IMG/VR virus record: IMGVR_UViG_3300006920_000010
Location: 1-46,960 of that record
Origin: a virus
Length of the DNA stretch: 46,960 bases
Direction: 5' to 3' (one strand)
Shown one piece after another: positions 1 to 46,960 of this stretch (position 1 is the stretch's first letter; the number at the start of each line of letters is the position of its first letter). The translations under genes and the position numbers were made by a program. The notes under the pieces are model-generated. The model saw only the letters and a list, made by a program, of their open reading frames with translations. It had not been told where the DNA came from and searched no databases.

Positions 1-123
1 AAGCATCCAGCCATTAGCTTCTTCATCCCAACATACAACAGCCCAGAGACCGTCGAATTGCTGCCCATGTATAAGAATATACGTCCCATCTTTTGGGGCT
101 TCAGACAAGGGCAATAACTCACC
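1..123. repeat. Terminal direct repeat, left copy
   Basis: These 123 bases are identical to the last 123 bases of the window (46838-46960). The duplication falls inside one small leftward gene. When the ends are merged that gene reads through without a frameshift, which supports a circular or circularly permuted molecule written with a short overlap. A genuine short terminal repeat of a linear virion genome cannot be excluded from sequence alone. Confidence 0.97.
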
Positions 124-210
124 ATTGTTGGAACTCGTTTGCTCTACACCTACTTCAAAGAAGCCGTTATTATCACCAACACCTTCACACTCAACTTTCT
201 TCATGCCCAT
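1..210 (-). CDS. Hypothetical protein, 5' part of the gene spanning the contig ends
   Basis: This is the N-terminal part of a leftward gene that continues at the right end (46760-46837 after removing the duplicate). Joined, it encodes 95 residues if it starts at the second ATG of an ATG-ATG pair (position 210; the first is at 213). An AGGGG site lies 8 bases upstream. The C-terminal half carries the segment LSEAPKDGTYILIHG and several tryptophans, a pattern seen in many uncharacterised small phage proteins. It is the first gene of the leftward early operon and faces the rightward operon across 214-340. Function is unknown; the intact join is the main support for circular closure. Confidence 0.75.
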   Translation of the reverse strand, partial: MGMKKVECEGVGDNNGFFEVGVEQTSSNNGELLPLSEAPKDGTYILIHGQQFDGLWAVVCWDEEANGWML

Positions 211-213
211 CAT

Positions 214-340
214 TCATTCCCCTACGTTAGTGTTTGGTCACAGTAATCCTTCAGTGTGTGAATGTCAAACATTGTGTTGACAGCCACCTCTTTGTGTGAA
301 AAGATTCAACCTCTAATACGGATCACAGGAACCATTAACC
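214..340. promoter_or_regulatory. Divergent promoter region with inverted TTGACA boxes
   Basis: This 127-base gap separates the two early operons. Rightward, TTGACA at 277-282 is followed after 17 bases by AAAGAT, a poor -10. Leftward, TTGACA (complement of 263-268) is followed after 17 bases by TACTGT, which keeps the most conserved -10 bases T1, A2 and T6. The two -35 boxes together form an inverted repeat, TGTCAA-N8-TTGACA (263-282), so a protein bound there would cover both promoters. The rightward gene has AGGAA (327-331) before its ATG at 341. Promoter calls are by eye. Confidence 0.5.
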
Positions 341-535
341 ATGCCCCAGCCACTCGATACAGCTCTTAGTGTAAGAGCAAACGATCAGTCGCTTATTAAG
401 TTCAAAGCGAGATGTAACCAAATGAACAGACGGTATCAAGACGTGCTGCGCGAAATGATCGATGCGTTCGTTGATGACCGGTTATTCATCAAGTCCACCA
501 ATGACTCACAAAAAGGAACGTACTATGTCGATTGA
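341..535 (+). CDS. Small protein, possible ribbon-helix-helix DNA-binding regulator
   Basis: This is a 64-residue protein and the first gene of the rightward early operon. The layout fits a short ribbon-helix-helix fold: a strand (ALSVRAN, about residues 8-14), a helix (DQSLIKFKARCNQM), a turn, and a second amphipathic helix (YQDVLREMIDAFVDD). The family assignment rests on pattern only. If correct, its place next to the TGTCAA/TTGACA inverted repeat makes it a candidate autoregulator of the divergent promoters. AGGAA lies upstream of the ATG. The 3' end overlaps the next gene by 11 bases, which suggests translational coupling. Confidence 0.6.
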   Translation: MPQPLDTALSVRANDQSLIKFKARCNQMNRRYQDVLREMIDAFVDDRLFIKSTNDSQKGTYYVD

Positions 536-914
536 AAACAGTCTGAAACGTATCGCTGATGCCCTCGAGCTTCTTGCTGCGGAAGGACCAGCGTCAGTAT
601 CAACCCCCGAGCCCGAGCCTGCTCCTGCTCCCGCACCTGCACCTGCACCTGCTCCGGCACCTGCTCCTGCTCCTGCTCCGGCACCTGCTCCTGCACCTGC
701 ACCTGCTCCTGCACCTGCTCCGGCACCTGCGGCATCAGCCCCTTTGACCGTTAACGAGTTAAACCAAGCACTGTTGGCAGAGATGCCTCGTCTCGGTGGT
801 CGTGGTCCGATCGATGAAGTAATGAAGATTCAGTTCAACGTTACCTCGATCAGCGAGCTTTCTGCTGAGCAGTATCAGGCGTTAGTTGATGCCGTGAAAG
901 CAGTAGCAGTGTAA
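525..914 (+). CDS. Pro-Ala linker protein with small C-terminal domain
   Basis: This 129-residue protein has three parts. An N-terminal helix (MSIENSLKRIADALELLAAE) is followed by a long linker of alternating Pro-Ala after a Pro-Glu start, about residues 28-70. The last 50 residues form a compact helical domain (TVNELNQALL ... ISELSAEQYQALVDAV). Similar small phage proteins sit beside ssDNA-binding and nuclease genes, so an accessory replication role is inferred. I chose the ATG at 525 because AAAGGAA (512-518) precedes it; an upstream in-frame ATG at 462 lies deep inside the previous gene. Its stop overlaps the next start (TAATG). Confidence 0.75.
   Translation: MSIENSLKRIADALELLAAEGPASVSTPEPEPAPAPAPAPAPAPAPAPAPAPAPAPAPAPAPAPAPAPAASAPLTVNELNQALLAEMPRLGGRGPIDEVMKIQFNVTSISELSAEQYQALVDAVKAVAV
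605..732 (+). repeat. Pro-Ala coding short tandem repeat
   Basis: The stretch is built from six-base units of the type CCTGCT, CCTGCA and CCGGCA, all coding Pro-Ala and mixed in order. It encodes the extended linker of the surrounding gene. Varying third positions show that selection preserves the protein pattern. Slippage could change linker length between isolates. Confidence 0.9.
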
Positions 915-2218
915 TGAGTATCCACGCTAGGTTAGGGCCAAGCAACCAACGGTGGCCCAACTGCCCTGGTAGTATCCGTGAGGAGGCTTTCTACCCTGAT
1001 GTGTCCGGCGAAGCTGCGATCGATGGTACGGGTAGCCACCTCTTGTTGGAGCTCTGCCTGATACACGGTGTACGTGCTGAAGCCTATGACCGGCAGATCA
1101 TCGGTGCTAACCATGAAGACAACCCTAATGGGTGGATGGTATCACCGGACCGGATTGATCGAGTACAAGAGTGCCTGGACTATATTGAGGCACGTGTTGA
1201 AAAGCTGAAGGATGAATTCCCTACTCACGAGGTAGTGGTTGAAGCTGAAAGTCATTCCGATCCAGGCGCTATGTTCAGTCGAGATGACTGGAACGGCACG
1301 GTCGATGTAACCATCATGGTCAGTGATGATCTACGGTGTCACTACATTGAGATTATCGACTACAAAGATGGTCGCATGTATGTTGACCCGAAGGGGAACA
1401 CTCAGCTGGTTGCATACCTGGGCGGGAAGATCCGTAAGTGGATCGCTTCTGGGCCTGATTTAATCATACCGCTCAAACCGCACAAGGTAGAAAAGTGTGT
1501 TCTCACCATTGTCCAACCTAAGACGAACCCCACTGTGCGCTCTGACAAGCCGTCAATCACTGAGGTAATCACTCAGCTTGATGACTTGTCCGCGGCCGCT
1601 AGTCTTACTGATCACCCTGAAGCACCATTGATTGCTGATGGGAAGGGTGGCAAAGGCTACTGCAAGTGGTGCCGTCACAAATCCAACTGCACCGCTGGAT
1701 CACAGCAGAGCATTGAGAAGGTAAAAGAAATGAGCACGAATATAAAAGTATTAAGTGACCTCGAAAGTGTCGCTGTCGCTGATCTCACCACGCTGGAAAG
1801 CAAGCAGCTTGTCGCGTTGTCCGACGTTAAGGATGACATGATGGCCTTGTTTACCCGGATTGATGTGGAGCTCGAGCGTCGTCTTGACGAAGGTGTTGAT
1901 GTACCGGGGCGTGCAATGAAGCCCGGTAAAGGATCGAACGTTTGGAACAGTGACGAAGAAGCCATTGCCAAAATGTTGAAAGGGCGTAAGTTTAGAAAGG
2001 ATGACATCTATCCAGCGAAACTAATCTCACCGGCTCAGGTGTTGAAGTCCGACTTGCTCACTGCCCAGCAGAAAGAGACCATCCAAAAAGAATTCATCAC
2101 CTATAAAGAGGGCACGAAGAAGCTCACTAAGGTTGATGTTGTTGAAAACCAAGCCGAGCTCATGTTCGGTGACGTGGCCCCTTCGTTGTTTGAAGAGCCC
2201 CCTGTTAGTTTTATCTAG
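914..2218 (+). CDS. DUF2800 family PD-(D/E)XK nuclease with probable Fe-S cluster
   Basis: This 434-residue protein is of the DUF2800 type, related to Cas4 and AddB-like nucleases. The N-terminus has the family signature (ARLGPSNQRWPNCPGS) and then H42 and E46. Nuclease residues follow: D131 (GTVDV), D149 and K151 (IDYKDG), and Q164-x3-Y168. Cysteines C17, C250, C253 and C259 match the split ligands of a 4Fe-4S cluster. The C-terminal 160 residues are less recognisable. The family is typically encoded beside DUF2815 and phage polymerases, as here, so a role in DNA end processing or recombination during replication is inferred. It starts at the TAATG overlap with the previous gene. Confidence 0.88.
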   Translation: MSIHARLGPSNQRWPNCPGSIREEAFYPDVSGEAAIDGTGSHLLLELCLIHGVRAEAYDRQIIGANHEDNPNGWMVSPDRIDRVQECLDYIEARVEKLKDEFPTHEVVVEAESHSDPGAMFSRDDWNGTVDVTIMVSDDLRCHYIEIIDYKDGRMYVDPKGNTQLVAYLGGKIRKWIASGPDLIIPLKPHKVEKCVLTIVQPKTNPTVRSDKPSITEVITQLDDLSAAASLTDHPEAPLIADGKGGKGYCKWCRHKSNCTAGSQQSIEKVKEMSTNIKVLSDLESVAVADLTTLESKQLVALSDVKDDMMALFTRIDVELERRLDEGVDVPGRAMKPGKGSNVWNSDEEAIAKMLKGRKFRKDDIYPAKLISPAQVLKSDLLTAQQKETIQKEFITYKEGTKKLTKVDVVENQAELMFGDVAPSLFEEPPVSFI

Positions 2219-2227
2219 GAGATAGTT

Positions 2228-3016
2228 ATGAGAGTTACTGGTATCGCACGTTACGTGCATGTCATCACCCCGTCTGCACCGAAAGGCTCAGACAAACCAA
2301 AATACAGTGCTAACGTGCTGGTTCACAAGAGTGATCCGCAGGTGCCCATCATCACCGCTGCTGTTGAAGAAGCGAAGCTGAAGGGATTTCCGTCGGGTTT
2401 CCCCAATGGTGGTCATTCTTGTTGGAGCGATCTGGCGATCACCGAGCCTGAGAACGCTGCGACTCGTGACTACATGAGCCTATCAACCAGCACCAATATC
2501 GCCAACGGTAGACCACACTTTGTGGATGATGCTCAGTTACAGCCAATCATCGACCCTGGTGCTGATGACGCGACAACAGGCAAGATCATTCATGTCGATA
2601 TCGGCATCGCCTCATACGATCAAGTCAGTAAAGGCGTGAAAGCCTACCTGAATGGTGCGTGTGTGACTCAAACTGTTGGTGTTATCCCTCGTGAAGTACT
2701 GTCAAGCAAGCCGTCAGCTGAACAAATGTTTGCCGGTCTCAACGGGGCACCACCCATGGCACCACCCATGGCACCACCCATGGCAGCACCTGCACCTGTG
2801 GCACCTGCACCTGTGGCACCTGCACCTGTGGCACCTGCACCTGTGGCACCCGCTCCACCCGCTCCTATGGCACCACCAGCGGCAGCACCTCAGCCTCAGT
2901 TCGTGATGACTGACAAAGCCACCACAACCCGTGAGGCATACCATGCGGCTAATTGGACAGATGTCATGCTGATCGAGCAGGGCATGATGCTTCCACCCGT
3001 GCAAACGTCGTTCTAA
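2228..3016 (+). CDS. DUF2815 family ssDNA-binding protein with Pro-Ala tail linker
   Basis: This 262-residue protein resembles DUF2815, a phage family related to OB-fold ssDNA-binding proteins. The N-terminal 175 residues form the core, including IHVDIGIASYD-x5-GVKAYLNG, a family hallmark. After it come MAPP and APVAP repeats (about residues 174-215) and an acidic, hydrophobic tail. A good AGGAG site precedes the ATG. It probably coats single strands for the polymerase and the neighbouring nuclease. The gene ends at a strong terminator (3023-3052). The Pro-Ala linker echoes that of the protein at 525-914. Confidence 0.85.
   Translation: MRVTGIARYVHVITPSAPKGSDKPKYSANVLVHKSDPQVPIITAAVEEAKLKGFPSGFPNGGHSCWSDLAITEPENAATRDYMSLSTSTNIANGRPHFVDDAQLQPIIDPGADDATTGKIIHVDIGIASYDQVSKGVKAYLNGACVTQTVGVIPREVLSSKPSAEQMFAGLNGAPPMAPPMAPPMAAPAPVAPAPVAPAPVAPAPVAPAPPAPMAPPAAAPQPQFVMTDKATTTREAYHAANWTDVMLIEQGMMLPPVQTSF
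2746..2845 (+). repeat. Tandem 12-base and 15-base repeats inside the ssDNA-binding gene
   Basis: Three perfect copies of GGCACCACCCAT (2746-2781) are followed by four perfect copies of GCACCTGCACCTGTG (2786-2845). They encode MAPP and APVAP linker units. The identity of copies at DNA level suggests recent expansion by slippage. Confidence 0.95.
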
Positions 3017-3022
3017 CCCACT

Positions 3023-3052
3023 CGACCGGTGAAGCAGCCGGTCGTATTTTTT
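3023..3052 (+). terminator. Rho-independent terminator after the ssDNA-binding gene
   Basis: A perfect 7-bp stem, CGACCGG (3023-3029) with CCGGTCG (3038-3044), has an 8-base loop and is followed by TATTTTTT. It lies 7 bases after the stop codon. It should end or attenuate transcription between the first four genes of the operon and the dUTPase-polymerase part. Confidence 0.88.
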
Positions 3053-3055
3053 ACA

Positions 3056-3146
3056 TGAAGGTGCTGGAGCGCACAGGTTCGATTCCTGTAAATGTCTGGA
3101 TGACCGGGTTTGATTCCCGATGAGAGTTCGATTCTCTCGACCTTCA
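3056..3146 (+). ncRNA. tRNA-like element with three T-arm hairpins
   Basis: Three hairpins carry 7-base loops of the tRNA T-loop type. They are ACAGG-TTCGATT-CCTGT (3073-3089), CGGG-TTTGATT-CCCG (3105-3119) and GAGAG-TTCGATT-CTCTC (3122-3138). They are enclosed by a 7-bp acceptor-like stem, TGAAGGT (3056-3062) with ACCTTCA (3140-3146). The third T-arm sits one base from the acceptor strand, close to tRNA geometry. No normal D-arm or anticodon arm fits; read as an anticodon loop, the middle loop would present TGA. No CCA is encoded. It may be a fused remnant of tRNA genes or a structured phage RNA. Structure is by eye; function is unknown. Confidence 0.55.
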
Positions 3147-3164
3147 CTTAAACAGGTACTCACC

Positions 3165-3365
3165 ATGAGTCTTTATGAGCCAGCAAGCAAACGCAACCGT
3201 CACACTGGTCGCATCAACGCGTACAAGCGTGACATTCTCGACAAGGCTAAGAAGAACGTCTTTGTCTGCGCACAGGGTCACACGTACTCTGCCGCACAGG
3301 TTGGCACGAAACTTAATGCTGATCACCAGCGATACAGCGGGTGGTCAATCGTTCGACAATTTTAA
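3165..3365 (+). CDS. Hypothetical protein, 66 residues
   Basis: This is a small basic protein whose N-terminus is rich in Arg and Lys (SKRNRHTGRINAYKRDILDKAKKN). A short region follows with a cysteine, two histidines and a C-terminal aromatic patch. I recognise no family. The ATG at 3165 has only a modest upstream AGG; an earlier in-frame start would fall inside the tRNA-like element. It lies between that element and dUTPase, in the same direction, with a 25-base gap to dut. Confidence 0.6.
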   Translation: MSLYEPASKRNRHTGRINAYKRDILDKAKKNVFVCAQGHTYSAAQVGTKLNADHQRYSGWSIVRQF

Positions 3366-3390
3366 ACAACTCTACGCTAGGAGTATCACC

Positions 3391-3828
3391 ATGATTAAAG
3401 TAAAAAGATTACACTCAGCAGTCTCGATCCCGACGCGTGCCAGTGCTGAAGCTGCCGGGTTCGACCTTCGTGCTGACTTGTCTCATCGACAACGTTTAGT
3501 GATAGCCCCCGGTCACCGTGAGTTAATCGGTACAGGGATTCAAGTCGAGCTGCCTGAAGGTACCGTGGGCATGATTAGACCACGCAGCGGATTAGCACTA
3601 AGACACGGCATCGATGTAATGGCGGGTGTGATTGACGCTGACTACCGGGGCGAGCTCCTGGTTGTGCTCATCAACCACGGCCAGGATGCTGTCACCATTG
3701 ATCCAAACGAGCGGATAGCTCAGCTGGTTGTACAAGAGTTACCCGATAACTATCGCATGATCGAGGTCGATGAGATCGGTGATACCGTGCGCGGTGACTC
3801 AGGTTACGGAAGCACGGGCAGAAGCTGA
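3391..3828 (+). CDS. dut: dUTP diphosphatase (dUTPase), trimeric type
   Basis: This 145-residue enzyme hydrolyses dUTP to dUMP and pyrophosphate, keeping uracil out of phage DNA and feeding dTTP synthesis. All five motifs are present in order: AGFDLRA (22-28), PRSGLA (64-69), GVIDADYRGEL (79-89, catalytic Asp83), RIAQLVV (108-114) and RGDSGYGSTG (134-143). The last motif supplies the glycine-rich arm that closes over a neighbouring subunit's active site. The length is typical of the trimeric family. AGGAG (3379-3383) sits correctly before the ATG. The stop overlaps the DNA polymerase start, so the two are likely co-translated. Confidence 0.96.
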   Translation: MIKVKRLHSAVSIPTRASAEAAGFDLRADLSHRQRLVIAPGHRELIGTGIQVELPEGTVGMIRPRSGLALRHGIDVMAGVIDADYRGELLVVLINHGQDAVTIDPNERIAQLVVQELPDNYRMIEVDEIGDTVRGDSGYGSTGRS

Positions 3829-5795
3829 TGATCGATTTTATCTTCAACCTCACCCCCGGCGATGTGGTCTACGACATTGAGACCTATCCCAACTGTTTCA
3901 CTTTCACAGCGATTCACTGTGAGACCGAGCAGGTGTGGAGGTTCGAGATCAGCCCCAGACGCAACGATCTGCATTGGCTGTGCTTGTTCATGGACACACT
4001 GGCTCGGCTGAACTGTCGCATGGTGGGATTCAACAGCGAGAGCTTTGACTACCCGGTGATCCATAGCATCCATCAAGGCCTGCTCCCCACCGTGGAAGGT
4101 ATTTACAGTAAGGCGATGGCCATCATTAAAGGTCGCCCCTTCGATCACATGGTGTGGGCTGACAACCGCGTCGTCACCCAGCTTGACCTTTTTAAGATCC
4201 ACCACTTCGACAACATGGCTCGATCCACAAGCCTGAAGATGCTCGAGTTCAACATGCGAATGGACAACATCGAGGACCTACCCTTCCCGGTGGGCACCAC
4301 GCTCACCTCAGAGCAGATGGATATACTGTTGGCATACAACTTGCATGACTGTCGCGCCACGCTGCTGTTTTACCGCGAATCAATAGACAAGATTCGACTG
4401 CGTGAGGAGGTGACTGTTGAGTACGGGATCGATTGTTTGAACTTCAACGACACCAAGATCGGCAAGCAGTACTTCATTCAGAAGCTGGAAGAACACACCC
4501 CCGGCTGCTGCTACAAGCGGGTCAACGGTGTTAAGCGAATGGTGCAGACGGTGCGGGAGCAGATCGTTGTCAAAGACATACTGCTGGACTACATACATTT
4601 CACTCACCCTGAGTTCCAACGAATTCACCAATGGTTTAAAGACAAGATCATCGTCGGCACTAAGGGTGTGATCAAGGACATCAACTGCACTGTCAACGGG
4701 TTCCAGTTTGACTTTGGCACCGGGGGGATTCATGGGTCAGTAGAGCCGCAGGTCGTACATTCTGACGATCAGTACTGCATCATCGACATCGATGTGGCCA
4801 GTTACTACCCCAACCTTGCCATCGCTAACGGACTGTACCCTGCTCACCTGGGGGAAGCCTTCTGTGATATCTACGCCGACGTGTACAAGCAACGTCAGCA
4901 GCACGCTAAGGGCACCGCTGGCAACGCAATGCTGAAGCTGGCACTCAATGGTACCTATGGTGACAGCAACAACGAGTACAGCCCATTGTATGACCCTCAG
5001 TACACGATGGCGATCACCGTCAACGGTCAGCTGCTGTTGTGCATGTTAGCTGAAGTGCTGATGGCAAACCTTGACGTTCAGATGATCCAGGTCAACACGG
5101 ACGGTGTGACAATACGCTGCCCCCATAAAGATCAACAGTGGGTCAGTGACGTGTGCCGCTGGTGGGAGTCAGTCACTAAGCTGACGCTTGAGGAAGCAGT
5201 CTACTCTCGTATGTTCATCCGTGATGTGAACAACTACATCGCTGAGTACGAGGACGGCAAGTTAAAACGCAAAGGAGCGTATGAATATGAGCTCGACTGG
5301 CACCAAAACCATAGCGCACTCATCGTCAAGAAAGCAGCAGAAGCAGCACTTGTCCACGGTGAAGACATTAGAGAATTCATCACCGGTCATGCCGACACCT
5401 ATGACTTCTTCCTACGTGCAAAAGTGCCACGAGCATCTCACCTCGAGCTTGGCAACGAAAGAGTGGGCAATATTGTTCGATACTATATTAGCACCGCTGG
5501 TAGACCGCTTGAAAAAGTCATGCCCCCAGCAGGACCAGAAGGCGAATACAAACGAGCCAACTGTCTAACTGAGGAGTACTATCAAACCGTCAAGGCTGAG
5601 ATTGGCAGCGGTGTCTGGGATGAACGCATCCACACCAAGAACAAATCAGTGTATGAGACACGGCGCATGGGCATCAACACCGGGTGGATGGTGACGCTTC
5701 AAAACAAGACTGACGACATACCCCTGTTTGATTTGAACTACGAGTGGTACATCAAAGAAGCCGAGAAGCTAGTTAACTTAATGAAGGATGACTGA
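3828..5795 (+). CDS. Family B DNA polymerase with 3'-5' exonuclease
   Basis: This 655-residue replicative polymerase starts with a DEDD exonuclease: D16 and E18 (YDIETYPN), Exo II around N69-D74 (GFNSESFDYP) and Exo III Y170-D174. The polymerase half has motif A D322-VASYYP, motif B KLALNGTYG (370-378) and motif C NTDG (423-426). In motif C the first residue of the usual DTDS is Asn, but the catalytic Asp425 is kept. It is short for the family. No terminal protein gene is evident, and a primase is present at 42423-44969, so RNA-primed rather than protein-primed synthesis is inferred. It overlaps dut at its start. Confidence 0.92.
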   Translation: MIDFIFNLTPGDVVYDIETYPNCFTFTAIHCETEQVWRFEISPRRNDLHWLCLFMDTLARLNCRMVGFNSESFDYPVIHSIHQGLLPTVEGIYSKAMAIIKGRPFDHMVWADNRVVTQLDLFKIHHFDNMARSTSLKMLEFNMRMDNIEDLPFPVGTTLTSEQMDILLAYNLHDCRATLLFYRESIDKIRLREEVTVEYGIDCLNFNDTKIGKQYFIQKLEEHTPGCCYKRVNGVKRMVQTVREQIVVKDILLDYIHFTHPEFQRIHQWFKDKIIVGTKGVIKDINCTVNGFQFDFGTGGIHGSVEPQVVHSDDQYCIIDIDVASYYPNLAIANGLYPAHLGEAFCDIYADVYKQRQQHAKGTAGNAMLKLALNGTYGDSNNEYSPLYDPQYTMAITVNGQLLLCMLAEVLMANLDVQMIQVNTDGVTIRCPHKDQQWVSDVCRWWESVTKLTLEEAVYSRMFIRDVNNYIAEYEDGKLKRKGAYEYELDWHQNHSALIVKKAAEAALVHGEDIREFITGHADTYDFFLRAKVPRASHLELGNERVGNIVRYYISTAGRPLEKVMPPAGPEGEYKRANCLTEEYYQTVKAEIGSGVWDERIHTKNKSVYETRRMGINTGWMVTLQNKTDDIPLFDLNYEWYIKEAEKLVNLMKDD

Positions 5796-5796
5796 G

Positions 5797-6114
5797 ATGA
5801 ATACAGAAATAACAATCAAGTACGCCAATGGTGAAGTACGCACCCTCACCGCTGATGACAACTTAGAAGAACGAATTCTCAACAATGAGATGTTCAGCAT
5901 CAGCACCATGCACCCTGACGCTGCTGAAGTTGCCAAGATGTACGTCGGTAATCCACTGTCTGCATTGGGACACATGCTTTTATTAAGGCTTGAGTACCAG
6001 CGAGAAGAATGCCCTGAGTTCACCATCGAGGCGCTTAACCAGTGTATTCAACTGCTCGCTGAAGAGCTGTCTTCACTCACAACCAACCATGAGTTTACCA
6101 ATGGGGACTCGTGA
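5797..6114 (+). CDS. Hypothetical acidic protein, 105 residues
   Basis: I do not recognise this protein. It begins with a predicted beta segment (TEITIKYANGEVRTLTA) and ends in an acidic helical region (EALNQCIQLLAEELSSL). It lies directly behind the polymerase. AGGATG (5785-5790) supports the ATG at 5797; an earlier in-frame ATG at 5788 overlaps the polymerase stop and is less well placed. Its end overlaps the VRR-NUC gene. The context suggests an accessory replication protein, but nothing in the sequence proves it. Confidence 0.75.
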   Translation: MNTEITIKYANGEVRTLTADDNLEERILNNEMFSISTMHPDAAEVAKMYVGNPLSALGHMLLLRLEYQREECPEFTIEALNQCIQLLAEELSSLTTNHEFTNGDS

Positions 6115-6406
6115 GAATAACGTTGAGACCTACTTCGACGACGAAGTGAAGAGGGTGGGCGGCATGACTCGCAAGTGGGTCTCACCAGGGCACTCCGGTG
6201 TACCGGATCGGATCGTGATCATCAAGGGTCACGTCTGGTTCGTTGAAATCAAAACGTCTGACGGGATAGTATCGACACCCCAGCAGCGAGAGATCAACCG
6301 CTTGAGGAAGCACGGCGCAGCTGCCACTGTTGTGCGAGGGCACACCGGGGTGGATAGCTTCATTAGAGAAGCTGTCCGCGATATAAATCCACGAACTGTT
6401 TATTAA
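6101..6406 (+). CDS. VRR-NUC domain nuclease
   Basis: This is a single-domain VRR-NUC protein of 101 residues from the ATG at 6101; an in-frame ATG at 6089 is also possible. The fold belongs to the PD-(D/E)XK nucleases. The signature is clear: GVPDRIV (33-39, metal-binding Asp36), then VEIKTSDG with Glu49 and Lys51, then Gln61. Stand-alone phage VRR-NUC proteins are linked to cleavage of branched DNA or replication intermediates. It lies between polymerase and helicase genes, as in many phages. It overlaps the previous gene by 14 bases and has no obvious ribosome-binding site of its own, so coupled translation is likely. Confidence 0.9.
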   Translation: MGTRENNVETYFDDEVKRVGGMTRKWVSPGHSGVPDRIVIIKGHVWFVEIKTSDGIVSTPQQREINRLRKHGAAATVVRGHTGVDSFIREAVRDINPRTVY

Positions 6407-6426
6407 TAACCACTAGGAGTACGACG

Positions 6427-6726
6427 ATGAACTTTTTATTCATGAGTGATTTTTGTAAGTTAGCTCACATGTCACAAAGTAAAACCGAACAGACAGTGGA
6501 CCGGCTGAAGAGGATGGGCGTCGAGCCGATGGCCTGGATCGCAGGAGAGCGTGATGGTGGACCATTCAACAGACCACTGTATGTGTTGGCACAGCTAAAA
6601 ATTATCGAGGCTCACAACGCCACGCGGAACTTGCCGTCACCGGGCAAGACAGACGGTCGAATAGATGAGATGCAAAAGCAGCTCGATCAGCTGGTGGAAA
6701 AATTCACAACAGGTGACAAGGTATGA
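6427..6726 (+). CDS. Hypothetical protein, 99 residues, C-terminal coiled coil
   Basis: The protein has no family I recognise. Residues 10-35 (CKLAHMSQSKTEQTVDRLKRMGVEP) could form a small helix-turn-helix-like unit, and residues 78-95 (GRIDEMQKQLDQLVEKF) a short coiled coil suited to dimerisation. A DNA-binding or adaptor role is a guess. AGGAG is well placed before the ATG. Its stop overlaps the next ATG by four bases (ATGA). Confidence 0.75.
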   Translation: MNFLFMSDFCKLAHMSQSKTEQTVDRLKRMGVEPMAWIAGERDGGPFNRPLYVLAQLKIIEAHNATRNLPSPGKTDGRIDEMQKQLDQLVEKFTTGDKV

Positions 6727-7301
6727 CTCCCTCAGACCCTCATGAACCCGGCGTAAAGCATGACGATGAGAAAACAATGGCTGGCGTGCTGGGTGACTTT
6801 AGTCGTGCGCTGAATGCTGTCGCAGAAGTAGGCACGTTCGGTGCGAAGAAATACACACGAGGAGGGTGGCGCACTGTGCCTTACGGTAAGACACGCTACA
6901 CCGATGCGATGTGGCGACACTTACTGGGAGAGAGTGTTGAGGCACTGGACCCTGAGTCTAAGTTGCTGCACGCTGCTCATCTGGCATGGAACGCTTTGTC
7001 ACGGTTAGAACTAATCCTTGCTGATACTGAATCATTAAGCCTGTCCCCTGGTGTTCCCACACTGACAGATAACGTGGTCGATCATGAAACAATAAAGATA
7101 TGTGGGATATGCCTTCAGAGAGAGTGCGTGTGTGTCCAAAAAGTCAAACCACAGCCAGACCCCCACGCGTGTAAAGTATGCCACTGGGCTAACTGTCAGT
7201 GTCCTGATAAAAAAAGCAAGGAGAAGAAAGTGTGTAAAGTGTGTAAGCAGCAAGTCTCTCGTCTGCGACCCTCCGGTAAATGTATGAAGTGCGATGACTG
7301 A
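6723..7301 (+). CDS. DUF5664-type (dATP/dGTP diphosphohydrolase-like) protein with three cysteine clusters
   Basis: Residues 11-100 match the phage DUF5664 family, annotated as the N-terminal domain of dATP/dGTP diphosphohydrolases: KHDDEK, FGAKKYTRGGW, RHLLGESVEALDPES and HAAHLAWNALSRLEL. These keep the acidic and histidine residues expected for metal-dependent nucleotide hydrolysis. A linker leads to three four-cysteine clusters: C127/C130/C135/C137, C150/C153/C158/C160 and C171/C174/C187/C190, each suited to one zinc. The C-terminal 65 residues are therefore a zinc array, an uncommon addition. It could bind nucleic acid or a partner and so place a dNTP hydrolase near the replisome. It overlaps both neighbours. 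Confidence 0.8.
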   Translation: MTPSDPHEPGVKHDDEKTMAGVLGDFSRALNAVAEVGTFGAKKYTRGGWRTVPYGKTRYTDAMWRHLLGESVEALDPESKLLHAAHLAWNALSRLELILADTESLSLSPGVPTLTDNVVDHETIKICGICLQRECVCVQKVKPQPDPHACKVCHWANCQCPDKKSKEKKVCKVCKQQVSRLRPSGKCMKCDD

Positions 7302-8787
7302 ACTGCTCACTCCACAAGATCTGCACGAGTACCAGAAAGAGTGCGTGCTTCACCAGCTCTTTCATCCTGACTCAATGTTGTGGCTACAGATGGGGCTGGG
7401 TAAGACCCCAGTCACACTGACCACCATCGTGGATCGGATGCGTGCCCAGCAGGTACAGAAGACGCTCATCTTCGGACCGTTGAGGGTGGTCCAGGCAGTG
7501 TGGGCACGGGAGGCACGCAAGTGGACACACACCAAACACCTTCGGTTCAGTGTTATGCACGGCACCAAAGATCAACGACTGAAGGCTATGTTCATCAACG
7601 CTGACGTGTACCTGATCAACTACGAGAACATGAACTGGCTGGCGCAGACATTAGACCACTATTACATCAGCCAAGAAAAACCACTACCCTTTCAAATGGT
7701 GGTTTATGACGAGGTGTCCAAAGTAAAGAACAGCACGTCGCTGCGCATGAAGGGTGGCAAACGTGACCGCAAAGATAAGCGTGGTGAGATCTACCCTATA
7801 AACGTTACTGGCTGGAAGAAGGTCATCCCGCACTTCACCTACCGCACGGGACTAACCGGCACACCGGCGAGCAATGGGTACCTGGACCTGCACGGTCAGT
7901 ACCTCGCTGTTGATGGAGGCAAGCGACTCGGTGAATTTATCACCCACTACAAGGACAGCTACTTTTCCAGTGACTACATGGGATGGAAGTACACGCCCAC
8001 CGTCATCGGTAAGCAGTGGATCGAATACCAGATCAGCGACATCACCATTAAGATGGATGCGAAGGACTACTTGGATCTGCCTGAGTGCTCAACAACCAAC
8101 ATCATGGTTGATCTACCGGCGGCAGCTCGAAAGGCGTATGAGGAAATCGAAGCTGAGTTGTTCACCAAGCTGGACACCGGCACCGAGGTAGAGCTATTCA
8201 GTAAGACTAGCATCTCAAACAAGTGCCTACAGATATGCAACGGCACCCCCTACACTGATTTAATAGGCACTCACGAGGCGTTGCACGACGCTAAGTTAGA
8301 TGCACTCGAGGACGTGTTGGAAGAGGCTGGTGGCTCCCCTGTGCTGTGCAGCTACACGTTCACCGCTGACGCTGAGCGAATGATGAAACGGTTTAAGAAA
8401 TACAAGCCGGTGAATCTCACGAAGGTATCATCGAAAGATACTGGCGCAGCCATCGACAAGTGGAACCGGGGCGAGATCAAACTGTTGATCGGCCACCCTG
8501 CCTCGATGGGTCACGGGATCGACGGTCTTCAGGAGAGCGGAAGTATTGTGGTGTGGTTCGGTTTGACCTGGAACTTGGAGTACTACAACCAGATGTGTGG
8601 CCGTCTTGATCGACAAGGGCAGCTTCACTCGGTGTCAATCCTTCGTATTCTTTGCCGCGACACCGTTGATCTAGCGGTGGCTGATGCCATTGACCGTAAG
8701 ACAGATGACGAGCAAAGCCTGAAATCATCACTCCAACGGTATCGCGACGGGATCACCACCAATGACTTAGCGGTTAACTTTTTCTAA
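7294..8787 (+). CDS. SNF2-type superfamily 2 helicase
   Basis: This is a 497-residue DEAD-like ATPase of the SNF2 class. Motif I is MGLGKT (33-38), motif II DEVS (139-142), motif III LTGTPASN (187-194), and motif VI GRLDRQGQ (about 435-442) in the second lobe. Such compact phage SNF2 proteins lie beside VRR-NUC and polymerase genes and probably remodel or translocate on DNA during replication or recombination. It overlaps the DUF5664 gene by 8 bases. It is the last gene of the rightward block, and its stop codon interlocks with the stop of the leftward late operon (8784-8787). Confidence 0.93.
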   Translation: MTELLTPQDLHEYQKECVLHQLFHPDSMLWLQMGLGKTPVTLTTIVDRMRAQQVQKTLIFGPLRVVQAVWAREARKWTHTKHLRFSVMHGTKDQRLKAMFINADVYLINYENMNWLAQTLDHYYISQEKPLPFQMVVYDEVSKVKNSTSLRMKGGKRDRKDKRGEIYPINVTGWKKVIPHFTYRTGLTGTPASNGYLDLHGQYLAVDGGKRLGEFITHYKDSYFSSDYMGWKYTPTVIGKQWIEYQISDITIKMDAKDYLDLPECSTTNIMVDLPAAARKAYEEIEAELFTKLDTGTEVELFSKTSISNKCLQICNGTPYTDLIGTHEALHDAKLDALEDVLEEAGGSPVLCSYTFTADAERMMKRFKKYKPVNLTKVSSKDTGAAIDKWNRGEIKLLIGHPASMGHGIDGLQESGSIVVWFGLTWNLEYYNQMCGRLDRQGQLHSVSILRILCRDTVDLAVADAIDRKTDDEQSLKSSLQRYRDGITTNDLAVNFF

Positions 8788-9104
8788 GGGAAATGCTTCA
8801 GCACCCAGGCGTATGCCGCGTATGCACCTGTGCCAATTAACGGCCACTTAATTAACCATACACCGAACCGCTGGACACCCACTCCGATCGTATATGCACC
8901 GTGAATATCATGTTGGAGTTGGACTATCACTCGGGTCTCATTGATCAACCGGTCAATGGCAGCAGTGTTTTGCTCTTGAGCGATGAGCAGCTCACCGAAA
9001 CGTTTGTCTTCGTTAGCGACATGCTCGGTGAACTCTTTTTTGTGGTCAACAAATTGCTGTCGAAACGTGTTCAGCTTAGGGTCGGTAAACTGTAAGTCGG
9101 GCAC
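8784..9104 (-). CDS. Membrane protein, candidate holin (XhlA-like layout)
   Basis: This 106-residue protein starts at GTG. The first 70 residues are charged and helical, a likely coiled coil (FVDHKKEFTEHVANEDKRF). The last 30 contain one hydrophobic span (WLIKWPLIGTGAYAAYAWVL). A soluble helical domain followed by a C-terminal membrane anchor resembles XhlA-type holin-like proteins. Its place at the end of the late operon, after an M23 peptidase and a DUF1353 protein, suggests a lysis role. No second membrane protein or spanin pair was recognised nearby. The holin call is inferred from layout. Confidence 0.65.
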   Translation of the reverse strand: MPDLQFTDPKLNTFRQQFVDHKKEFTEHVANEDKRFGELLIAQEQNTAAIDRLINETRVIVQLQHDIHGAYTIGVGVQRFGVWLIKWPLIGTGAYAAYAWVLKHFP

Positions 9105-9121
9105 GAGGGATGATCCTTATT

Positions 9122-9523
9122 TTAGGGTGCTGTTTTAAATTTTTTAATGCTTTTTCGTGATGTGGCTTTCCACCCACCACGCTTAACACCCACATACACC
9201 CACCACGCTCGAGCCCTACTCATGCCGTCTTCTCTACAGATAGACTGTAGCAATCGATCAGCAGGCTCTTTGTGTTTGGTAGGGTCTAAGTGCCCTTCTC
9301 TACACAGCTGGTAGAGTGCATCGTGGACAAGTGATCCACGCATAAAGTTCTTGGTGTCTACTGCCCAGCTCGCACCATCCCAGGCGTACCCGGCGTTGAT
9401 GTGCAGCTCACCGTTCGGGAACAACCAGATGTACCGGGTGGTAATTGCGTTCTCCGGTCTGATCGGGGTGGGCACTGTACAATTTTTATGCAACTGATAC
9501 TTATAGCCTGACTTGTATTCCAT
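9122..9523 (-). CDS. DUF1353 family protein
   Basis: This 133-residue protein matches the phage DUF1353 family: NAGYAWDGAS (about 63-72), VHDALYQLCREG (about 86-97), and a helical end with ADRLLQSICREDGMS and WWVYVGVKRGG. The conserved WDGAS and HDALY segments carry potentially catalytic Asp and His. The family occurs in phage lysis and tail regions; its reaction is not established. It overlaps the start of the following gene region by one base with the M23 peptidase stop, consistent with a lysis cassette. Confidence 0.85.
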   Translation of the reverse strand: MEYKSGYKYQLHKNCTVPTPIRPENAITTRYIWLFPNGELHINAGYAWDGASWAVDTKNFMRGSLVHDALYQLCREGHLDPTKHKEPADRLLQSICREDGMSRARAWWVYVGVKRGGWKATSRKSIKKFKTAP

Positions 9524-9933
9524 TATAGGTCGCCTAGATCAAGGTACTCTTTTTTACCATCGACGTATCTTACTACTTCATAATGAACATGGTTATTCAT
9601 TTGTCCGTTGTGGGAGTATCGCTGGGCAATATCTTGCGCTTCACCAATAACATCATCTGGTACAACCATAATACCCACGCCAACAAGAGGCCACACATAA
9701 AAAACACGATGATACAGACCATTGCCAGTGTCAATTTCAACATAGCGGTAGCTGAGGTCATCGCCATACGGGTATCCTAACTTCGTTACAACCCCCGCGA
9801 CGGGCGACAGTATTTGAGTTCCAGCTTCACAGGCGTAGTCAACTCCATGGTGGGTGTGAGTACCACGGGGAGCACCAAACTCACCGCTGCCGTGAGCATC
9901 AGGCATACGCTTCTGTAAGAGTGCCCTAATCAT
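9523..9933 (-). CDS. M23 family peptidase, candidate endolysin
   Basis: This 136-residue protein is essentially a single M23 (LytM) zinc metallopeptidase domain. Zinc ligands are His28 and Asp32 in HHGVDY and the second His of HVH (115-117). The core PVAGVVTKLGY strand is typical. Such enzymes cut peptide cross-links in peptidoglycan. No signal peptide or cell-wall binding domain is seen. Placement beside a membrane protein at the operon end favours a lysis enzyme; a virion-associated hydrolase is the alternative. The start overlaps the upstream gene by 8 bases. Confidence 0.85.
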   Translation of the reverse strand: MIRALLQKRMPDAHGSGEFGAPRGTHTHHGVDYACEAGTQILSPVAGVVTKLGYPYGDDLSYRYVEIDTGNGLYHRVFYVWPLVGVGIMVVPDDVIGEAQDIAQRYSHNGQMNNHVHYEVVRYVDGKKEYLDLGDL

Positions 9934-10405
9934 TCATTTGATCTTGTGCTAGTAACCATATCAACGTGGCCAGTTTTTTCATGATGGCGTTAGAGCTGGC
10001 AAGGCTCGTTGAATTAGAATCAATGTAGGACTCGATCCCTTCTGGTCCCATCCTGAGAAGCGCCTTCAACGTGTTGTCAGAGCGCACCTGATCGATGGTC
10101 TTTTCTGCTGTCAGCCGGTTAAGCTCAGCTGTTGTCAGAGGGACAACGATCCACTGCTGCACCCATTTGCCGGTGTTCTTTAGGATCGCACCTTCCACCA
10201 CGTGCTCTAGCTTTTCATCATACGATGGCAACGCTGGAACGGTGTAGGGTTCGATCTGAAACCGAGCCAACTTGTTTGCTAGTGTCGTCGGATCTACTGA
10301 CCCATCGAACAACTTCTGAGGAAAGCTGATATCAGGGTTGTCCCTCTTCAGCTGATTGAGAGTGTATTTTGTTGCAACACCCCCTGATACTTTACAATAG
10401 TTCAT
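9926..10405 (-). CDS. Tail fibre assembly-like / tail-associated protein
   Basis: This is a 159-residue protein with the order seen in small tail-fibre assembly-type proteins. It has a short N-terminal domain (TLNQLKRDNPDISFP), a region with GKWVQQWIVVPLTTAELNRLTAEK, and a helical C-terminus. The WxxxWxVxPLTxxE pattern is common in proteins encoded next to phage fibres. It directly follows two fibre or adhesin genes. Function as a chaperone or minor tail component is inferred. Confidence 0.6.
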   Translation of the reverse strand: MNYCKVSGGVATKYTLNQLKRDNPDISFPQKLFDGSVDPTTLANKLARFQIEPYTVPALPSYDEKLEHVVEGAILKNTGKWVQQWIVVPLTTAELNRLTAEKTIDQVRSDNTLKALLRMGPEGIESYIDSNSTSLASSNAIMKKLATLIWLLAQDQMND

Positions 10406-10415
10406 CTAGTCACCC

Positions 10416-11081
10416 TTATTCTATAAACTCAAATGAAGCGGCTGCACCGGAATAAAAAGGCTGCGGGTCTCCACGGGCATAAGACATATCCCGCACCGTA
10501 GAGTCTTCCGTGGTGAGCACGTACCCGTAGTTATATCTGCCACCTTCTGTCGTGCTGTTATTGGCTATAACATACGAATCTGTACCGTTCCAGCTGCCCG
10601 TCGCTGCACCGGCATCATTCCCCTGGAAGCAACCAATGACCACACCCCCGTCCTTACACTGAATGTTCGGCAGTGAGACCGTAACAGTGCTAAGAGTATA
10701 CGATGCCTGATTGGAATCCAGCACCCCTGTAGCTTTGGTGTTGAATGCGAATACTTTAATCCTACAGTTGGGACAAGCATTCTGGAAACTAAGAACCACA
10801 TCGCCGGTGCTACCTGCTGGGACTTTTGCAGAAATCACCCACACTTGGTTAGCGCCACTAATGGTTGCAGACACCCCATTAATCGTCGCGGTGAGTAAGG
10901 TTTCAGTGGGGCTGGTTGTCGATACTAAAATCGCAACCATGCGGTCAGCATTCACTGTCCCCAGGTCAACACTGCTGAAGGTGTACCCCGAAAGGTTCGC
11001 CGTGTTGACCACGGTGTCAAGGTCTTGGAAGTCGAGTTCAAAGCTCCCTGACTTCCTCAGCAGTTTCTCAGCAAGGAACAT
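10416..11081 (-). CDS. Putative tail adhesin, beta-rich
   Basis: This 221-residue protein is rich in Ser, Thr, Val and Gly, with alternating beta-strand patterns and no membrane segment. It contains CPNCRIKVFAFNT near the middle. The last 70 residues are Gly-, Asn- and Tyr-rich, as in receptor-binding tips. It overlaps the fibre gene by one base, so it is probably a fibre extension or adhesin. No family was recognised. Confidence 0.65.
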   Translation of the reverse strand: MFLAEKLLRKSGSFELDFQDLDTVVNTANLSGYTFSSVDLGTVNADRMVAILVSTTSPTETLLTATINGVSATISGANQVWVISAKVPAGSTGDVVLSFQNACPNCRIKVFAFNTKATGVLDSNQASYTLSTVTVSLPNIQCKDGGVVIGCFQGNDAGAATGSWNGTDSYVIANNSTTEGGRYNYGYVLTTEDSTVRDMSYARGDPQPFYSGAAASFEFIE

Positions 11082-12415
11082 TAGGCTACATCTCCGGCGT
11101 GCATTGCATATATCACACCGCTGTCATTCCAAACGACGATGATGGCATACCCTGTCGCGGGTAAAGAAGGAGCAGACCCACCTACCCACACCGCACCGGT
11201 TATGGTCAGCGTGTAGAGAGTCCCGTCAGCAATCCGCAAGACAACTGATTGTCCTGAATCTAACGAGTTCGTGAGGGTGGTGTTAGCCGATAATGTTTTA
11301 TACTGGATCCCACCGTTAGCAGGATCAATGACTGTCCCTGTCAAACTGTATACGGTCTCAGCTGTTTCCTTAAACGTTTGTTGCAGTGTCCAGGTGTTCG
11401 CTTGGTCCTTCTTCGCTGTGTCTGCGTCATGCGCCTGCACGGACACGCCGATATCAGCATCCACCACGATGGTGGCGTCATACGCCTGCACATCTGCACC
11501 GATCTGTACACCGAGATTAGTTCTCGCGGTTGCCGCACTTGCCAGATCAGATAAATTGTTAGCAGCAACCAAGTCGCCGGTACCAGCTCCCGCTGCGCCT
11601 TTAGAAGCAAGCAGCTCCCAGTAGGTAGCATTCGGTGGTTGCTGGTTGGTGTGCGCCATGATGCACATGTAGGATGACCCGTCGTCTTGAACAGCGTCAT
11701 TCACAGCGTAAGCTGTAGCACCGCTCCACGGACCTTGCCACTCTACCCCTGCGATACTTGCGCTAACAGCAGCGGTAGCAGCATCGGCAGCAGCAGCAGC
11801 AGCGTCAGCAGAAGCAGAAGCAGCGTCAGCGTTTGTGGCGATGACATCGGCGTTCGTGATGACAACATCACCGTTTGTGGTGACAACATCGGCAGCAGTA
11901 AGGGTTACATTGGTGTCAAAAGGAATAACTTCCAGGTCACCGCTCGAATCAAATGCCACTACTTTATCTGCGCGAAGTGCCGCACTAGGTATTTCTAAAA
12001 TCGAGGCCGAACCAGGGTCAGACTGCGCGATCCTGAAGGTGCGCTCGTTTAAGTCAAGCAGCTGTTGAGTAACAAAAGCCAGCTTGTCGAACGCTGCCTC
12101 ATGGATCTCAGGCAGGAACGAGCCTTGAGAACTGAAGCTGGTGTTCTGGGTTTGGTCGTAGTTAGCTCGAAAGTACCAGGAGTAATCTGTCGGCAATGCA
12201 CCCGCCACGCGAGTAATTGTACCGCCGCCATCAATGCCTACACCGGACACCGTGTAATCTGTATTAAGGACCAGCGTTGTAACCACGTCATTGTCATTAG
12301 TTTCATAGACAATAATCTGGTCTTCGTCCTCAATACGAAACGTATAGTCGAAGTCAACCGTGACACTGTTCCCCGCGAACGGGCCGTCTGTGATATTAGT
12401 AGTAGCTACCGTCAT
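11081..12415 (-). CDS. Tail fibre with T7 gp17-like N-terminus and carbohydrate-binding module
   Basis: This is a 444-residue fibre. Residues 1-150 resemble the phage T7 fibre N-terminal domain that binds the tail: FDYTFRIEDEDQIIVYE, DYTVSGVGIDGGGTITRV, LPEIHEAAFDKLAFVTQQL. An Ala-rich repetitive helical stem follows (about 185-215). Next is a chitin-binding-like module (WQGPWSGATAYAVNDAV ... WELLASKGAAG, about 225-275) and a beta-rich tip. NLSDLASAATARTNLGV is a common fibre motif. It should recognise the host surface, with the small gene at 9926-10405 as possible helper. Confidence 0.88.
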   Translation of the reverse strand: MTVATTNITDGPFAGNSVTVDFDYTFRIEDEDQIIVYETNDNDVVTTLVLNTDYTVSGVGIDGGGTITRVAGALPTDYSWYFRANYDQTQNTSFSSQGSFLPEIHEAAFDKLAFVTQQLLDLNERTFRIAQSDPGSASILEIPSAALRADKVVAFDSSGDLEVIPFDTNVTLTAADVVTTNGDVVITNADVIATNADAASASADAAAAAADAATAAVSASIAGVEWQGPWSGATAYAVNDAVQDDGSSYMCIMAHTNQQPPNATYWELLASKGAAGAGTGDLVAANNLSDLASAATARTNLGVQIGADVQAYDATIVVDADIGVSVQAHDADTAKKDQANTWTLQQTFKETAETVYSLTGTVIDPANGGIQYKTLSANTTLTNSLDSGQSVVLRIADGTLYTLTITGAVWVGGSAPSLPATGYAIIVVWNDSGVIYAMHAGDVA

Positions 12416-12447
12416 GATTTAATCCTGCAATAATTGCGCCAAGTGTA

Positions 12448-15400
12448 TCATCGTTTTGGGCCGAATAATAATTGGTGGGTAGTTGCTTCTTCCCCTTCCT
12501 CAAGTACTTCCTGCAAGTGCTCGCCTGTTGTCCATAGCTGATTAATGCCAGGAACACCGAGCACTGACGCGACCAGCTTGCTCGCCCCTTTCAGCTGGTA
12601 TTGAGTTACTTCTTTGTCTTCATCAAAAGCTGCGTTAAAGATACCGCTAAACCCTTCGACACCTTTCTCGAGCACACCCGCCACCGGGTTCAACGTGTAC
12701 CCGTAGTCACCCGTCACACCGTGAACAATGTCACGGACAAAGGGAACACTCTGCACCGGGTAAAGTGCTGTCTGAAGAAGATATCGCTGAAGCCTGTCTT
12801 CATCATCCTCATCATCCCTGATCAAGTCATCACGCATCAACATCTCTAACAGCGTAGGAATGAAGTACAGGAACGCCATCTTAGCTGCGATGCCCACCGG
12901 TGTGGCTCGACCTTTCTTCACATCCCTAGCGAAGCCACGATTGATGTTCCAGAATGTAGAGAAGAACGTCATGAACATAGTGAACGAAGTGTGGATCTTG
13001 CTTTGGTTCCTCATCAGAGTAGGCAAGTCTTTAGTAGCACCTGACCCCTGTAAGTTCTCTACAGTGAAATCCGCATACTTCGCAGCTCTACCCTCATCAC
13101 CCCACTCACGCAGGCCCGTGTCATAAGCTGCGTGCCACGACGGGAGATCGACCGTATACATCTGGATCAATGCGATGTGCATCATTGACACTTCTTGAAC
13201 TTTCTTCAATGCCTTGCTGTTCTGCAACGACAGGATAGCATTCACCGGTATGTCCATCTTTTTACCGGTGTCAGACTTCAGACCCGTCGATGATTCAATG
13301 TGCCTGAAGGCGCTCGCCATCTCACGATCCATTGTCTTAATTCGATGAGCCATCACTTTGGACCGCTCTATTGCAAAATCCATGCCACTTTGCAAAGACT
13401 CCTGTGAACCCAGTAGGCCACGGAAGGCTCTCATGAGAGCAGAGTTGCGGATCGTTATCTTATATCCCCGGTAGGTATTCTTAGTGCCGAGCTCTGAAAA
13501 CGTCTGAGTAGCACCCAACATCTGAATGATGCCTGTTGACGCTTTAAAGCCCATGATGCCTAGCGTTACACCCATGCGTAGCTGGTTGAACGACGCGTCG
13601 ATGAACGTCTTATTCGGTGAGTTCTTACCTGCTTTCGCAACGTCATTCAGCCACGGCTTCAACTGGTCGAACTCGTTCTGACCGATCACTGCGACAACCG
13701 CAGCTTCAAACTCAGGGTTACGGATAATCTTGTTAGTCTGACGAACCGCATCGTGATGGGTGATGTAGTGGATCGTTTCCTGGAAGTGCTCAGGCACAAC
13801 CTCTAAGCTCAGCTTGATAGGGTCATAGAACCCTGTCCGCTCGTTAGTAGCACCCGCACTCACTGACGCCTGTATGCTTGTGCCACCGGCGCTAAACATC
13901 GAGTCAACAGCAGCGTTTGCTCTGTCTTCATTCTCGCGTGCTTTACGTGAGCGGTTACGGTCATACTTCACCGGGTAGTACCCGCCTGCGAAGGTGCCGT
14001 GCTCGTTTGTAATGGGTGTCGCTTCAACCTTCGGTGGAGTCAGCCCGGTAGTGCGACGGTGTATTTCACTCAGTGCAGGGTACAGCGTCTCCATGCGGTC
14101 CCATATTAACTGCACCATTTCCCAGTCGCTCTTCGTCATGTGTCGAAGTACCGCTTGCAGCTGCGGATTATCGATGGTGATCTCGGCATCATTCTCAGGA
14201 TTAGCCCAGCCTTCACCGAGGAGGAGCTTTCTCAAGTTACCCTGGTTGCCCGTGTTCAATGCAACTGCCAGCACTTGATGCCCTTTTAACTTGCCATCGT
14301 TCCTGCTGTCTTTTATCTCAGGGATGAACAACGTGCTGTTATGACGCGCACGATCTTCTTTACTGCGACCAGTAATGAGGTGATAGATATCCTTCAACGT
14401 GGCATCCATCATCGTCAGTTCTTCATGGTTCGCATCATTAAAGGGTTGCATCATCACATCGTGAATAAACCCAACCGCTTCACCCCCATCCAGCTCTCGC
14501 ACCATCCAGGGTATTTTTGACATTTGAGAAGCAGCCCAGCCCACTCTGTTCTTCTGGTGTATGCGTTGTGCTTGACCGTGCTCGGCTTTATTCTGGCCTC
14601 GAATATGATCCACCATTTTGCGGATCAATTTGTTAAATTCAAACTTCTCATCCAGTACGTTGATTTTGTTAGCATAACGAGCTACGTGCTCGATGTTCTT
14701 CAGTGAGTCAGAGACACCCTTCAGCTCAGCAAACGGTACGTTTTTCCAATGATCAATATAGCCTTCATCAAGCACTAAGGGGGTGAGCACTAATGCGTCG
14801 CCGTGGTGCTCGATGCGATCGTCAGCCCACTGCTTAATGCTTTCGTTAGCCTTGTCTACCGACTTCAGTGTGGCTGACTTGCGAAACTCAAAGCGAGACA
14901 GGAGCTTGTCGATCTGCTCCATGAATCCACCACCGGCTTTATTGATCACGTCACGGGTAGGCTTAGATCGGTATCTCGCGGTGTGGTCCACAATCTTCAG
15001 TGTTTGATCGCGTGCCTCTTGCGCAGCTTTGCCGAGGTAAAAGTTCATCATCTGGCGAGCTTTAGCGCGAGCAGCAACTTCAGTGTCGCCCGAAGCAAAA
15101 GCAACAGCCGACTCCTGGGCAGCTCTCAATTCAGCCTTACGGTACTTACCCGGCTGTAGGTCACGATAGGACCGCTGACCGATCAGGCGCTCAGCGATAT
15201 CCTGCGTAGCCTGACGGGTGATCACTTGCTGACTGGTGCCTTTTGACAAGGACTTCAGTTCTTTAAACAACATCGCAGAACGTTCTTCATTGCGTAACGC
15301 GTCATCGGCAAGCTGTTGAATTGTGCCATCGGTCATGATGTCACCATGGCGTTCTTTCATGATGGCTTCTGCACGCTCTTCAACGGCTTTGGTCAGACTG

Positions 15401-18400
15401 GGCGCATTGATTATGTCATCTAGCATCTCAGCACCAGATGCGTACCCGAGGAACGCAGCAGCGTCGTCAGGGTGAACACCCTCACCGCCGGTGATCGTCA
15501 TGCTTTTTAGTTGCGGTGGCATCTCAACGAACTCGGTGCCTTGCTTGTTGGTGACAGTTTTACCCACGAGCTTCTTCACAGTGGCACGGTCTAGCTTGAG
15601 ACCACGTGGCGCATCGCTTTCTTCTTGAAGGTGACTGAGCTCATTGTCAATGTGATCAAGCTCAGCGTTGACCTCGAGGTCAACGAAGGTCTCATCACCG
15701 CTCAACATGTCGTTAATGATGTCCATCGCGTCATTCGCAGACACGTCACCAAAGCCAGCTTCACTCAGCTTTTCAGCCAGATCATCACTGGTCATCCCTT
15801 TTTCTTTAGGGAAGAGTGGCTTGCCAAAAACTTTACCGCGCTCTTTGAAGTGTGCTGGATCGATACCCTCGGCTTCCATTGCCTCACGGTTTAATCCACC
15901 CTTCTTAGAGATGAACTTACCAATGGTGTCATTGTCTTTAATTAACTTAGCACGCTGTTTTTCAAGTGCTGCCATTTGCTCGGTGTTATCAGTAGCGTCA
16001 GCAAGCGGTGTAGTTAAGGTTTCTCTCGCCTTGTAAACACGTTCTTCTTTGGTCTTTTCTCGCTCGTCATCTTCAACGACTGACTTCTCATGTCTCCACC
16101 AGCGTTCAGCTTCACGGCTGTACTGTCTGATCAGCTTGTTGCGCAGTGTTTCAGCAGCTTTGTCTGACGACTTTTGCTGGTTCTCGAGGTAGGCGGCATA
16201 CTGCTCTTCAGTCATACCTGCCATCGCTGCATCGGTGAACATGGGTCTCAGCTGTGCCGTAGCTTCTGCAACCTGGATCTGCTCCTCAGTGGCAAACATA
16301 CGGTCAAACACCTGCCGCATTTCATCATCAAGATTGTGTTGTAGACCTTCTTTAACTTGATTGTAAACATCCACTATCCAGCGAGCGATCGTTCTGAAAA
16401 CGTTACGCAGCTCCACAGATGGTGCTTTGCCTTCCATCACGTATTGCTCGAGTGCTCGTGCAAAGTTCTCATGGACAGCCGTGCGAATTTTTGCATCCAC
16501 CGCGAGATCACCGGTGGTGTCGTACTTCACATACTGTCGGACCTGCTCTTCAGTGGTGCCTGCTTCAACAGCGATCGCGTCAGCAGTGCGCAAGTACCAC
16601 GCGTTGATATCCTTCAACGTCTTGCTTCCCACTTTGCGCTCTGTCTCATAAATAAAGTGACCGAACTCGTGCAGGAAGGTGCTCATGTTAGCCGACTCAG
16701 TAAGGCGAATCAGGCTGTTGACTGGATCGTAGTATCCACGTGTAGTGCTGCTGTCGAGATTCTGGAACAGCGGGAACGATTCAGCTTTAATGATGTCTCG
16801 CAGCTCCTCGGTGATCTGTAGGATGTGGTAGCCAGCCTCACCCGTTGATTCTCGGGCCGTTTCATCAATCCACTCCTGAGCTTGATCACTGTCGTAAAAA
16901 ACATCACTGCCATTAAAGGGTACACGTTCACCGTTCTTCTCGATGACCCATGCCATATCACCGGAGTCATCAACTGTCTCAACGACTTTGTGCTGTGCCG
17001 CGTACTCTTTTTCTGTAAGGATCGCATTACCGCCCATGTCCAGGTGTGCCACCGGATGCTTAGATAGCTTCTTGACAACATTCACCATCTTCAGGTCGTA
17101 CTGAGCCGTGTAGTCATACGAGGAAGACCACCGGTCAGCAACGGTTGCCGCATTCACCCAGCCTATCGAATCGTAGCCCTGCTCAACGGCATCAACAAGC
17201 GCACGTTTTAAACCGAGCGCGATCCAATCATCACCGGCGAAAGGTGCGTCAGGTATCGCATGATGGAACCGAATAAAATCAGTAGCAGCGGTGATAACCG
17301 CGATGCCTTCTTCCGTTTTCCTGAGCTCAGCCTCAACATCCTTGATGTACTGCTTCACAGCACTAGATGTGAGCGTGTTGCTTTTAGCGCCCTCTTTGTC
17401 CGCTACATACTCAGTAACGGTGAACATCGTTCCCCTGCCTGGGTAGAACAACGCCTGCATCTCTTCGGATAGAGTGAAGCTGTCGTTCAGTTCATTAAGG
17501 CGTTGTTTGGTTGCATACTTTAAATCTGCCACATTAGGCAGTTCTTCAGCAGTCACGTAGCCGAAGTTACGCCCTGCGGTGTGCCAGTCAGACTGGAACT
17601 CATCGATGAAGTAGGTGTCCATTTTGTTGCTGAAAAAGGCATCTTGCTTCTGACTGTCAGCCCACCGTGCAATCGCATCTTCAGGACTCGTGGCGGTCAT
17701 TCGGTCAATCTTCACACCGTTTGATCTGAAGAGGTCGTACACCGCGCGACCGTCATGGGGTTTAAACCCTTCAGCGGTCTCAGCGGTGATACCTGTCATA
17801 TCTATCTCAGGCTGTCGAGCGGAAACTGCCTCTTTGGACTCAGCCCACAGGTTGCGATCATCCACCCGTAAGAACGCCACAATGTTGCGATCAGGGAAGT
17901 GAACATCGTTGTAAAAATCACCTTCAATATCAGGCAACTTCAGCTTTAATACGCGGTATTTATCGTAGTCCCCACCCATGTTGTACGATTCATCGCCCCA
18001 CTGAGCAACGTTTTCATCTGCGTTATCACCCTCAAACAACCCTTGATCGTAGGCGTATTCTGTCGCTGATATTTCAGCCTCGTTGAATGAATACACCTCA
18101 GACTCAAACGTACCTCTACTGGCACTGCTGACGTAATACCCCAAGTCATCATTGCCTGTTATCGTTATCCCTGTATCAGAGTCCTCATACACTCTGACAG
18201 GGTTCTCCATGTATTCTTCTTCAGCCGCTGTATGGGCCAACTCATAAACAGCATCACGGATTTCAGCCAGCATCGCTTTAGTGATGGCTTCCGTTGCCTG
18301 AGCACGTTCTTCACCGATGTCACGTACCTCAATGCCTTCCAGGGGGAGTTGGTCAGGGGATATATTGTCAAGCTGTCTGAGTTTTTCCTGTGCCTCGAGT

Positions 18401-19146
18401 ACCGCGTCAGGAATCTCAAAGTCGGCTGAGTTATCTAGCCTGTGATTAATCATCTCCTCTAAGTCTTCAACCGTCGTGAAGTGCAGATCATCAGCGAGCT
18501 CTTCAAGGGTGTTAGCACGGTCGTAGTCATACATGTAATCGTCAGCACGACCATCCCAGTTAGCGGAGTCATCGTCGATCGTCTCATCCCAATTAAACGA
18601 GCCTCCCTCGGTGTTCTGCCCATCGGCCACGGTCTCTTCAATCTGCACACCGTTCTGGTGAATGAAGTCGAGCACGTTTTCACGGGTGAACTTGAGAGGT
18701 AGTTCTTGCTTAGATGATGTTGCGAGGGTCAGGAATTCCTCAACACCAAGCCACTTTAACTCTTTGGGCTTGCCTGTTGACTTAATCTTCGCCCATATAT
18801 CGGTGCCGTTGGCTTTACCTTCAGGGTTCTTTTTACTAGGTTTCCAGCCTGGAATGTTCATTTCCAGCACGATCTTCTCGACACTCTGGTACATGCCTAT
18901 GTTATTACGTTGCGGGTTAATCGCCTGACGCAGCACAGGAGCTTGTTCTACGGCATCCCGTGCTACAGCCCCACCACTGGCTTCAACAGTGTCAGCAATG
19001 CCCTGAAGCTCACCGTTAAGTGCTGTCAGGTGTTGCTGTACGGCATCCATCTCGGACACCCCATCAGCCACCAGTGCTTCAATGGCGGTACGATCCTGAC
19101 TTGAAAGAGCTTTCCCTGCCTTACTGAAACAATCTTGTAAACTCAC
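12448..19146 (-). CDS. Giant polyvalent virion protein with zincin peptidase motif
   Basis: This 2232-residue protein starts at GTG, overlapping the upstream stop. It belongs to the large polyvalent proteins injected by phages. Near residues 85-170 is a polyvalent-associated domain. At about 508-526 is the hallmark FIDEFQSDWHTAGRNFGY. At about 820 is HEFGH in STFLHEFGHFIYE, a zincin metallopeptidase site. A long charged helical region follows, including a conserved-looking stretch near 1320-1400. The C-terminus has hydrophobic segments (about 2055-2105) and an acidic patch. Position after the internal virion genes suggests it is packaged and ejected with DNA, acting against host proteins or the envelope. 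The protease is inferred from the motif. Confidence 0.85.
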   Translation of the reverse strand: MSLQDCFSKAGKALSSQDRTAIEALVADGVSEMDAVQQHLTALNGELQGIADTVEASGGAVARDAVEQAPVLRQAINPQRNNIGMYQSVEKIVLEMNIPGWKPSKKNPEGKANGTDIWAKIKSTGKPKELKWLGVEEFLTLATSSKQELPLKFTRENVLDFIHQNGVQIEETVADGQNTEGGSFNWDETIDDDSANWDGRADDYMYDYDRANTLEELADDLHFTTVEDLEEMINHRLDNSADFEIPDAVLEAQEKLRQLDNISPDQLPLEGIEVRDIGEERAQATEAITKAMLAEIRDAVYELAHTAAEEEYMENPVRVYEDSDTGITITGNDDLGYYVSSASRGTFESEVYSFNEAEISATEYAYDQGLFEGDNADENVAQWGDESYNMGGDYDKYRVLKLKLPDIEGDFYNDVHFPDRNIVAFLRVDDRNLWAESKEAVSARQPEIDMTGITAETAEGFKPHDGRAVYDLFRSNGVKIDRMTATSPEDAIARWADSQKQDAFFSNKMDTYFIDEFQSDWHTAGRNFGYVTAEELPNVADLKYATKQRLNELNDSFTLSEEMQALFYPGRGTMFTVTEYVADKEGAKSNTLTSSAVKQYIKDVEAELRKTEEGIAVITAATDFIRFHHAIPDAPFAGDDWIALGLKRALVDAVEQGYDSIGWVNAATVADRWSSSYDYTAQYDLKMVNVVKKLSKHPVAHLDMGGNAILTEKEYAAQHKVVETVDDSGDMAWVIEKNGERVPFNGSDVFYDSDQAQEWIDETARESTGEAGYHILQITEELRDIIKAESFPLFQNLDSSTTRGYYDPVNSLIRLTESANMSTFLHEFGHFIYETERKVGSKTLKDINAWYLRTADAIAVEAGTTEEQVRQYVKYDTTGDLAVDAKIRTAVHENFARALEQYVMEGKAPSVELRNVFRTIARWIVDVYNQVKEGLQHNLDDEMRQVFDRMFATEEQIQVAEATAQLRPMFTDAAMAGMTEEQYAAYLENQQKSSDKAAETLRNKLIRQYSREAERWWRHEKSVVEDDEREKTKEERVYKARETLTTPLADATDNTEQMAALEKQRAKLIKDNDTIGKFISKKGGLNREAMEAEGIDPAHFKERGKVFGKPLFPKEKGMTSDDLAEKLSEAGFGDVSANDAMDIINDMLSGDETFVDLEVNAELDHIDNELSHLQEESDAPRGLKLDRATVKKLVGKTVTNKQGTEFVEMPPQLKSMTITGGEGVHPDDAAAFLGYASGAEMLDDIINAPSLTKAVEERAEAIMKERHGDIMTDGTIQQLADDALRNEERSAMLFKELKSLSKGTSQQVITRQATQDIAERLIGQRSYRDLQPGKYRKAELRAAQESAVAFASGDTEVAARAKARQMMNFYLGKAAQEARDQTLKIVDHTARYRSKPTRDVINKAGGGFMEQIDKLLSRFEFRKSATLKSVDKANESIKQWADDRIEHHGDALVLTPLVLDEGYIDHWKNVPFAELKGVSDSLKNIEHVARYANKINVLDEKFEFNKLIRKMVDHIRGQNKAEHGQAQRIHQKNRVGWAASQMSKIPWMVRELDGGEAVGFIHDVMMQPFNDANHEELTMMDATLKDIYHLITGRSKEDRARHNSTLFIPEIKDSRNDGKLKGHQVLAVALNTGNQGNLRKLLLGEGWANPENDAEITIDNPQLQAVLRHMTKSDWEMVQLIWDRMETLYPALSEIHRRTTGLTPPKVEATPITNEHGTFAGGYYPVKYDRNRSRKARENEDRANAAVDSMFSAGGTSIQASVSAGATNERTGFYDPIKLSLEVVPEHFQETIHYITHHDAVRQTNKIIRNPEFEAAVVAVIGQNEFDQLKPWLNDVAKAGKNSPNKTFIDASFNQLRMGVTLGIMGFKASTGIIQMLGATQTFSELGTKNTYRGYKITIRNSALMRAFRGLLGSQESLQSGMDFAIERSKVMAHRIKTMDREMASAFRHIESSTGLKSDTGKKMDIPVNAILSLQNSKALKKVQEVSMMHIALIQMYTVDLPSWHAAYDTGLREWGDEGRAAKYADFTVENLQGSGATKDLPTLMRNQSKIHTSFTMFMTFFSTFWNINRGFARDVKKGRATPVGIAAKMAFLYFIPTLLEMLMRDDLIRDDEDDEDRLQRYLLQTALYPVQSVPFVRDIVHGVTGDYGYTLNPVAGVLEKGVEGFSGIFNAAFDEDKEVTQYQLKGASKLVASVLGVPGINQLWTTGEHLQEVLEEGEEATTHQLLFGPKR

Positions 19147-19529
19147 TGCATGACCTCCACAAACGCTGCCGCGACCATCATTATAATGTCGTCATCTTCA
19201 CGTTGTTGCTTTTCCATTCTTGACGGTTTAGCTGATTGAAAGTAATCAGCACCTGTACCACCCGCCACCACTGGTTGAACTTCTGCTTCGGTCTTAGCTA
19301 AGAATGCACGTAGCCCACCAGGAACCCCCATCACTGAGAGCGATGTTACCTGATCTGTCCCTATTACTACACCGGCTTCTTCTTTCGGTAAAAAGGTGCG
19401 CAACCCGCCGGGGAGCCCTAGTACTGAGAGCGACGTTACCTGATCGGTCCCTACCTCTACACCGGCTTCTGTTTTCGGTAAGAAGGCCTGGGACTGACCC
19501 GGTGTTGCTGTTACCGATAACGTTGTCAC
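19143..19529 (-). CDS. Small virion protein with three 30-residue repeats
   Basis: This 128-residue protein starts at GTG and overlaps both neighbours by four bases. Residues 2-90 are three tandem copies of a 30-residue unit of the form SLSVxGxPGGLRxFLPKxEAGVxxGTDQVT. The spacing is visible in DNA as a 90-base period (ACTGAGAGCGA at 19333 and 19423, with minor changes). A basic, then hydrophobic tail follows. Repeats of this type suit a structural decoration or fibre linker. No family was recognised. Confidence 0.65.
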   Translation of the reverse strand: MTTLSVTATPGQSQAFLPKTEAGVEVGTDQVTSLSVLGLPGGLRTFLPKEEAGVVIGTDQVTSLSVMGVPGGLRAFLAKTEAEVQPVVAGGTGADYFQSAKPSRMEKQQREDDDIIMMVAAAFVEVMQ

Positions 19530-21382
19530 ACGATTACAAAGGTGTCGGCGTTAGACGGGGCTTCAGTGACAGCAGTGTAGGTTAACAAACCACCTGTACC
19601 AGTATAGCCCGTGATGTTAGTCGCCTGATCCTTCAGCACACCAGAAGTCCAAATGATGATGCGACCGTTGTAGTGGTCATTGGTGGCTTCCGCTAGATCA
19701 GTGGTCATCTGGGTAGTGCTCAGTGTACCTGTAGCTGCTGCACCTGTGACAATGGTTTTAGCAGACGCTGCTAGATCAGTAGCCGCTTCCGCAGCATCAT
19801 CAATGGCACTCACGTTGCTATCCATTCGACCGCTTACCAATGCGGCTGGAAGACGAGTCTGGATGTTATCAGTGTTTGCCTGCACAGCGGCAATCAGCCC
19901 TGGCACGTTGTCACCCTGAAGCTCATTGGTATCAAGAGCGATGGCCGCAAGCTGGGTTGAGTTGGTATCAACTTCAGAGCGAATAGCGACAGCAGTCGGT
20001 GGTGTGGTGGTGTTAGCACCGTCCGTTCCGCGCATGTCGGTGTTCGTTGTAACCGTGTCCACCAAGTCAACATTCACCACAGCACCAGCAAGTGTTGTGA
20101 TCGCCCCAGCGGAAACAATGTCCGTAGCTGCAACGTCATTCAGTGCTGCAATCAGCCCTGGCACGTTGTCACCCTGAAGCTCATTGGTATCAAGAGCGAT
20201 GGCCGCAGTGTCAGCTTTAATCGCACCCAGTCCATCAGTAGCGTTGCTAAGATCGGTCTGAATACCGTCAACCACGGTGTCTATCGTGGACAGCTGCGCA
20301 TCAAGGTTAGCTGATGCCAGCCCGATAGCTGCTCTAGTCTCTGCCGCCGTCAACCCTGTGCCGCCACCGCCTGCGCCATCCAAAGCCTCTGCCGTCGATC
20401 CTACAGTACCACTATGATCTGCAAGGGCTTCTGTCCAAACCGCGTCAGCAATTGCGCTTGCGCTTGCCCCTGATCCAGATGGTGCATTCTCTAAAGCATT
20501 AATAGTAAACCTGCTCACCCCAGCATCATTTTCAACCAGCTCATTCAGCAGAGCTGTTGCCGTTCCCGGCTTGGTTGCAGGGTCATAATCAACAGCAAGC
20601 AGATGGTCAAGGTGTATATCAGCCAACGCCGTATCAACTTCAGCATTCACATCTGCCGCTGATAGATCATTCAACCCTGTAATGGCCGCAGGTATCGTTG
20701 TACCTGTATCGACCAGGATGTTGTCAACGATGCCGTCAACGACCGCTAGAGCAGCAGCAGTGGCAGCACTGTCTGTTCCTCGCATGTCGGTGTTCGTTGT
20801 GACCGTATCAACTAGATCAACATTCACAACTGCACCGGCGAGCGTCGTGATCGCCCCAGCAGAAACAATGTCGGTAGCAGCAATGTCGTTCAATGCGGCA
20901 ATGCCTGCCGGTATGCTGGTTCCTGTATCAATCAGGATGTTGTCAACGATGCCGTCAACAATCGCAAGATTCGCAGCAGTAGCCGCGCTATCTGTGCCGC
21001 GCATGTCTGTATTGGTCGTAACCGTATCAACAGCACCGGATGTAATAGCAAGCGTCTCGCCGACGGTGATTTTTGGCCGGTAAAGCTCAATGGTCCTGGT
21101 GACCGGAGCCATGCTTGCATGTGTGATGTGCAGAGCAATCTCTTCAGAGTCGTTGCCAGCACCGATGGTCATGTCTTCATCGACCAGCATCTTGTAAAGT
21201 CCAGGCATGTTGGTCGCATCGACCTCAGTGACAGTGGGCGTGGTATACGCCGCAGCCGCTGCACCATTCCTTGAACGATACACGGTGAAGGTCGTTAGCC
21301 CAGTCTCACGTGTAGCAAAGTCTGTTGGATCTACCGCCACAAAGTAGATGTATTGGTCTGTAACTCCTGATGGGATTCTCAC
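19526..21382 (-). CDS. Repetitive phage structural protein (tail-associated)
   Basis: This 618-residue protein has an N-terminal beta domain of about 115 residues (GVTDQYIYFVAVDPTD ... TRTIELYRPKI). A low-complexity middle has three copies of DTVTTNTDMRGTD and related VDGIVDNILxDTGT units, largely helical and Ala-Thr rich. The C-terminal 60 residues (NGRIIIWTSGVLKDQATNI ... SNADTFVIV) match a domain frequent in tail proteins of environmental phages. The layout, head domain, rod and tip, suits a tail fibre or spike. No enzyme motif is visible. Confidence 0.75.
   Translation of the reverse strand: MRIPSGVTDQYIYFVAVDPTDFATRETGLTTFTVYRSRNGAAAAAYTTPTVTEVDATNMPGLYKMLVDEDMTIGAGNDSEEIALHITHASMAPVTRTIELYRPKITVGETLAITSGAVDTVTTNTDMRGTDSAATAANLAIVDGIVDNILIDTGTSIPAGIAALNDIAATDIVSAGAITTLAGAVVNVDLVDTVTTNTDMRGTDSAATAAALAVVDGIVDNILVDTGTTIPAAITGLNDLSAADVNAEVDTALADIHLDHLLAVDYDPATKPGTATALLNELVENDAGVSRFTINALENAPSGSGASASAIADAVWTEALADHSGTVGSTAEALDGAGGGGTGLTAAETRAAIGLASANLDAQLSTIDTVVDGIQTDLSNATDGLGAIKADTAAIALDTNELQGDNVPGLIAALNDVAATDIVSAGAITTLAGAVVNVDLVDTVTTNTDMRGTDGANTTTPPTAVAIRSEVDTNSTQLAAIALDTNELQGDNVPGLIAAVQANTDNIQTRLPAALVSGRMDSNVSAIDDAAEAATDLAASAKTIVTGAAATGTLSTTQMTTDLAEATNDHYNGRIIIWTSGVLKDQATNITGYTGTGGLLTYTAVTEAPSNADTFVIV
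19890..20207 (-). repeat. Two perfect 60-base repeats, 258 bases apart
   Basis: Positions 19890-19949 and 20148-20207 are identical over 60 bases. They encode the same fibre segment (ALDTNELQGDNVPGLIA). Further diverged copies of the surrounding units occur between 20030 and 21035, including three copies of the DTVTTNTDMRGTD coding sequence. Recombination between the perfect copies would delete or add 86 codons in frame. Confidence 0.92.
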
Positions 21383-22197
21383 GATAAAACGCCTCCTAAT
21401 CGATGGGCGGTAATTGTTGCAAATTGTCTGTCTGAGTTTTGTAGTCTGGGTGGAACGGGTGTTACTGTAGGACCACCGCCGCCGCCTGCCGTACTAGGTA
21501 CAAATATTGGGTCGTGCGTCAGTATGCGTCCGTGAGTTGATCCAGCTAACGGTACGTTTCTTGTGACCATTGCACCAAAGGTGCTATCAGCATATATCTC
21601 CGGCTGATCAACCTCTTTAAACGGGGCATCTAAAAGAAAATAGTCAGGCTCATAAAGGCGGGGGTTGCCCCCTGCCATAATCGCCCTAACTTGGTCATCA
21701 GTAGGGGTGGCCATAGCGCCACCATCTCTGGACCACACCTTCGCCTCAGAAACGTCTCCTTTCCACTGAGACACAAGGTCAGTACGAAAACCAACAGTAA
21801 ATCGGTTGGTTAAAGCGGGTACGAAGAAGCCTGTCCCTGGTGTTGTGGTGTCAGTTGTTTCTACACCATTCACCCAGAACTTATGAACCTCGGGGCCTGA
21901 ATAGGAGTAGAATGCAAAAAAGTGGTTCAGGGATCCTGCGGCCAAAACCGGCGCTCTGAGGGTGACGGCGTTCTGGGCAAAATATATCCTGTCATTGCTG
22001 TTTTGCGAGACCTGTATGGATATCTTATAGTTACTGGCAGAGCTATAGCTAAACCAGTGCGCCAGCCTCCTAAATGTAGCGTCAATAGGGGTTGTAGCCC
22101 AAATTGAGAAGGCTACGCCCTGATAGTTAGAGGTTTCGGTCCGTGTTCTGTCCCAGTAATAGCCGTCAGCGGAAACACCATCATTATAAAATGACAT
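21379..22197 (-). CDS. LamG/concanavalin-like tail protein
   Basis: This is a 272-residue protein. Residues 20-165 follow the jelly-roll pattern of LamG-type lectin domains: AFSIWATTPID, FFAFYSYSG, KFWVNGVETTD, VGFRTDLVSQWKGDVSEAKVWSR. The segment GDVSEAKVW is the classic final strand. The C-terminal 70 residues are Gly- and Pro-rich. It probably binds cell-surface glycans as part of the tail. It overlaps the structural protein upstream of 21382 by four bases. Confidence 0.8.
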   Translation of the reverse strand: MSFYNDGVSADGYYWDRTRTETSNYQGVAFSIWATTPIDATFRRLAHWFSYSSASNYKISIQVSQNSNDRIYFAQNAVTLRAPVLAAGSLNHFFAFYSYSGPEVHKFWVNGVETTDTTTPGTGFFVPALTNRFTVGFRTDLVSQWKGDVSEAKVWSRDGGAMATPTDDQVRAIMAGGNPRLYEPDYFLLDAPFKEVDQPEIYADSTFGAMVTRNVPLAGSTHGRILTHDPIFVPSTAGGGGGPTVTPVPPRLQNSDRQFATITAHRLGGVLS

Positions 22198-22200
22198 CTG

Positions 22201-22677
22201 TTAAGCCGCCGTATAGGTTAGACTTACAGCCCACAACTCAAGATCGCCCGTGGCTGTGTCGTTGGTTGCATCGTCTGCATCTCTGAATAGTTTGATCCTC
22301 ACCAAGTCACCAGCCGCTAAGCTGTCAGCGTTGGTTAGTGTTATTGAAAGATCAGATGTTAGCCCCGCCGTACCTGGAACCGTCTCTGTGCCTGTGTTCA
22401 CAGTGTCATAGCTTGCGGTTACTGCGCTCTCATTGTCACTAGCTGCCCATAGTGAAACCTCAAATTCCATGGTGCCAGATGTAGCAGAAGCCATACTGTA
22501 ATTTAACTTTAAAACAGGGGCAGAGCTATAATCTGACGGCATTCTGAATTGCCAGAACACGCCCTCTGGCGTGGTGTCATCAAACAACAAATGAGGCACC
22601 GCGTTTTCATAGTTTAAGCCCGCCGGTGCTGTGGCGTCATAGCCAGAAGGCGGGACAGGTAAAAGAATCTCACTCAC
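22201..22677 (-). CDS. Beta-sandwich virion protein
   Basis: This 158-residue protein is predicted to be all beta. The pattern APVLKLNYSMASATSGTMEFEVSLWA, then DLSITLTNADSLAAGDLVRIKLFRD, then LELWAVSLTYT, is seen in phage baseplate- or fibre-associated domains. It contains no cysteine or membrane segment. It overlaps the gene above by four bases and precedes the LamG protein. A tail adhesin or decoration role is inferred from context. Confidence 0.65.
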   Translation of the reverse strand: MSEILLPVPPSGYDATAPAGLNYENAVPHLLFDDTTPEGVFWQFRMPSDYSSAPVLKLNYSMASATSGTMEFEVSLWAASDNESAVTASYDTVNTGTETVPGTAGLTSDLSITLTNADSLAAGDLVRIKLFRDADDATNDTATGDLELWAVSLTYTAA

Positions 22678-23033
22678 AGTTTATTCCTCAAGGCAGTTTT
22701 AAGTTGGGCAGCAGTCCGATTCCCTAGTCCAGCAGCACTTCTTAAAATATTGATTTCATCAAGCATGATCAGTGCAAATGCTTTATCAAACCCAGACACA
22801 CTCAGCCGGTCTGCTATGCTGTCGTTTTCCGCTTCTAGCTCAGCCGCATCTACAGCATCCCTATCCACTTGAGACATCAGAGAAACAACGTCACCGGTTA
22901 GTTCCCAGTACTTAGATTCGTACCCAACAACTGCGGCCATATCGGGATCAATAATCCAGTCAACTACGTCATAATCTGGCGTGTTGACCGATGTTTTGTA
23001 TAGCTTAGTTGCTCTGTTTAATACGTTCGCCAT
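22674..23033 (-). CDS. Phage structural/accessory protein, 119 residues
   Basis: The protein has a tryptophan-rich N-terminus (YDVVDWIIDPD, KYWELTGDVVSLMSQVDRDAVDAAE) and a helical C-terminus ending LDEINILRSAAGLG. This pattern recurs in small proteins encoded near tail fibre genes in many environmental phages. Function is unknown. It overlaps the next gene downstream by four bases. Confidence 0.6.
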   Translation of the reverse strand: MANVLNRATKLYKTSVNTPDYDVVDWIIDPDMAAVVGYESKYWELTGDVVSLMSQVDRDAVDAAELEAENDSIADRLSVSGFDKAFALIMLDEINILRSAAGLGNRTAAQLKTALRNKL

Positions 23034-23044
23034 TATAAACGTCC

Positions 23045-23422
23045 TTAATTAATTGTTGGGTCTTGAGGAGCAACCGTCATGCCAGTGATAAAGCCGCGAG
23101 TGTTACGCTGCACATTAAACTGGTAATTAGGTCTTTCCACCGGTGGTGGTGTCTTCATCGCTGTGACCAGTTTCTCTAACGGTCTCATGTCAACGGTGCC
23201 GCCCTTGAAGTTCGCAAGCGCTTCTGTGAGCTGGTTCAACGCTGTCGCTATCGCAACGCTTTGATCCTGGACAGACTGTTGCTGTGCCTCAGTGATCGCT
23301 CTCAGCTGATTCAGTACGTCCTCAAGACCCTCAATCATCAGAGGCTGATCATCAGGTGCCTCAATAGATGCGCCGCCATCCAGCAGCTTCGTTAGTTCTT
23401 TTATCGATAGTTTACGTGGCAC
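23045..23422 (-). CDS. Hypothetical coiled-coil virion protein
   Basis: This is a 125-residue protein. Residues 28-75 are helical and Gln-rich (LNQLRAITEAQQQSVQDQSV), a likely coiled coil. The last 30 residues have the motif YQFNVQRNTRGFITGMTVAP, a small beta unit seen at the end of several tail-region proteins. It may be an oligomeric adaptor in the virion. Its function is not established. Confidence 0.6.
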   Translation of the reverse strand: MPRKLSIKELTKLLDGGASIEAPDDQPLMIEGLEDVLNQLRAITEAQQQSVQDQSVAIATALNQLTEALANFKGGTVDMRPLEKLVTAMKTPPPVERPNYQFNVQRNTRGFITGMTVAPQDPTIN

Positions 23423-25627
23423 TTATAAACACCTCACTAATTGTTCAACGACATTCCGTCGCTGCATGGTCGCATCGAACACCTTTTGAGCAGGCTGGGT
23501 AATGGTAACAGTTCCTTGAGTACCTTCCACCTCAACCTCTTCACTGATCGTTGCGTCGCCAAAATCTTGCTTGGCACTGAGTGCAGGCGTTTGACTCAGC
23601 GTCTCTTCACTCAGTCGAGCCATCTCACCGGTTTGTGGGCCTTCCACTGTAAAGCCGAACCGGTCAAATGCCTCTTGAACACCAATGTTTTGTTCTTTTG
23701 CAAACACCACCATGCGAGCAGCAACGAAGTCTGACATAACCTTCGCGTGCTGCGGGAGCACTTCACCGGAATCAATCAGCTGTCCTTTCACGGTGTCAAC
23801 AATTTGCTGCGCTTCGACATACTGGCTGACGTTCTCATTGGCCACGTTAGCCGCGTAAGCCATGTGATCAGCGAATGCTCTCTCAGCGTTCTCTTGCTGG
23901 AAGGGGCTGTTAACTTCTTCACTCAGGCTCATGCCTTCACGCAGTGCATCAAAGTGCTCTGTGCCGGTCATGTCAGCCGCGACATCTGCGATCGGTATCA
24001 CGATGTCAGTTTTCAGTGCCTCAGACTCACCCAACTTCTCACTCAGCAGGGTCAGTGCTGGATCCGCATTGATCTCCTCGTCTGTCTTACCCTGAAGGTA
24101 GAGCGTGGTGAGATCCGCATCGATAAACAAATGGGTATTTTTATCTTTGTCTGCTTTTTGAACAAAGTCACGGAAGGTGTCCACACTGTGTTCTTTCAGT
24201 TTTGCGTCAGCGGTTGATTCGTTAATCGCGTTTATTTGAGCCTGCTCGTTCTGGGCAAGCTGTGCTTTCGCTTGCTTGTTTTGATAAACCTGGATCAAAG
24301 TACCCGGCGCACCAAATGCTACCGCTGCCTGTGTTCCTTTCTCAAAAGACTCAGCGACTCGATCCCACATTTGTTCATCGAATAAAAGGTCTACTAAGTC
24401 CCCTGGTGAGGCATCGTCAAACGAGCTCTCATCCATTATTTTCGCAATTTCACCGGTAAAGATGGTGACAAATTCCTGTGCGCCCTCGGTGAATCCTTCC
24501 GCAGCTACTGCTGCCGCATAACCAGCCGCTATCCGACCGAAAACTGCTCGACCGGATTCTGTCAATAATGCGTTCTTAACCCGGCTGCGAATAGCAAACC
24601 GGACAGCAGGGCTGACGGTGCGACCAAAGCCGAATAACAGCGACGCTGACTCAAGTCCCGCGTTGACTATGCCAACAGCAAGCGCCCCCTGGTTGGCCAG
24701 TTGCTCATCGAGCACATTTCCCTGGTCATCAGTCATTCCAATAAATTCAGAACGAGCAAGGCCACCCTCCAAAGTGAACGCCTTGAGTGCTACGCCAAAC
24801 TGAGCACCCATTTTAGCGCCGGGTACGCCTGTTGCGACATAAGTGGCAAGAGCACCAGCAGGGCCAGTAGTGAATAGTGCTGCTGCCGTAGGAACACCGC
24901 CCGTGACAACTGAGCCTACAGCGGCCCCTTGAAGCGCCCCGCCGCCTATTTCAAACAGGATGGGAAGCTGCTCCGCAGCGGTTAATGGGATTTCAGTAAG
25001 ATAGTTTAAGTCCGTGCTGAGGAGTTCTTTGCTTTGAGTCTCGGTTAACTCGGTCAGACGAGCAAGGTCTTCAGGTGACGCTGGCTCTGAGCCAAACAAT
25101 CCCGCCATCATCTGCTTCGTATGAATATCAGCTATCTCAACATTAGCAGCACCGCGATGGTAAGAAGTGCCAATGTCCGTGAGATAATCATTACCGCTGT
25201 CGATGTCTTCATCAAGACGGTTTTTAAAATCTTTGTTTAAGTTATCAAAAGCACTTTCAATTTTCTGAAGGGTAGGGATATCGTCGTGCGCTATGGCCGC
25301 ATTTTCATACTGGCTCAAGTGCTCGTATGTCACCGGGTTCTTCTGGGACATGTTGTAGAAATCAATACTGTCTAACTGTTGAGTGCGCTCGACCGCTTCA
25401 GGGTCCGCTTCAACAGCGGCAGGGGGCATCCCTGATTGCTCTGACAAGAGCTTTGTCTTAACAAACTGCTCAGGGTTCACCTTCATCGCTTCGTTGAGCG
25501 TAGGGCGTAGTTGCTGAGACTGTTCGACTTGTGCGAGGTTTAGCTCACCGACGGTTTCATCGTCAACAGCAGGAGCACCGGTTGCAGTGACTGCATCCCA
25601 GTTAACATTATCAATATTAAAGGCCAC
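23423..25627 (-). CDS. Putative internal virion (ejection) protein, 734 residues
   Basis: This is an acidic, mostly helical protein with a long Gly-Ala-rich hydrophobic section. Residues about 225-290 (GGALQGAAVGSVVTGG, GPAGALATYVATGVPG) and 310-340 could insert into a membrane. The rest is charged and helical. It lies between gp14-like, coiled-coil and giant proteins, the position of DNA-ejection proteins in T7-like phages. No transglycosylase motif was found. A role in forming the ejection channel is inferred. The start overlaps the upstream gene by 11 bases. Confidence 0.7.
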   Translation of the reverse strand: MAFNIDNVNWDAVTATGAPAVDDETVGELNLAQVEQSQQLRPTLNEAMKVNPEQFVKTKLLSEQSGMPPAAVEADPEAVERTQQLDSIDFYNMSQKNPVTYEHLSQYENAAIAHDDIPTLQKIESAFDNLNKDFKNRLDEDIDSGNDYLTDIGTSYHRGAANVEIADIHTKQMMAGLFGSEPASPEDLARLTELTETQSKELLSTDLNYLTEIPLTAAEQLPILFEIGGGALQGAAVGSVVTGGVPTAAALFTTGPAGALATYVATGVPGAKMGAQFGVALKAFTLEGGLARSEFIGMTDDQGNVLDEQLANQGALAVGIVNAGLESASLLFGFGRTVSPAVRFAIRSRVKNALLTESGRAVFGRIAAGYAAAVAAEGFTEGAQEFVTIFTGEIAKIMDESSFDDASPGDLVDLLFDEQMWDRVAESFEKGTQAAVAFGAPGTLIQVYQNKQAKAQLAQNEQAQINAINESTADAKLKEHSVDTFRDFVQKADKDKNTHLFIDADLTTLYLQGKTDEEINADPALTLLSEKLGESEALKTDIVIPIADVAADMTGTEHFDALREGMSLSEEVNSPFQQENAERAFADHMAYAANVANENVSQYVEAQQIVDTVKGQLIDSGEVLPQHAKVMSDFVAARMVVFAKEQNIGVQEAFDRFGFTVEGPQTGEMARLSEETLSQTPALSAKQDFGDATISEEVEVEGTQGTVTITQPAQKVFDATMQRRNVVEQLVRCL

Positions 25628-27248
25628 TGTTATACGCCCTCAAGATGGTCTCAGCCGTTATCGGTATGTCGTGCTCGATCAGTCCCTTACGAATAGTAGC
25701 GATCTGCTTCTTAACCGCACTGCTTCCACCGAGTGTAGTCGCCACAGTGTTCATCGCCATGAGCTCAGCGACGGGAGTGTTTCTGGCGGTGAGTGTTTTA
25801 TCAAACATCAAGAAGTTATTCTCGAGAACAAACTTGCTCGTGGTGGAGTTAACCAGGGTGGCCAGCTCTGACTGAGTTAGCTTCGCTTTCTTAGACTCTT
25901 CTGCGGCAAAAACAGCATCCTGCATGGCTTCATAAAACTCATCGACCTTCTTGCCTTCCTTCTTGCCAAACAGTGTTTCAGCAGCTCGCTGCATAGTCTG
26001 GTGCTTACTGCGCAGGAACGTGTTGTGCTTGCCTGATTTCGCGCCATCAATCGTCGTGCGAACTTTACCGAGGTCGGCAGGCGAGAGGTCATTAGTGTAC
26101 TTGGTCCAATCCAGCGACGCTTGATCAGAGGGTGACATTGCTAAAATACGATTGAACACCGCTTGATTCGTAACAGTCTTTTTACCTGCTCGCAACTTGT
26201 CCTTCTGGGTTCTCGTTAAGTCGTCCCATTGCTCAGGGGCGACAGAGATGAATGCTTCCACTGAGACATTATCGTCGAAGACAGTCTGTTGAGCACTCTC
26301 CCAGGCGTCAGCCTTACGTTCTTTCTCAGCCTTAGCCTCCTGGTTGTACAGGCGAGTTATCTCCTGACGGGTAGACTTACGCAGCTCAGGATCAGCAATC
26401 TCCTCAGCGGCATCGAGCGCCTCTTGACGAGTAGCGTTTGCTCGCTTGATCGAGCTTGCGTTGTTGATGGCAGTAGTCGCATCACTCTGAGTTTTCTCAG
26501 CCTTTTGCTTTTTCACAAGTTCTGCCTGCAACTTCAAACGGTCTGGACCTTCCAGTCGGTTGTCCAGTTTGTCGAGTAATTCTTCCCCCGCAGCAGCGTT
26601 ATTTGCTGTCGCAGCTGAAATAGCAGCAGAGGCAAAAGATGATCGGTAGGTCTCGAGACTTTCGTTCAATGCCTCACCGTCGAGCCCCTGCTTAGCACCG
26701 ATATCGAGGATAGTCTGTTCACCGATGGATTCCTGCTCACGCAGGCCATCAGGATCGTTCCAGCTCACCACGGCGTTTTCAATGGTGTTTTCCACCGACG
26801 CCTTCATTGTGGCGACTTCCCAGGCATCGAGCCCTTTGGTGGCGTGTTGGCTAATGCTGGCATTCCCACGGGTAACATGCTGCTCTGCAACACGGTCAAA
26901 CAACCGCTTGGAGTGCTGATTGGTCAGCCCTTCACTGAACTGCTTCTTCAGCTCACCCAGTGAATTGGTGGCATCCTCAGCACTGTCATAAGCAGTACGA
27001 CCCTGAGTCTTGAAATAACCGGTGTCAGGATTGAAAAACATGTCATTTTTAGCACGTTCAAACTGCACCGCTGCTTCTTCAGCCTCAGTGGTAGCAATGC
27101 GCTCCTGCATTATGCCGACGCCCTTGCCTAGTGCAGACACCCCTTCACCGAGCTGACCTAAGTTACTGGCAGGGAGAGACTGAGCACGTGCGCCTTTTGT
27201 GATGTTAGTCTCAATTTTTTGGAGACCGTACTGCTCTACCTTCGGCAT
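25617..27248 (-). CDS. Putative internal virion protein, coiled-coil rich, 543 residues
   Basis: The protein is almost entirely helical and charged, with many Gln, Glu, Lys and Ala heptad-like stretches (ITRLYNQEAKAEKERKADAWESAQQ). It has a short ordered N-terminus (VEQYGLQKIETNITKGARAQSLP). No catalytic motif is visible. It follows the gp14-like gene, matching the order of T7 ejection-core genes, so it likely belongs to the internal core. It overlaps the gp14-like gene by one base. Confidence 0.7.
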   Translation of the reverse strand: MPKVEQYGLQKIETNITKGARAQSLPASNLGQLGEGVSALGKGVGIMQERIATTEAEEAAVQFERAKNDMFFNPDTGYFKTQGRTAYDSAEDATNSLGELKKQFSEGLTNQHSKRLFDRVAEQHVTRGNASISQHATKGLDAWEVATMKASVENTIENAVVSWNDPDGLREQESIGEQTILDIGAKQGLDGEALNESLETYRSSFASAAISAATANNAAAGEELLDKLDNRLEGPDRLKLQAELVKKQKAEKTQSDATTAINNASSIKRANATRQEALDAAEEIADPELRKSTRQEITRLYNQEAKAEKERKADAWESAQQTVFDDNVSVEAFISVAPEQWDDLTRTQKDKLRAGKKTVTNQAVFNRILAMSPSDQASLDWTKYTNDLSPADLGKVRTTIDGAKSGKHNTFLRSKHQTMQRAAETLFGKKEGKKVDEFYEAMQDAVFAAEESKKAKLTQSELATLVNSTTSKFVLENNFLMFDKTLTARNTPVAELMAMNTVATTLGGSSAVKKQIATIRKGLIEHDIPITAETILRAYNSGL

Positions 27249-27826
27249 TACGCAAACCCTCTGAAGTCGTCAGCAGCTTTGAGCCCCTGAGTACCATTGA
27301 AGTTGCTCAAGGGTGACACTGACAGCTCAGTGATCGCAGCACTGTCTGCGGCAAACCACTTGTCAGCCACACCGGATCCTGCAAAAGTGCCAGCTGCTTT
27401 GAATAGCGAGCTCGTGAACGCGGCCTTGCCTGCGGACTTAGCAGCTTTACCCTGGTCTCGAGTGAGTTCAGCTTGTTGATCCAGCACGTTAGCTGCGTCC
27501 TGGAAGTTGCCGCGTATTCTGAGTGCATCAGCATTACCGACGATCTCGGTGTCTGTCTGAAGCAGCAGTGCGGACCCGCTGTTTACATCCACACCGTTCG
27601 CAGCAGCTTGAGTGCGTTGACGAGAGATCATGTGACGCACTTCATTGCGATGTCTAATCTCTTCCTCAGTGCCCTTGTTTCGAGTACGAATTGCTTCGTT
27701 CTCTGTCTGACGGGCGTTGTACTTCGCTACGCCGTTGTCGTAGTCACCCTGCTGTTTAGCAGCATAACCCTGCATAACAGTACCCATTGCCATAGCAGTG
27801 GCGGCGATCGTGGCTGGTTCACACAT
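27248..27826 (-). CDS. Internal virion protein, T7 gp14-like
   Basis: This 192-residue protein has the typical layout of the smallest T7-like ejection protein. An N-terminal Ala/Met segment (PATIAATAMAMGTVMQGYAAKQ) could cross a membrane. A long helix follows (KYNARQTENEAIRTRN ... EVRHMISRQRTQAAANGVDVNSGSA), then a Gly/Ala region (FKAAGTFAGSG). SRQRTQAAANGV and its extension are strongly conserved across podoviruses. In T7 this protein enters the outer membrane during DNA ejection. It overlaps its neighbours by one base on each side. Confidence 0.88.
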   Translation of the reverse strand: MCEPATIAATAMAMGTVMQGYAAKQQGDYDNGVAKYNARQTENEAIRTRNKGTEEEIRHRNEVRHMISRQRTQAAANGVDVNSGSALLLQTDTEIVGNADALRIRGNFQDAANVLDQQAELTRDQGKAAKSAGKAAFTSSLFKAAGTFAGSGVADKWFAADSAAITELSVSPLSNFNGTQGLKAADDFRGFA

Positions 27827-28299
27827 TACTTCTTCCTCAAGTAAAACGGGTGGAACAATTCTTCATTAATTCCGTATTCTACAGGACTTTCTATGGTGAA
27901 GCCTAAACCCTTCAACCACCGTATGCTTGCGTGGTTTTTAACGTGGACATAATTCGACAACAAGTTGCACTCGTGCAGCATGTCTTCGATCACGACAGGG
28001 GAGGACTTCACAAAAATCTTGCGGTGTTTGGTGATGTTATCGGTGCCGAGCATCCAGGGTGAGCCGACACGGGTAATCGTAGACTTGCCTGCGGTTAGAC
28101 CGACAACGCAGGATGGTTCGTCGTATATCTCAACAACAGAAACAAGCTGAGACGCTCTAATGCTAAACGTCAGCGCCTCGTGAGCGGTATGCCCGTGAGA
28201 TGCCATGACTTCATCCACGTCAGCCTGTCGCATGTTATCTGCGATGTGCTGCACCGCACTGGGGGTGACGTGAACAAATTTAACCGCCGAGCGAGACAT
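27826..28299 (-). CDS. T7 gp13-like internal protein with GNAT-type fold (DUF2833)
   Basis: This 157-residue protein resembles the DUF2833 / T7 gp13 group, whose fold is acetyltransferase-like. The signs are SVVEIYDEPSCVVGLTAG (central strands), GTDNITKHRKIFVKSS and the end YVHVKNHASIRWLKGLGFTIES, which matches the GNAT segment N-x-A-x-x-x-x-x-x-x-x-GF. Members are small virion or assembly proteins located between the tail tube and gp14 genes, as here. Whether it binds acetyl-CoA is unknown. It overlaps the tubular protein B gene by 20 bases. Confidence 0.82.
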   Translation of the reverse strand: MSRSAVKFVHVTPSAVQHIADNMRQADVDEVMASHGHTAHEALTFSIRASQLVSVVEIYDEPSCVVGLTAGKSTITRVGSPWMLGTDNITKHRKIFVKSSPVVIEDMLHECNLLSNYVHVKNHASIRWLKGLGFTIESPVEYGINEELFHPFYLRKK

Positions 28300-31105
28300 C
28301 AGGGATCACCGAGAGAATCGCCATGGGGAGGGGAGCTCGCTGCTCAACGCGAACAGCACCACTCTTATCCCACATGGGATCAATGAAGACATCCTGCTTG
28401 AAAGACCGCAGTGAGATCGTGTCGTACCCGTCAGCATCGATACGTGGTTTTATTTCGTACATTCTACCCGTCGCACCGAAGTCATCAACCGGACCGACCC
28501 AACCACCACGTGATCGATCAACCTCAACAGTAACTTTACCGACTGAAATCTCACGAGGCTTCAGTGCCTCAGAAGGGATGTCGATATCCAGCATTTCAAT
28601 GGCAGAAACGTAAGATAATCCGATATGCACACGTGATGCAGCAAGAGGCAGTGTGATAGAACCACCGACTACATTCAGATCCTCAATCTCATTACCGTCA
28701 GCTAATACTCCAATGGCCTCGCCTTCCAGATGCTCGAGACCTGCGATGCTAGTAACCGCCAGTCGTACAACACCGCCACTAATATAATTACTAAAAGTAG
28801 ACCCATCGATATTAGCTCCCGTAAGGTAATCCGTTAATTCAAAAGTGTCTGTTGTCTTATTTGATACTTTGTACCGTTGACCGTTGACCTCAGTCATTCC
28901 AATCACATCATCGATGTCGATAAGGTCATCGTTAGAAAGTCCGTGCGCGATAACCTCTACGGCAACAGGGTCTGCACCACCGATGCTGGTTATAGCCAGT
29001 GGTGTATCCAGTGATAAGCCAGAATCCACAAAGAACGAGTCCTTCACGTTCGCCGTGTTTCGAGGCTCCATGCGCTCAATATATCGAACCGTATTGTTGC
29101 CGATGATCCGCTTAACAGTCAAGTACACGGCATCACGCCCGTCTTCACTAACGGTGGCCACAGATTCAACAACACCACCAAAGTCGTGTTGATGCCAGCC
29201 CCATACTTGGTGCTCACGTTGATAAGTTAATCCCAACACCTTGCCGTCGTCTCGAACACACCACAGCACCCCGAAAGGCTCAGCAGCAAACGTCATCTCT
29301 TCAATCGTATGACCTTCAAACAGGTGCTCAGACATCAGCGACAAGTCGTTACCGGTGTACTTGTCCGAACTAAACTCATACCCCAAGTCGCGAATACGAG
29401 TGCCCTTCTCCTGAAGGTATAACGCTGTGCTGTTGATCACCACGGGTGGTACCCAGGATGAACCATTGTATGACTGTGGTTTGAATCCAACCGTAGCCGG
29501 TGTCATCACTTTGTCCGTGCCTTCCGTCATGATCCACTCACCGCCGGAGGTCAGCAGGATCAACGAGTCAAGTGGCACCAAGTGACGTATTTCATTCACC
29601 TGTCGAGCAAACAATACCTGCGTGATCGAGTCATCATCCTTCGCGGGGGTGGACAGTCGATGTGAAAGCCGGTTAGCCGTCTGCGTAGCAAACAGTGTTT
29701 GTGGCTCGTTGTTAGTGTTAGCAAATACTTGTCGCTGCTGGTAGTAACTGTTTACCGCGGGCTTGTCGTCTACTGCCGTGAACGGCTGACGATCAGAGGG
29801 AGGAGCATCACTGGTAAGCGGTGCCTTGTTGAAATCCCTAAAGCTAGACTCATTACTGTCGCCAATCCACCCATAGACACCAGTGTCGTTCGACGGATCT
29901 TTATAGATACGGTAATGATCGGCACCAGTAACATCGCCCCAGTTCAACCTAACACCGAACGTGGTAGATAATGAAGGGCATCTAATGCTAGATTCTGCTG
30001 ACGGCAGTGATTCAACACCGTCGGCATCAACAGCAGTTACAACGTATCGATATACTTTACGATAGGTTCCACCACCGCTGCCTTCATTGCTAACACCGCC
30101 GCCGCCCATCGTAACAGTACCGCCGCTGACATACGCCGTGAACGCGGTAGCGTCAACGCCCGTTAACTCGAACGTCTCTGTACCGGCGGTCTGGTCATAC
30201 GCAGTGACAGCACCTACTTCGAACACCTCATCATTTATTTCAGTGGTGCCTACGACATCTGAGATAATTATCTCGTTGTTAGCGTTCACAGGTCTAGCAA
30301 CAGGTAGCCAGATAAAACCGAGAACAGTGGGGGTGAATGAGATCGACACCGTGCAGGGGTTGCCCAGGGTGACACCAGTAATCGTGTAAGAGGCTGTGCC
30401 CGAGAAGAGAGGGAACGGAACACTTGGTGCGTAGTCGATCGCCGTGAGAGTCCACACATCGTGATCAGTTCGAGTCAGATCGTAAGGGTCATGACTGGGG
30501 TGAGTAATTGTCATCACGTCCGCTGACTGAGCGTATATGAGCCTCGGCAGCTGTTCAGTCGTGTAGGGAGTAGTCAGCTCAAACACGCGAGCCGAAGTAC
30601 CGCCAGAAGTGTATGCGGTGTACGCTGTGCCGTCGATGCCGTCAAGGGTGTACGTGTCAGTGCCGGTGACGGTAAGCTGGTAATACTTGCCGTTGAGCTC
30701 AGTCATCCCACCGATGGCACCCAGGTTCGTGGTGTCGCCCGTGGTGTAACCGTGACCGACTGCTGTTATCTCAACAGGGTTAGCCTGAGTTGCGCCGGTG
30801 ATGGCTACGGTGTCTTCTACCACCAGCCCACCGTCCTTGATCACGCGCATCTTCAGATCCTCGAAGACAAGCATGTAGGTTTGTTCAGTGTTAAAGCTAA
30901 AAGGGATTAGTCGAGCGCGGTCGCTATGGCTCATCTGCTCAGCGATATAGCGTGTGCCTGGACGGTTATAAACACCACCTTGAGGTCGCACGATGAAGTT
31001 CTCGCAAAGAGCAAGACCAGTAGCGTACTTAACTAGGTCGGCACGAGAGCGAAGTGCAGGTGCAATCTCACCTGACGTAAAACTGCGTTGAGTGATCTCG
31101 GGCAC
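28280..31105 (-). CDS. Tail tubular protein B (T7 gp12-like nozzle) with inserted modules
   Basis: This 941-residue protein starts at GTG with AAGGAG seven bases upstream. The N-terminus is diagnostic for podovirus tail nozzle proteins: ITQRSFTSGEIAPALRSRAD, then NFIVRPQGGVYNRPGTRY. Three copies of a roughly 60-residue module occur near residues 103-165, 275-340 and 710-795 (AVGHGYTTGD-x-GMTELNGKYY type, FCCH-like). They end in a repeated TAYTSGG or NYISGG turn and probably decorate the nozzle. The protein forms the distal tail tube through which DNA leaves. It is longer than T7 gp12, mostly because of these modules. Confidence 0.93.
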   Translation of the reverse strand: MPEITQRSFTSGEIAPALRSRADLVKYATGLALCENFIVRPQGGVYNRPGTRYIAEQMSHSDRARLIPFSFNTEQTYMLVFEDLKMRVIKDGGLVVEDTVAITGATQANPVEITAVGHGYTTGDTTNLGAIGGMTELNGKYYQLTVTGTDTYTLDGIDGTAYTAYTSGGTSARVFELTTPYTTEQLPRLIYAQSADVMTITHPSHDPYDLTRTDHDVWTLTAIDYAPSVPFPLFSGTASYTITGVTLGNPCTVSISFTPTVLGFIWLPVARPVNANNEIIISDVVGTTEINDEVFEVGAVTAYDQTAGTETFELTGVDATAFTAYVSGGTVTMGGGGVSNEGSGGGTYRKVYRYVVTAVDADGVESLPSAESSIRCPSLSTTFGVRLNWGDVTGADHYRIYKDPSNDTGVYGWIGDSNESSFRDFNKAPLTSDAPPSDRQPFTAVDDKPAVNSYYQQRQVFANTNNEPQTLFATQTANRLSHRLSTPAKDDDSITQVLFARQVNEIRHLVPLDSLILLTSGGEWIMTEGTDKVMTPATVGFKPQSYNGSSWVPPVVINSTALYLQEKGTRIRDLGYEFSSDKYTGNDLSLMSEHLFEGHTIEEMTFAAEPFGVLWCVRDDGKVLGLTYQREHQVWGWHQHDFGGVVESVATVSEDGRDAVYLTVKRIIGNNTVRYIERMEPRNTANVKDSFFVDSGLSLDTPLAITSIGGADPVAVEVIAHGLSNDDLIDIDDVIGMTEVNGQRYKVSNKTTDTFELTDYLTGANIDGSTFSNYISGGVVRLAVTSIAGLEHLEGEAIGVLADGNEIEDLNVVGGSITLPLAASRVHIGLSYVSAIEMLDIDIPSEALKPREISVGKVTVEVDRSRGGWVGPVDDFGATGRMYEIKPRIDADGYDTISLRSFKQDVFIDPMWDKSGAVRVEQRAPLPMAILSVIPDVSLGG

Positions 31106-31108
31106 GGT

Positions 31109-31759
31109 CTAACTCCTTACTGTAATAAAATCACTCTGTGGTTGTTCTGAATACTGCTCGTTAGCGTCTTCAACTTCAGCAGTAGTAACGTGCTGTTGAT
31201 ACATGGCAATCGCCGCACTTCGTAACCCAGAGCTCTTGTCACCGCCGATGATAGGCTCAGCCAGCTCAGCCGCTAAGTACCACGAGAAAGCCATGACGAA
31301 AATAGGATCAAACAGGCTGGTGTCTTCCACACGAGCTCGATAATCAACGCGAAGGGCTGCTTCGTTCGCCAAGATCACCTTGACGCCATCAACGACAGCC
31401 ACCTCGTACTTGATCTGACGATCCAGATCAGGACCGTACATGTCTTCAATGCGACGAGGCCTGTAGTTAGAGTCTGTCTGAGTGAACATCTCAACGTTAG
31501 GGATCAGTCTATTGATTCCCAGGCAGTCAGTCGGATACTGATACGTGTAAGACCAGTTGAACACATCACTCGTCAGCAGTGCCAGGGGCTCAATGTAGTG
31601 AGCAAACTGCCAGTTGTGAGCACGCAGCAAGAAGTCCCTGATTACAGGATACTTCAACGAGCACTGCTGTGCCTGAAGACTTGATTCAGTCAGTGAGTTG
31701 ATACTACCTGCACGGATGTTAGACAGTGCAAGGTTGCATATATCAACGACGGAAGTCAC
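31109..31759 (-). CDS. Tail tubular protein A (T7 gp11-like adaptor)
   Basis: This 216-residue protein starts at GTG. It has the conserved signature of head-tail adaptors of this group: DICNLALSNIRAG (about 6-18), RDFLLRAHNWQFA (about 41-53), WSYTYQYPTDCL and a helical end with FAWYLAAELA-like sequence (FSWYLAAELAEPI). It forms the ring joining portal and nozzle. The gene precedes tubular protein B with a 3-base gap, as in T7-like phages. Confidence 0.93.
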   Translation of the reverse strand: MTSVVDICNLALSNIRAGSINSLTESSLQAQQCSLKYPVIRDFLLRAHNWQFAHYIEPLALLTSDVFNWSYTYQYPTDCLGINRLIPNVEMFTQTDSNYRPRRIEDMYGPDLDRQIKYEVAVVDGVKVILANEAALRVDYRARVEDTSLFDPIFVMAFSWYLAAELAEPIIGGDKSSGLRSAAIAMYQQHVTTAEVEDANEQYSEQPQSDFITVRS

Positions 31760-32053
31760 TTAAAGTGTCTCAACGTTAGTCTTTGGTGGCTCGACAAAAG
31801 TTACAGCATCTATTTCTTTTTTGTCAAAAACTTGTTTATTAGCCACGGCTTCAACCGTGTCCATATCTTGCGCCATGCGAGCTTGTTCTTCAGAAAGTGT
31901 TTCATCTTTCATTCTCTTTAGGGCTACGGGAACCTGTTCCTTCTTCTTCACCGAAGGGAAAGGCGTGTCACGGTATAACATGGGGCGCTTGCCTTCAGGA
32001 TCATACAATTTACCACCCTGAAAACATGGGCTTAATACTTTATAAACGGGCAT
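31760..32053 (-). CDS. Hypothetical virion-region protein, 97 residues
   Basis: This is a small charged protein. It has a beta start (PVYKVLSPCFQGGKLYDPEGKRP) that resembles the small domain found near capsid genes in BPP-1-like phages, then a helical Lys-Glu-rich tail. A head or neck role is possible but unproven. It is the first gene after the cement gene's terminator (32062-32101), and the T-tract of that terminator holds its AGGAG site. Confidence 0.65.
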   Translation of the reverse strand: MPVYKVLSPCFQGGKLYDPEGKRPMLYRDTPFPSVKKKEQVPVALKRMKDETLSEEQARMAQDMDTVEAVANKQVFDKKEIDAVTFVEPPKTNVETL

Positions 32054-32061
32054 TTGTGTCT

Positions 32062-32101
32062 CCTAAATAAAGAAAAGAGGGTGACCGAAGCCACCCCCTC
32101 T
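32062..32101 (-). terminator. Terminator with C(UUCG)G tetraloop after the cement gene
   Basis: On the minus strand the stem AGAGG-(GG bulge)-GTGGC pairs with GTCAC-CCTCT around a TTCG tetraloop (32076-32101). The tract TTTTCTTTATTT follows. It starts three bases after the cement stop. The UUCG loop makes it very stable. The downstream gene's AGGAG lies at its end, so read-through is probably allowed at a reduced level. Confidence 0.85.
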
Positions 32102-32104
32102 CAC

Positions 32105-32536
32105 TTAAGCGCCTGTAACGTTAGACTGGTTACCCATAGTAATACCGGCAGTGATCTTGCCCGTACTAGGGGCAGTGCCTGCTACGACATACTCGATGCC
32201 GAGATAACGTCCGGTAATATCTTCAGGAAGATAGTCAATGCTGATCTGCTTACCAGCCACCAAGTCTGCTAACAAAATAGTTTGTGTAACAATCTTAGTA
32301 CCCAGGGCAGTCGTTGCACCGGTAGAGATGCTGATCGCCAATGACGTCAGGTTATTAAAGTCCGCAGTAACTTGGACCAGGACAGGAACCTTAGCGCCTT
32401 TACCTACGTCACGAGTGAACGCAGCTGCACCACCGTAAGGTGTTCCCGCTGCGCCTAAGTCAATGACATTGGTAGAGTCGGCTGTGGCAGTAATTGCCTG
32501 ATCGTCCGAAAACAATGCTTGTGCTGAAAAAATCAT
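32105..32536 (-). CDS. Capsid cement/decoration protein, Bbp16-like
   Basis: This 143-residue beta-rich protein matches the Bbp16-type cement proteins of BPP-1-like phages: FSDDQAITATADSTNVIDLGAAG at the start, then VPVLVQVTADFNN, LAISISTGATTAL and YLGIEYVVAGTAPSTGKITAGI. In BPP-1 such proteins clamp capsomers at the outer surface. It is the gene after the major capsid and sits between two terminators (32062-32101 and 32548-32593), which should set its dose relative to neighbours. Confidence 0.85.
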   Translation of the reverse strand: MIFSAQALFSDDQAITATADSTNVIDLGAAGTPYGGAAAFTRDVGKGAKVPVLVQVTADFNNLTSLAISISTGATTALGTKIVTQTILLADLVAGKQISIDYLPEDITGRYLGIEYVVAGTAPSTGKITAGITMGNQSNVTGA

Positions 32537-32547
32537 AATTAAATCCT

Positions 32548-32593
32548 CTAAAAGTCAAACAGCTGGGTGGCCTGAACTAGCACCACCCAGTTG
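32548..32593 (-). terminator. Terminator or attenuator after the major capsid gene
   Basis: On the minus strand the stem CTGGGTGG pairs with CCACCCAG (within 32560-32593), extended by two further pairs across a mismatch. It has a 12-base loop and the run TTTGACTTTTAG follows. It lies three bases after the capsid stop. The T-tract is broken, so partial termination is likely. Confidence 0.7.
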
Positions 32594-32595
32594 AA

Positions 32596-33594
32596 TTAAA
32601 CTACACGCTCTTCGCTGTTAAGCAGTGAGTCAGTTTCACGAATAGGAATACCGCGATAAGTCATTACTTCCTTACCTTCGATTTCCATAGGCTTCAGACG
32701 AACAAAGCTGTCAGAGGCTCCGGCATTAGTTGCCAGTGCGTCTAGTGCTTCGAGCACGTCACGGTTACAGTGGATCGCCATATTGCCGCCGGCAACACGA
32801 CGCGTTTGCAACTTGTAGTAAGCCTTACGCAAGAAGTCATACAGAGCAACACTACCAGCTTGCATGAGACTCACGTCAACGTTCGCAACGCGAGAGACAT
32901 AGCGCCAGTCTTTAACCGCTAAACCAACATGCCAAGTGAATTTCTCCTCTTTGGCGTAGTAAGGGTTGTTGCTGCCATCGAGCACACGTTGACGACCCAT
33001 GTCTTCGCGTTGAACGCCTGCCATCGTACCTTTTGGATACAACAGCTGACATTGATTATCGCCCCAGGTTACGAACCAGATCGACGTATTGTCGGATCCA
33101 GTACCACCGGCATCGATGATCTGATTGCCGTTTGGTGCGCTCAAGTCATTAAAGCGTGGAGTCAGACCCATGAACTCTTCAGGATCAGAAGCCGTGTTAC
33201 CGTAGAACAGTTTGGTCGAAACTTCCTGGTTCATTGCTTCCAGGTAGCTCATCGCTTCACTCAGGCGTACTGCGCCTTCATTAGTCGAAAGACCCAACAG
33301 ACGCTCATCAATAGTGCTTAAGCCTTCAACGAAACCAGTGGTGTCTTCAACTTGAGCCTTGCCAGATTTACTCTGAGCAATACCCTGGTACAGACGACCC
33401 CAGGCAACAGATGGTAGACCTGTGCGAACGGTGTGCAGGTGAGTTGTGCCCTTGTTACATTCGACAGCAATAGCGTCGTCAAGAACAGGGTTCATTTCAG
33501 CAAGCATTTCGATAACTTCAATAAATTGACCGTTACCGTCTTGCAATTTGTATACGTCGATTAGATCGACAAAAGTGGCACCGAGAGTAGCCAT
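32596..33594 (-). CDS. Major capsid protein, BPP-1 Bbp17-like
   Basis: This 332-residue protein is the best major capsid candidate. It lies between scaffold and cement genes. It has the family start (LGATFVDLIDVYKLQDGNG) and the segments VECNKGTTHLHTVRTGLPSVAWGRLYQG, SYLEAMNQEVSTKLFYGNT and GVQREDMGRQRVLDG. The BPP-1 capsid subunit has a rearranged HK97-like topology; the same is inferred here by homology. Many copies form the icosahedral shell. The gene is followed by an attenuator. Confidence 0.9.
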   Translation of the reverse strand: MATLGATFVDLIDVYKLQDGNGQFIEVIEMLAEMNPVLDDAIAVECNKGTTHLHTVRTGLPSVAWGRLYQGIAQSKSGKAQVEDTTGFVEGLSTIDERLLGLSTNEGAVRLSEAMSYLEAMNQEVSTKLFYGNTASDPEEFMGLTPRFNDLSAPNGNQIIDAGGTGSDNTSIWFVTWGDNQCQLLYPKGTMAGVQREDMGRQRVLDGSNNPYYAKEEKFTWHVGLAVKDWRYVSRVANVDVSLMQAGSVALYDFLRKAYYKLQTRRVAGGNMAIHCNRDVLEALDALATNAGASDSFVRLKPMEIEGKEVMTYRGIPIRETDSLLNSEERVV

Positions 33595-33609
33595 AATAGT
33601 ATTACCTCA

Positions 33610-34251
33610 TTAAACGGGTGGGTATAAAACAGACAGTCGATCCTTTGGTGTTGTAGGAGGGGTTCCCCCACCGGGGTTGTCCTCTTTCATCAAAGCGCCG
33701 ACGTTACGCATAGCGCGAATCATCTCAGGATGATTACCTATACCTGTCTCTTGTAGTAGTGCGTTGAGTGCTGGCGTTCCAATTTTCTCTAACGCTGATT
33801 GCGCAAGTGCGACAGTTTCGTCGAACTTCTCACCACCCATTTCTGGGTCAGCCTTAGATTGGTCGTGCCAGTCTTGCTTGAGCTGTTCGTATGCACCCGC
33901 TTGCTTCTCAAGTGTTTGCTGCACTAACCCAGCCGCGATATCAACGTACTTCTGCGCTTGTTCTTGGTTAAGGCCGTCGGCTTTAAAAAGCTCGGTAGCA
34001 CTCGCCATAGACTCCGCTTGAAGTTCCATCTCTTCCGGTAGGGTGAAATCAGCAAACGACCCAGGGGCAATGTCGCCTTCGGAACCGCTTTCTTCTGCCG
34101 GGGACTCCTCACCCGCAGCAGTAGAACTGTCATCAGCAGGCGTATCACCCGCTGGTGGTGTGTTTGTATCAGCAGGCGTATCAGCCGCTGGTGTTGCAGC
34201 AGGGGCGTCGCCCGTTGCTGGTGTTGCTACTACTTCTTCTTCAGGTGGCAT
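33610..34251 (-). CDS. Scaffolding protein
   Basis: This 213-residue protein has a low-complexity acidic first third rich in Ala, Pro, Thr and Asp (about residues 5-65). A helical middle (QEQAQKYVDIAAGLVQQTLEKQ) follows, and a short basic, Pro-rich end. Acidic composition, coiled helices and location just upstream of the capsid gene are typical of scaffold proteins, which direct procapsid assembly and then leave. It overlaps the Bbp19-like gene by 11 bases. Sequence recognition is by composition and context. Confidence 0.82.
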   Translation of the reverse strand: MPPEEEVVATPATGDAPAATPAADTPADTNTPPAGDTPADDSSTAAGEESPAEESGSEGDIAPGSFADFTLPEEMELQAESMASATELFKADGLNQEQAQKYVDIAAGLVQQTLEKQAGAYEQLKQDWHDQSKADPEMGGEKFDETVALAQSALEKIGTPALNALLQETGIGNHPEMIRAMRNVGALMKEDNPGGGTPPTTPKDRLSVLYPPV

Positions 34252-34522
34252 TTGTCCAGTTCTCCGTTATCATTAGCGCAAATTTATCAGGTGCTGCTTC
34301 TTTCAATTTATCAACGAGCTCCACGGCATAACCGCGTCTCCCGCTGAAGTAAGCATTCAAATGGTCGTCTCGATCAAAAACTTCATTGAAATAGCCCATG
34401 TCATTTATCATGCCAAATATCATTCGGCGAGCATTCGCGTTCGATAATACCTCAGTGATCTCGGCTGTTTCAATGTTTTCTGCATTTTCCGTGCCAACTT
34501 TGCCTTCATCACCGGGGATCAT
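34241..34522 (-). CDS. Bbp19-like protein of the head gene cluster
   Basis: This 93-residue protein matches the small Bbp19-type proteins of BPP-1-like phages: NANARRMIFGMINDMGYFNEVF, YFSGRRGYAVELVDKL and PDKFALMITENW. It lies between portal and scaffold as expected. Its role is unknown; a minor head or assembly factor is likely. Its start overlaps the portal stop by four bases. Confidence 0.8.
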   Translation of the reverse strand: MIPGDEGKVGTENAENIETAEITEVLSNANARRMIFGMINDMGYFNEVFDRDDHLNAYFSGRRGYAVELVDKLKEAAPDKFALMITENWTNAT

Positions 34523-36180
34523 GCTGCACCCGCGCCTTGCATCAAGGTGTCGATAGTGCCGCCTTCTGTCATGTCCACATCAGATACGGTTCTGGCAGTG
34601 TCGGCCATCTGTTGACCCTGCTCCATCGCCGCTTGTTGTGCTGCTGCCTGCTGCTCTGCTGCAATGATCTGTTCAACTTCGTCATCGCTACGCACTACAG
34701 AAGGGTTCACACCCAATGCTTCAGCGTACTCATCGATCGCCTGAGCTTCATTAATCTTGTGGCGAGCGTTCGGCCATACTGCGGCCATGTTGCCAGCAAA
34801 CGCGGTCAGCTGATCGATAGCACCGACAGCAACCATACGTTGCGCTTGTGCCAATACAGACACGTACTCCACCTTGAGCTCACTGTTTTGCAGTGCTTCT
34901 GGGGGTGCAGGCAATACGCCGTTCGCTTGTAGGATGTCGAAGGTGCGGTCAATCAATGGATCCAGCAACTCGGTGTGAAGTCGTTCAAGCACCGGTCCCA
35001 GCATCAATAGTTTCTCTTCGTGCTTCTCAGCCACCTCGCGAGCGGTGATCTGCTTGCGGTCGCTGTTGGCCAGCATCAGGAACAGATCCTCATAGAATGC
35101 GCGCGATATGCGCCGCTCTACTCGGTTGTTGATGCCTTCGATCGAGTTAAGGTCTGGGCGATCATCATAAATCGACCGTAGTCCTGTTTGATCCGTCGTG
35201 GCAATCTTGTCACCAGCTCGAAGGTTCTTGGCTTTGCGGATTAGCGCGGCTGGGCCTTGTAGGGGTGGATCAACAACACGATCCAACGCCTGATACAGTC
35301 GGCGCTCACCGAGCTGTAGTGTCTTAGTGTCACCCAGGCCTGTCATGCCTGGACAGTCTGTTGCGTAGATATCTTCACCGGTAACTTCCCAGCGAGGAGC
35401 CAGGATTGGGAAGGTATCAAAGCCGGACTGACGCAAAAATTGGTTGCTCTTCAGCGTGCTCGAGCCCACTTCATAGTAGACAGAGCGGTATTTCTTGTCC
35501 TTCGCCATAGGACTAATGTGGTCACGGTCGTCATTCGGTTCGATCAAGTGGACAATCTTCACAGCAGCTTCAGTGTTGCCCTTGTTCCATTGATCTTCCA
35601 CGTGAGTACTACAGTTTTCAATACCGAACTCTTTCACGGTCTGACCGACGGTGTACTCATACTCGCGGTAGAACGTGTCCACCACGCTCATGCCATTCAT
35701 GCCGAGCATGTAGCTGCCCACCGTATAAGGGCGGCAACGGATCACACTGTCGAAGTCTTCAAATACACCCATCGGAGCAGTGCCGAACACGCCCAATTCA
35801 GAATACACAGTGTGCAGCACGTTATACGTATTTGACTGCGCAAACACCTCATACATAATTTGCTGTACGCGGTGCAAGTATTGTGCAACATCGGCTTGCT
35901 CTTTCAGCCCAGGGTCAGACGTGCCCAGGCGAAACCATGGTCTAGCAGGCGAAGTGATACCCGCCATCATGCCTGACGCTAGTGTCCTGGAAGCAAGACG
36001 GCTTGCATTGTTAATTTGTTTGGTGTCGCGTCGATGGCCTTTGTTGTTATCTTCAACCAGGAAACGCCCCCGGTGAGACAGATGGTAATCACTCAGGTCT
36101 CGATACAACGGAATGAAGGAAGACCGTTCTGAGCTCAGCATCTTTAATCGTTTGTTGAACGTCTGGACAGTCGGCTTCAT
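34519..36180 (-). CDS. Portal / head-tail connector protein (T7 gp8 family)
   Basis: This 553-residue protein belongs to the podovirus head-to-tail connector family. Signatures are FNKRLKMLSSERSSFIPLYRDLSDY at the start, SRTLASGMMAGITSPARPWF, VYSELGVFGTAPMGVFED and the helical wing (REVAEKHEEKLLMLGPVLERLHTELL). Twelve copies form the ring at the capsid vertex, through which DNA is packaged and ejected. The Gln- and Ala-rich tail (AAEQQAAAQQAAMEQGQQ) is typical. The length is close to T7 gp8. Confidence 0.94.
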   Translation of the reverse strand: MKPTVQTFNKRLKMLSSERSSFIPLYRDLSDYHLSHRGRFLVEDNNKGHRRDTKQINNASRLASRTLASGMMAGITSPARPWFRLGTSDPGLKEQADVAQYLHRVQQIMYEVFAQSNTYNVLHTVYSELGVFGTAPMGVFEDFDSVIRCRPYTVGSYMLGMNGMSVVDTFYREYEYTVGQTVKEFGIENCSTHVEDQWNKGNTEAAVKIVHLIEPNDDRDHISPMAKDKKYRSVYYEVGSSTLKSNQFLRQSGFDTFPILAPRWEVTGEDIYATDCPGMTGLGDTKTLQLGERRLYQALDRVVDPPLQGPAALIRKAKNLRAGDKIATTDQTGLRSIYDDRPDLNSIEGINNRVERRISRAFYEDLFLMLANSDRKQITAREVAEKHEEKLLMLGPVLERLHTELLDPLIDRTFDILQANGVLPAPPEALQNSELKVEYVSVLAQAQRMVAVGAIDQLTAFAGNMAAVWPNARHKINEAQAIDEYAEALGVNPSVVRSDDEVEQIIAAEQQAAAQQAAMEQGQQMADTARTVSDVDMTEGGTIDTLMQGAGAA

Positions 36181-36390
36181 CTAGGCACCCAATAGGACTT
36201 TGGTAGGAGCATTTGCAGCAGTAGTCGTGCCACGGGTAGAGGTCAAAATAGTACTGTTTCCTGACTTGCCTTGACTCGCTCTGCGGCGACGCTTGTCTGT
36301 GTCACCGGCTGAAACGGGTTGTCCGTCAGGGGCTGTGGGTGCTTCAGGGAGTTGAGGTAGGACTTTTGGTTTTGATTTACTGCCGCACAT
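36181..36390 (-). CDS. Small basic protein between terminase and portal
   Basis: This 69-residue protein begins MCGSKSKPKVLPQLPEAP. It has a basic centre (DKRRRRASQGKSG) and is otherwise Pro-, Thr- and Ala-rich, probably disordered. I chose the ATG at 36390, which has AGGTG six bases upstream; a GTG nine bases earlier is possible. Tiny proteins of this kind often lie between terminase and portal in BPP-1-like clusters. Function is unknown. Confidence 0.6.
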   Translation of the reverse strand: MCGSKSKPKVLPQLPEAPTAPDGQPVSAGDTDKRRRRASQGKSGNSTILTSTRGTTTAANAPTKVLLGA

Positions 36391-36453
36391 ATTAGGCACC
36401 TGTAGAAGTGTGGTTAAGCAATAGTTGTGCCAAGTTTACCGCTGTGCTTGCAT

Positions 36454-37983
36454 TTAGTCTAGTGGGTTGTAATCGTGGTGATCCTGCGTGCGCACACCCA
36501 GTGCCGCATCATCCATGCCGCGAGCGTCCTCACGCGGTGGTACTTCATAGGCAAACGTCAGTGCTAGAGCATCACCCCAGTCGGGCGACTTCAGTCCACG
36601 CTTCTTCATGGCGTCCTTCATCTCGAGCACGAGCTGATCCTTCCGGTTGTGGCTGTACTCTCGCCCAGTCAGGTCGCTTTCAAGCTCAGGGTCATCAGGT
36701 ATGGACCCGCCTTTCATCAGCCATTCACGCATACGTGCCCACATCTCAGCAGCTTTGTTCACGTTGTACTTTGGTTGGTCAGCAGTAGAACCGAAGTTCA
36801 CACCGATACAGTGATATCCCAGCTGGACCATACGGTCACAGATAGGTCCACCCAGGCCTGTTTCATCGATGAACATCACATCAGGACGGTGACGCTCGTA
36901 TAATGTGGTTAACAGTGACACCACGCGCATAGAGTCGCGAGACTTCTCGCCAGGGATCCTATACACCTTCTCACTCATGGCATCGCGACCGCGACGGAAT
37001 TGAATCATACAGTTATCATCACCCCCGCGTGCTAGATCAACACCAGCGATGAGTGGATCATTGCCGACATACTGCCCAGCCCCTGCCTTCATTGCATTGA
37101 ATACAACGTCAGCCGGTATAAACTGCATATCACTACCACGTGGGAACACACCACGCACACGCACCCTGAAGAAGTCAGAGTCTTCACCCCAGTCATCTTC
37201 CCACTGTTTGATCAGTGTCTTGTTCGTCATCTTCGCCTTGCGGCTGTCGATCTGGCGTGTATTCCACCGGTGGGATGATCGACCGAAGCACTCACGGAAG
37301 CGCCCACTGTTACGCGTCGGGTTCCCGAACACGAAGAACATAGGCTCCCCATCAGTCAGTCCGCCTTCTGCTACTTCCCAAATCTTATTGGGTACAGCTG
37401 ACGCTTCGTCAAAGATGTAAAAGGGGGTGGAGGATGCACTGTGTAAGCCTGCAAATGCTTCACTGTTCTCTTCGCGACAGGTCTGAGCATCCACACGCCA
37501 TGACTCAGCGTGCTCACGGTGATACAGGGACATGGAGCCGCGACCGTTGTTGTACTCGAACCAGTGGCCAACAATACAGCGTGAACGCCATTTGCCTAAC
37601 TCGCCCCAGGTCTTCGTTCGCAGCTGGTCAGAGGTGTTAGCCGTCACAATGCCTTTAGCGTGCGGTCGTGTGGCCATGATCCACAGTATCAACCACGCCG
37701 TTAACGCAGACTTGCCAATACCGTGGCCAGATGATGTCGCCTCTCTGATAGGCTCAACAGGTGCTACACCGTTGAACCCACGCCTGCGTACTTCCTCACC
37801 GATCTCGTTTAAGGTGTCACGCTGCCATTCATCAGGACCATCAAAGCCTTCAAGCTCACCAACGCCCCAGTCAAAGGCCCACATGACGAACCCAAGCGGA
37901 TCAGCGTAGAACTGAGCCACATCGTCAGCCAGCAGCAATTCAATGCTACCTTCACCGGCAATCAGGGTTTGTTCGATACTCAA
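36454..37983 (-). CDS. terL: Terminase large subunit
   Basis: This is the 509-residue packaging motor. The ATPase has Walker A SGHGIGKS (85-92) and Walker B YIFDEAS (D192, E193). The coupling strand FFVFGNPTRNSGRF follows. The RNase H-like nuclease has D316 (AGVDLARGG), D373 (MFIDETG) and D468/D471 (PDWGDALALTF). It cuts concatemers and pumps DNA into procapsids through the portal. It starts at TTG, overlapping the small-subunit stop (TTGA). The N-terminus has no better ATG nearby. Confidence 0.96.
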   Translation of the reverse strand: MSIEQTLIAGEGSIELLLADDVAQFYADPLGFVMWAFDWGVGELEGFDGPDEWQRDTLNEIGEEVRRRGFNGVAPVEPIREATSSGHGIGKSALTAWLILWIMATRPHAKGIVTANTSDQLRTKTWGELGKWRSRCIVGHWFEYNNGRGSMSLYHREHAESWRVDAQTCREENSEAFAGLHSASSTPFYIFDEASAVPNKIWEVAEGGLTDGEPMFFVFGNPTRNSGRFRECFGRSSHRWNTRQIDSRKAKMTNKTLIKQWEDDWGEDSDFFRVRVRGVFPRGSDMQFIPADVVFNAMKAGAGQYVGNDPLIAGVDLARGGDDNCMIQFRRGRDAMSEKVYRIPGEKSRDSMRVVSLLTTLYERHRPDVMFIDETGLGGPICDRMVQLGYHCIGVNFGSTADQPKYNVNKAAEMWARMREWLMKGGSIPDDPELESDLTGREYSHNRKDQLVLEMKDAMKKRGLKSPDWGDALALTFAYEVPPREDARGMDDAALGVRTQDHHDYNPLD

Positions 37984-38450
37984 AAGAAGGTTTCTTGATC
38001 AGGATCAGCAGCAGCAGCGTTTCGCTCCCTGCCACGCTTCAGGCGCTCCAACAGTTCAGCATTAGTGTTCACTTCCACCTTCAACTCTTTCGCGACGAAG
38101 GCGTCAACCATCTTATGCTTGCCGATGTTGACCAGGGCAGCAGTAGAAGCGGGAATGTTGCCTTGCTGCCGTGATAACGCGTGATTGTCTACAAACTCAT
38201 AGAGCAACCACTCAGCATTGATTAGAGACAGATCTGTGCGTTGTGAAAGGATATAGGCGATAGCTTGTTGAACGTGAGGCTTCTCGATCAACTGGGTGCC
38301 ATAGTCAGGCGAATAGCCAGATGCCTCAGCCGCTCGACGCGGGGAGCAGTCTTTCATGTACTCACTGACAAATAGTGCTTCCTTGAAGCTCAACTGAACA
38401 TCAGGAACACTACCGTCAACGAGCTGGTGAGCTGATATGCGTTTCTTCAT
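37980..38450 (-). CDS. terS: Terminase small subunit
   Basis: This 156-residue protein precedes the large terminase gene. An N-terminal helix-turn-helix resembles DNA-recognition domains of small terminases (LSFKEALFVSEYMKDCSPRRAAEASGYSPD). Its helical middle should form the oligomer core, and a basic C-terminal end (LLERLKRGRERNAAAA) may contact the motor. It selects phage DNA for packaging. The four-base overlap with terL supports coupled expression. Confidence 0.85.
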   Translation of the reverse strand: MKKRISAHQLVDGSVPDVQLSFKEALFVSEYMKDCSPRRAAEASGYSPDYGTQLIEKPHVQQAIAYILSQRTDLSLINAEWLLYEFVDNHALSRQQGNIPASTAALVNIGKHKMVDAFVAKELKVEVNTNAELLERLKRGRERNAAAADPDQETFF

Positions 38451-38483
38451 GTGCCGCAGTTTAACCCTTTGGCACGGTCTTTG

Positions 38484-38840
38484 CTAGAAAAATGAAACAG
38501 GGTCACCGACGTACATGTTAGCCCACCGCAGATCACGAGGGTCTCCATTGCGAAACTTCACACGCCCTTCAGGGAACTCGCCTGTCATCTTCACCCATAA
38601 CAGCTTGCTCAACGGGAACACCTTCTTCTTGTGCTCTAAACGCATAGACACATAAGACTCTTCCCAGGTACCAGGGTAACACCTTATGAACTCATACCCA
38701 GCAGGCTGACCGGCAAACCGCCTATTCCAACTCTTGCCAAAACGCTCATGCTTGAACTCCGACAGAGGACGTTCTCGCCACGTCACCGAGCCGGTGATAG
38801 AGTCATAATCTATTAGCTTTGCAGCTTCGATATACTTCAT
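38484..38840 (-). CDS. Degenerate HNH/AP2-like phage protein beside terminase
   Basis: This is a 118-residue protein. Its layout follows phage HNH homing-type endonucleases: YDSITGSVTWRERPLSEF, WNRRFAGQPAG, then FPLSKLLWVKMTGEFPEG-x3-FRNGDPRDLRWANM. The catalytic histidines usually found in HRLAW and DHxNG are absent (LSKLLW, KFRNGD), so it is probably not a nuclease and may only bind DNA. HNH proteins next to terminases often help packaging. It has a good AGGAG before the ATG and is the first gene of the late operon. Confidence 0.72.
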   Translation of the reverse strand: MKYIEAAKLIDYDSITGSVTWRERPLSEFKHERFGKSWNRRFAGQPAGYEFIRCYPGTWEESYVSMRLEHKKKVFPLSKLLWVKMTGEFPEGRVKFRNGDPRDLRWANMYVGDPVSFF

Positions 38841-38881
38841 ACTTTTCTCCTAGTTTCATTAACTCTCTCAGAGAGTATCTC

Positions 38882-38982
38882 TGTCATACCCGATACAAGT
38901 TTTTAAGCCCTCCACCGGATAAATTTGCTATGTTGCGTTTTCTCTACCCTGTGACCTGGAAAACGTTGTATCGGGTATGACA
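38882..38982. repeat. Perfect 17-base inverted repeat
   Basis: TGTCATACCCGATACAA (38882-38898) is exactly mirrored by TTGTATCGGGTATGACA (38966-38982), separated by 67 bases. The left arm starts 42 bases upstream of the first late gene's start codon. Arms this long and exact suggest paired binding sites or a DNA loop. Confidence 0.95.
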
Positions 38983-39083
38983 AAACGCTGTAGACCACTG
39001 ATACTCTAACTCTTAACTAGTATACCTATATAATCAATGTATTCCAAAGAAAAAAAAAAGACAGTAAGATCAACAAGTTACTC

Positions 39084-39264
39084 TGTCATACACTTACTTT
39101 GATATGTATTCCAAGAAAATCAACGTATACCAGCTCAAACCCGCGCCCTGTCTACTTATTCCAAAACGTACTCTATACTCGCCTTTCCTTATAACCAAAA
39201 ACTCATGACACTCTGCTTTAAGTAACAACGCTAACCGATACCCTATAAAATCAAAGGTATGACA
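39084..39264. repeat. Second inverted pair of the TGTCATAC core
   Basis: TGTCATAC (39084-39091) and GTATGACA (39257-39264) repeat the outer 8 bases of the 17-base inverted repeat in the same orientation order. Identity extends to 11 bases with the corresponding arm on each side (CTCTGTCATAC and GTATGACAAAA). The four sites together look like a family of protein binding sites. Confidence 0.85.
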
Positions 39265-39274
39265 AAATAAAACC

Positions 39275-39304
39275 TTGACCCCCCCCTCCATCACGTAATA
39301 CAGT
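39275..39304 (+). promoter_or_regulatory. Sigma70-type promoter for the small-gene operon
   Basis: TTGACC (39275-39280) and TACAGT (39299-39304) are separated by 18 bases. Both are close to consensus. The start codon of the first small gene is 26 bases downstream, with AGGAG between. The last TGTCATAC-core site ends 11 bases upstream of the -35, a good place for a regulator. A run of C's lies just behind the -35. Confidence 0.6.
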
Positions 39305-39329
39305 GTCTGACAAATCACAGGAGAACGCC

Positions 39330-39482
39330 ATGAGATACGCTCACTACTTCAAAACAAACAAGCAGCATTCAGTCACCATCAGCGACACCCCCAGGCCGGT
39401 CGGCGTCGTTATCAAGGTGGCTAGTAAAACGGAAGCACGGGCAGTCGCTAAACAACACAACGCAAAAGCCTGGAACTTTTAA
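39330..39482 (+). CDS. Hypothetical protein, 50 residues
   Basis: This very small basic protein begins the rightward small-gene operon. It has AGGAG (39319-39323) and a promoter-like sequence upstream. The N-terminus is MRYAHYFKTNKQHSVTI, then a middle strand (VGVVIKVASK) and a basic helix (TEARAVAKQHNAKAW). No family is recognised. A host-takeover or regulatory role is only suggested by its early-type position. Confidence 0.65.
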   Translation: MRYAHYFKTNKQHSVTISDTPRPVGVVIKVASKTEARAVAKQHNAKAWNF

Positions 39483-39484
39483 TC

Positions 39485-39682
39485 ATGAGACGCCTAAGCA
39501 AATCAAAACTGTTAGCCCATGATCTCACCCTGGTAGCCACTCTGCTCGGTGCTAAGTTCTACGTGCACCCGTGTCGGCTCACCCTGGTTATCGTCAAGGG
39601 ACCGCGTGCAGGCATGACGGACCTTGTTGACCCACCCACCCATGAAGAAGCAAAGTACTGGATTCAGGAGTTAGAAGCGTGA
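39485..39682 (+). CDS. Hypothetical protein, 65 residues
   Basis: This is a small basic protein: MRRLSKSKLLAHDLTLVATL, then GAKFYVHPCRLTLVIVKGPRAG and an acidic helix at the end (HEEAKYWIQELEA). The alternation suggests one helix, a beta hairpin and a helix. It lies two bases after the previous stop and overlaps the next gene by four bases (GTGA). No function is recognised. Confidence 0.7.
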   Translation: MRRLSKSKLLAHDLTLVATLLGAKFYVHPCRLTLVIVKGPRAGMTDLVDPPTHEEAKYWIQELEA

Positions 39683-39969
39683 GTAAACTAAAAGCACTAT
39701 CCAACAAGAACACCGTCACCCTGGTCTTCGGTGAATGGTTCGATAAGACTTACGGCAACACCTACTACGATGTCCTGGTGCTCATCGATGACCTTGAGTT
39801 CACCATTGCCTCGCAGTACGGCTATAACGCAGGCGACAGGCAGAGCATCGACAACGCCCTGGCCGAGTGTGGTTATCGTGTACGAGTAAACAACGAGAAC
39901 AGGTGGAGACCTTACGACCAACTCAACATCAGACATTCACAGAAGCTAAAACGGGAGCTATACAAATGA
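39679..39969 (+). CDS. Hypothetical protein, 96 residues
   Basis: It starts at GTG overlapping the previous stop. The predicted secondary structure is mixed: strands VTLVFGEWFDK and YYDVLVLIDDLEFTI, then a helix (DRQSIDNALAECGY) and a basic tail (SQKLKRELYK). I recognise no family. It shares the tight spacing of this operon. Confidence 0.7.
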   Translation: MSKLKALSNKNTVTLVFGEWFDKTYGNTYYDVLVLIDDLEFTIASQYGYNAGDRQSIDNALAECGYRVRVNNENRWRPYDQLNIRHSQKLKRELYK

Positions 39970-40265
39970 GAGTTCAACAATTTATATCCGAGTACAACAA
40001 CCCAATTCCTAACCAGTTCATGATTGGAGGCACTGAGTGGATCGATGGTCAAGAGCACCACGGTGTGACGTTCCAGTCCTACGACGCTAAGATCGCCTTC
40101 AGGGACAACGACGGCAAGGTGTGGCTCGACGAGAAGTACTGGACCTACAGCCGCACCACTAGCAAGTGGCGCAACAGGTTTCTTAATAGCACGACCAAAG
40201 ATACCCTGGCGAAGATCAAGAGCGGTGAGTACACAATGGCTAACCTGAATGGAGGTGCACGATGA
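39966..40265 (+). CDS. Hypothetical protein, 99 residues
   Basis: This protein starts at an ATG overlapping the previous stop by four bases. It is aromatic-rich and likely beta: GGTEWIDGQEHHGVTFQSYD, KIAFRDNDGKVWLDEKYWTY, then a basic helix (TTSKWRNRFLN). The end is Gly-Ala-Arg. It could be a small binding protein; no family is recognised. Confidence 0.7.
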   Translation: MRVQQFISEYNNPIPNQFMIGGTEWIDGQEHHGVTFQSYDAKIAFRDNDGKVWLDEKYWTYSRTTSKWRNRFLNSTTKDTLAKIKSGEYTMANLNGGAR

Positions 40266-40576
40266 GCACGCACACTATCGAGAAGCTGAAAGCTGCGCAG
40301 CTGAGCCTTAAGAAGCTAGAACGTGAGGCGAGTAAGACCCTCGACCAGCTAGTCGTTGCTATTGCCATCAAGCAGATATGGCCGGAGGCATTCCAGGCTG
40401 GTAGCTGTAACCTACGCCGAGTAGGGTCCGGTGATGTTGGCCGCGAGGGTAGGCCCATTATCAAGAAGGCTTACCTCAGCCGTGCAGACGGTGAAACGCG
40501 TGATCTGACGAGCGAGGAGCTGTTACTCCTTGAGCCTGACACACTAATCAGTAGGAACTATGGGGTGAAGAGATGA
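40262..40576 (+). CDS. Hypothetical protein, 104 residues
   Basis: The N-terminal 45 residues form a helix rich in Lys, Leu and Glu (IEKLKAAQLSLKKLEREASK), probably a coiled coil. The C-terminal half is beta-like with basic and acidic patches (GREGRPIIKKAYLSRADGE, LTSEELLLLEPD). It overlaps both neighbours by four bases. Function is unknown. Confidence 0.7.
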   Translation: MSTHTIEKLKAAQLSLKKLEREASKTLDQLVVAIAIKQIWPEAFQAGSCNLRRVGSGDVGREGRPIIKKAYLSRADGETRDLTSEELLLLEPDTLISRNYGVKR

Positions 40577-41004
40577 GCACTACTTATGGTATACGTTCGA
40601 ACGGAGGATACTATGACATGTCCAAAACTGAGCGCGGTGCTAAGAGCTACGCAAAGCGCCACGGCTTTGACGAGGTGTATGCACGACCTAACAATGGGTA
40701 TGACCTGGACCTAGTAGCGGTTCGCATCAATGGCGAGTGGTGCCCACCAGAACACGTGTGGTACATCTACATTACCGATCTGTTTGGGGGTGAGCTGAAC
40801 TACACCTACAAGCGCCGATTCGTTGTACGTGCAGCTACCGAGCGTGGTGCCGTGTGCAAGGTGTCCAAGTACACCGGACTTCGTTTCAGAAATGAGTACG
40901 ATGAGGTGTATCACTCCCGTAAGAAGCTGGTCGGGTTGGTGATTGAGTCTGCCGGGTATGATGGTATATTGCACGACGAGTACTTTAACGCAGAGATCAC
41001 ATAG
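40573..41004 (+). CDS. Hypothetical protein, 143 residues
   Basis: This is the largest but one protein of the small-gene run. It is Tyr- and Arg-rich. The N-terminal stretch GIRSNGGYYDMSKTERGAKS and a strand region (YDLDLVAVRINGEWC) are followed by a basic segment (YTYKRRFVVRAATERGAVCK). No motif is recognised. It overlaps the previous gene by four bases. A hairpin (GGTGA ... TCACC, near 41014-41037) follows without a T-run. Confidence 0.7.
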   Translation: MSTTYGIRSNGGYYDMSKTERGAKSYAKRHGFDEVYARPNNGYDLDLVAVRINGEWCPPEHVWYIYITDLFGGELNYTYKRRFVVRAATERGAVCKVSKYTGLRFRNEYDEVYHSRKKLVGLVIESAGYDGILHDEYFNAEIT

Positions 41005-41061
41005 TGTTTATCAGGTGATCTTCTCACGAGGGTCACCGAGTAAACTCACAGGAGAAAGACC

Positions 41062-41424
41062 ATGTTAAAACGAGAACTAGAAGCACGAGTAAAACTGCTA
41101 GAGGAGTCCATCGCTGTACGTCGCCTGGACTTCGACGAAGTTGAAGACCAACGCAACGATGCACTTGATAAGGTCGAAGCCTTAGAGGAGCAAATTGAAG
41201 TACAGCGCATTAATAACCGGGGGTTGCTCGAAGACATCGACCAGCTTCAGGCATTGAAGGGCACGTTCAAGGATGCCACGTTAGAGATCAACCGGATCCG
41301 TCGCGACACTAACGACGCTCGCATCATGATCTATACGATCAGAGAGACCTTCCAGGACAACAACGCGGTGTATAACGCGATGGTATGCCTGCAACAGTGT
41401 CTGAGTGGTGACCTCAGTGAGTGA
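41062..41424 (+). CDS. Coiled-coil protein, 120 residues
   Basis: Residues 1-80 form an almost continuous coiled coil (LKRELEARVKLLEESIAVRR, VEDQRNDALDKVEALEEQIE), with charged and hydrophobic residues in heptad-like order. A helical end contains CLQQCLSG. AGGAG precedes the ATG (41050-41054). It may be an oligomerising scaffold or host-factor binder. The stop overlaps the next GTG start. Confidence 0.72.
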   Translation: MLKRELEARVKLLEESIAVRRLDFDEVEDQRNDALDKVEALEEQIEVQRINNRGLLEDIDQLQALKGTFKDATLEINRIRRDTNDARIMIYTIRETFQDNNAVYNAMVCLQQCLSGDLSE

Positions 41425-41857
41425 TCCCATCGAGAACTTGCTGAAAGCCACGGCTGAGAACAGCATCATTGTCACCACCAAAGAAACAGACATGCCCGTC
41501 GATGAGCGATCGAGCGCCTTCATGATGGCTATCCAGGCGTTGTGTGTAGTCGCCGACACACGCAATGACGAGACCTCGTTCAAGATTCAGGACTCAGACC
41601 AGGGGCCAATGATTTCCGTTGACGGGCCAATGGCCGATTCGCTGCGCATCCTAACGGGTTTGTACGTTGCCACCCTGGTGGATGTGGCGAAGATGATGGA
41701 TGTTAAAACAGGCCTGAGCCATAATAACTATGAAGCCAGCTTGGACACGCTGAAGTGTCTCATTGAGCCGGTGGCCATTAACGCCAGCATGTCACGTGCA
41801 GACATCAAGTACTTGGTGACGGTTTACCTGGAAGCACTCGAGGAGACGCTAGTATGA
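41417..41857 (+). CDS. Hypothetical helical protein, 146 residues
   Basis: I chose GTG at 41417 because it overlaps the previous stop by 8 bases like other genes here; in-frame GTGs at 41405 and 41408 are possible. The protein is acidic and helical (SDPIENLLKATAEN, DSLRILTGLYVATLVDVAKMMD). It has no cysteine cluster or membrane segment. It overlaps the next ATG by four bases. No family is recognised. Confidence 0.7.
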   Translation: MSDPIENLLKATAENSIIVTTKETDMPVDERSSAFMMAIQALCVVADTRNDETSFKIQDSDQGPMISVDGPMADSLRILTGLYVATLVDVAKMMDVKTGLSHNNYEASLDTLKCLIEPVAINASMSRADIKYLVTVYLEALEETLV

Positions 41858-42075
41858 TAACGGCAAACAGACCCAAGTACGACGAGCGCGAGGAGCTCAA
41901 GCGTAAGACAGATGAGTTCCTGGCCAACGGTGGCGAGATCCAGGTGTTGGGGATCACTGAGTCCAAACAGTACTCGGGGGTGAATGAAACTGTCCAGTCC
42001 GCAGCACTCGGTAAGGCTCGTGAGAAGCGCGGCCCAGGCATCACCATCACACCAGGGAGTCGTAACCGTGGATAG
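41854..42075 (+). CDS. Hypothetical protein, 73 residues
   Basis: The protein is charged and probably unstructured at the ends. The N-terminal helix (KYDEREELKRKTDEFLANGG) precedes a small beta part (EIQVLGITES) and a basic tail (AREKRGPGITITPGSRNRG). The acidic-basic pattern resembles small phage regulators but no family is recognised. It overlaps the next GTG by 8 bases. Confidence 0.65.
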   Translation: MITANRPKYDEREELKRKTDEFLANGGEIQVLGITESKQYSGVNETVQSAALGKAREKRGPGITITPGSRNRG

Positions 42076-42277
42076 TCTCGAGGTAATGCACAAGGCCGGT
42101 AGGGTGTCGGCAACAGCTCACACACCTGAGCAGATCGCCATCGCTGATCAATACCGCCATTTGGCTGTTAAGTGGTGCGCGAAGAGAACGCGGTATGATT
42201 TAGAGGCACTGCGTCAAGTCGGGATTGTATACGATCAGGGACGGAAAGGCCTATCCCTAGACAGGAGTAAACTTTGA
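42068..42277 (+). CDS. Hypothetical protein, 69 residues
   Basis: It starts at GTG 42068, inside the end of the previous gene. The protein is helical and basic (AIADQYRHLAVKWCAKRTRYDLEALRQVG) with a C-terminal basic end (GRKGLSLDRSKL). A DNA-binding role is possible by charge, not by family. Its stop overlaps the TTG start of a tiny membrane peptide. Confidence 0.62.
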   Translation: MDSLEVMHKAGRVSATAHTPEQIAIADQYRHLAVKWCAKRTRYDLEALRQVGIVYDQGRKGLSLDRSKL

Positions 42278-42345
42278 CCGATGTTTTACTCGGCTTCACC
42301 GCTTGGGGGTTCGTCTTCCTCGCGGTGTGGCTTGGTACACAATGA
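42274..42345 (+). CDS. Candidate 23-residue membrane peptide
   Basis: This short reading frame starts at TTG with AGGAG (42263-42267) six bases upstream. Its start overlaps the previous stop (TTGA), as elsewhere in this operon. The product, MTDVLLGFTAWGFVFLAVWL plus three residues, is a single hydrophobic span. It overlaps the 3' part of a leftward gene on the other strand. It would be the last gene of the operon. It is plausible from spacing, but too short to prove. Confidence 0.4.
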   Translation: MTDVLLGFTAWGFVFLAVWLGTQ

Positions 42346-42423
42346 GTCCTTCCGCATCCATGCGACCACCTCGTCATAGTAGATTACCGCTATAACAAAG
42401 ATCCAGAACCCGAACACTTCCAT
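42286..42423 (-). CDS. Small single-span membrane protein coupled to primase
   Basis: This 45-residue protein starts at an ATG that shares its A with the primase stop (TGATG), a typical coupling. An N-terminal hydrophobic stretch (MEVFGFWIFVIAVIYY) could anchor it in the membrane, and an acidic cytoplasmic tail follows (REEDEPPSGEAE). Its 3' part overlaps the rightward 42274-42345 frame in antisense. Function is unknown; it may link the replication machinery to the membrane or alter the host. Confidence 0.52.
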   Translation of the reverse strand: MEVFGFWIFVIAVIYYDEVVAWMRKDSLCTKPHREEDEPPSGEAE

Positions 42424-44969
42424 CACACCACCCTCATTGTCGGCTGACCATCAACCACTTTCTTCTGTTGAAGGTAGGCATCATACCGCTCACGTGCTGT
42501 CATTGTCTTATAGTACTCCGCATTCCTGAACGCCCATAACGTCACCTTCTCATAACCAGTGTGCGCCGCCAGTTTGGAGCAGAAGGTGATAGCGGATAGA
42601 ACATGCCCTAGTCGGGATGGTGTCATCGCTCGCAGGTCGGTGTATTCATACTCGGAATCCTGTAGGACGCAGCTTTTCATCGCCAGGATCACATCGTTCA
42701 CCGTCAGTAGATCAGACGCAAACATACCCTGCTTACGCTTAACAAACGACTCAACGCATAGCTGTATTGGTGTCTTAGATGCCTCACTGATGTCACGCAG
42801 GAAGTCAGTTACCGGTGGTGCTGTTGACGGGTTAAAGCGACTGACGTCTACGCAGTTGCGCAGGTACCAGATGCACGCGTCATCACCCCCATTGTCCATC
42901 CAGGTCCAATGATCAGCCCAGTACGCTTTCCATTCGGGCGTCATGTTGTCTTGCCCATCTCGCACGTTCAAGTCAGACCACACGCAGAAGAACCGGCGAG
43001 TGGGACCGTTCAGTCGCAAAGGGAGCTGGCTGTTAGTGGTCATGGTGCCGTTGACGATGTTGCGTACCTGGATCCGTTTGATCCCTTTCTGATTGATTGA
43101 TAGTTTCTTTGGTGGTGCTGTTGCGATGGGTTTCAGCTTGTTACTGACCTCAAGCGCCTCTTTACGATCGCCCAGCTCAGCCTCGTTGATGTGCAGGTAC
43201 TTGGTCCGCAATAGGTATTCTTGGAAGTCACTCAGCAGCTCGTCACCGCTGATCGTTGTAGCATTCTCACCGAGCGCCTTCATCAGTGGCGCAAGTAAAA
43301 AATCTTTGCCTGCCCCTTCGGGCGATCCGAGTAGCATCATGTGATTGATTTTGTTTTCAGGGTGTTGAACGGTGTAGGCCATCCACTCGAGCATGTGCTG
43401 CCGGTGCTCACTCCACCCCATCAGGGTCCAGTGGTTAAGCCATCTTTCTACATCACCAGCCGTACCACTCACCTCGCTGACCTCAGACCACGCGTTACCG
43501 TACACAATACCCTTCTCCTCGAAGATGCGTGGCTTCTTAGGCGCATAGTCCAGCTTATCCACCTTCTGCACTCTACCCATCTGTAAGGCGCTCTTGCGAG
43601 CTTCCTCGTCTTCATGGGCGAAGCTGTTTTGAAAGCCCTCGGGTGTATAGAAAATACCCGTGTTGTGGTCGTACAGCTGATTTTGTTCTTTGATAAAGAT
43701 GACGTCGTTGAAGAACTCGTTGATCGCATCGTCACCGCTGTACCATTCAGCACGTAGCCCAGTCAGGATCGTCTTCGTGTCCTGCTTGCTCCACCCCATT
43801 AGCTGTCGCAGTTCTTCGTGATTGCTCTGTCGCTCCATCACCCCCATGTCTTCCATTACACGAAGGGCCACTGCTGCGATGTCACGCGCTTCTGAGCTCG
43901 CGGGATTGATCCGCTTTAACTCATCCATCGCCTCCTTTAACGGGTCACCGATCGTCTCAACGACGCTGGTGGGTGCGGCATCCATGAAGCTGACGGGCGC
44001 AGGCGCAGGTGCTGCGGTCGGAAGGTCTTCGAACATTTTACTGTTCTTCCAGGTCGTCAGCGTTTTTTTGAAGTCTGGGTCTTGCTCATCAACCCAATGT
44101 AAAAGGTCTCTAGCGGTACGCTCTTGACATGCCCCGTGGTGACACTTAAAACCAATAGACCGGTCTTCATTGGTGAAGATCGCTGCGCCAGAATCGTCTC
44201 CACCGGTGTGCTCTGCAACCCACGGGCAGATAATATCGAATCGACCATTACTTCGCTCCTCTTTGATATGGATCAAGTCGGGGATATTAATTAGGGGGTG
44301 ATCAGGTATGGCCGCAGCACCATCGACTCGAGCCTCACGACGTGGTGCATCAAGGTTAACCTGGAAGGGCGCAGCTAGTTGTTCCAGTGTGACGGTGTTG
44401 AAGGGGTTCCACAACAACATGGCGCACTTGAACGGCTGACCATTCACAAGTTTAGACGCTTTGTTGTTGTACCCTTCAGGTAATCGGACGTACCGCGTTA
44501 CCCCTTTCATGCCGGGATCTTTGCCAGCGGGAGCCAAACCATTAGCCACCAGACCATCAAGCAAGTTTTCCACTCGGCCTCGGTCGGTGCAGGGTGTATC
44601 GAGAATGTACCCCCACTGCTCTGACCCTGGTGACGTCTCGAGGATCCACGACGGTGATGGCAGCTTTTCAACTTCCACCATGTCTAGCTTTTCCTTCACG
44701 TCATCGAGCACAATCACCCGAGTATGACGAAAGAGAACCTTACGACGGCGAGCAATCCCCTGGGCATCACCGTAGAAATGGCTGATCGTGAAGTACTGGT
44801 TGCTCACCGGTTTGAATTGACAGCGACTAAAGTAGTCACCCTTCCAGGCAGCTAAGTGGAGCCCTTTCGGGATGTTGCTCGGGTCTTCTGTAAAATCTGT
44901 GACGTGAGTAAATGGTGTGTCGTCGGCGAATATCGCCCTCAAAAAGTTCTCATTAGAGACTGTTGGCAT
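42423..44969 (-). CDS. Primase-helicase: AEP-like primase with SF3/D5-type helicase
   Basis: This is an 848-residue replication protein. Residues 90-210 resemble the RepB/AEP primase core: VIVLDDV, SWILETSPGSEQWGYIL and TRYVRLPEGYNNK. Near 245-290 lies a candidate zinc region (CPWVAEHTGG ... FKCHHGACQE). The C-terminal helicase has Walker A GSPEGAGKD (about 546-554), Walker B YLHINEAEL (about 590-598) and the later segment MTTNSQLPLRLNGPTRRFF with polar sensor and arginine. It should synthesise primers and unwind the fork for the family B polymerase in the opposite operon. It is the main product of the leftward early block. Confidence 0.88.
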   Translation of the reverse strand: MPTVSNENFLRAIFADDTPFTHVTDFTEDPSNIPKGLHLAAWKGDYFSRCQFKPVSNQYFTISHFYGDAQGIARRRKVLFRHTRVIVLDDVKEKLDMVEVEKLPSPSWILETSPGSEQWGYILDTPCTDRGRVENLLDGLVANGLAPAGKDPGMKGVTRYVRLPEGYNNKASKLVNGQPFKCAMLLWNPFNTVTLEQLAAPFQVNLDAPRREARVDGAAAIPDHPLINIPDLIHIKEERSNGRFDIICPWVAEHTGGDDSGAAIFTNEDRSIGFKCHHGACQERTARDLLHWVDEQDPDFKKTLTTWKNSKMFEDLPTAAPAPAPVSFMDAAPTSVVETIGDPLKEAMDELKRINPASSEARDIAAVALRVMEDMGVMERQSNHEELRQLMGWSKQDTKTILTGLRAEWYSGDDAINEFFNDVIFIKEQNQLYDHNTGIFYTPEGFQNSFAHEDEEARKSALQMGRVQKVDKLDYAPKKPRIFEEKGIVYGNAWSEVSEVSGTAGDVERWLNHWTLMGWSEHRQHMLEWMAYTVQHPENKINHMMLLGSPEGAGKDFLLAPLMKALGENATTISGDELLSDFQEYLLRTKYLHINEAELGDRKEALEVSNKLKPIATAPPKKLSINQKGIKRIQVRNIVNGTMTTNSQLPLRLNGPTRRFFCVWSDLNVRDGQDNMTPEWKAYWADHWTWMDNGGDDACIWYLRNCVDVSRFNPSTAPPVTDFLRDISEASKTPIQLCVESFVKRKQGMFASDLLTVNDVILAMKSCVLQDSEYEYTDLRAMTPSRLGHVLSAITFCSKLAAHTGYEKVTLWAFRNAEYYKTMTARERYDAYLQQKKVVDGQPTMRVV

Positions 44970-45077
44970 GATTATTGCTCTTTCTTTTGCGTTTCGTTAC
45001 ACTATGCCAGTCAGTAGCTCTGTTGCTGGCTTTCTCCTAGCGTGAGTACAGCCGTCACCTTTCGGGGTGGCGGTCTC

Positions 45078-45326
45078 TCAGTCTATCATATTTGGTTTTT
45101 GTTCCAACGTTGACCTCCATTCCTCACACGGTTGCGGATCGTCTTGTGGATAGTGCATCTCAAGCAAGCTGCCATTCTTATCGTCCCATTCCTCCAGCAC
45201 GTTATTGCAACGGGGTTCATCCTGGTACCAGTACCACAACCCATCAGGGTCACACGCGAGCCAGTTGGCCCACTCAGGAGCGTCTTCCCACTCCGGTTTA
45301 GTGTTGTCATCTAGGAATTCAGTCAC
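45078..45326 (-). CDS. Tryptophan-rich small phage protein, 82 residues
   Basis: I chose GTG 45326, with AGGAG (45335-45339) eight bases upstream; longer starts lie in the preceding gene. The product has eight tryptophans and an acidic pI: PEWANWLACDPDGLWYWYQDEP and a later NVLEEWDD. This W-A-x-D-x-x-G-x-W pattern is common in small phage proteins of unknown role. It overlaps the upstream gene by 8 bases and is followed by a 108-base gap holding a hairpin (about 45050-45073) before primase. Confidence 0.68.
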   Translation of the reverse strand: MTEFLDDNTKPEWEDAPEWANWLACDPDGLWYWYQDEPRCNNVLEEWDDKNGSLLEMHYPQDDPQPCEEWRSTLEQKPNMID

Positions 45327-45537
45327 TGCTTCTTCTCCTATGGGAGTACACATTATAGTCATCACCGTACCGCTTTAAAGCATCTATTGCAGTAAGGTCA
45401 GGGACCACGGTGCTGCTATGTTTACCGGTGGTCGAGTGAACGAGCACCCGGACACCGCAAAAATAAACTAGTTTCTTTGGCAGCTTTCTAACAAGCCAGT
45501 GCCAAAATTCTTCTTTAATCACTACATATCTTCTCAT
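45319..45537 (-). CDS. Hypothetical basic protein, 72 residues
   Basis: The protein is basic with a helical N-terminus (MRRYVVIKEEFWHWLVRKLPKK), a strand (YFCGVRVLVHST) and a C-terminal basic tail (YSHRRRSSD). AGGG lies eight bases before the ATG. Upstream (45562-45612) is a set of palindromes that may be its operator. Its 3' end contains the ribosome-binding site of the next gene. No family is recognised. Confidence 0.6.
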   Translation of the reverse strand: MRRYVVIKEEFWHWLVRKLPKKLVYFCGVRVLVHSTTGKHSSTVVPDLTAIDALKRYGDDYNVYSHRRRSSD

Positions 45538-45561
45538 TTGTCAATCCCTTCAGTGGTAAAG

Positions 45562-45612
45562 TTAGCCGAATTCGGTTAAGTATTAGCTGAATCAGCTAAG
45601 TTCGGTTAAGTA
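45562..45612. repeat. Palindromes and 12-base direct repeats, candidate operator
   Basis: A perfect palindrome TTAGCTGA-A-TCAGCTAA (45583-45599) is flanked by direct repeats TTCGGTTAAGTA (45571-45582 and 45601-45612). The left repeat is part of a second near-palindrome, TTAGCCGAATTCGGTTAA (45562-45579). The cluster sits 25-75 bases upstream of the leftward gene starting at 45537. No T-tract follows, so it is not a terminator. Confidence 0.88.
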
Positions 45613-45779
45613 CTTTTCAAATAAAGAGTAAGTACTAAAGTTAAAAGATCGTTTACCGCAGCTTCCAGCGAATGATCCGTGCATGAGAGGGCACCGCTTG
45701 ACACCTGATAACCCTCCCTGACTTTACTTATTCCAACAGAAGGGGTCACGTTAGCTCTCAAATCACAAAGCATTATCAT
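45606..45779 (-). CDS. Hypothetical protein, 57 residues
   Basis: I place the start at the ATG at 45779, which overlaps the previous gene's end by 17 bases; a second ATG is at 45773 and longer frames start further upstream. The sequence MIMLCDLRANVTPSVGI is followed by a helical C-terminus (LEAAVNDLLTLVLTLYLKST). No family is recognised, and no strong ribosome-binding site is seen, so translation would depend on coupling. Confidence 0.48.
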   Translation of the reverse strand: MIMLCDLRANVTPSVGISKVREGYQVSSGALSCTDHSLEAAVNDLLTLVLTLYLKST

Positions 45780-45987
45780 TTGTGCTTGTAGGCTTCTGGG
45801 ATTTTGTGGCTTTGCTTTCTTCATCATTTGTTACCTGCTCTAATAATTCACCAAGGGGAAACACCAGCTCATTGGCGATGTACACAGCCTGATCAAGGCT
45901 ACCCGTCGCATTGCTGACGATCTTCATCAGCTCGTCATCGATGAGGACTTCGAGCGTGTGACCATCTATCTCAACCTGCACTATCAT
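45763..45987 (-). CDS. Hypothetical acidic protein, 74 residues
   Basis: The start is placed at the second ATG of ATGATG, by comparison with the other copies of the repeated cassette. The N-terminal half is beta (IVQVEIDGHTLEVLIDDELM) and is followed by a helix (LDQAVYIANELVFPLGELLEQV), then a Lys-Ser-rich tail. The role is unknown. It is preceded by cassette copy 45985-46007. Confidence 0.68.
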   Translation of the reverse strand: MIVQVEIDGHTLEVLIDDELMKIVSNATGSLDQAVYIANELVFPLGELLEQVTNDEESKATKSQKPTSTNDNAL

Positions 45988-46007
45988 CATTCGTTACCTC
46001 TGGGTTA
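45985..46007 (-). promoter_or_regulatory. Stop-RBS-start cassette, copy 4
   Basis: On the minus strand it reads TAACCCAGAGGTAACGAATG plus ATG. The first TAA ends the upstream gene, AGAGG is the ribosome-binding site, and the final ATG starts the next gene nine bases later. It is identical over 23 bases to copy 3. Confidence 0.85.
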
Positions 46008-46151
46008 ATACTTCTCACTACCCTTTATATAGTAGTAATTCTTCTTGCTTACCTTCTTACAACAGGGGCAGCTTACTCTGCCTGATATATAATAAGCCGA
46101 CCACTGGTGGTCACAACAAAGTTGCTTAACCCACACCCATAAGACTTTCAT
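46005..46151 (-). CDS. Small zinc-ribbon-like protein, 48 residues
   Basis: The product begins MKVLWVWVKQLCCDHQW and contains SCPCCKKVSKKN. Two cysteine pairs (CC and CPCC) separated by about 16 residues suit a tiny zinc ribbon. A basic tail (KKVSKKNYYYIKG) follows. It overlaps no other gene, lies between two cassette copies and uses the second ATG at 46151 by cassette comparison. The stop TAA is itself the first codon of the next cassette. Metal binding is inferred. Confidence 0.6.
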   Translation of the reverse strand: MKVLWVWVKQLCCDHQWSAYYISGRVSCPCCKKVSKKNYYYIKGSEKY

Positions 46152-46171
46152 CATTCGTTACCTCTGGGTTA
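46149..46171 (-). promoter_or_regulatory. Stop-RBS-start cassette, copy 3
   Basis: It is identical to copy 4: TAACCCAGAGGTAACGAATG followed by ATG. Here the TAA is not the upstream stop, which is TAG at 46177-46179; the upstream gene ends five bases earlier. The RBS-to-ATG spacing is nine bases. Confidence 0.85.
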
Positions 46172-46176
46172 AAAGC

Positions 46177-46362
46177 CTATCTAAACCAGCCCGTGAAAGG
46201 GAAAAGTCGCCCTCTGAACTCGTAGGAAAACAGCCCTAAATGGTCTATGGATTTGTAGCCACTTTTATCTACATGATAAGACTGCAACCATATAACAGCT
46301 CTTGAGCGATGTATTGGTCGCCAAGTCGTAACAATCATCGGTCTCCATGCGTACTTACTCAT
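46177..46362 (-). CDS. Hypothetical basic protein, 61 residues
   Basis: The protein begins MSKYAWRPMIVTTWRPIHRS. It is Trp-, Arg- and Tyr-rich, with a pattern AVIWLQSYHVDKSG in the middle and GLFSYEFRGRLFPFTGWFR at the end, suggesting a compact beta fold. The ATG at 46362 is the conserved cassette start; a GTG precedes it. Its start overlaps the upstream zinc-binding gene by 8 bases. No family is recognised. Confidence 0.62.
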   Translation of the reverse strand: MSKYAWRPMIVTTWRPIHRSRAVIWLQSYHVDKSGYKSIDHLGLFSYEFRGRLFPFTGWFR

Positions 46363-46531
46363 CACTCGTTACCCCTGGGTTGTGGTTTGCATTCACGCCA
46401 CCAGTCTGCTCATCTGGTGAGCATTTGTTTATTTTGATTAGCTCTTGGCATTTCTCAGCATAACCGCTTGCTTGATCAAAGTGCATATCACATTTAAGGC
46501 AATCATGCTCATCGTGCATTCTGCATTTCAT
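46355..46531 (-). CDS. Small Cys/His-rich protein, 58 residues
   Basis: The product starts MKCRMHDEHDCLKCDMHFD and so has CxxH, H-x-C and CxxC/H groupings, a likely zinc knuckle. Two further cysteines follow (EKCQELIKINKC). The rest is acidic and polar. The ATG overlaps the upstream stop by four bases (ATGA). The gene's end lies past the next gene's start, so the next cassette is inside its coding sequence. It was too short for a standard ORF cut-off. Confidence 0.62.
   Translation of the reverse strand: MKCRMHDEHDCLKCDMHFDQASGYAEKCQELIKINKCSPDEQTGGVNANHNPGVTSDE
46360..46382 (-). promoter_or_regulatory. Stop-RBS-start cassette, copy 2 (diverged)
   Basis: It reads CAACCCAGGGGTAACGAGTG then ATG. 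AGGGG replaces AGAGG and GTG replaces the first ATG. The first base change removes the TAA, because here the upstream gene reads through. The RBS and second ATG are kept at nine bases. Confidence 0.75.
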
Positions 46532-46743
46532 TTCTCATCTTCCGGATTAAGCCCTTGGCAGCAGTCAACGTAACTGCAAGTGTAGTTATTTTGGTCAAGC
46601 GGTGCGTAGGCACCACACTGGCTACAGGTGGCGGGGAATTGACTTGCCTGCTGTATTCCAAGAATACTGGCGTCGATTATTCTTTCAAGTCGAAAGACTC
46701 TGGTTTCAATAGAAGCTAGGTATTGTTTTGTCTGGTTATCCAT
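46528..46743 (-). CDS. Small protein with C-terminal zinc finger-like cysteines, 71 residues
   Basis: The N-terminal half is helical and may be a coiled coil (NQTKQYLASIETRVFRLERIID). The C-terminal part has C-x2-C (CSQC) and C-x4-CC (CSYVDCC) with polar loops between, a probable zinc ribbon. This layout suits a small protein- or nucleic-acid-binding factor. The start is the cassette ATG at 46743, with AGAGG nine bases upstream. Confidence 0.68.
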   Translation of the reverse strand: MDNQTKQYLASIETRVFRLERIIDASILGIQQASQFPATCSQCGAYAPLDQNNYTCSYVDCCQGLNPEDEK

Positions 46744-46762
46744 TATTCGTTACCTCTGGTTA
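46741..46762 (-). promoter_or_regulatory. Stop-RBS-start cassette, copy 1
   Basis: It reads TAACCAGAGGTAACGAATA then ATG. The TAA stops the junction-spanning gene. The first ATG of the other copies is ATA here, which shows that the second ATG is the real start in this family of cassettes. Confidence 0.82.
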
Positions 46763-46960
46763 TACTTTTGGAAGTGGTATCCACCCATCTAATTTGTTTT
46801 CCCTTCTTACTGGAATTTCAAAGCTCTTACCATCGTCAAGCATCCAGCCATTAGCTTCTTCATCCCAACATACAACAGCCCAGAGACCGTCGAATTGCTG
46901 CCCATGTATAAGAATATACGTCCCATCTTTTGGGGCTTCAGACAAGGGCAATAACTCACC
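46760..46960 (-). CDS. Hypothetical protein, 3' part of the junction-spanning gene
   Basis: This encodes the C-terminal 67 residues of the gene whose start is at position 210 (left end). The frame runs past the window end without a stop and continues exactly in the left copy. PLSEAPKDGTYILIHG, WAVVCWDEEANGW and KLDGWIPLPKV fit the small phage family with the APKDGT motif. The TAA stop is shared with cassette copy 1. Confidence 0.75.
   Translation of the reverse strand, partial: GELLPLSEAPKDGTYILIHGQQFDGLWAVVCWDEEANGWMLDDGKSFEIPVRRENKLDGWIPLPKV
46838..46960. repeat. Terminal direct repeat, right copy
   Basis: It is an exact duplicate of positions 1-123. One copy must be removed to obtain the circular map, giving 46837 unique bases. 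The duplication lies in coding sequence with no special structure, which favours an assembly overlap over a functional packaging end. Confidence 0.97.

Follow-up and report, generated by a model that had tools for sequence, protein, structure and literature searches.

An optional phage RNA element with three tRNA-type T-arms on a single acceptor-like stem

Introduction

Eukaryotic RNA viruses are well-known mimics of tRNA, and bacterial immunity is increasingly found to target tRNAs. Within a stretch of 46,960 nucleotides of viral DNA (hereafter the window, which corresponds to the 47-kb linear IMG/VR record IMGVR_UViG_3300006920_000010), a preliminary description made from the letters had pointed out three successive hairpins resembling the T-arm of tRNA, with TTCGATT or TTTGATT loops and stems of 4-5 bp, enclosed in tRNA fashion by an outer 7-bp stem. 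Three readings were offered for them: a fusion of several tRNA 3' ends, a decoy for tRNA-modifying or tRNA-cleaving enzymes, or an RNA processing signal; relaxed covariance-model searches and covariation in relatives were suggested as checks. The locus thus raises the questions of whether this arrangement is a real RNA structure, whether other phages carry it and what its role could be.

Results

The window element and its surroundings

As shown in Table 1, the three T-arm hairpins were located exactly where they had been described, and the outer stem was recovered in the fold with all seven pairs. The minimum-energy structure (RNAfold) holds the four helices together, and each of the three T-arms is closed by the G53-C61 pair typical of tRNA. 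The folding energy was ordinary (z = -1.45, or -1.66 with flanks), so the case for the element rests on its motif and on its relatives. A descriptor scan of both strands detected one triple T-arm cluster in the real window; its 200 dinucleotide shuffles gave six clusters of two T-arms but no triple one. The element is present as a single copy in the window record, and its identification as a structured RNA is strongly supported.

Table 1. Features of the window at and around the triple T-arm element.
Feature	Position	Strand	Remarks
Gp2.5-like/Enc34-like ssDNA-binding protein	2228..3016	+	upstream gene
Intrinsic-terminator-like hairpin (3023-3044) and U-tract TATTTTTTA	3023..3053	+	terminator scan
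Whole triple T-arm cloverleaf (91 nt)	3056..3146	+	fold, motif scan, shuffles
Outer acceptor-like stem, 5' strand TGAAGGT	3056..3062	+	7/7 paired with 3140-3146
Mini D-like hairpin 1, GC-TGGA-GC	3063..3070	+	precedes T-arm 1
T-arm 1, 5 bp, loop TTCGATT	3073..3089	+	
Mini D-like hairpin 2, GTC-TGGAT-GAC	3094..3104	+	precedes T-arm 2
T-arm 2, 4 bp, loop TTTGATT (U replaces C56)	3105..3119	+	
T-arm 3, 5 bp, loop TTCGATT	3122..3138	+	no preceding D-like hairpin
Outer stem, 3' strand ACCTTCA	3140..3146	+	no CCA after
TAAACAGGTAC	3149..3159	+	predicted pairing with terminator U-tract 3044-3053 (fold)
ORF of 66 aa without family	3165..3365	+	downstream

The likeness to tRNA is partial. T-arm 3, with its consensus loop, stands beside the 7-bp stem as in a tRNA; the anticodon arm is absent, its middle place being taken by another T-arm, and the lack of an encoded CCA was borne out. 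The absence of a D-arm, also claimed in the preliminary description, holds for a full D-arm but not for the two mini hairpins with GG in the loop, which precede T-arms 1 and 2 of the three. ARAGORN called no tRNA at the element and Rfam assigned it to no family at the gathering score; when relaxed to E<=1, Rfam returned just a fragment of the tmRNA model, with 8.5 bits compared to a gathering score of 84.

The element lies directly after a terminator and before a reading frame, as had been noted. Downstream of the outer stem, the predicted pairing of TAAACAGGTAC with the terminator U-tract covers a Shine-Dalgarno-like AGG of the next ORF and represents a weak counterpart of the bracket helix of around 20 bp found in relatives (see below). 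The genes of the window phage include a phrog_1252 DNA polymerase, a Gp2.5/Enc34-like single-strand-binding protein, an exonuclease-like DUF2800 protein, a dUTPase and a helicase. Apart from this, the tail of the ssDNA-binding protein (2750-2870) contains Pro/Ala/Val repeats, and the product of the ORF at 462-914 has a long stretch of Pro and Ala.

Elements of the same plan in other phages

A scan for three spaced T-loops in 2.9 million viral contigs, followed by a test for the outer stem, yielded about 13 independent elements of the same plan in other phages. One of them comes from an isolate, cyanophage S-CRM01, where a tRNA-Ser gene follows shortly downstream; others belong to large phages with tRNA arrays (L121/L254, L156/L225/L240 and L203), and further members were detected in contigs L079, L152, L184, L202, L211, L233, L244 and L257. 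The window element shares the traits of this group, namely three T-arms within approximately 125 nt and, next to the last of them, an outer stem of 6-7 bp. Several of these elements sit within tRNA gene arrays, and ARAGORN miscalls some of them as tRNA-Ser; triple T-arm RNAs explain puzzling annotations of this kind in phages.

Short linkers characterise 33 distinct triple clusters from viruses, and 16 of these have an outer stem with all 7 bp formed, compared to 2.4% (39/1,650) when the 5' flanks were shuffled. MAFFT alignments of the elements were out of register, and pairing was judged by swapping strands between elements or, for the Streptococcus set described below, by counts of structure pairs. 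Among the 14 independent elements, that of the window included, the outer stem formed 6.86 of 7 pairs with its own strands vs. 2.52 with swapped ones, the own-strand sum being reached by none of 20,000 permutations, and the T-stems formed 3.6-3.8 of 4 pairs vs. 1.8-2.1. As read from these sequences, pairing is kept across the 14 elements and the letters diverge; together with the four compensated pairs of the Streptococcus set, they show a structure conserved by compensation.

In named phages, the nucleotide search with the window element returned only a short tRNA match and one chance match, and no match was obtained in plasmids. Nothing other than an identical copy was found for the element itself, hence its conservation is argued from the relatives. 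In bacterial genomes, the same pattern corresponded mostly to coding or tandem repeats, with few structured cases, one of them (L320) consisting of a tRNA followed by two T-arms.

Other arrangements of T-arms were observed alongside. A phage tRNA array in L200 (494-745) contains a 7-bp stem (AGAGAGT...ACTCTCT) with three T-arms and almost no linkers, followed by more T-arms. In the near-identical phage contigs L081, L099, L112, L116, L144 and L185, a tRNA-like piece (GCGTGTA...CACACGC) holds two T-arms and another hairpin and lies about 15 nt after a further T-arm. A second, different arrangement is also conserved and usually comprises a true tRNA, a T-arm some 10-20 nt further on, a CTCGCTGGCCGAG-like mini hairpin, a GATCTGGTGAAGGA-like sequence, another T-arm and a conserved structured stretch; it was located in L089 (4568), L103 (782), L120 (1991, minus strand), L122 (4816), L125 (954), L145 (1202, minus strand), L146 (3616), L177 (9658, minus strand) and L235 (6212). 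In the six of these loci searched with Rfam, tRNAs were the only hits, and the arrangement looks like an undescribed tRNA-linked phage RNA.

Linkers, promoters and terminators

The elbow of tRNA is produced by docking of the D-loop GG on U55 and C56 of the T-loop. A small hairpin with GG in its loop could be drawn in 38 of the 42 linkers of the 14 elements (mean of 26.7 and maximum of 34 in shuffles), and GG itself was present in 41 (shuffle maximum, 40). By these counts, the linkers appear as mostly D-arm-like GG hairpins and as non-random. By analogy with the docking of the two loops in tRNA, each unit of GG hairpin plus T-arm can be read as a possible elbow, and the longer members may look like tandem D-loop/T-loop elbows, three per molecule. 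The U that replaces C56 in the second T-loop of the window could make the docking weaker there. The GG-loop hairpins are mostly missing from the compact form found in Streptococcus, in which the predicted fold lets the linkers pair with each other instead.

Promoter-like sequences of the form TTGACA/TTGACG-17-TATATT, or near to it, were detected in L254, L240, L225 and L203, with the predicted start at around the first nucleotide of the outer stem, and TTGATA-17-TATAAT upstream of the element in L202. Terminators follow the elements in L079, L202 and L244. The members framed in this way look like RNA genes, as judged from sequence readings rather than mapped starts. A promoter scan recognised no sigma-70 promoter near the window element; consequently, a free RNA there would need read-through and processing.

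An optional insert in Streptococcus phages

In the Streptococcus phages Javan355 (a prophage of S. oralis) and MissE1 (a prophage of S. mitis), a triple T-arm element of 92 nt immediately follows an intrinsic terminator, with the scaffold and capsid genes located downstream of it. When 80 related contigs were compared, the 92-bp element was found in two (L470 and L471), and an empty junction, in which the T-run of the terminator is followed by a GTCCAA or GTCCGA leader, was recognisable in 75; the other three failed this pattern and were also without the element. Similarly, the terminator stretch is shared by 68 named phage records, and the match extends over most of the query in MissE1 and Javan355 alone. 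The ends of the insert match those of the outer stem within a base or two. Three distinct sequences of this element are available, with four T-stem pairs changed on both sides, and all 69 cells of the set are paired (100%), whereas sliding the partners destroys the pairing.

These data support that the Streptococcus element is a discrete accessory insert, with the moron-like trait of being present or absent between close relatives. Streptococcus phages with and without the 92-bp unit constitute natural comparison pairs.

Variation at the junction in relatives of the window phage

The dUTPase relatives were tried as a guide to the kin of the window phage and had no neighbouring genes in common, and relatives of its DNA polymerase were used instead. 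These show that the junction after the ssDNA-binding protein gene is a recurrent site for such elements. Versions with two T-arms were found at or near it in L397 (64% polymerase identity) and L408 (54%), the sequence in L397 being repeated in L416, and a single T-arm in L420. A long bracket helix without any canonical T-arm occupies the site in L400, L413, L415, L418, L431, L439 and L443, T-loop-like sequences being present in L415 and L418. The bracket helix of the relatives measures 18-23 bp and in most cases begins in the terminator U-tract; in eleven such helices, including that of Vibrio phage 1.185.O (L453), pairing was 99% with own strands vs. 53% with swapped ones. The bracket helix of the window is weak, and the automatic helix search missed the short outer stem of the window element.

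Absence of the element was also evident. Phages PS25B.1 (L451) and 1.021.A (L454) share the upstream terminator with L453 but lack the element that the latter carries, and L446 has a terminator hairpin near-identical to that of the window with the dUTPase directly after it and no element. Regarding the presence of the hairpins in close relatives, on which the preliminary description had made its reading depend, two- and one-T-arm versions do exist at the junction, but other relatives have versions with zero T-arms or no element. The existence of positional relatives without any T-arm means that T-arms are not obligatory at that site. As far as these comparisons reach, the element at this junction is optional and its number of T-arms variable, from zero to two in the relatives when not absent altogether. 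The element is, in summary, a real and optional phage RNA.

Two further observations concern these genomes. In a podovirus relative (L407, around 3440-3615), the position of the window element is taken by a tRNA-Tyr(gta)-like gene that includes CCA and whose anticodon loop is interrupted by an intron-like insert of 94 nt. In Vibrio phage 1.185.O, 'CRISPR spacer' features are annotated inside a hypothetical gene beside the DNA polymerase (MG592551, 28101-28318; 6684-6901 of L453), which are probably a coding-repeat artefact.

Discussion

A multivalent decoy as the leading hypothesis

The leading hypothesis, to which we would give a probability of about 0.4, is that the element is an accessory tRNA-mimicking small RNA that would act as a multivalent decoy of the tRNA elbow. 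A single acceptor-like stem would bear three T-arms and, in the longer relatives, a GG-loop hairpin would dock on the T-loop as the D-loop does in tRNA, giving up to three elbows per molecule. Some relatives would be transcribed from their own promoter, and the window RNA would arise when transcription runs through the preceding terminator, the transcript then being trimmed by the tRNA-processing enzymes of the host. The RNA could then bind a host or defence factor that grips the T-arm or elbow of tRNA, several copies at once, and compete for it. As the arms repeat only this part of the tRNA, the factors to be considered are those that grip it, candidates being RNase P, RNase Z, TruB/TrmA, the CCA enzyme or a tRNA-attacking immune effector. 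A review of the tRNA elbow describes it as the part by which RNase P, RNase Z, TruB and the CCA enzyme, among others, hold tRNA, and notes viral decoys that imitate it (PMC4810234); also, the tRNA-cleaving immune effector Cas12a3 contacts the T-arm (PMC12851939). The decoy idea of the preliminary description thus survives as the leading putative function, although the anticodon nucleases that it had named fit poorly as the target because the element has no anticodon arm.

A wider proposal, which we find possible but on balance doubtful, is that these elements form an undescribed class of accessory phage RNA with several elbows per stem, acquired repeatedly by unrelated phages to defeat bacterial defences or to redirect host tRNA enzymes; the acquirers may include cyanophages, podoviruses, Streptococcus prophages and large phages with tRNA arrays. 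If the RNAs do bind elbow-recognising enzymes, they would give phages a compact means of acting against tRNA-directed defence or the maturation of host tRNAs.

Alternative explanations

The element could instead be a punctuation mark for RNA processing, with RNase P and RNase Z cutting at its ends within the mRNA, in such a way that the upstream message keeps a protective terminator hairpin and the downstream one is freed. In the window, the Streptococcus phages and the podovirus relatives alike, it is placed exactly between the terminator U-tract and the following gene, which agrees with this role; the bracket helix of the positional relatives could be a site for RNase III, and tRNA mimics that recruit RNase P have been described (PMC4810234). 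However, the same terminator and downstream leader occur without the element in 78 of the 80 Streptococcus loci, and a similar picture is given by L451 and L454 vs. L453 and by L446 vs. the window. As close relatives with an intact junction lack the element, the operon does not need it, which argues against an essential processing signal. Furthermore, a single T-arm would suffice for this purpose, and several relatives start at their own promoter, so no 5' cut is needed. The processing signal of the preliminary description is weakened by these relatives and is kept as a rival, albeit a rather unlikely one.

A cis-acting leader, in which the T-arms or the bracket helix would control translation or termination of the neighbours, for instance by capturing TruB or another T-arm enzyme or by masking a ribosome-binding site, seems to us improbable. 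The predicted extension in the window, in which the U-tract pairs with the AGG belonging to the next ORF, speaks for it, as does the AGGA within the helix in L408, but the ribosome-binding site lies outside the helix in L397, L431 and others, the downstream genes vary among relatives and the promoter-driven copies in tRNA arrays are not the leader of one conserved gene.

A degenerate tRNA gene, or a pile-up of the tRNA 3' ends that repeated integration leaves behind, is very improbable. Such pile-ups do exist, as in a Bacteroidales genome (L341, around 6697-6869, minus strand) where a tRNA is followed by tandem copies of T-arm plus acceptor 3' strand (GTGGCTCCA), and the tRNA-Tyr-like gene of L407 stands at the position of the window element. 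In the triple T-arm elements, on the other hand, the acceptor 3' strand is found a single time, compensatory changes preserve the outer stem across unrelated phages, the boundaries of the insert coincide with the RNA ends and the D-like hairpins are non-random. The fusion of several tRNA 3' ends proposed earlier is consequently not supported, the linkers being D-like or short and not acceptor remnants. Equally slight is the chance of a DNA-level element devoid of RNA function, either a tiny mobile unit or an inverted-repeat site. It would fit the 92-bp unit, which is bounded by a 6-bp inverted terminal repeat and occupies one junction in some phages but not in others, and the long inverted repeats at the terminator in relatives of the window phage. 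Against it, the T-stems are compensated too, the T-loop consensus of tRNA is retained in the loops, some copies are flanked by promoters and terminators, no target-site duplication is definable and the window record holds one copy.

Comparison with known tRNA-like RNAs

Canonical tRNA (RF00005) shares with the element the 7-bp acceptor-like stem, the T-arm with G53-C61 and U54 U55 C56 R57 A58, and GG loop pieces, and elements of the group are often inside phage tRNA arrays; in contrast to tRNA, the element has three T-arms, no anticodon arm and no encoded CCA. No prior description of tandem, multiple or triplicated T-arms was found in Rfam or in the open literature, a coverage that leaves most subscription journals outside. 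The element adds to tRNA mimicry a form with triplicated T-arms that is absent from Rfam and from the literature searched.

Among the precedents checked, the nearest in phages is RNA C (species 1) of phage T4, which, like RNA D (species 2), is annotated as a small stable RNA beside phage tRNA genes. RNA C (139 nt) has one canonical T-arm close to its 3' end, but this is its single T-arm and the other arms are dissimilar, whereas no T-arm is predicted in RNA D; neither shares the architecture of the window element. The tRNA-like structures of plant RNA viruses such as TYMV mimic tRNA including the D-loop/T-loop elbow (PMC4810234), although they are 3' ends of RNA viruses with one elbow, compared to three T-arms in the RNA of a DNA phage. 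Finally, the interdigitated T-loop motifs of the L1 stalk, RNase P and the T-box also hold multiple T-loops per RNA (PMC4810234), but these are paired pentaloops that recognise elbows. As the T-loops of the element are of the seven-base tRNA type and set in a multi-arm junction, it would more likely be a mimic of the elbow than a reader of it.
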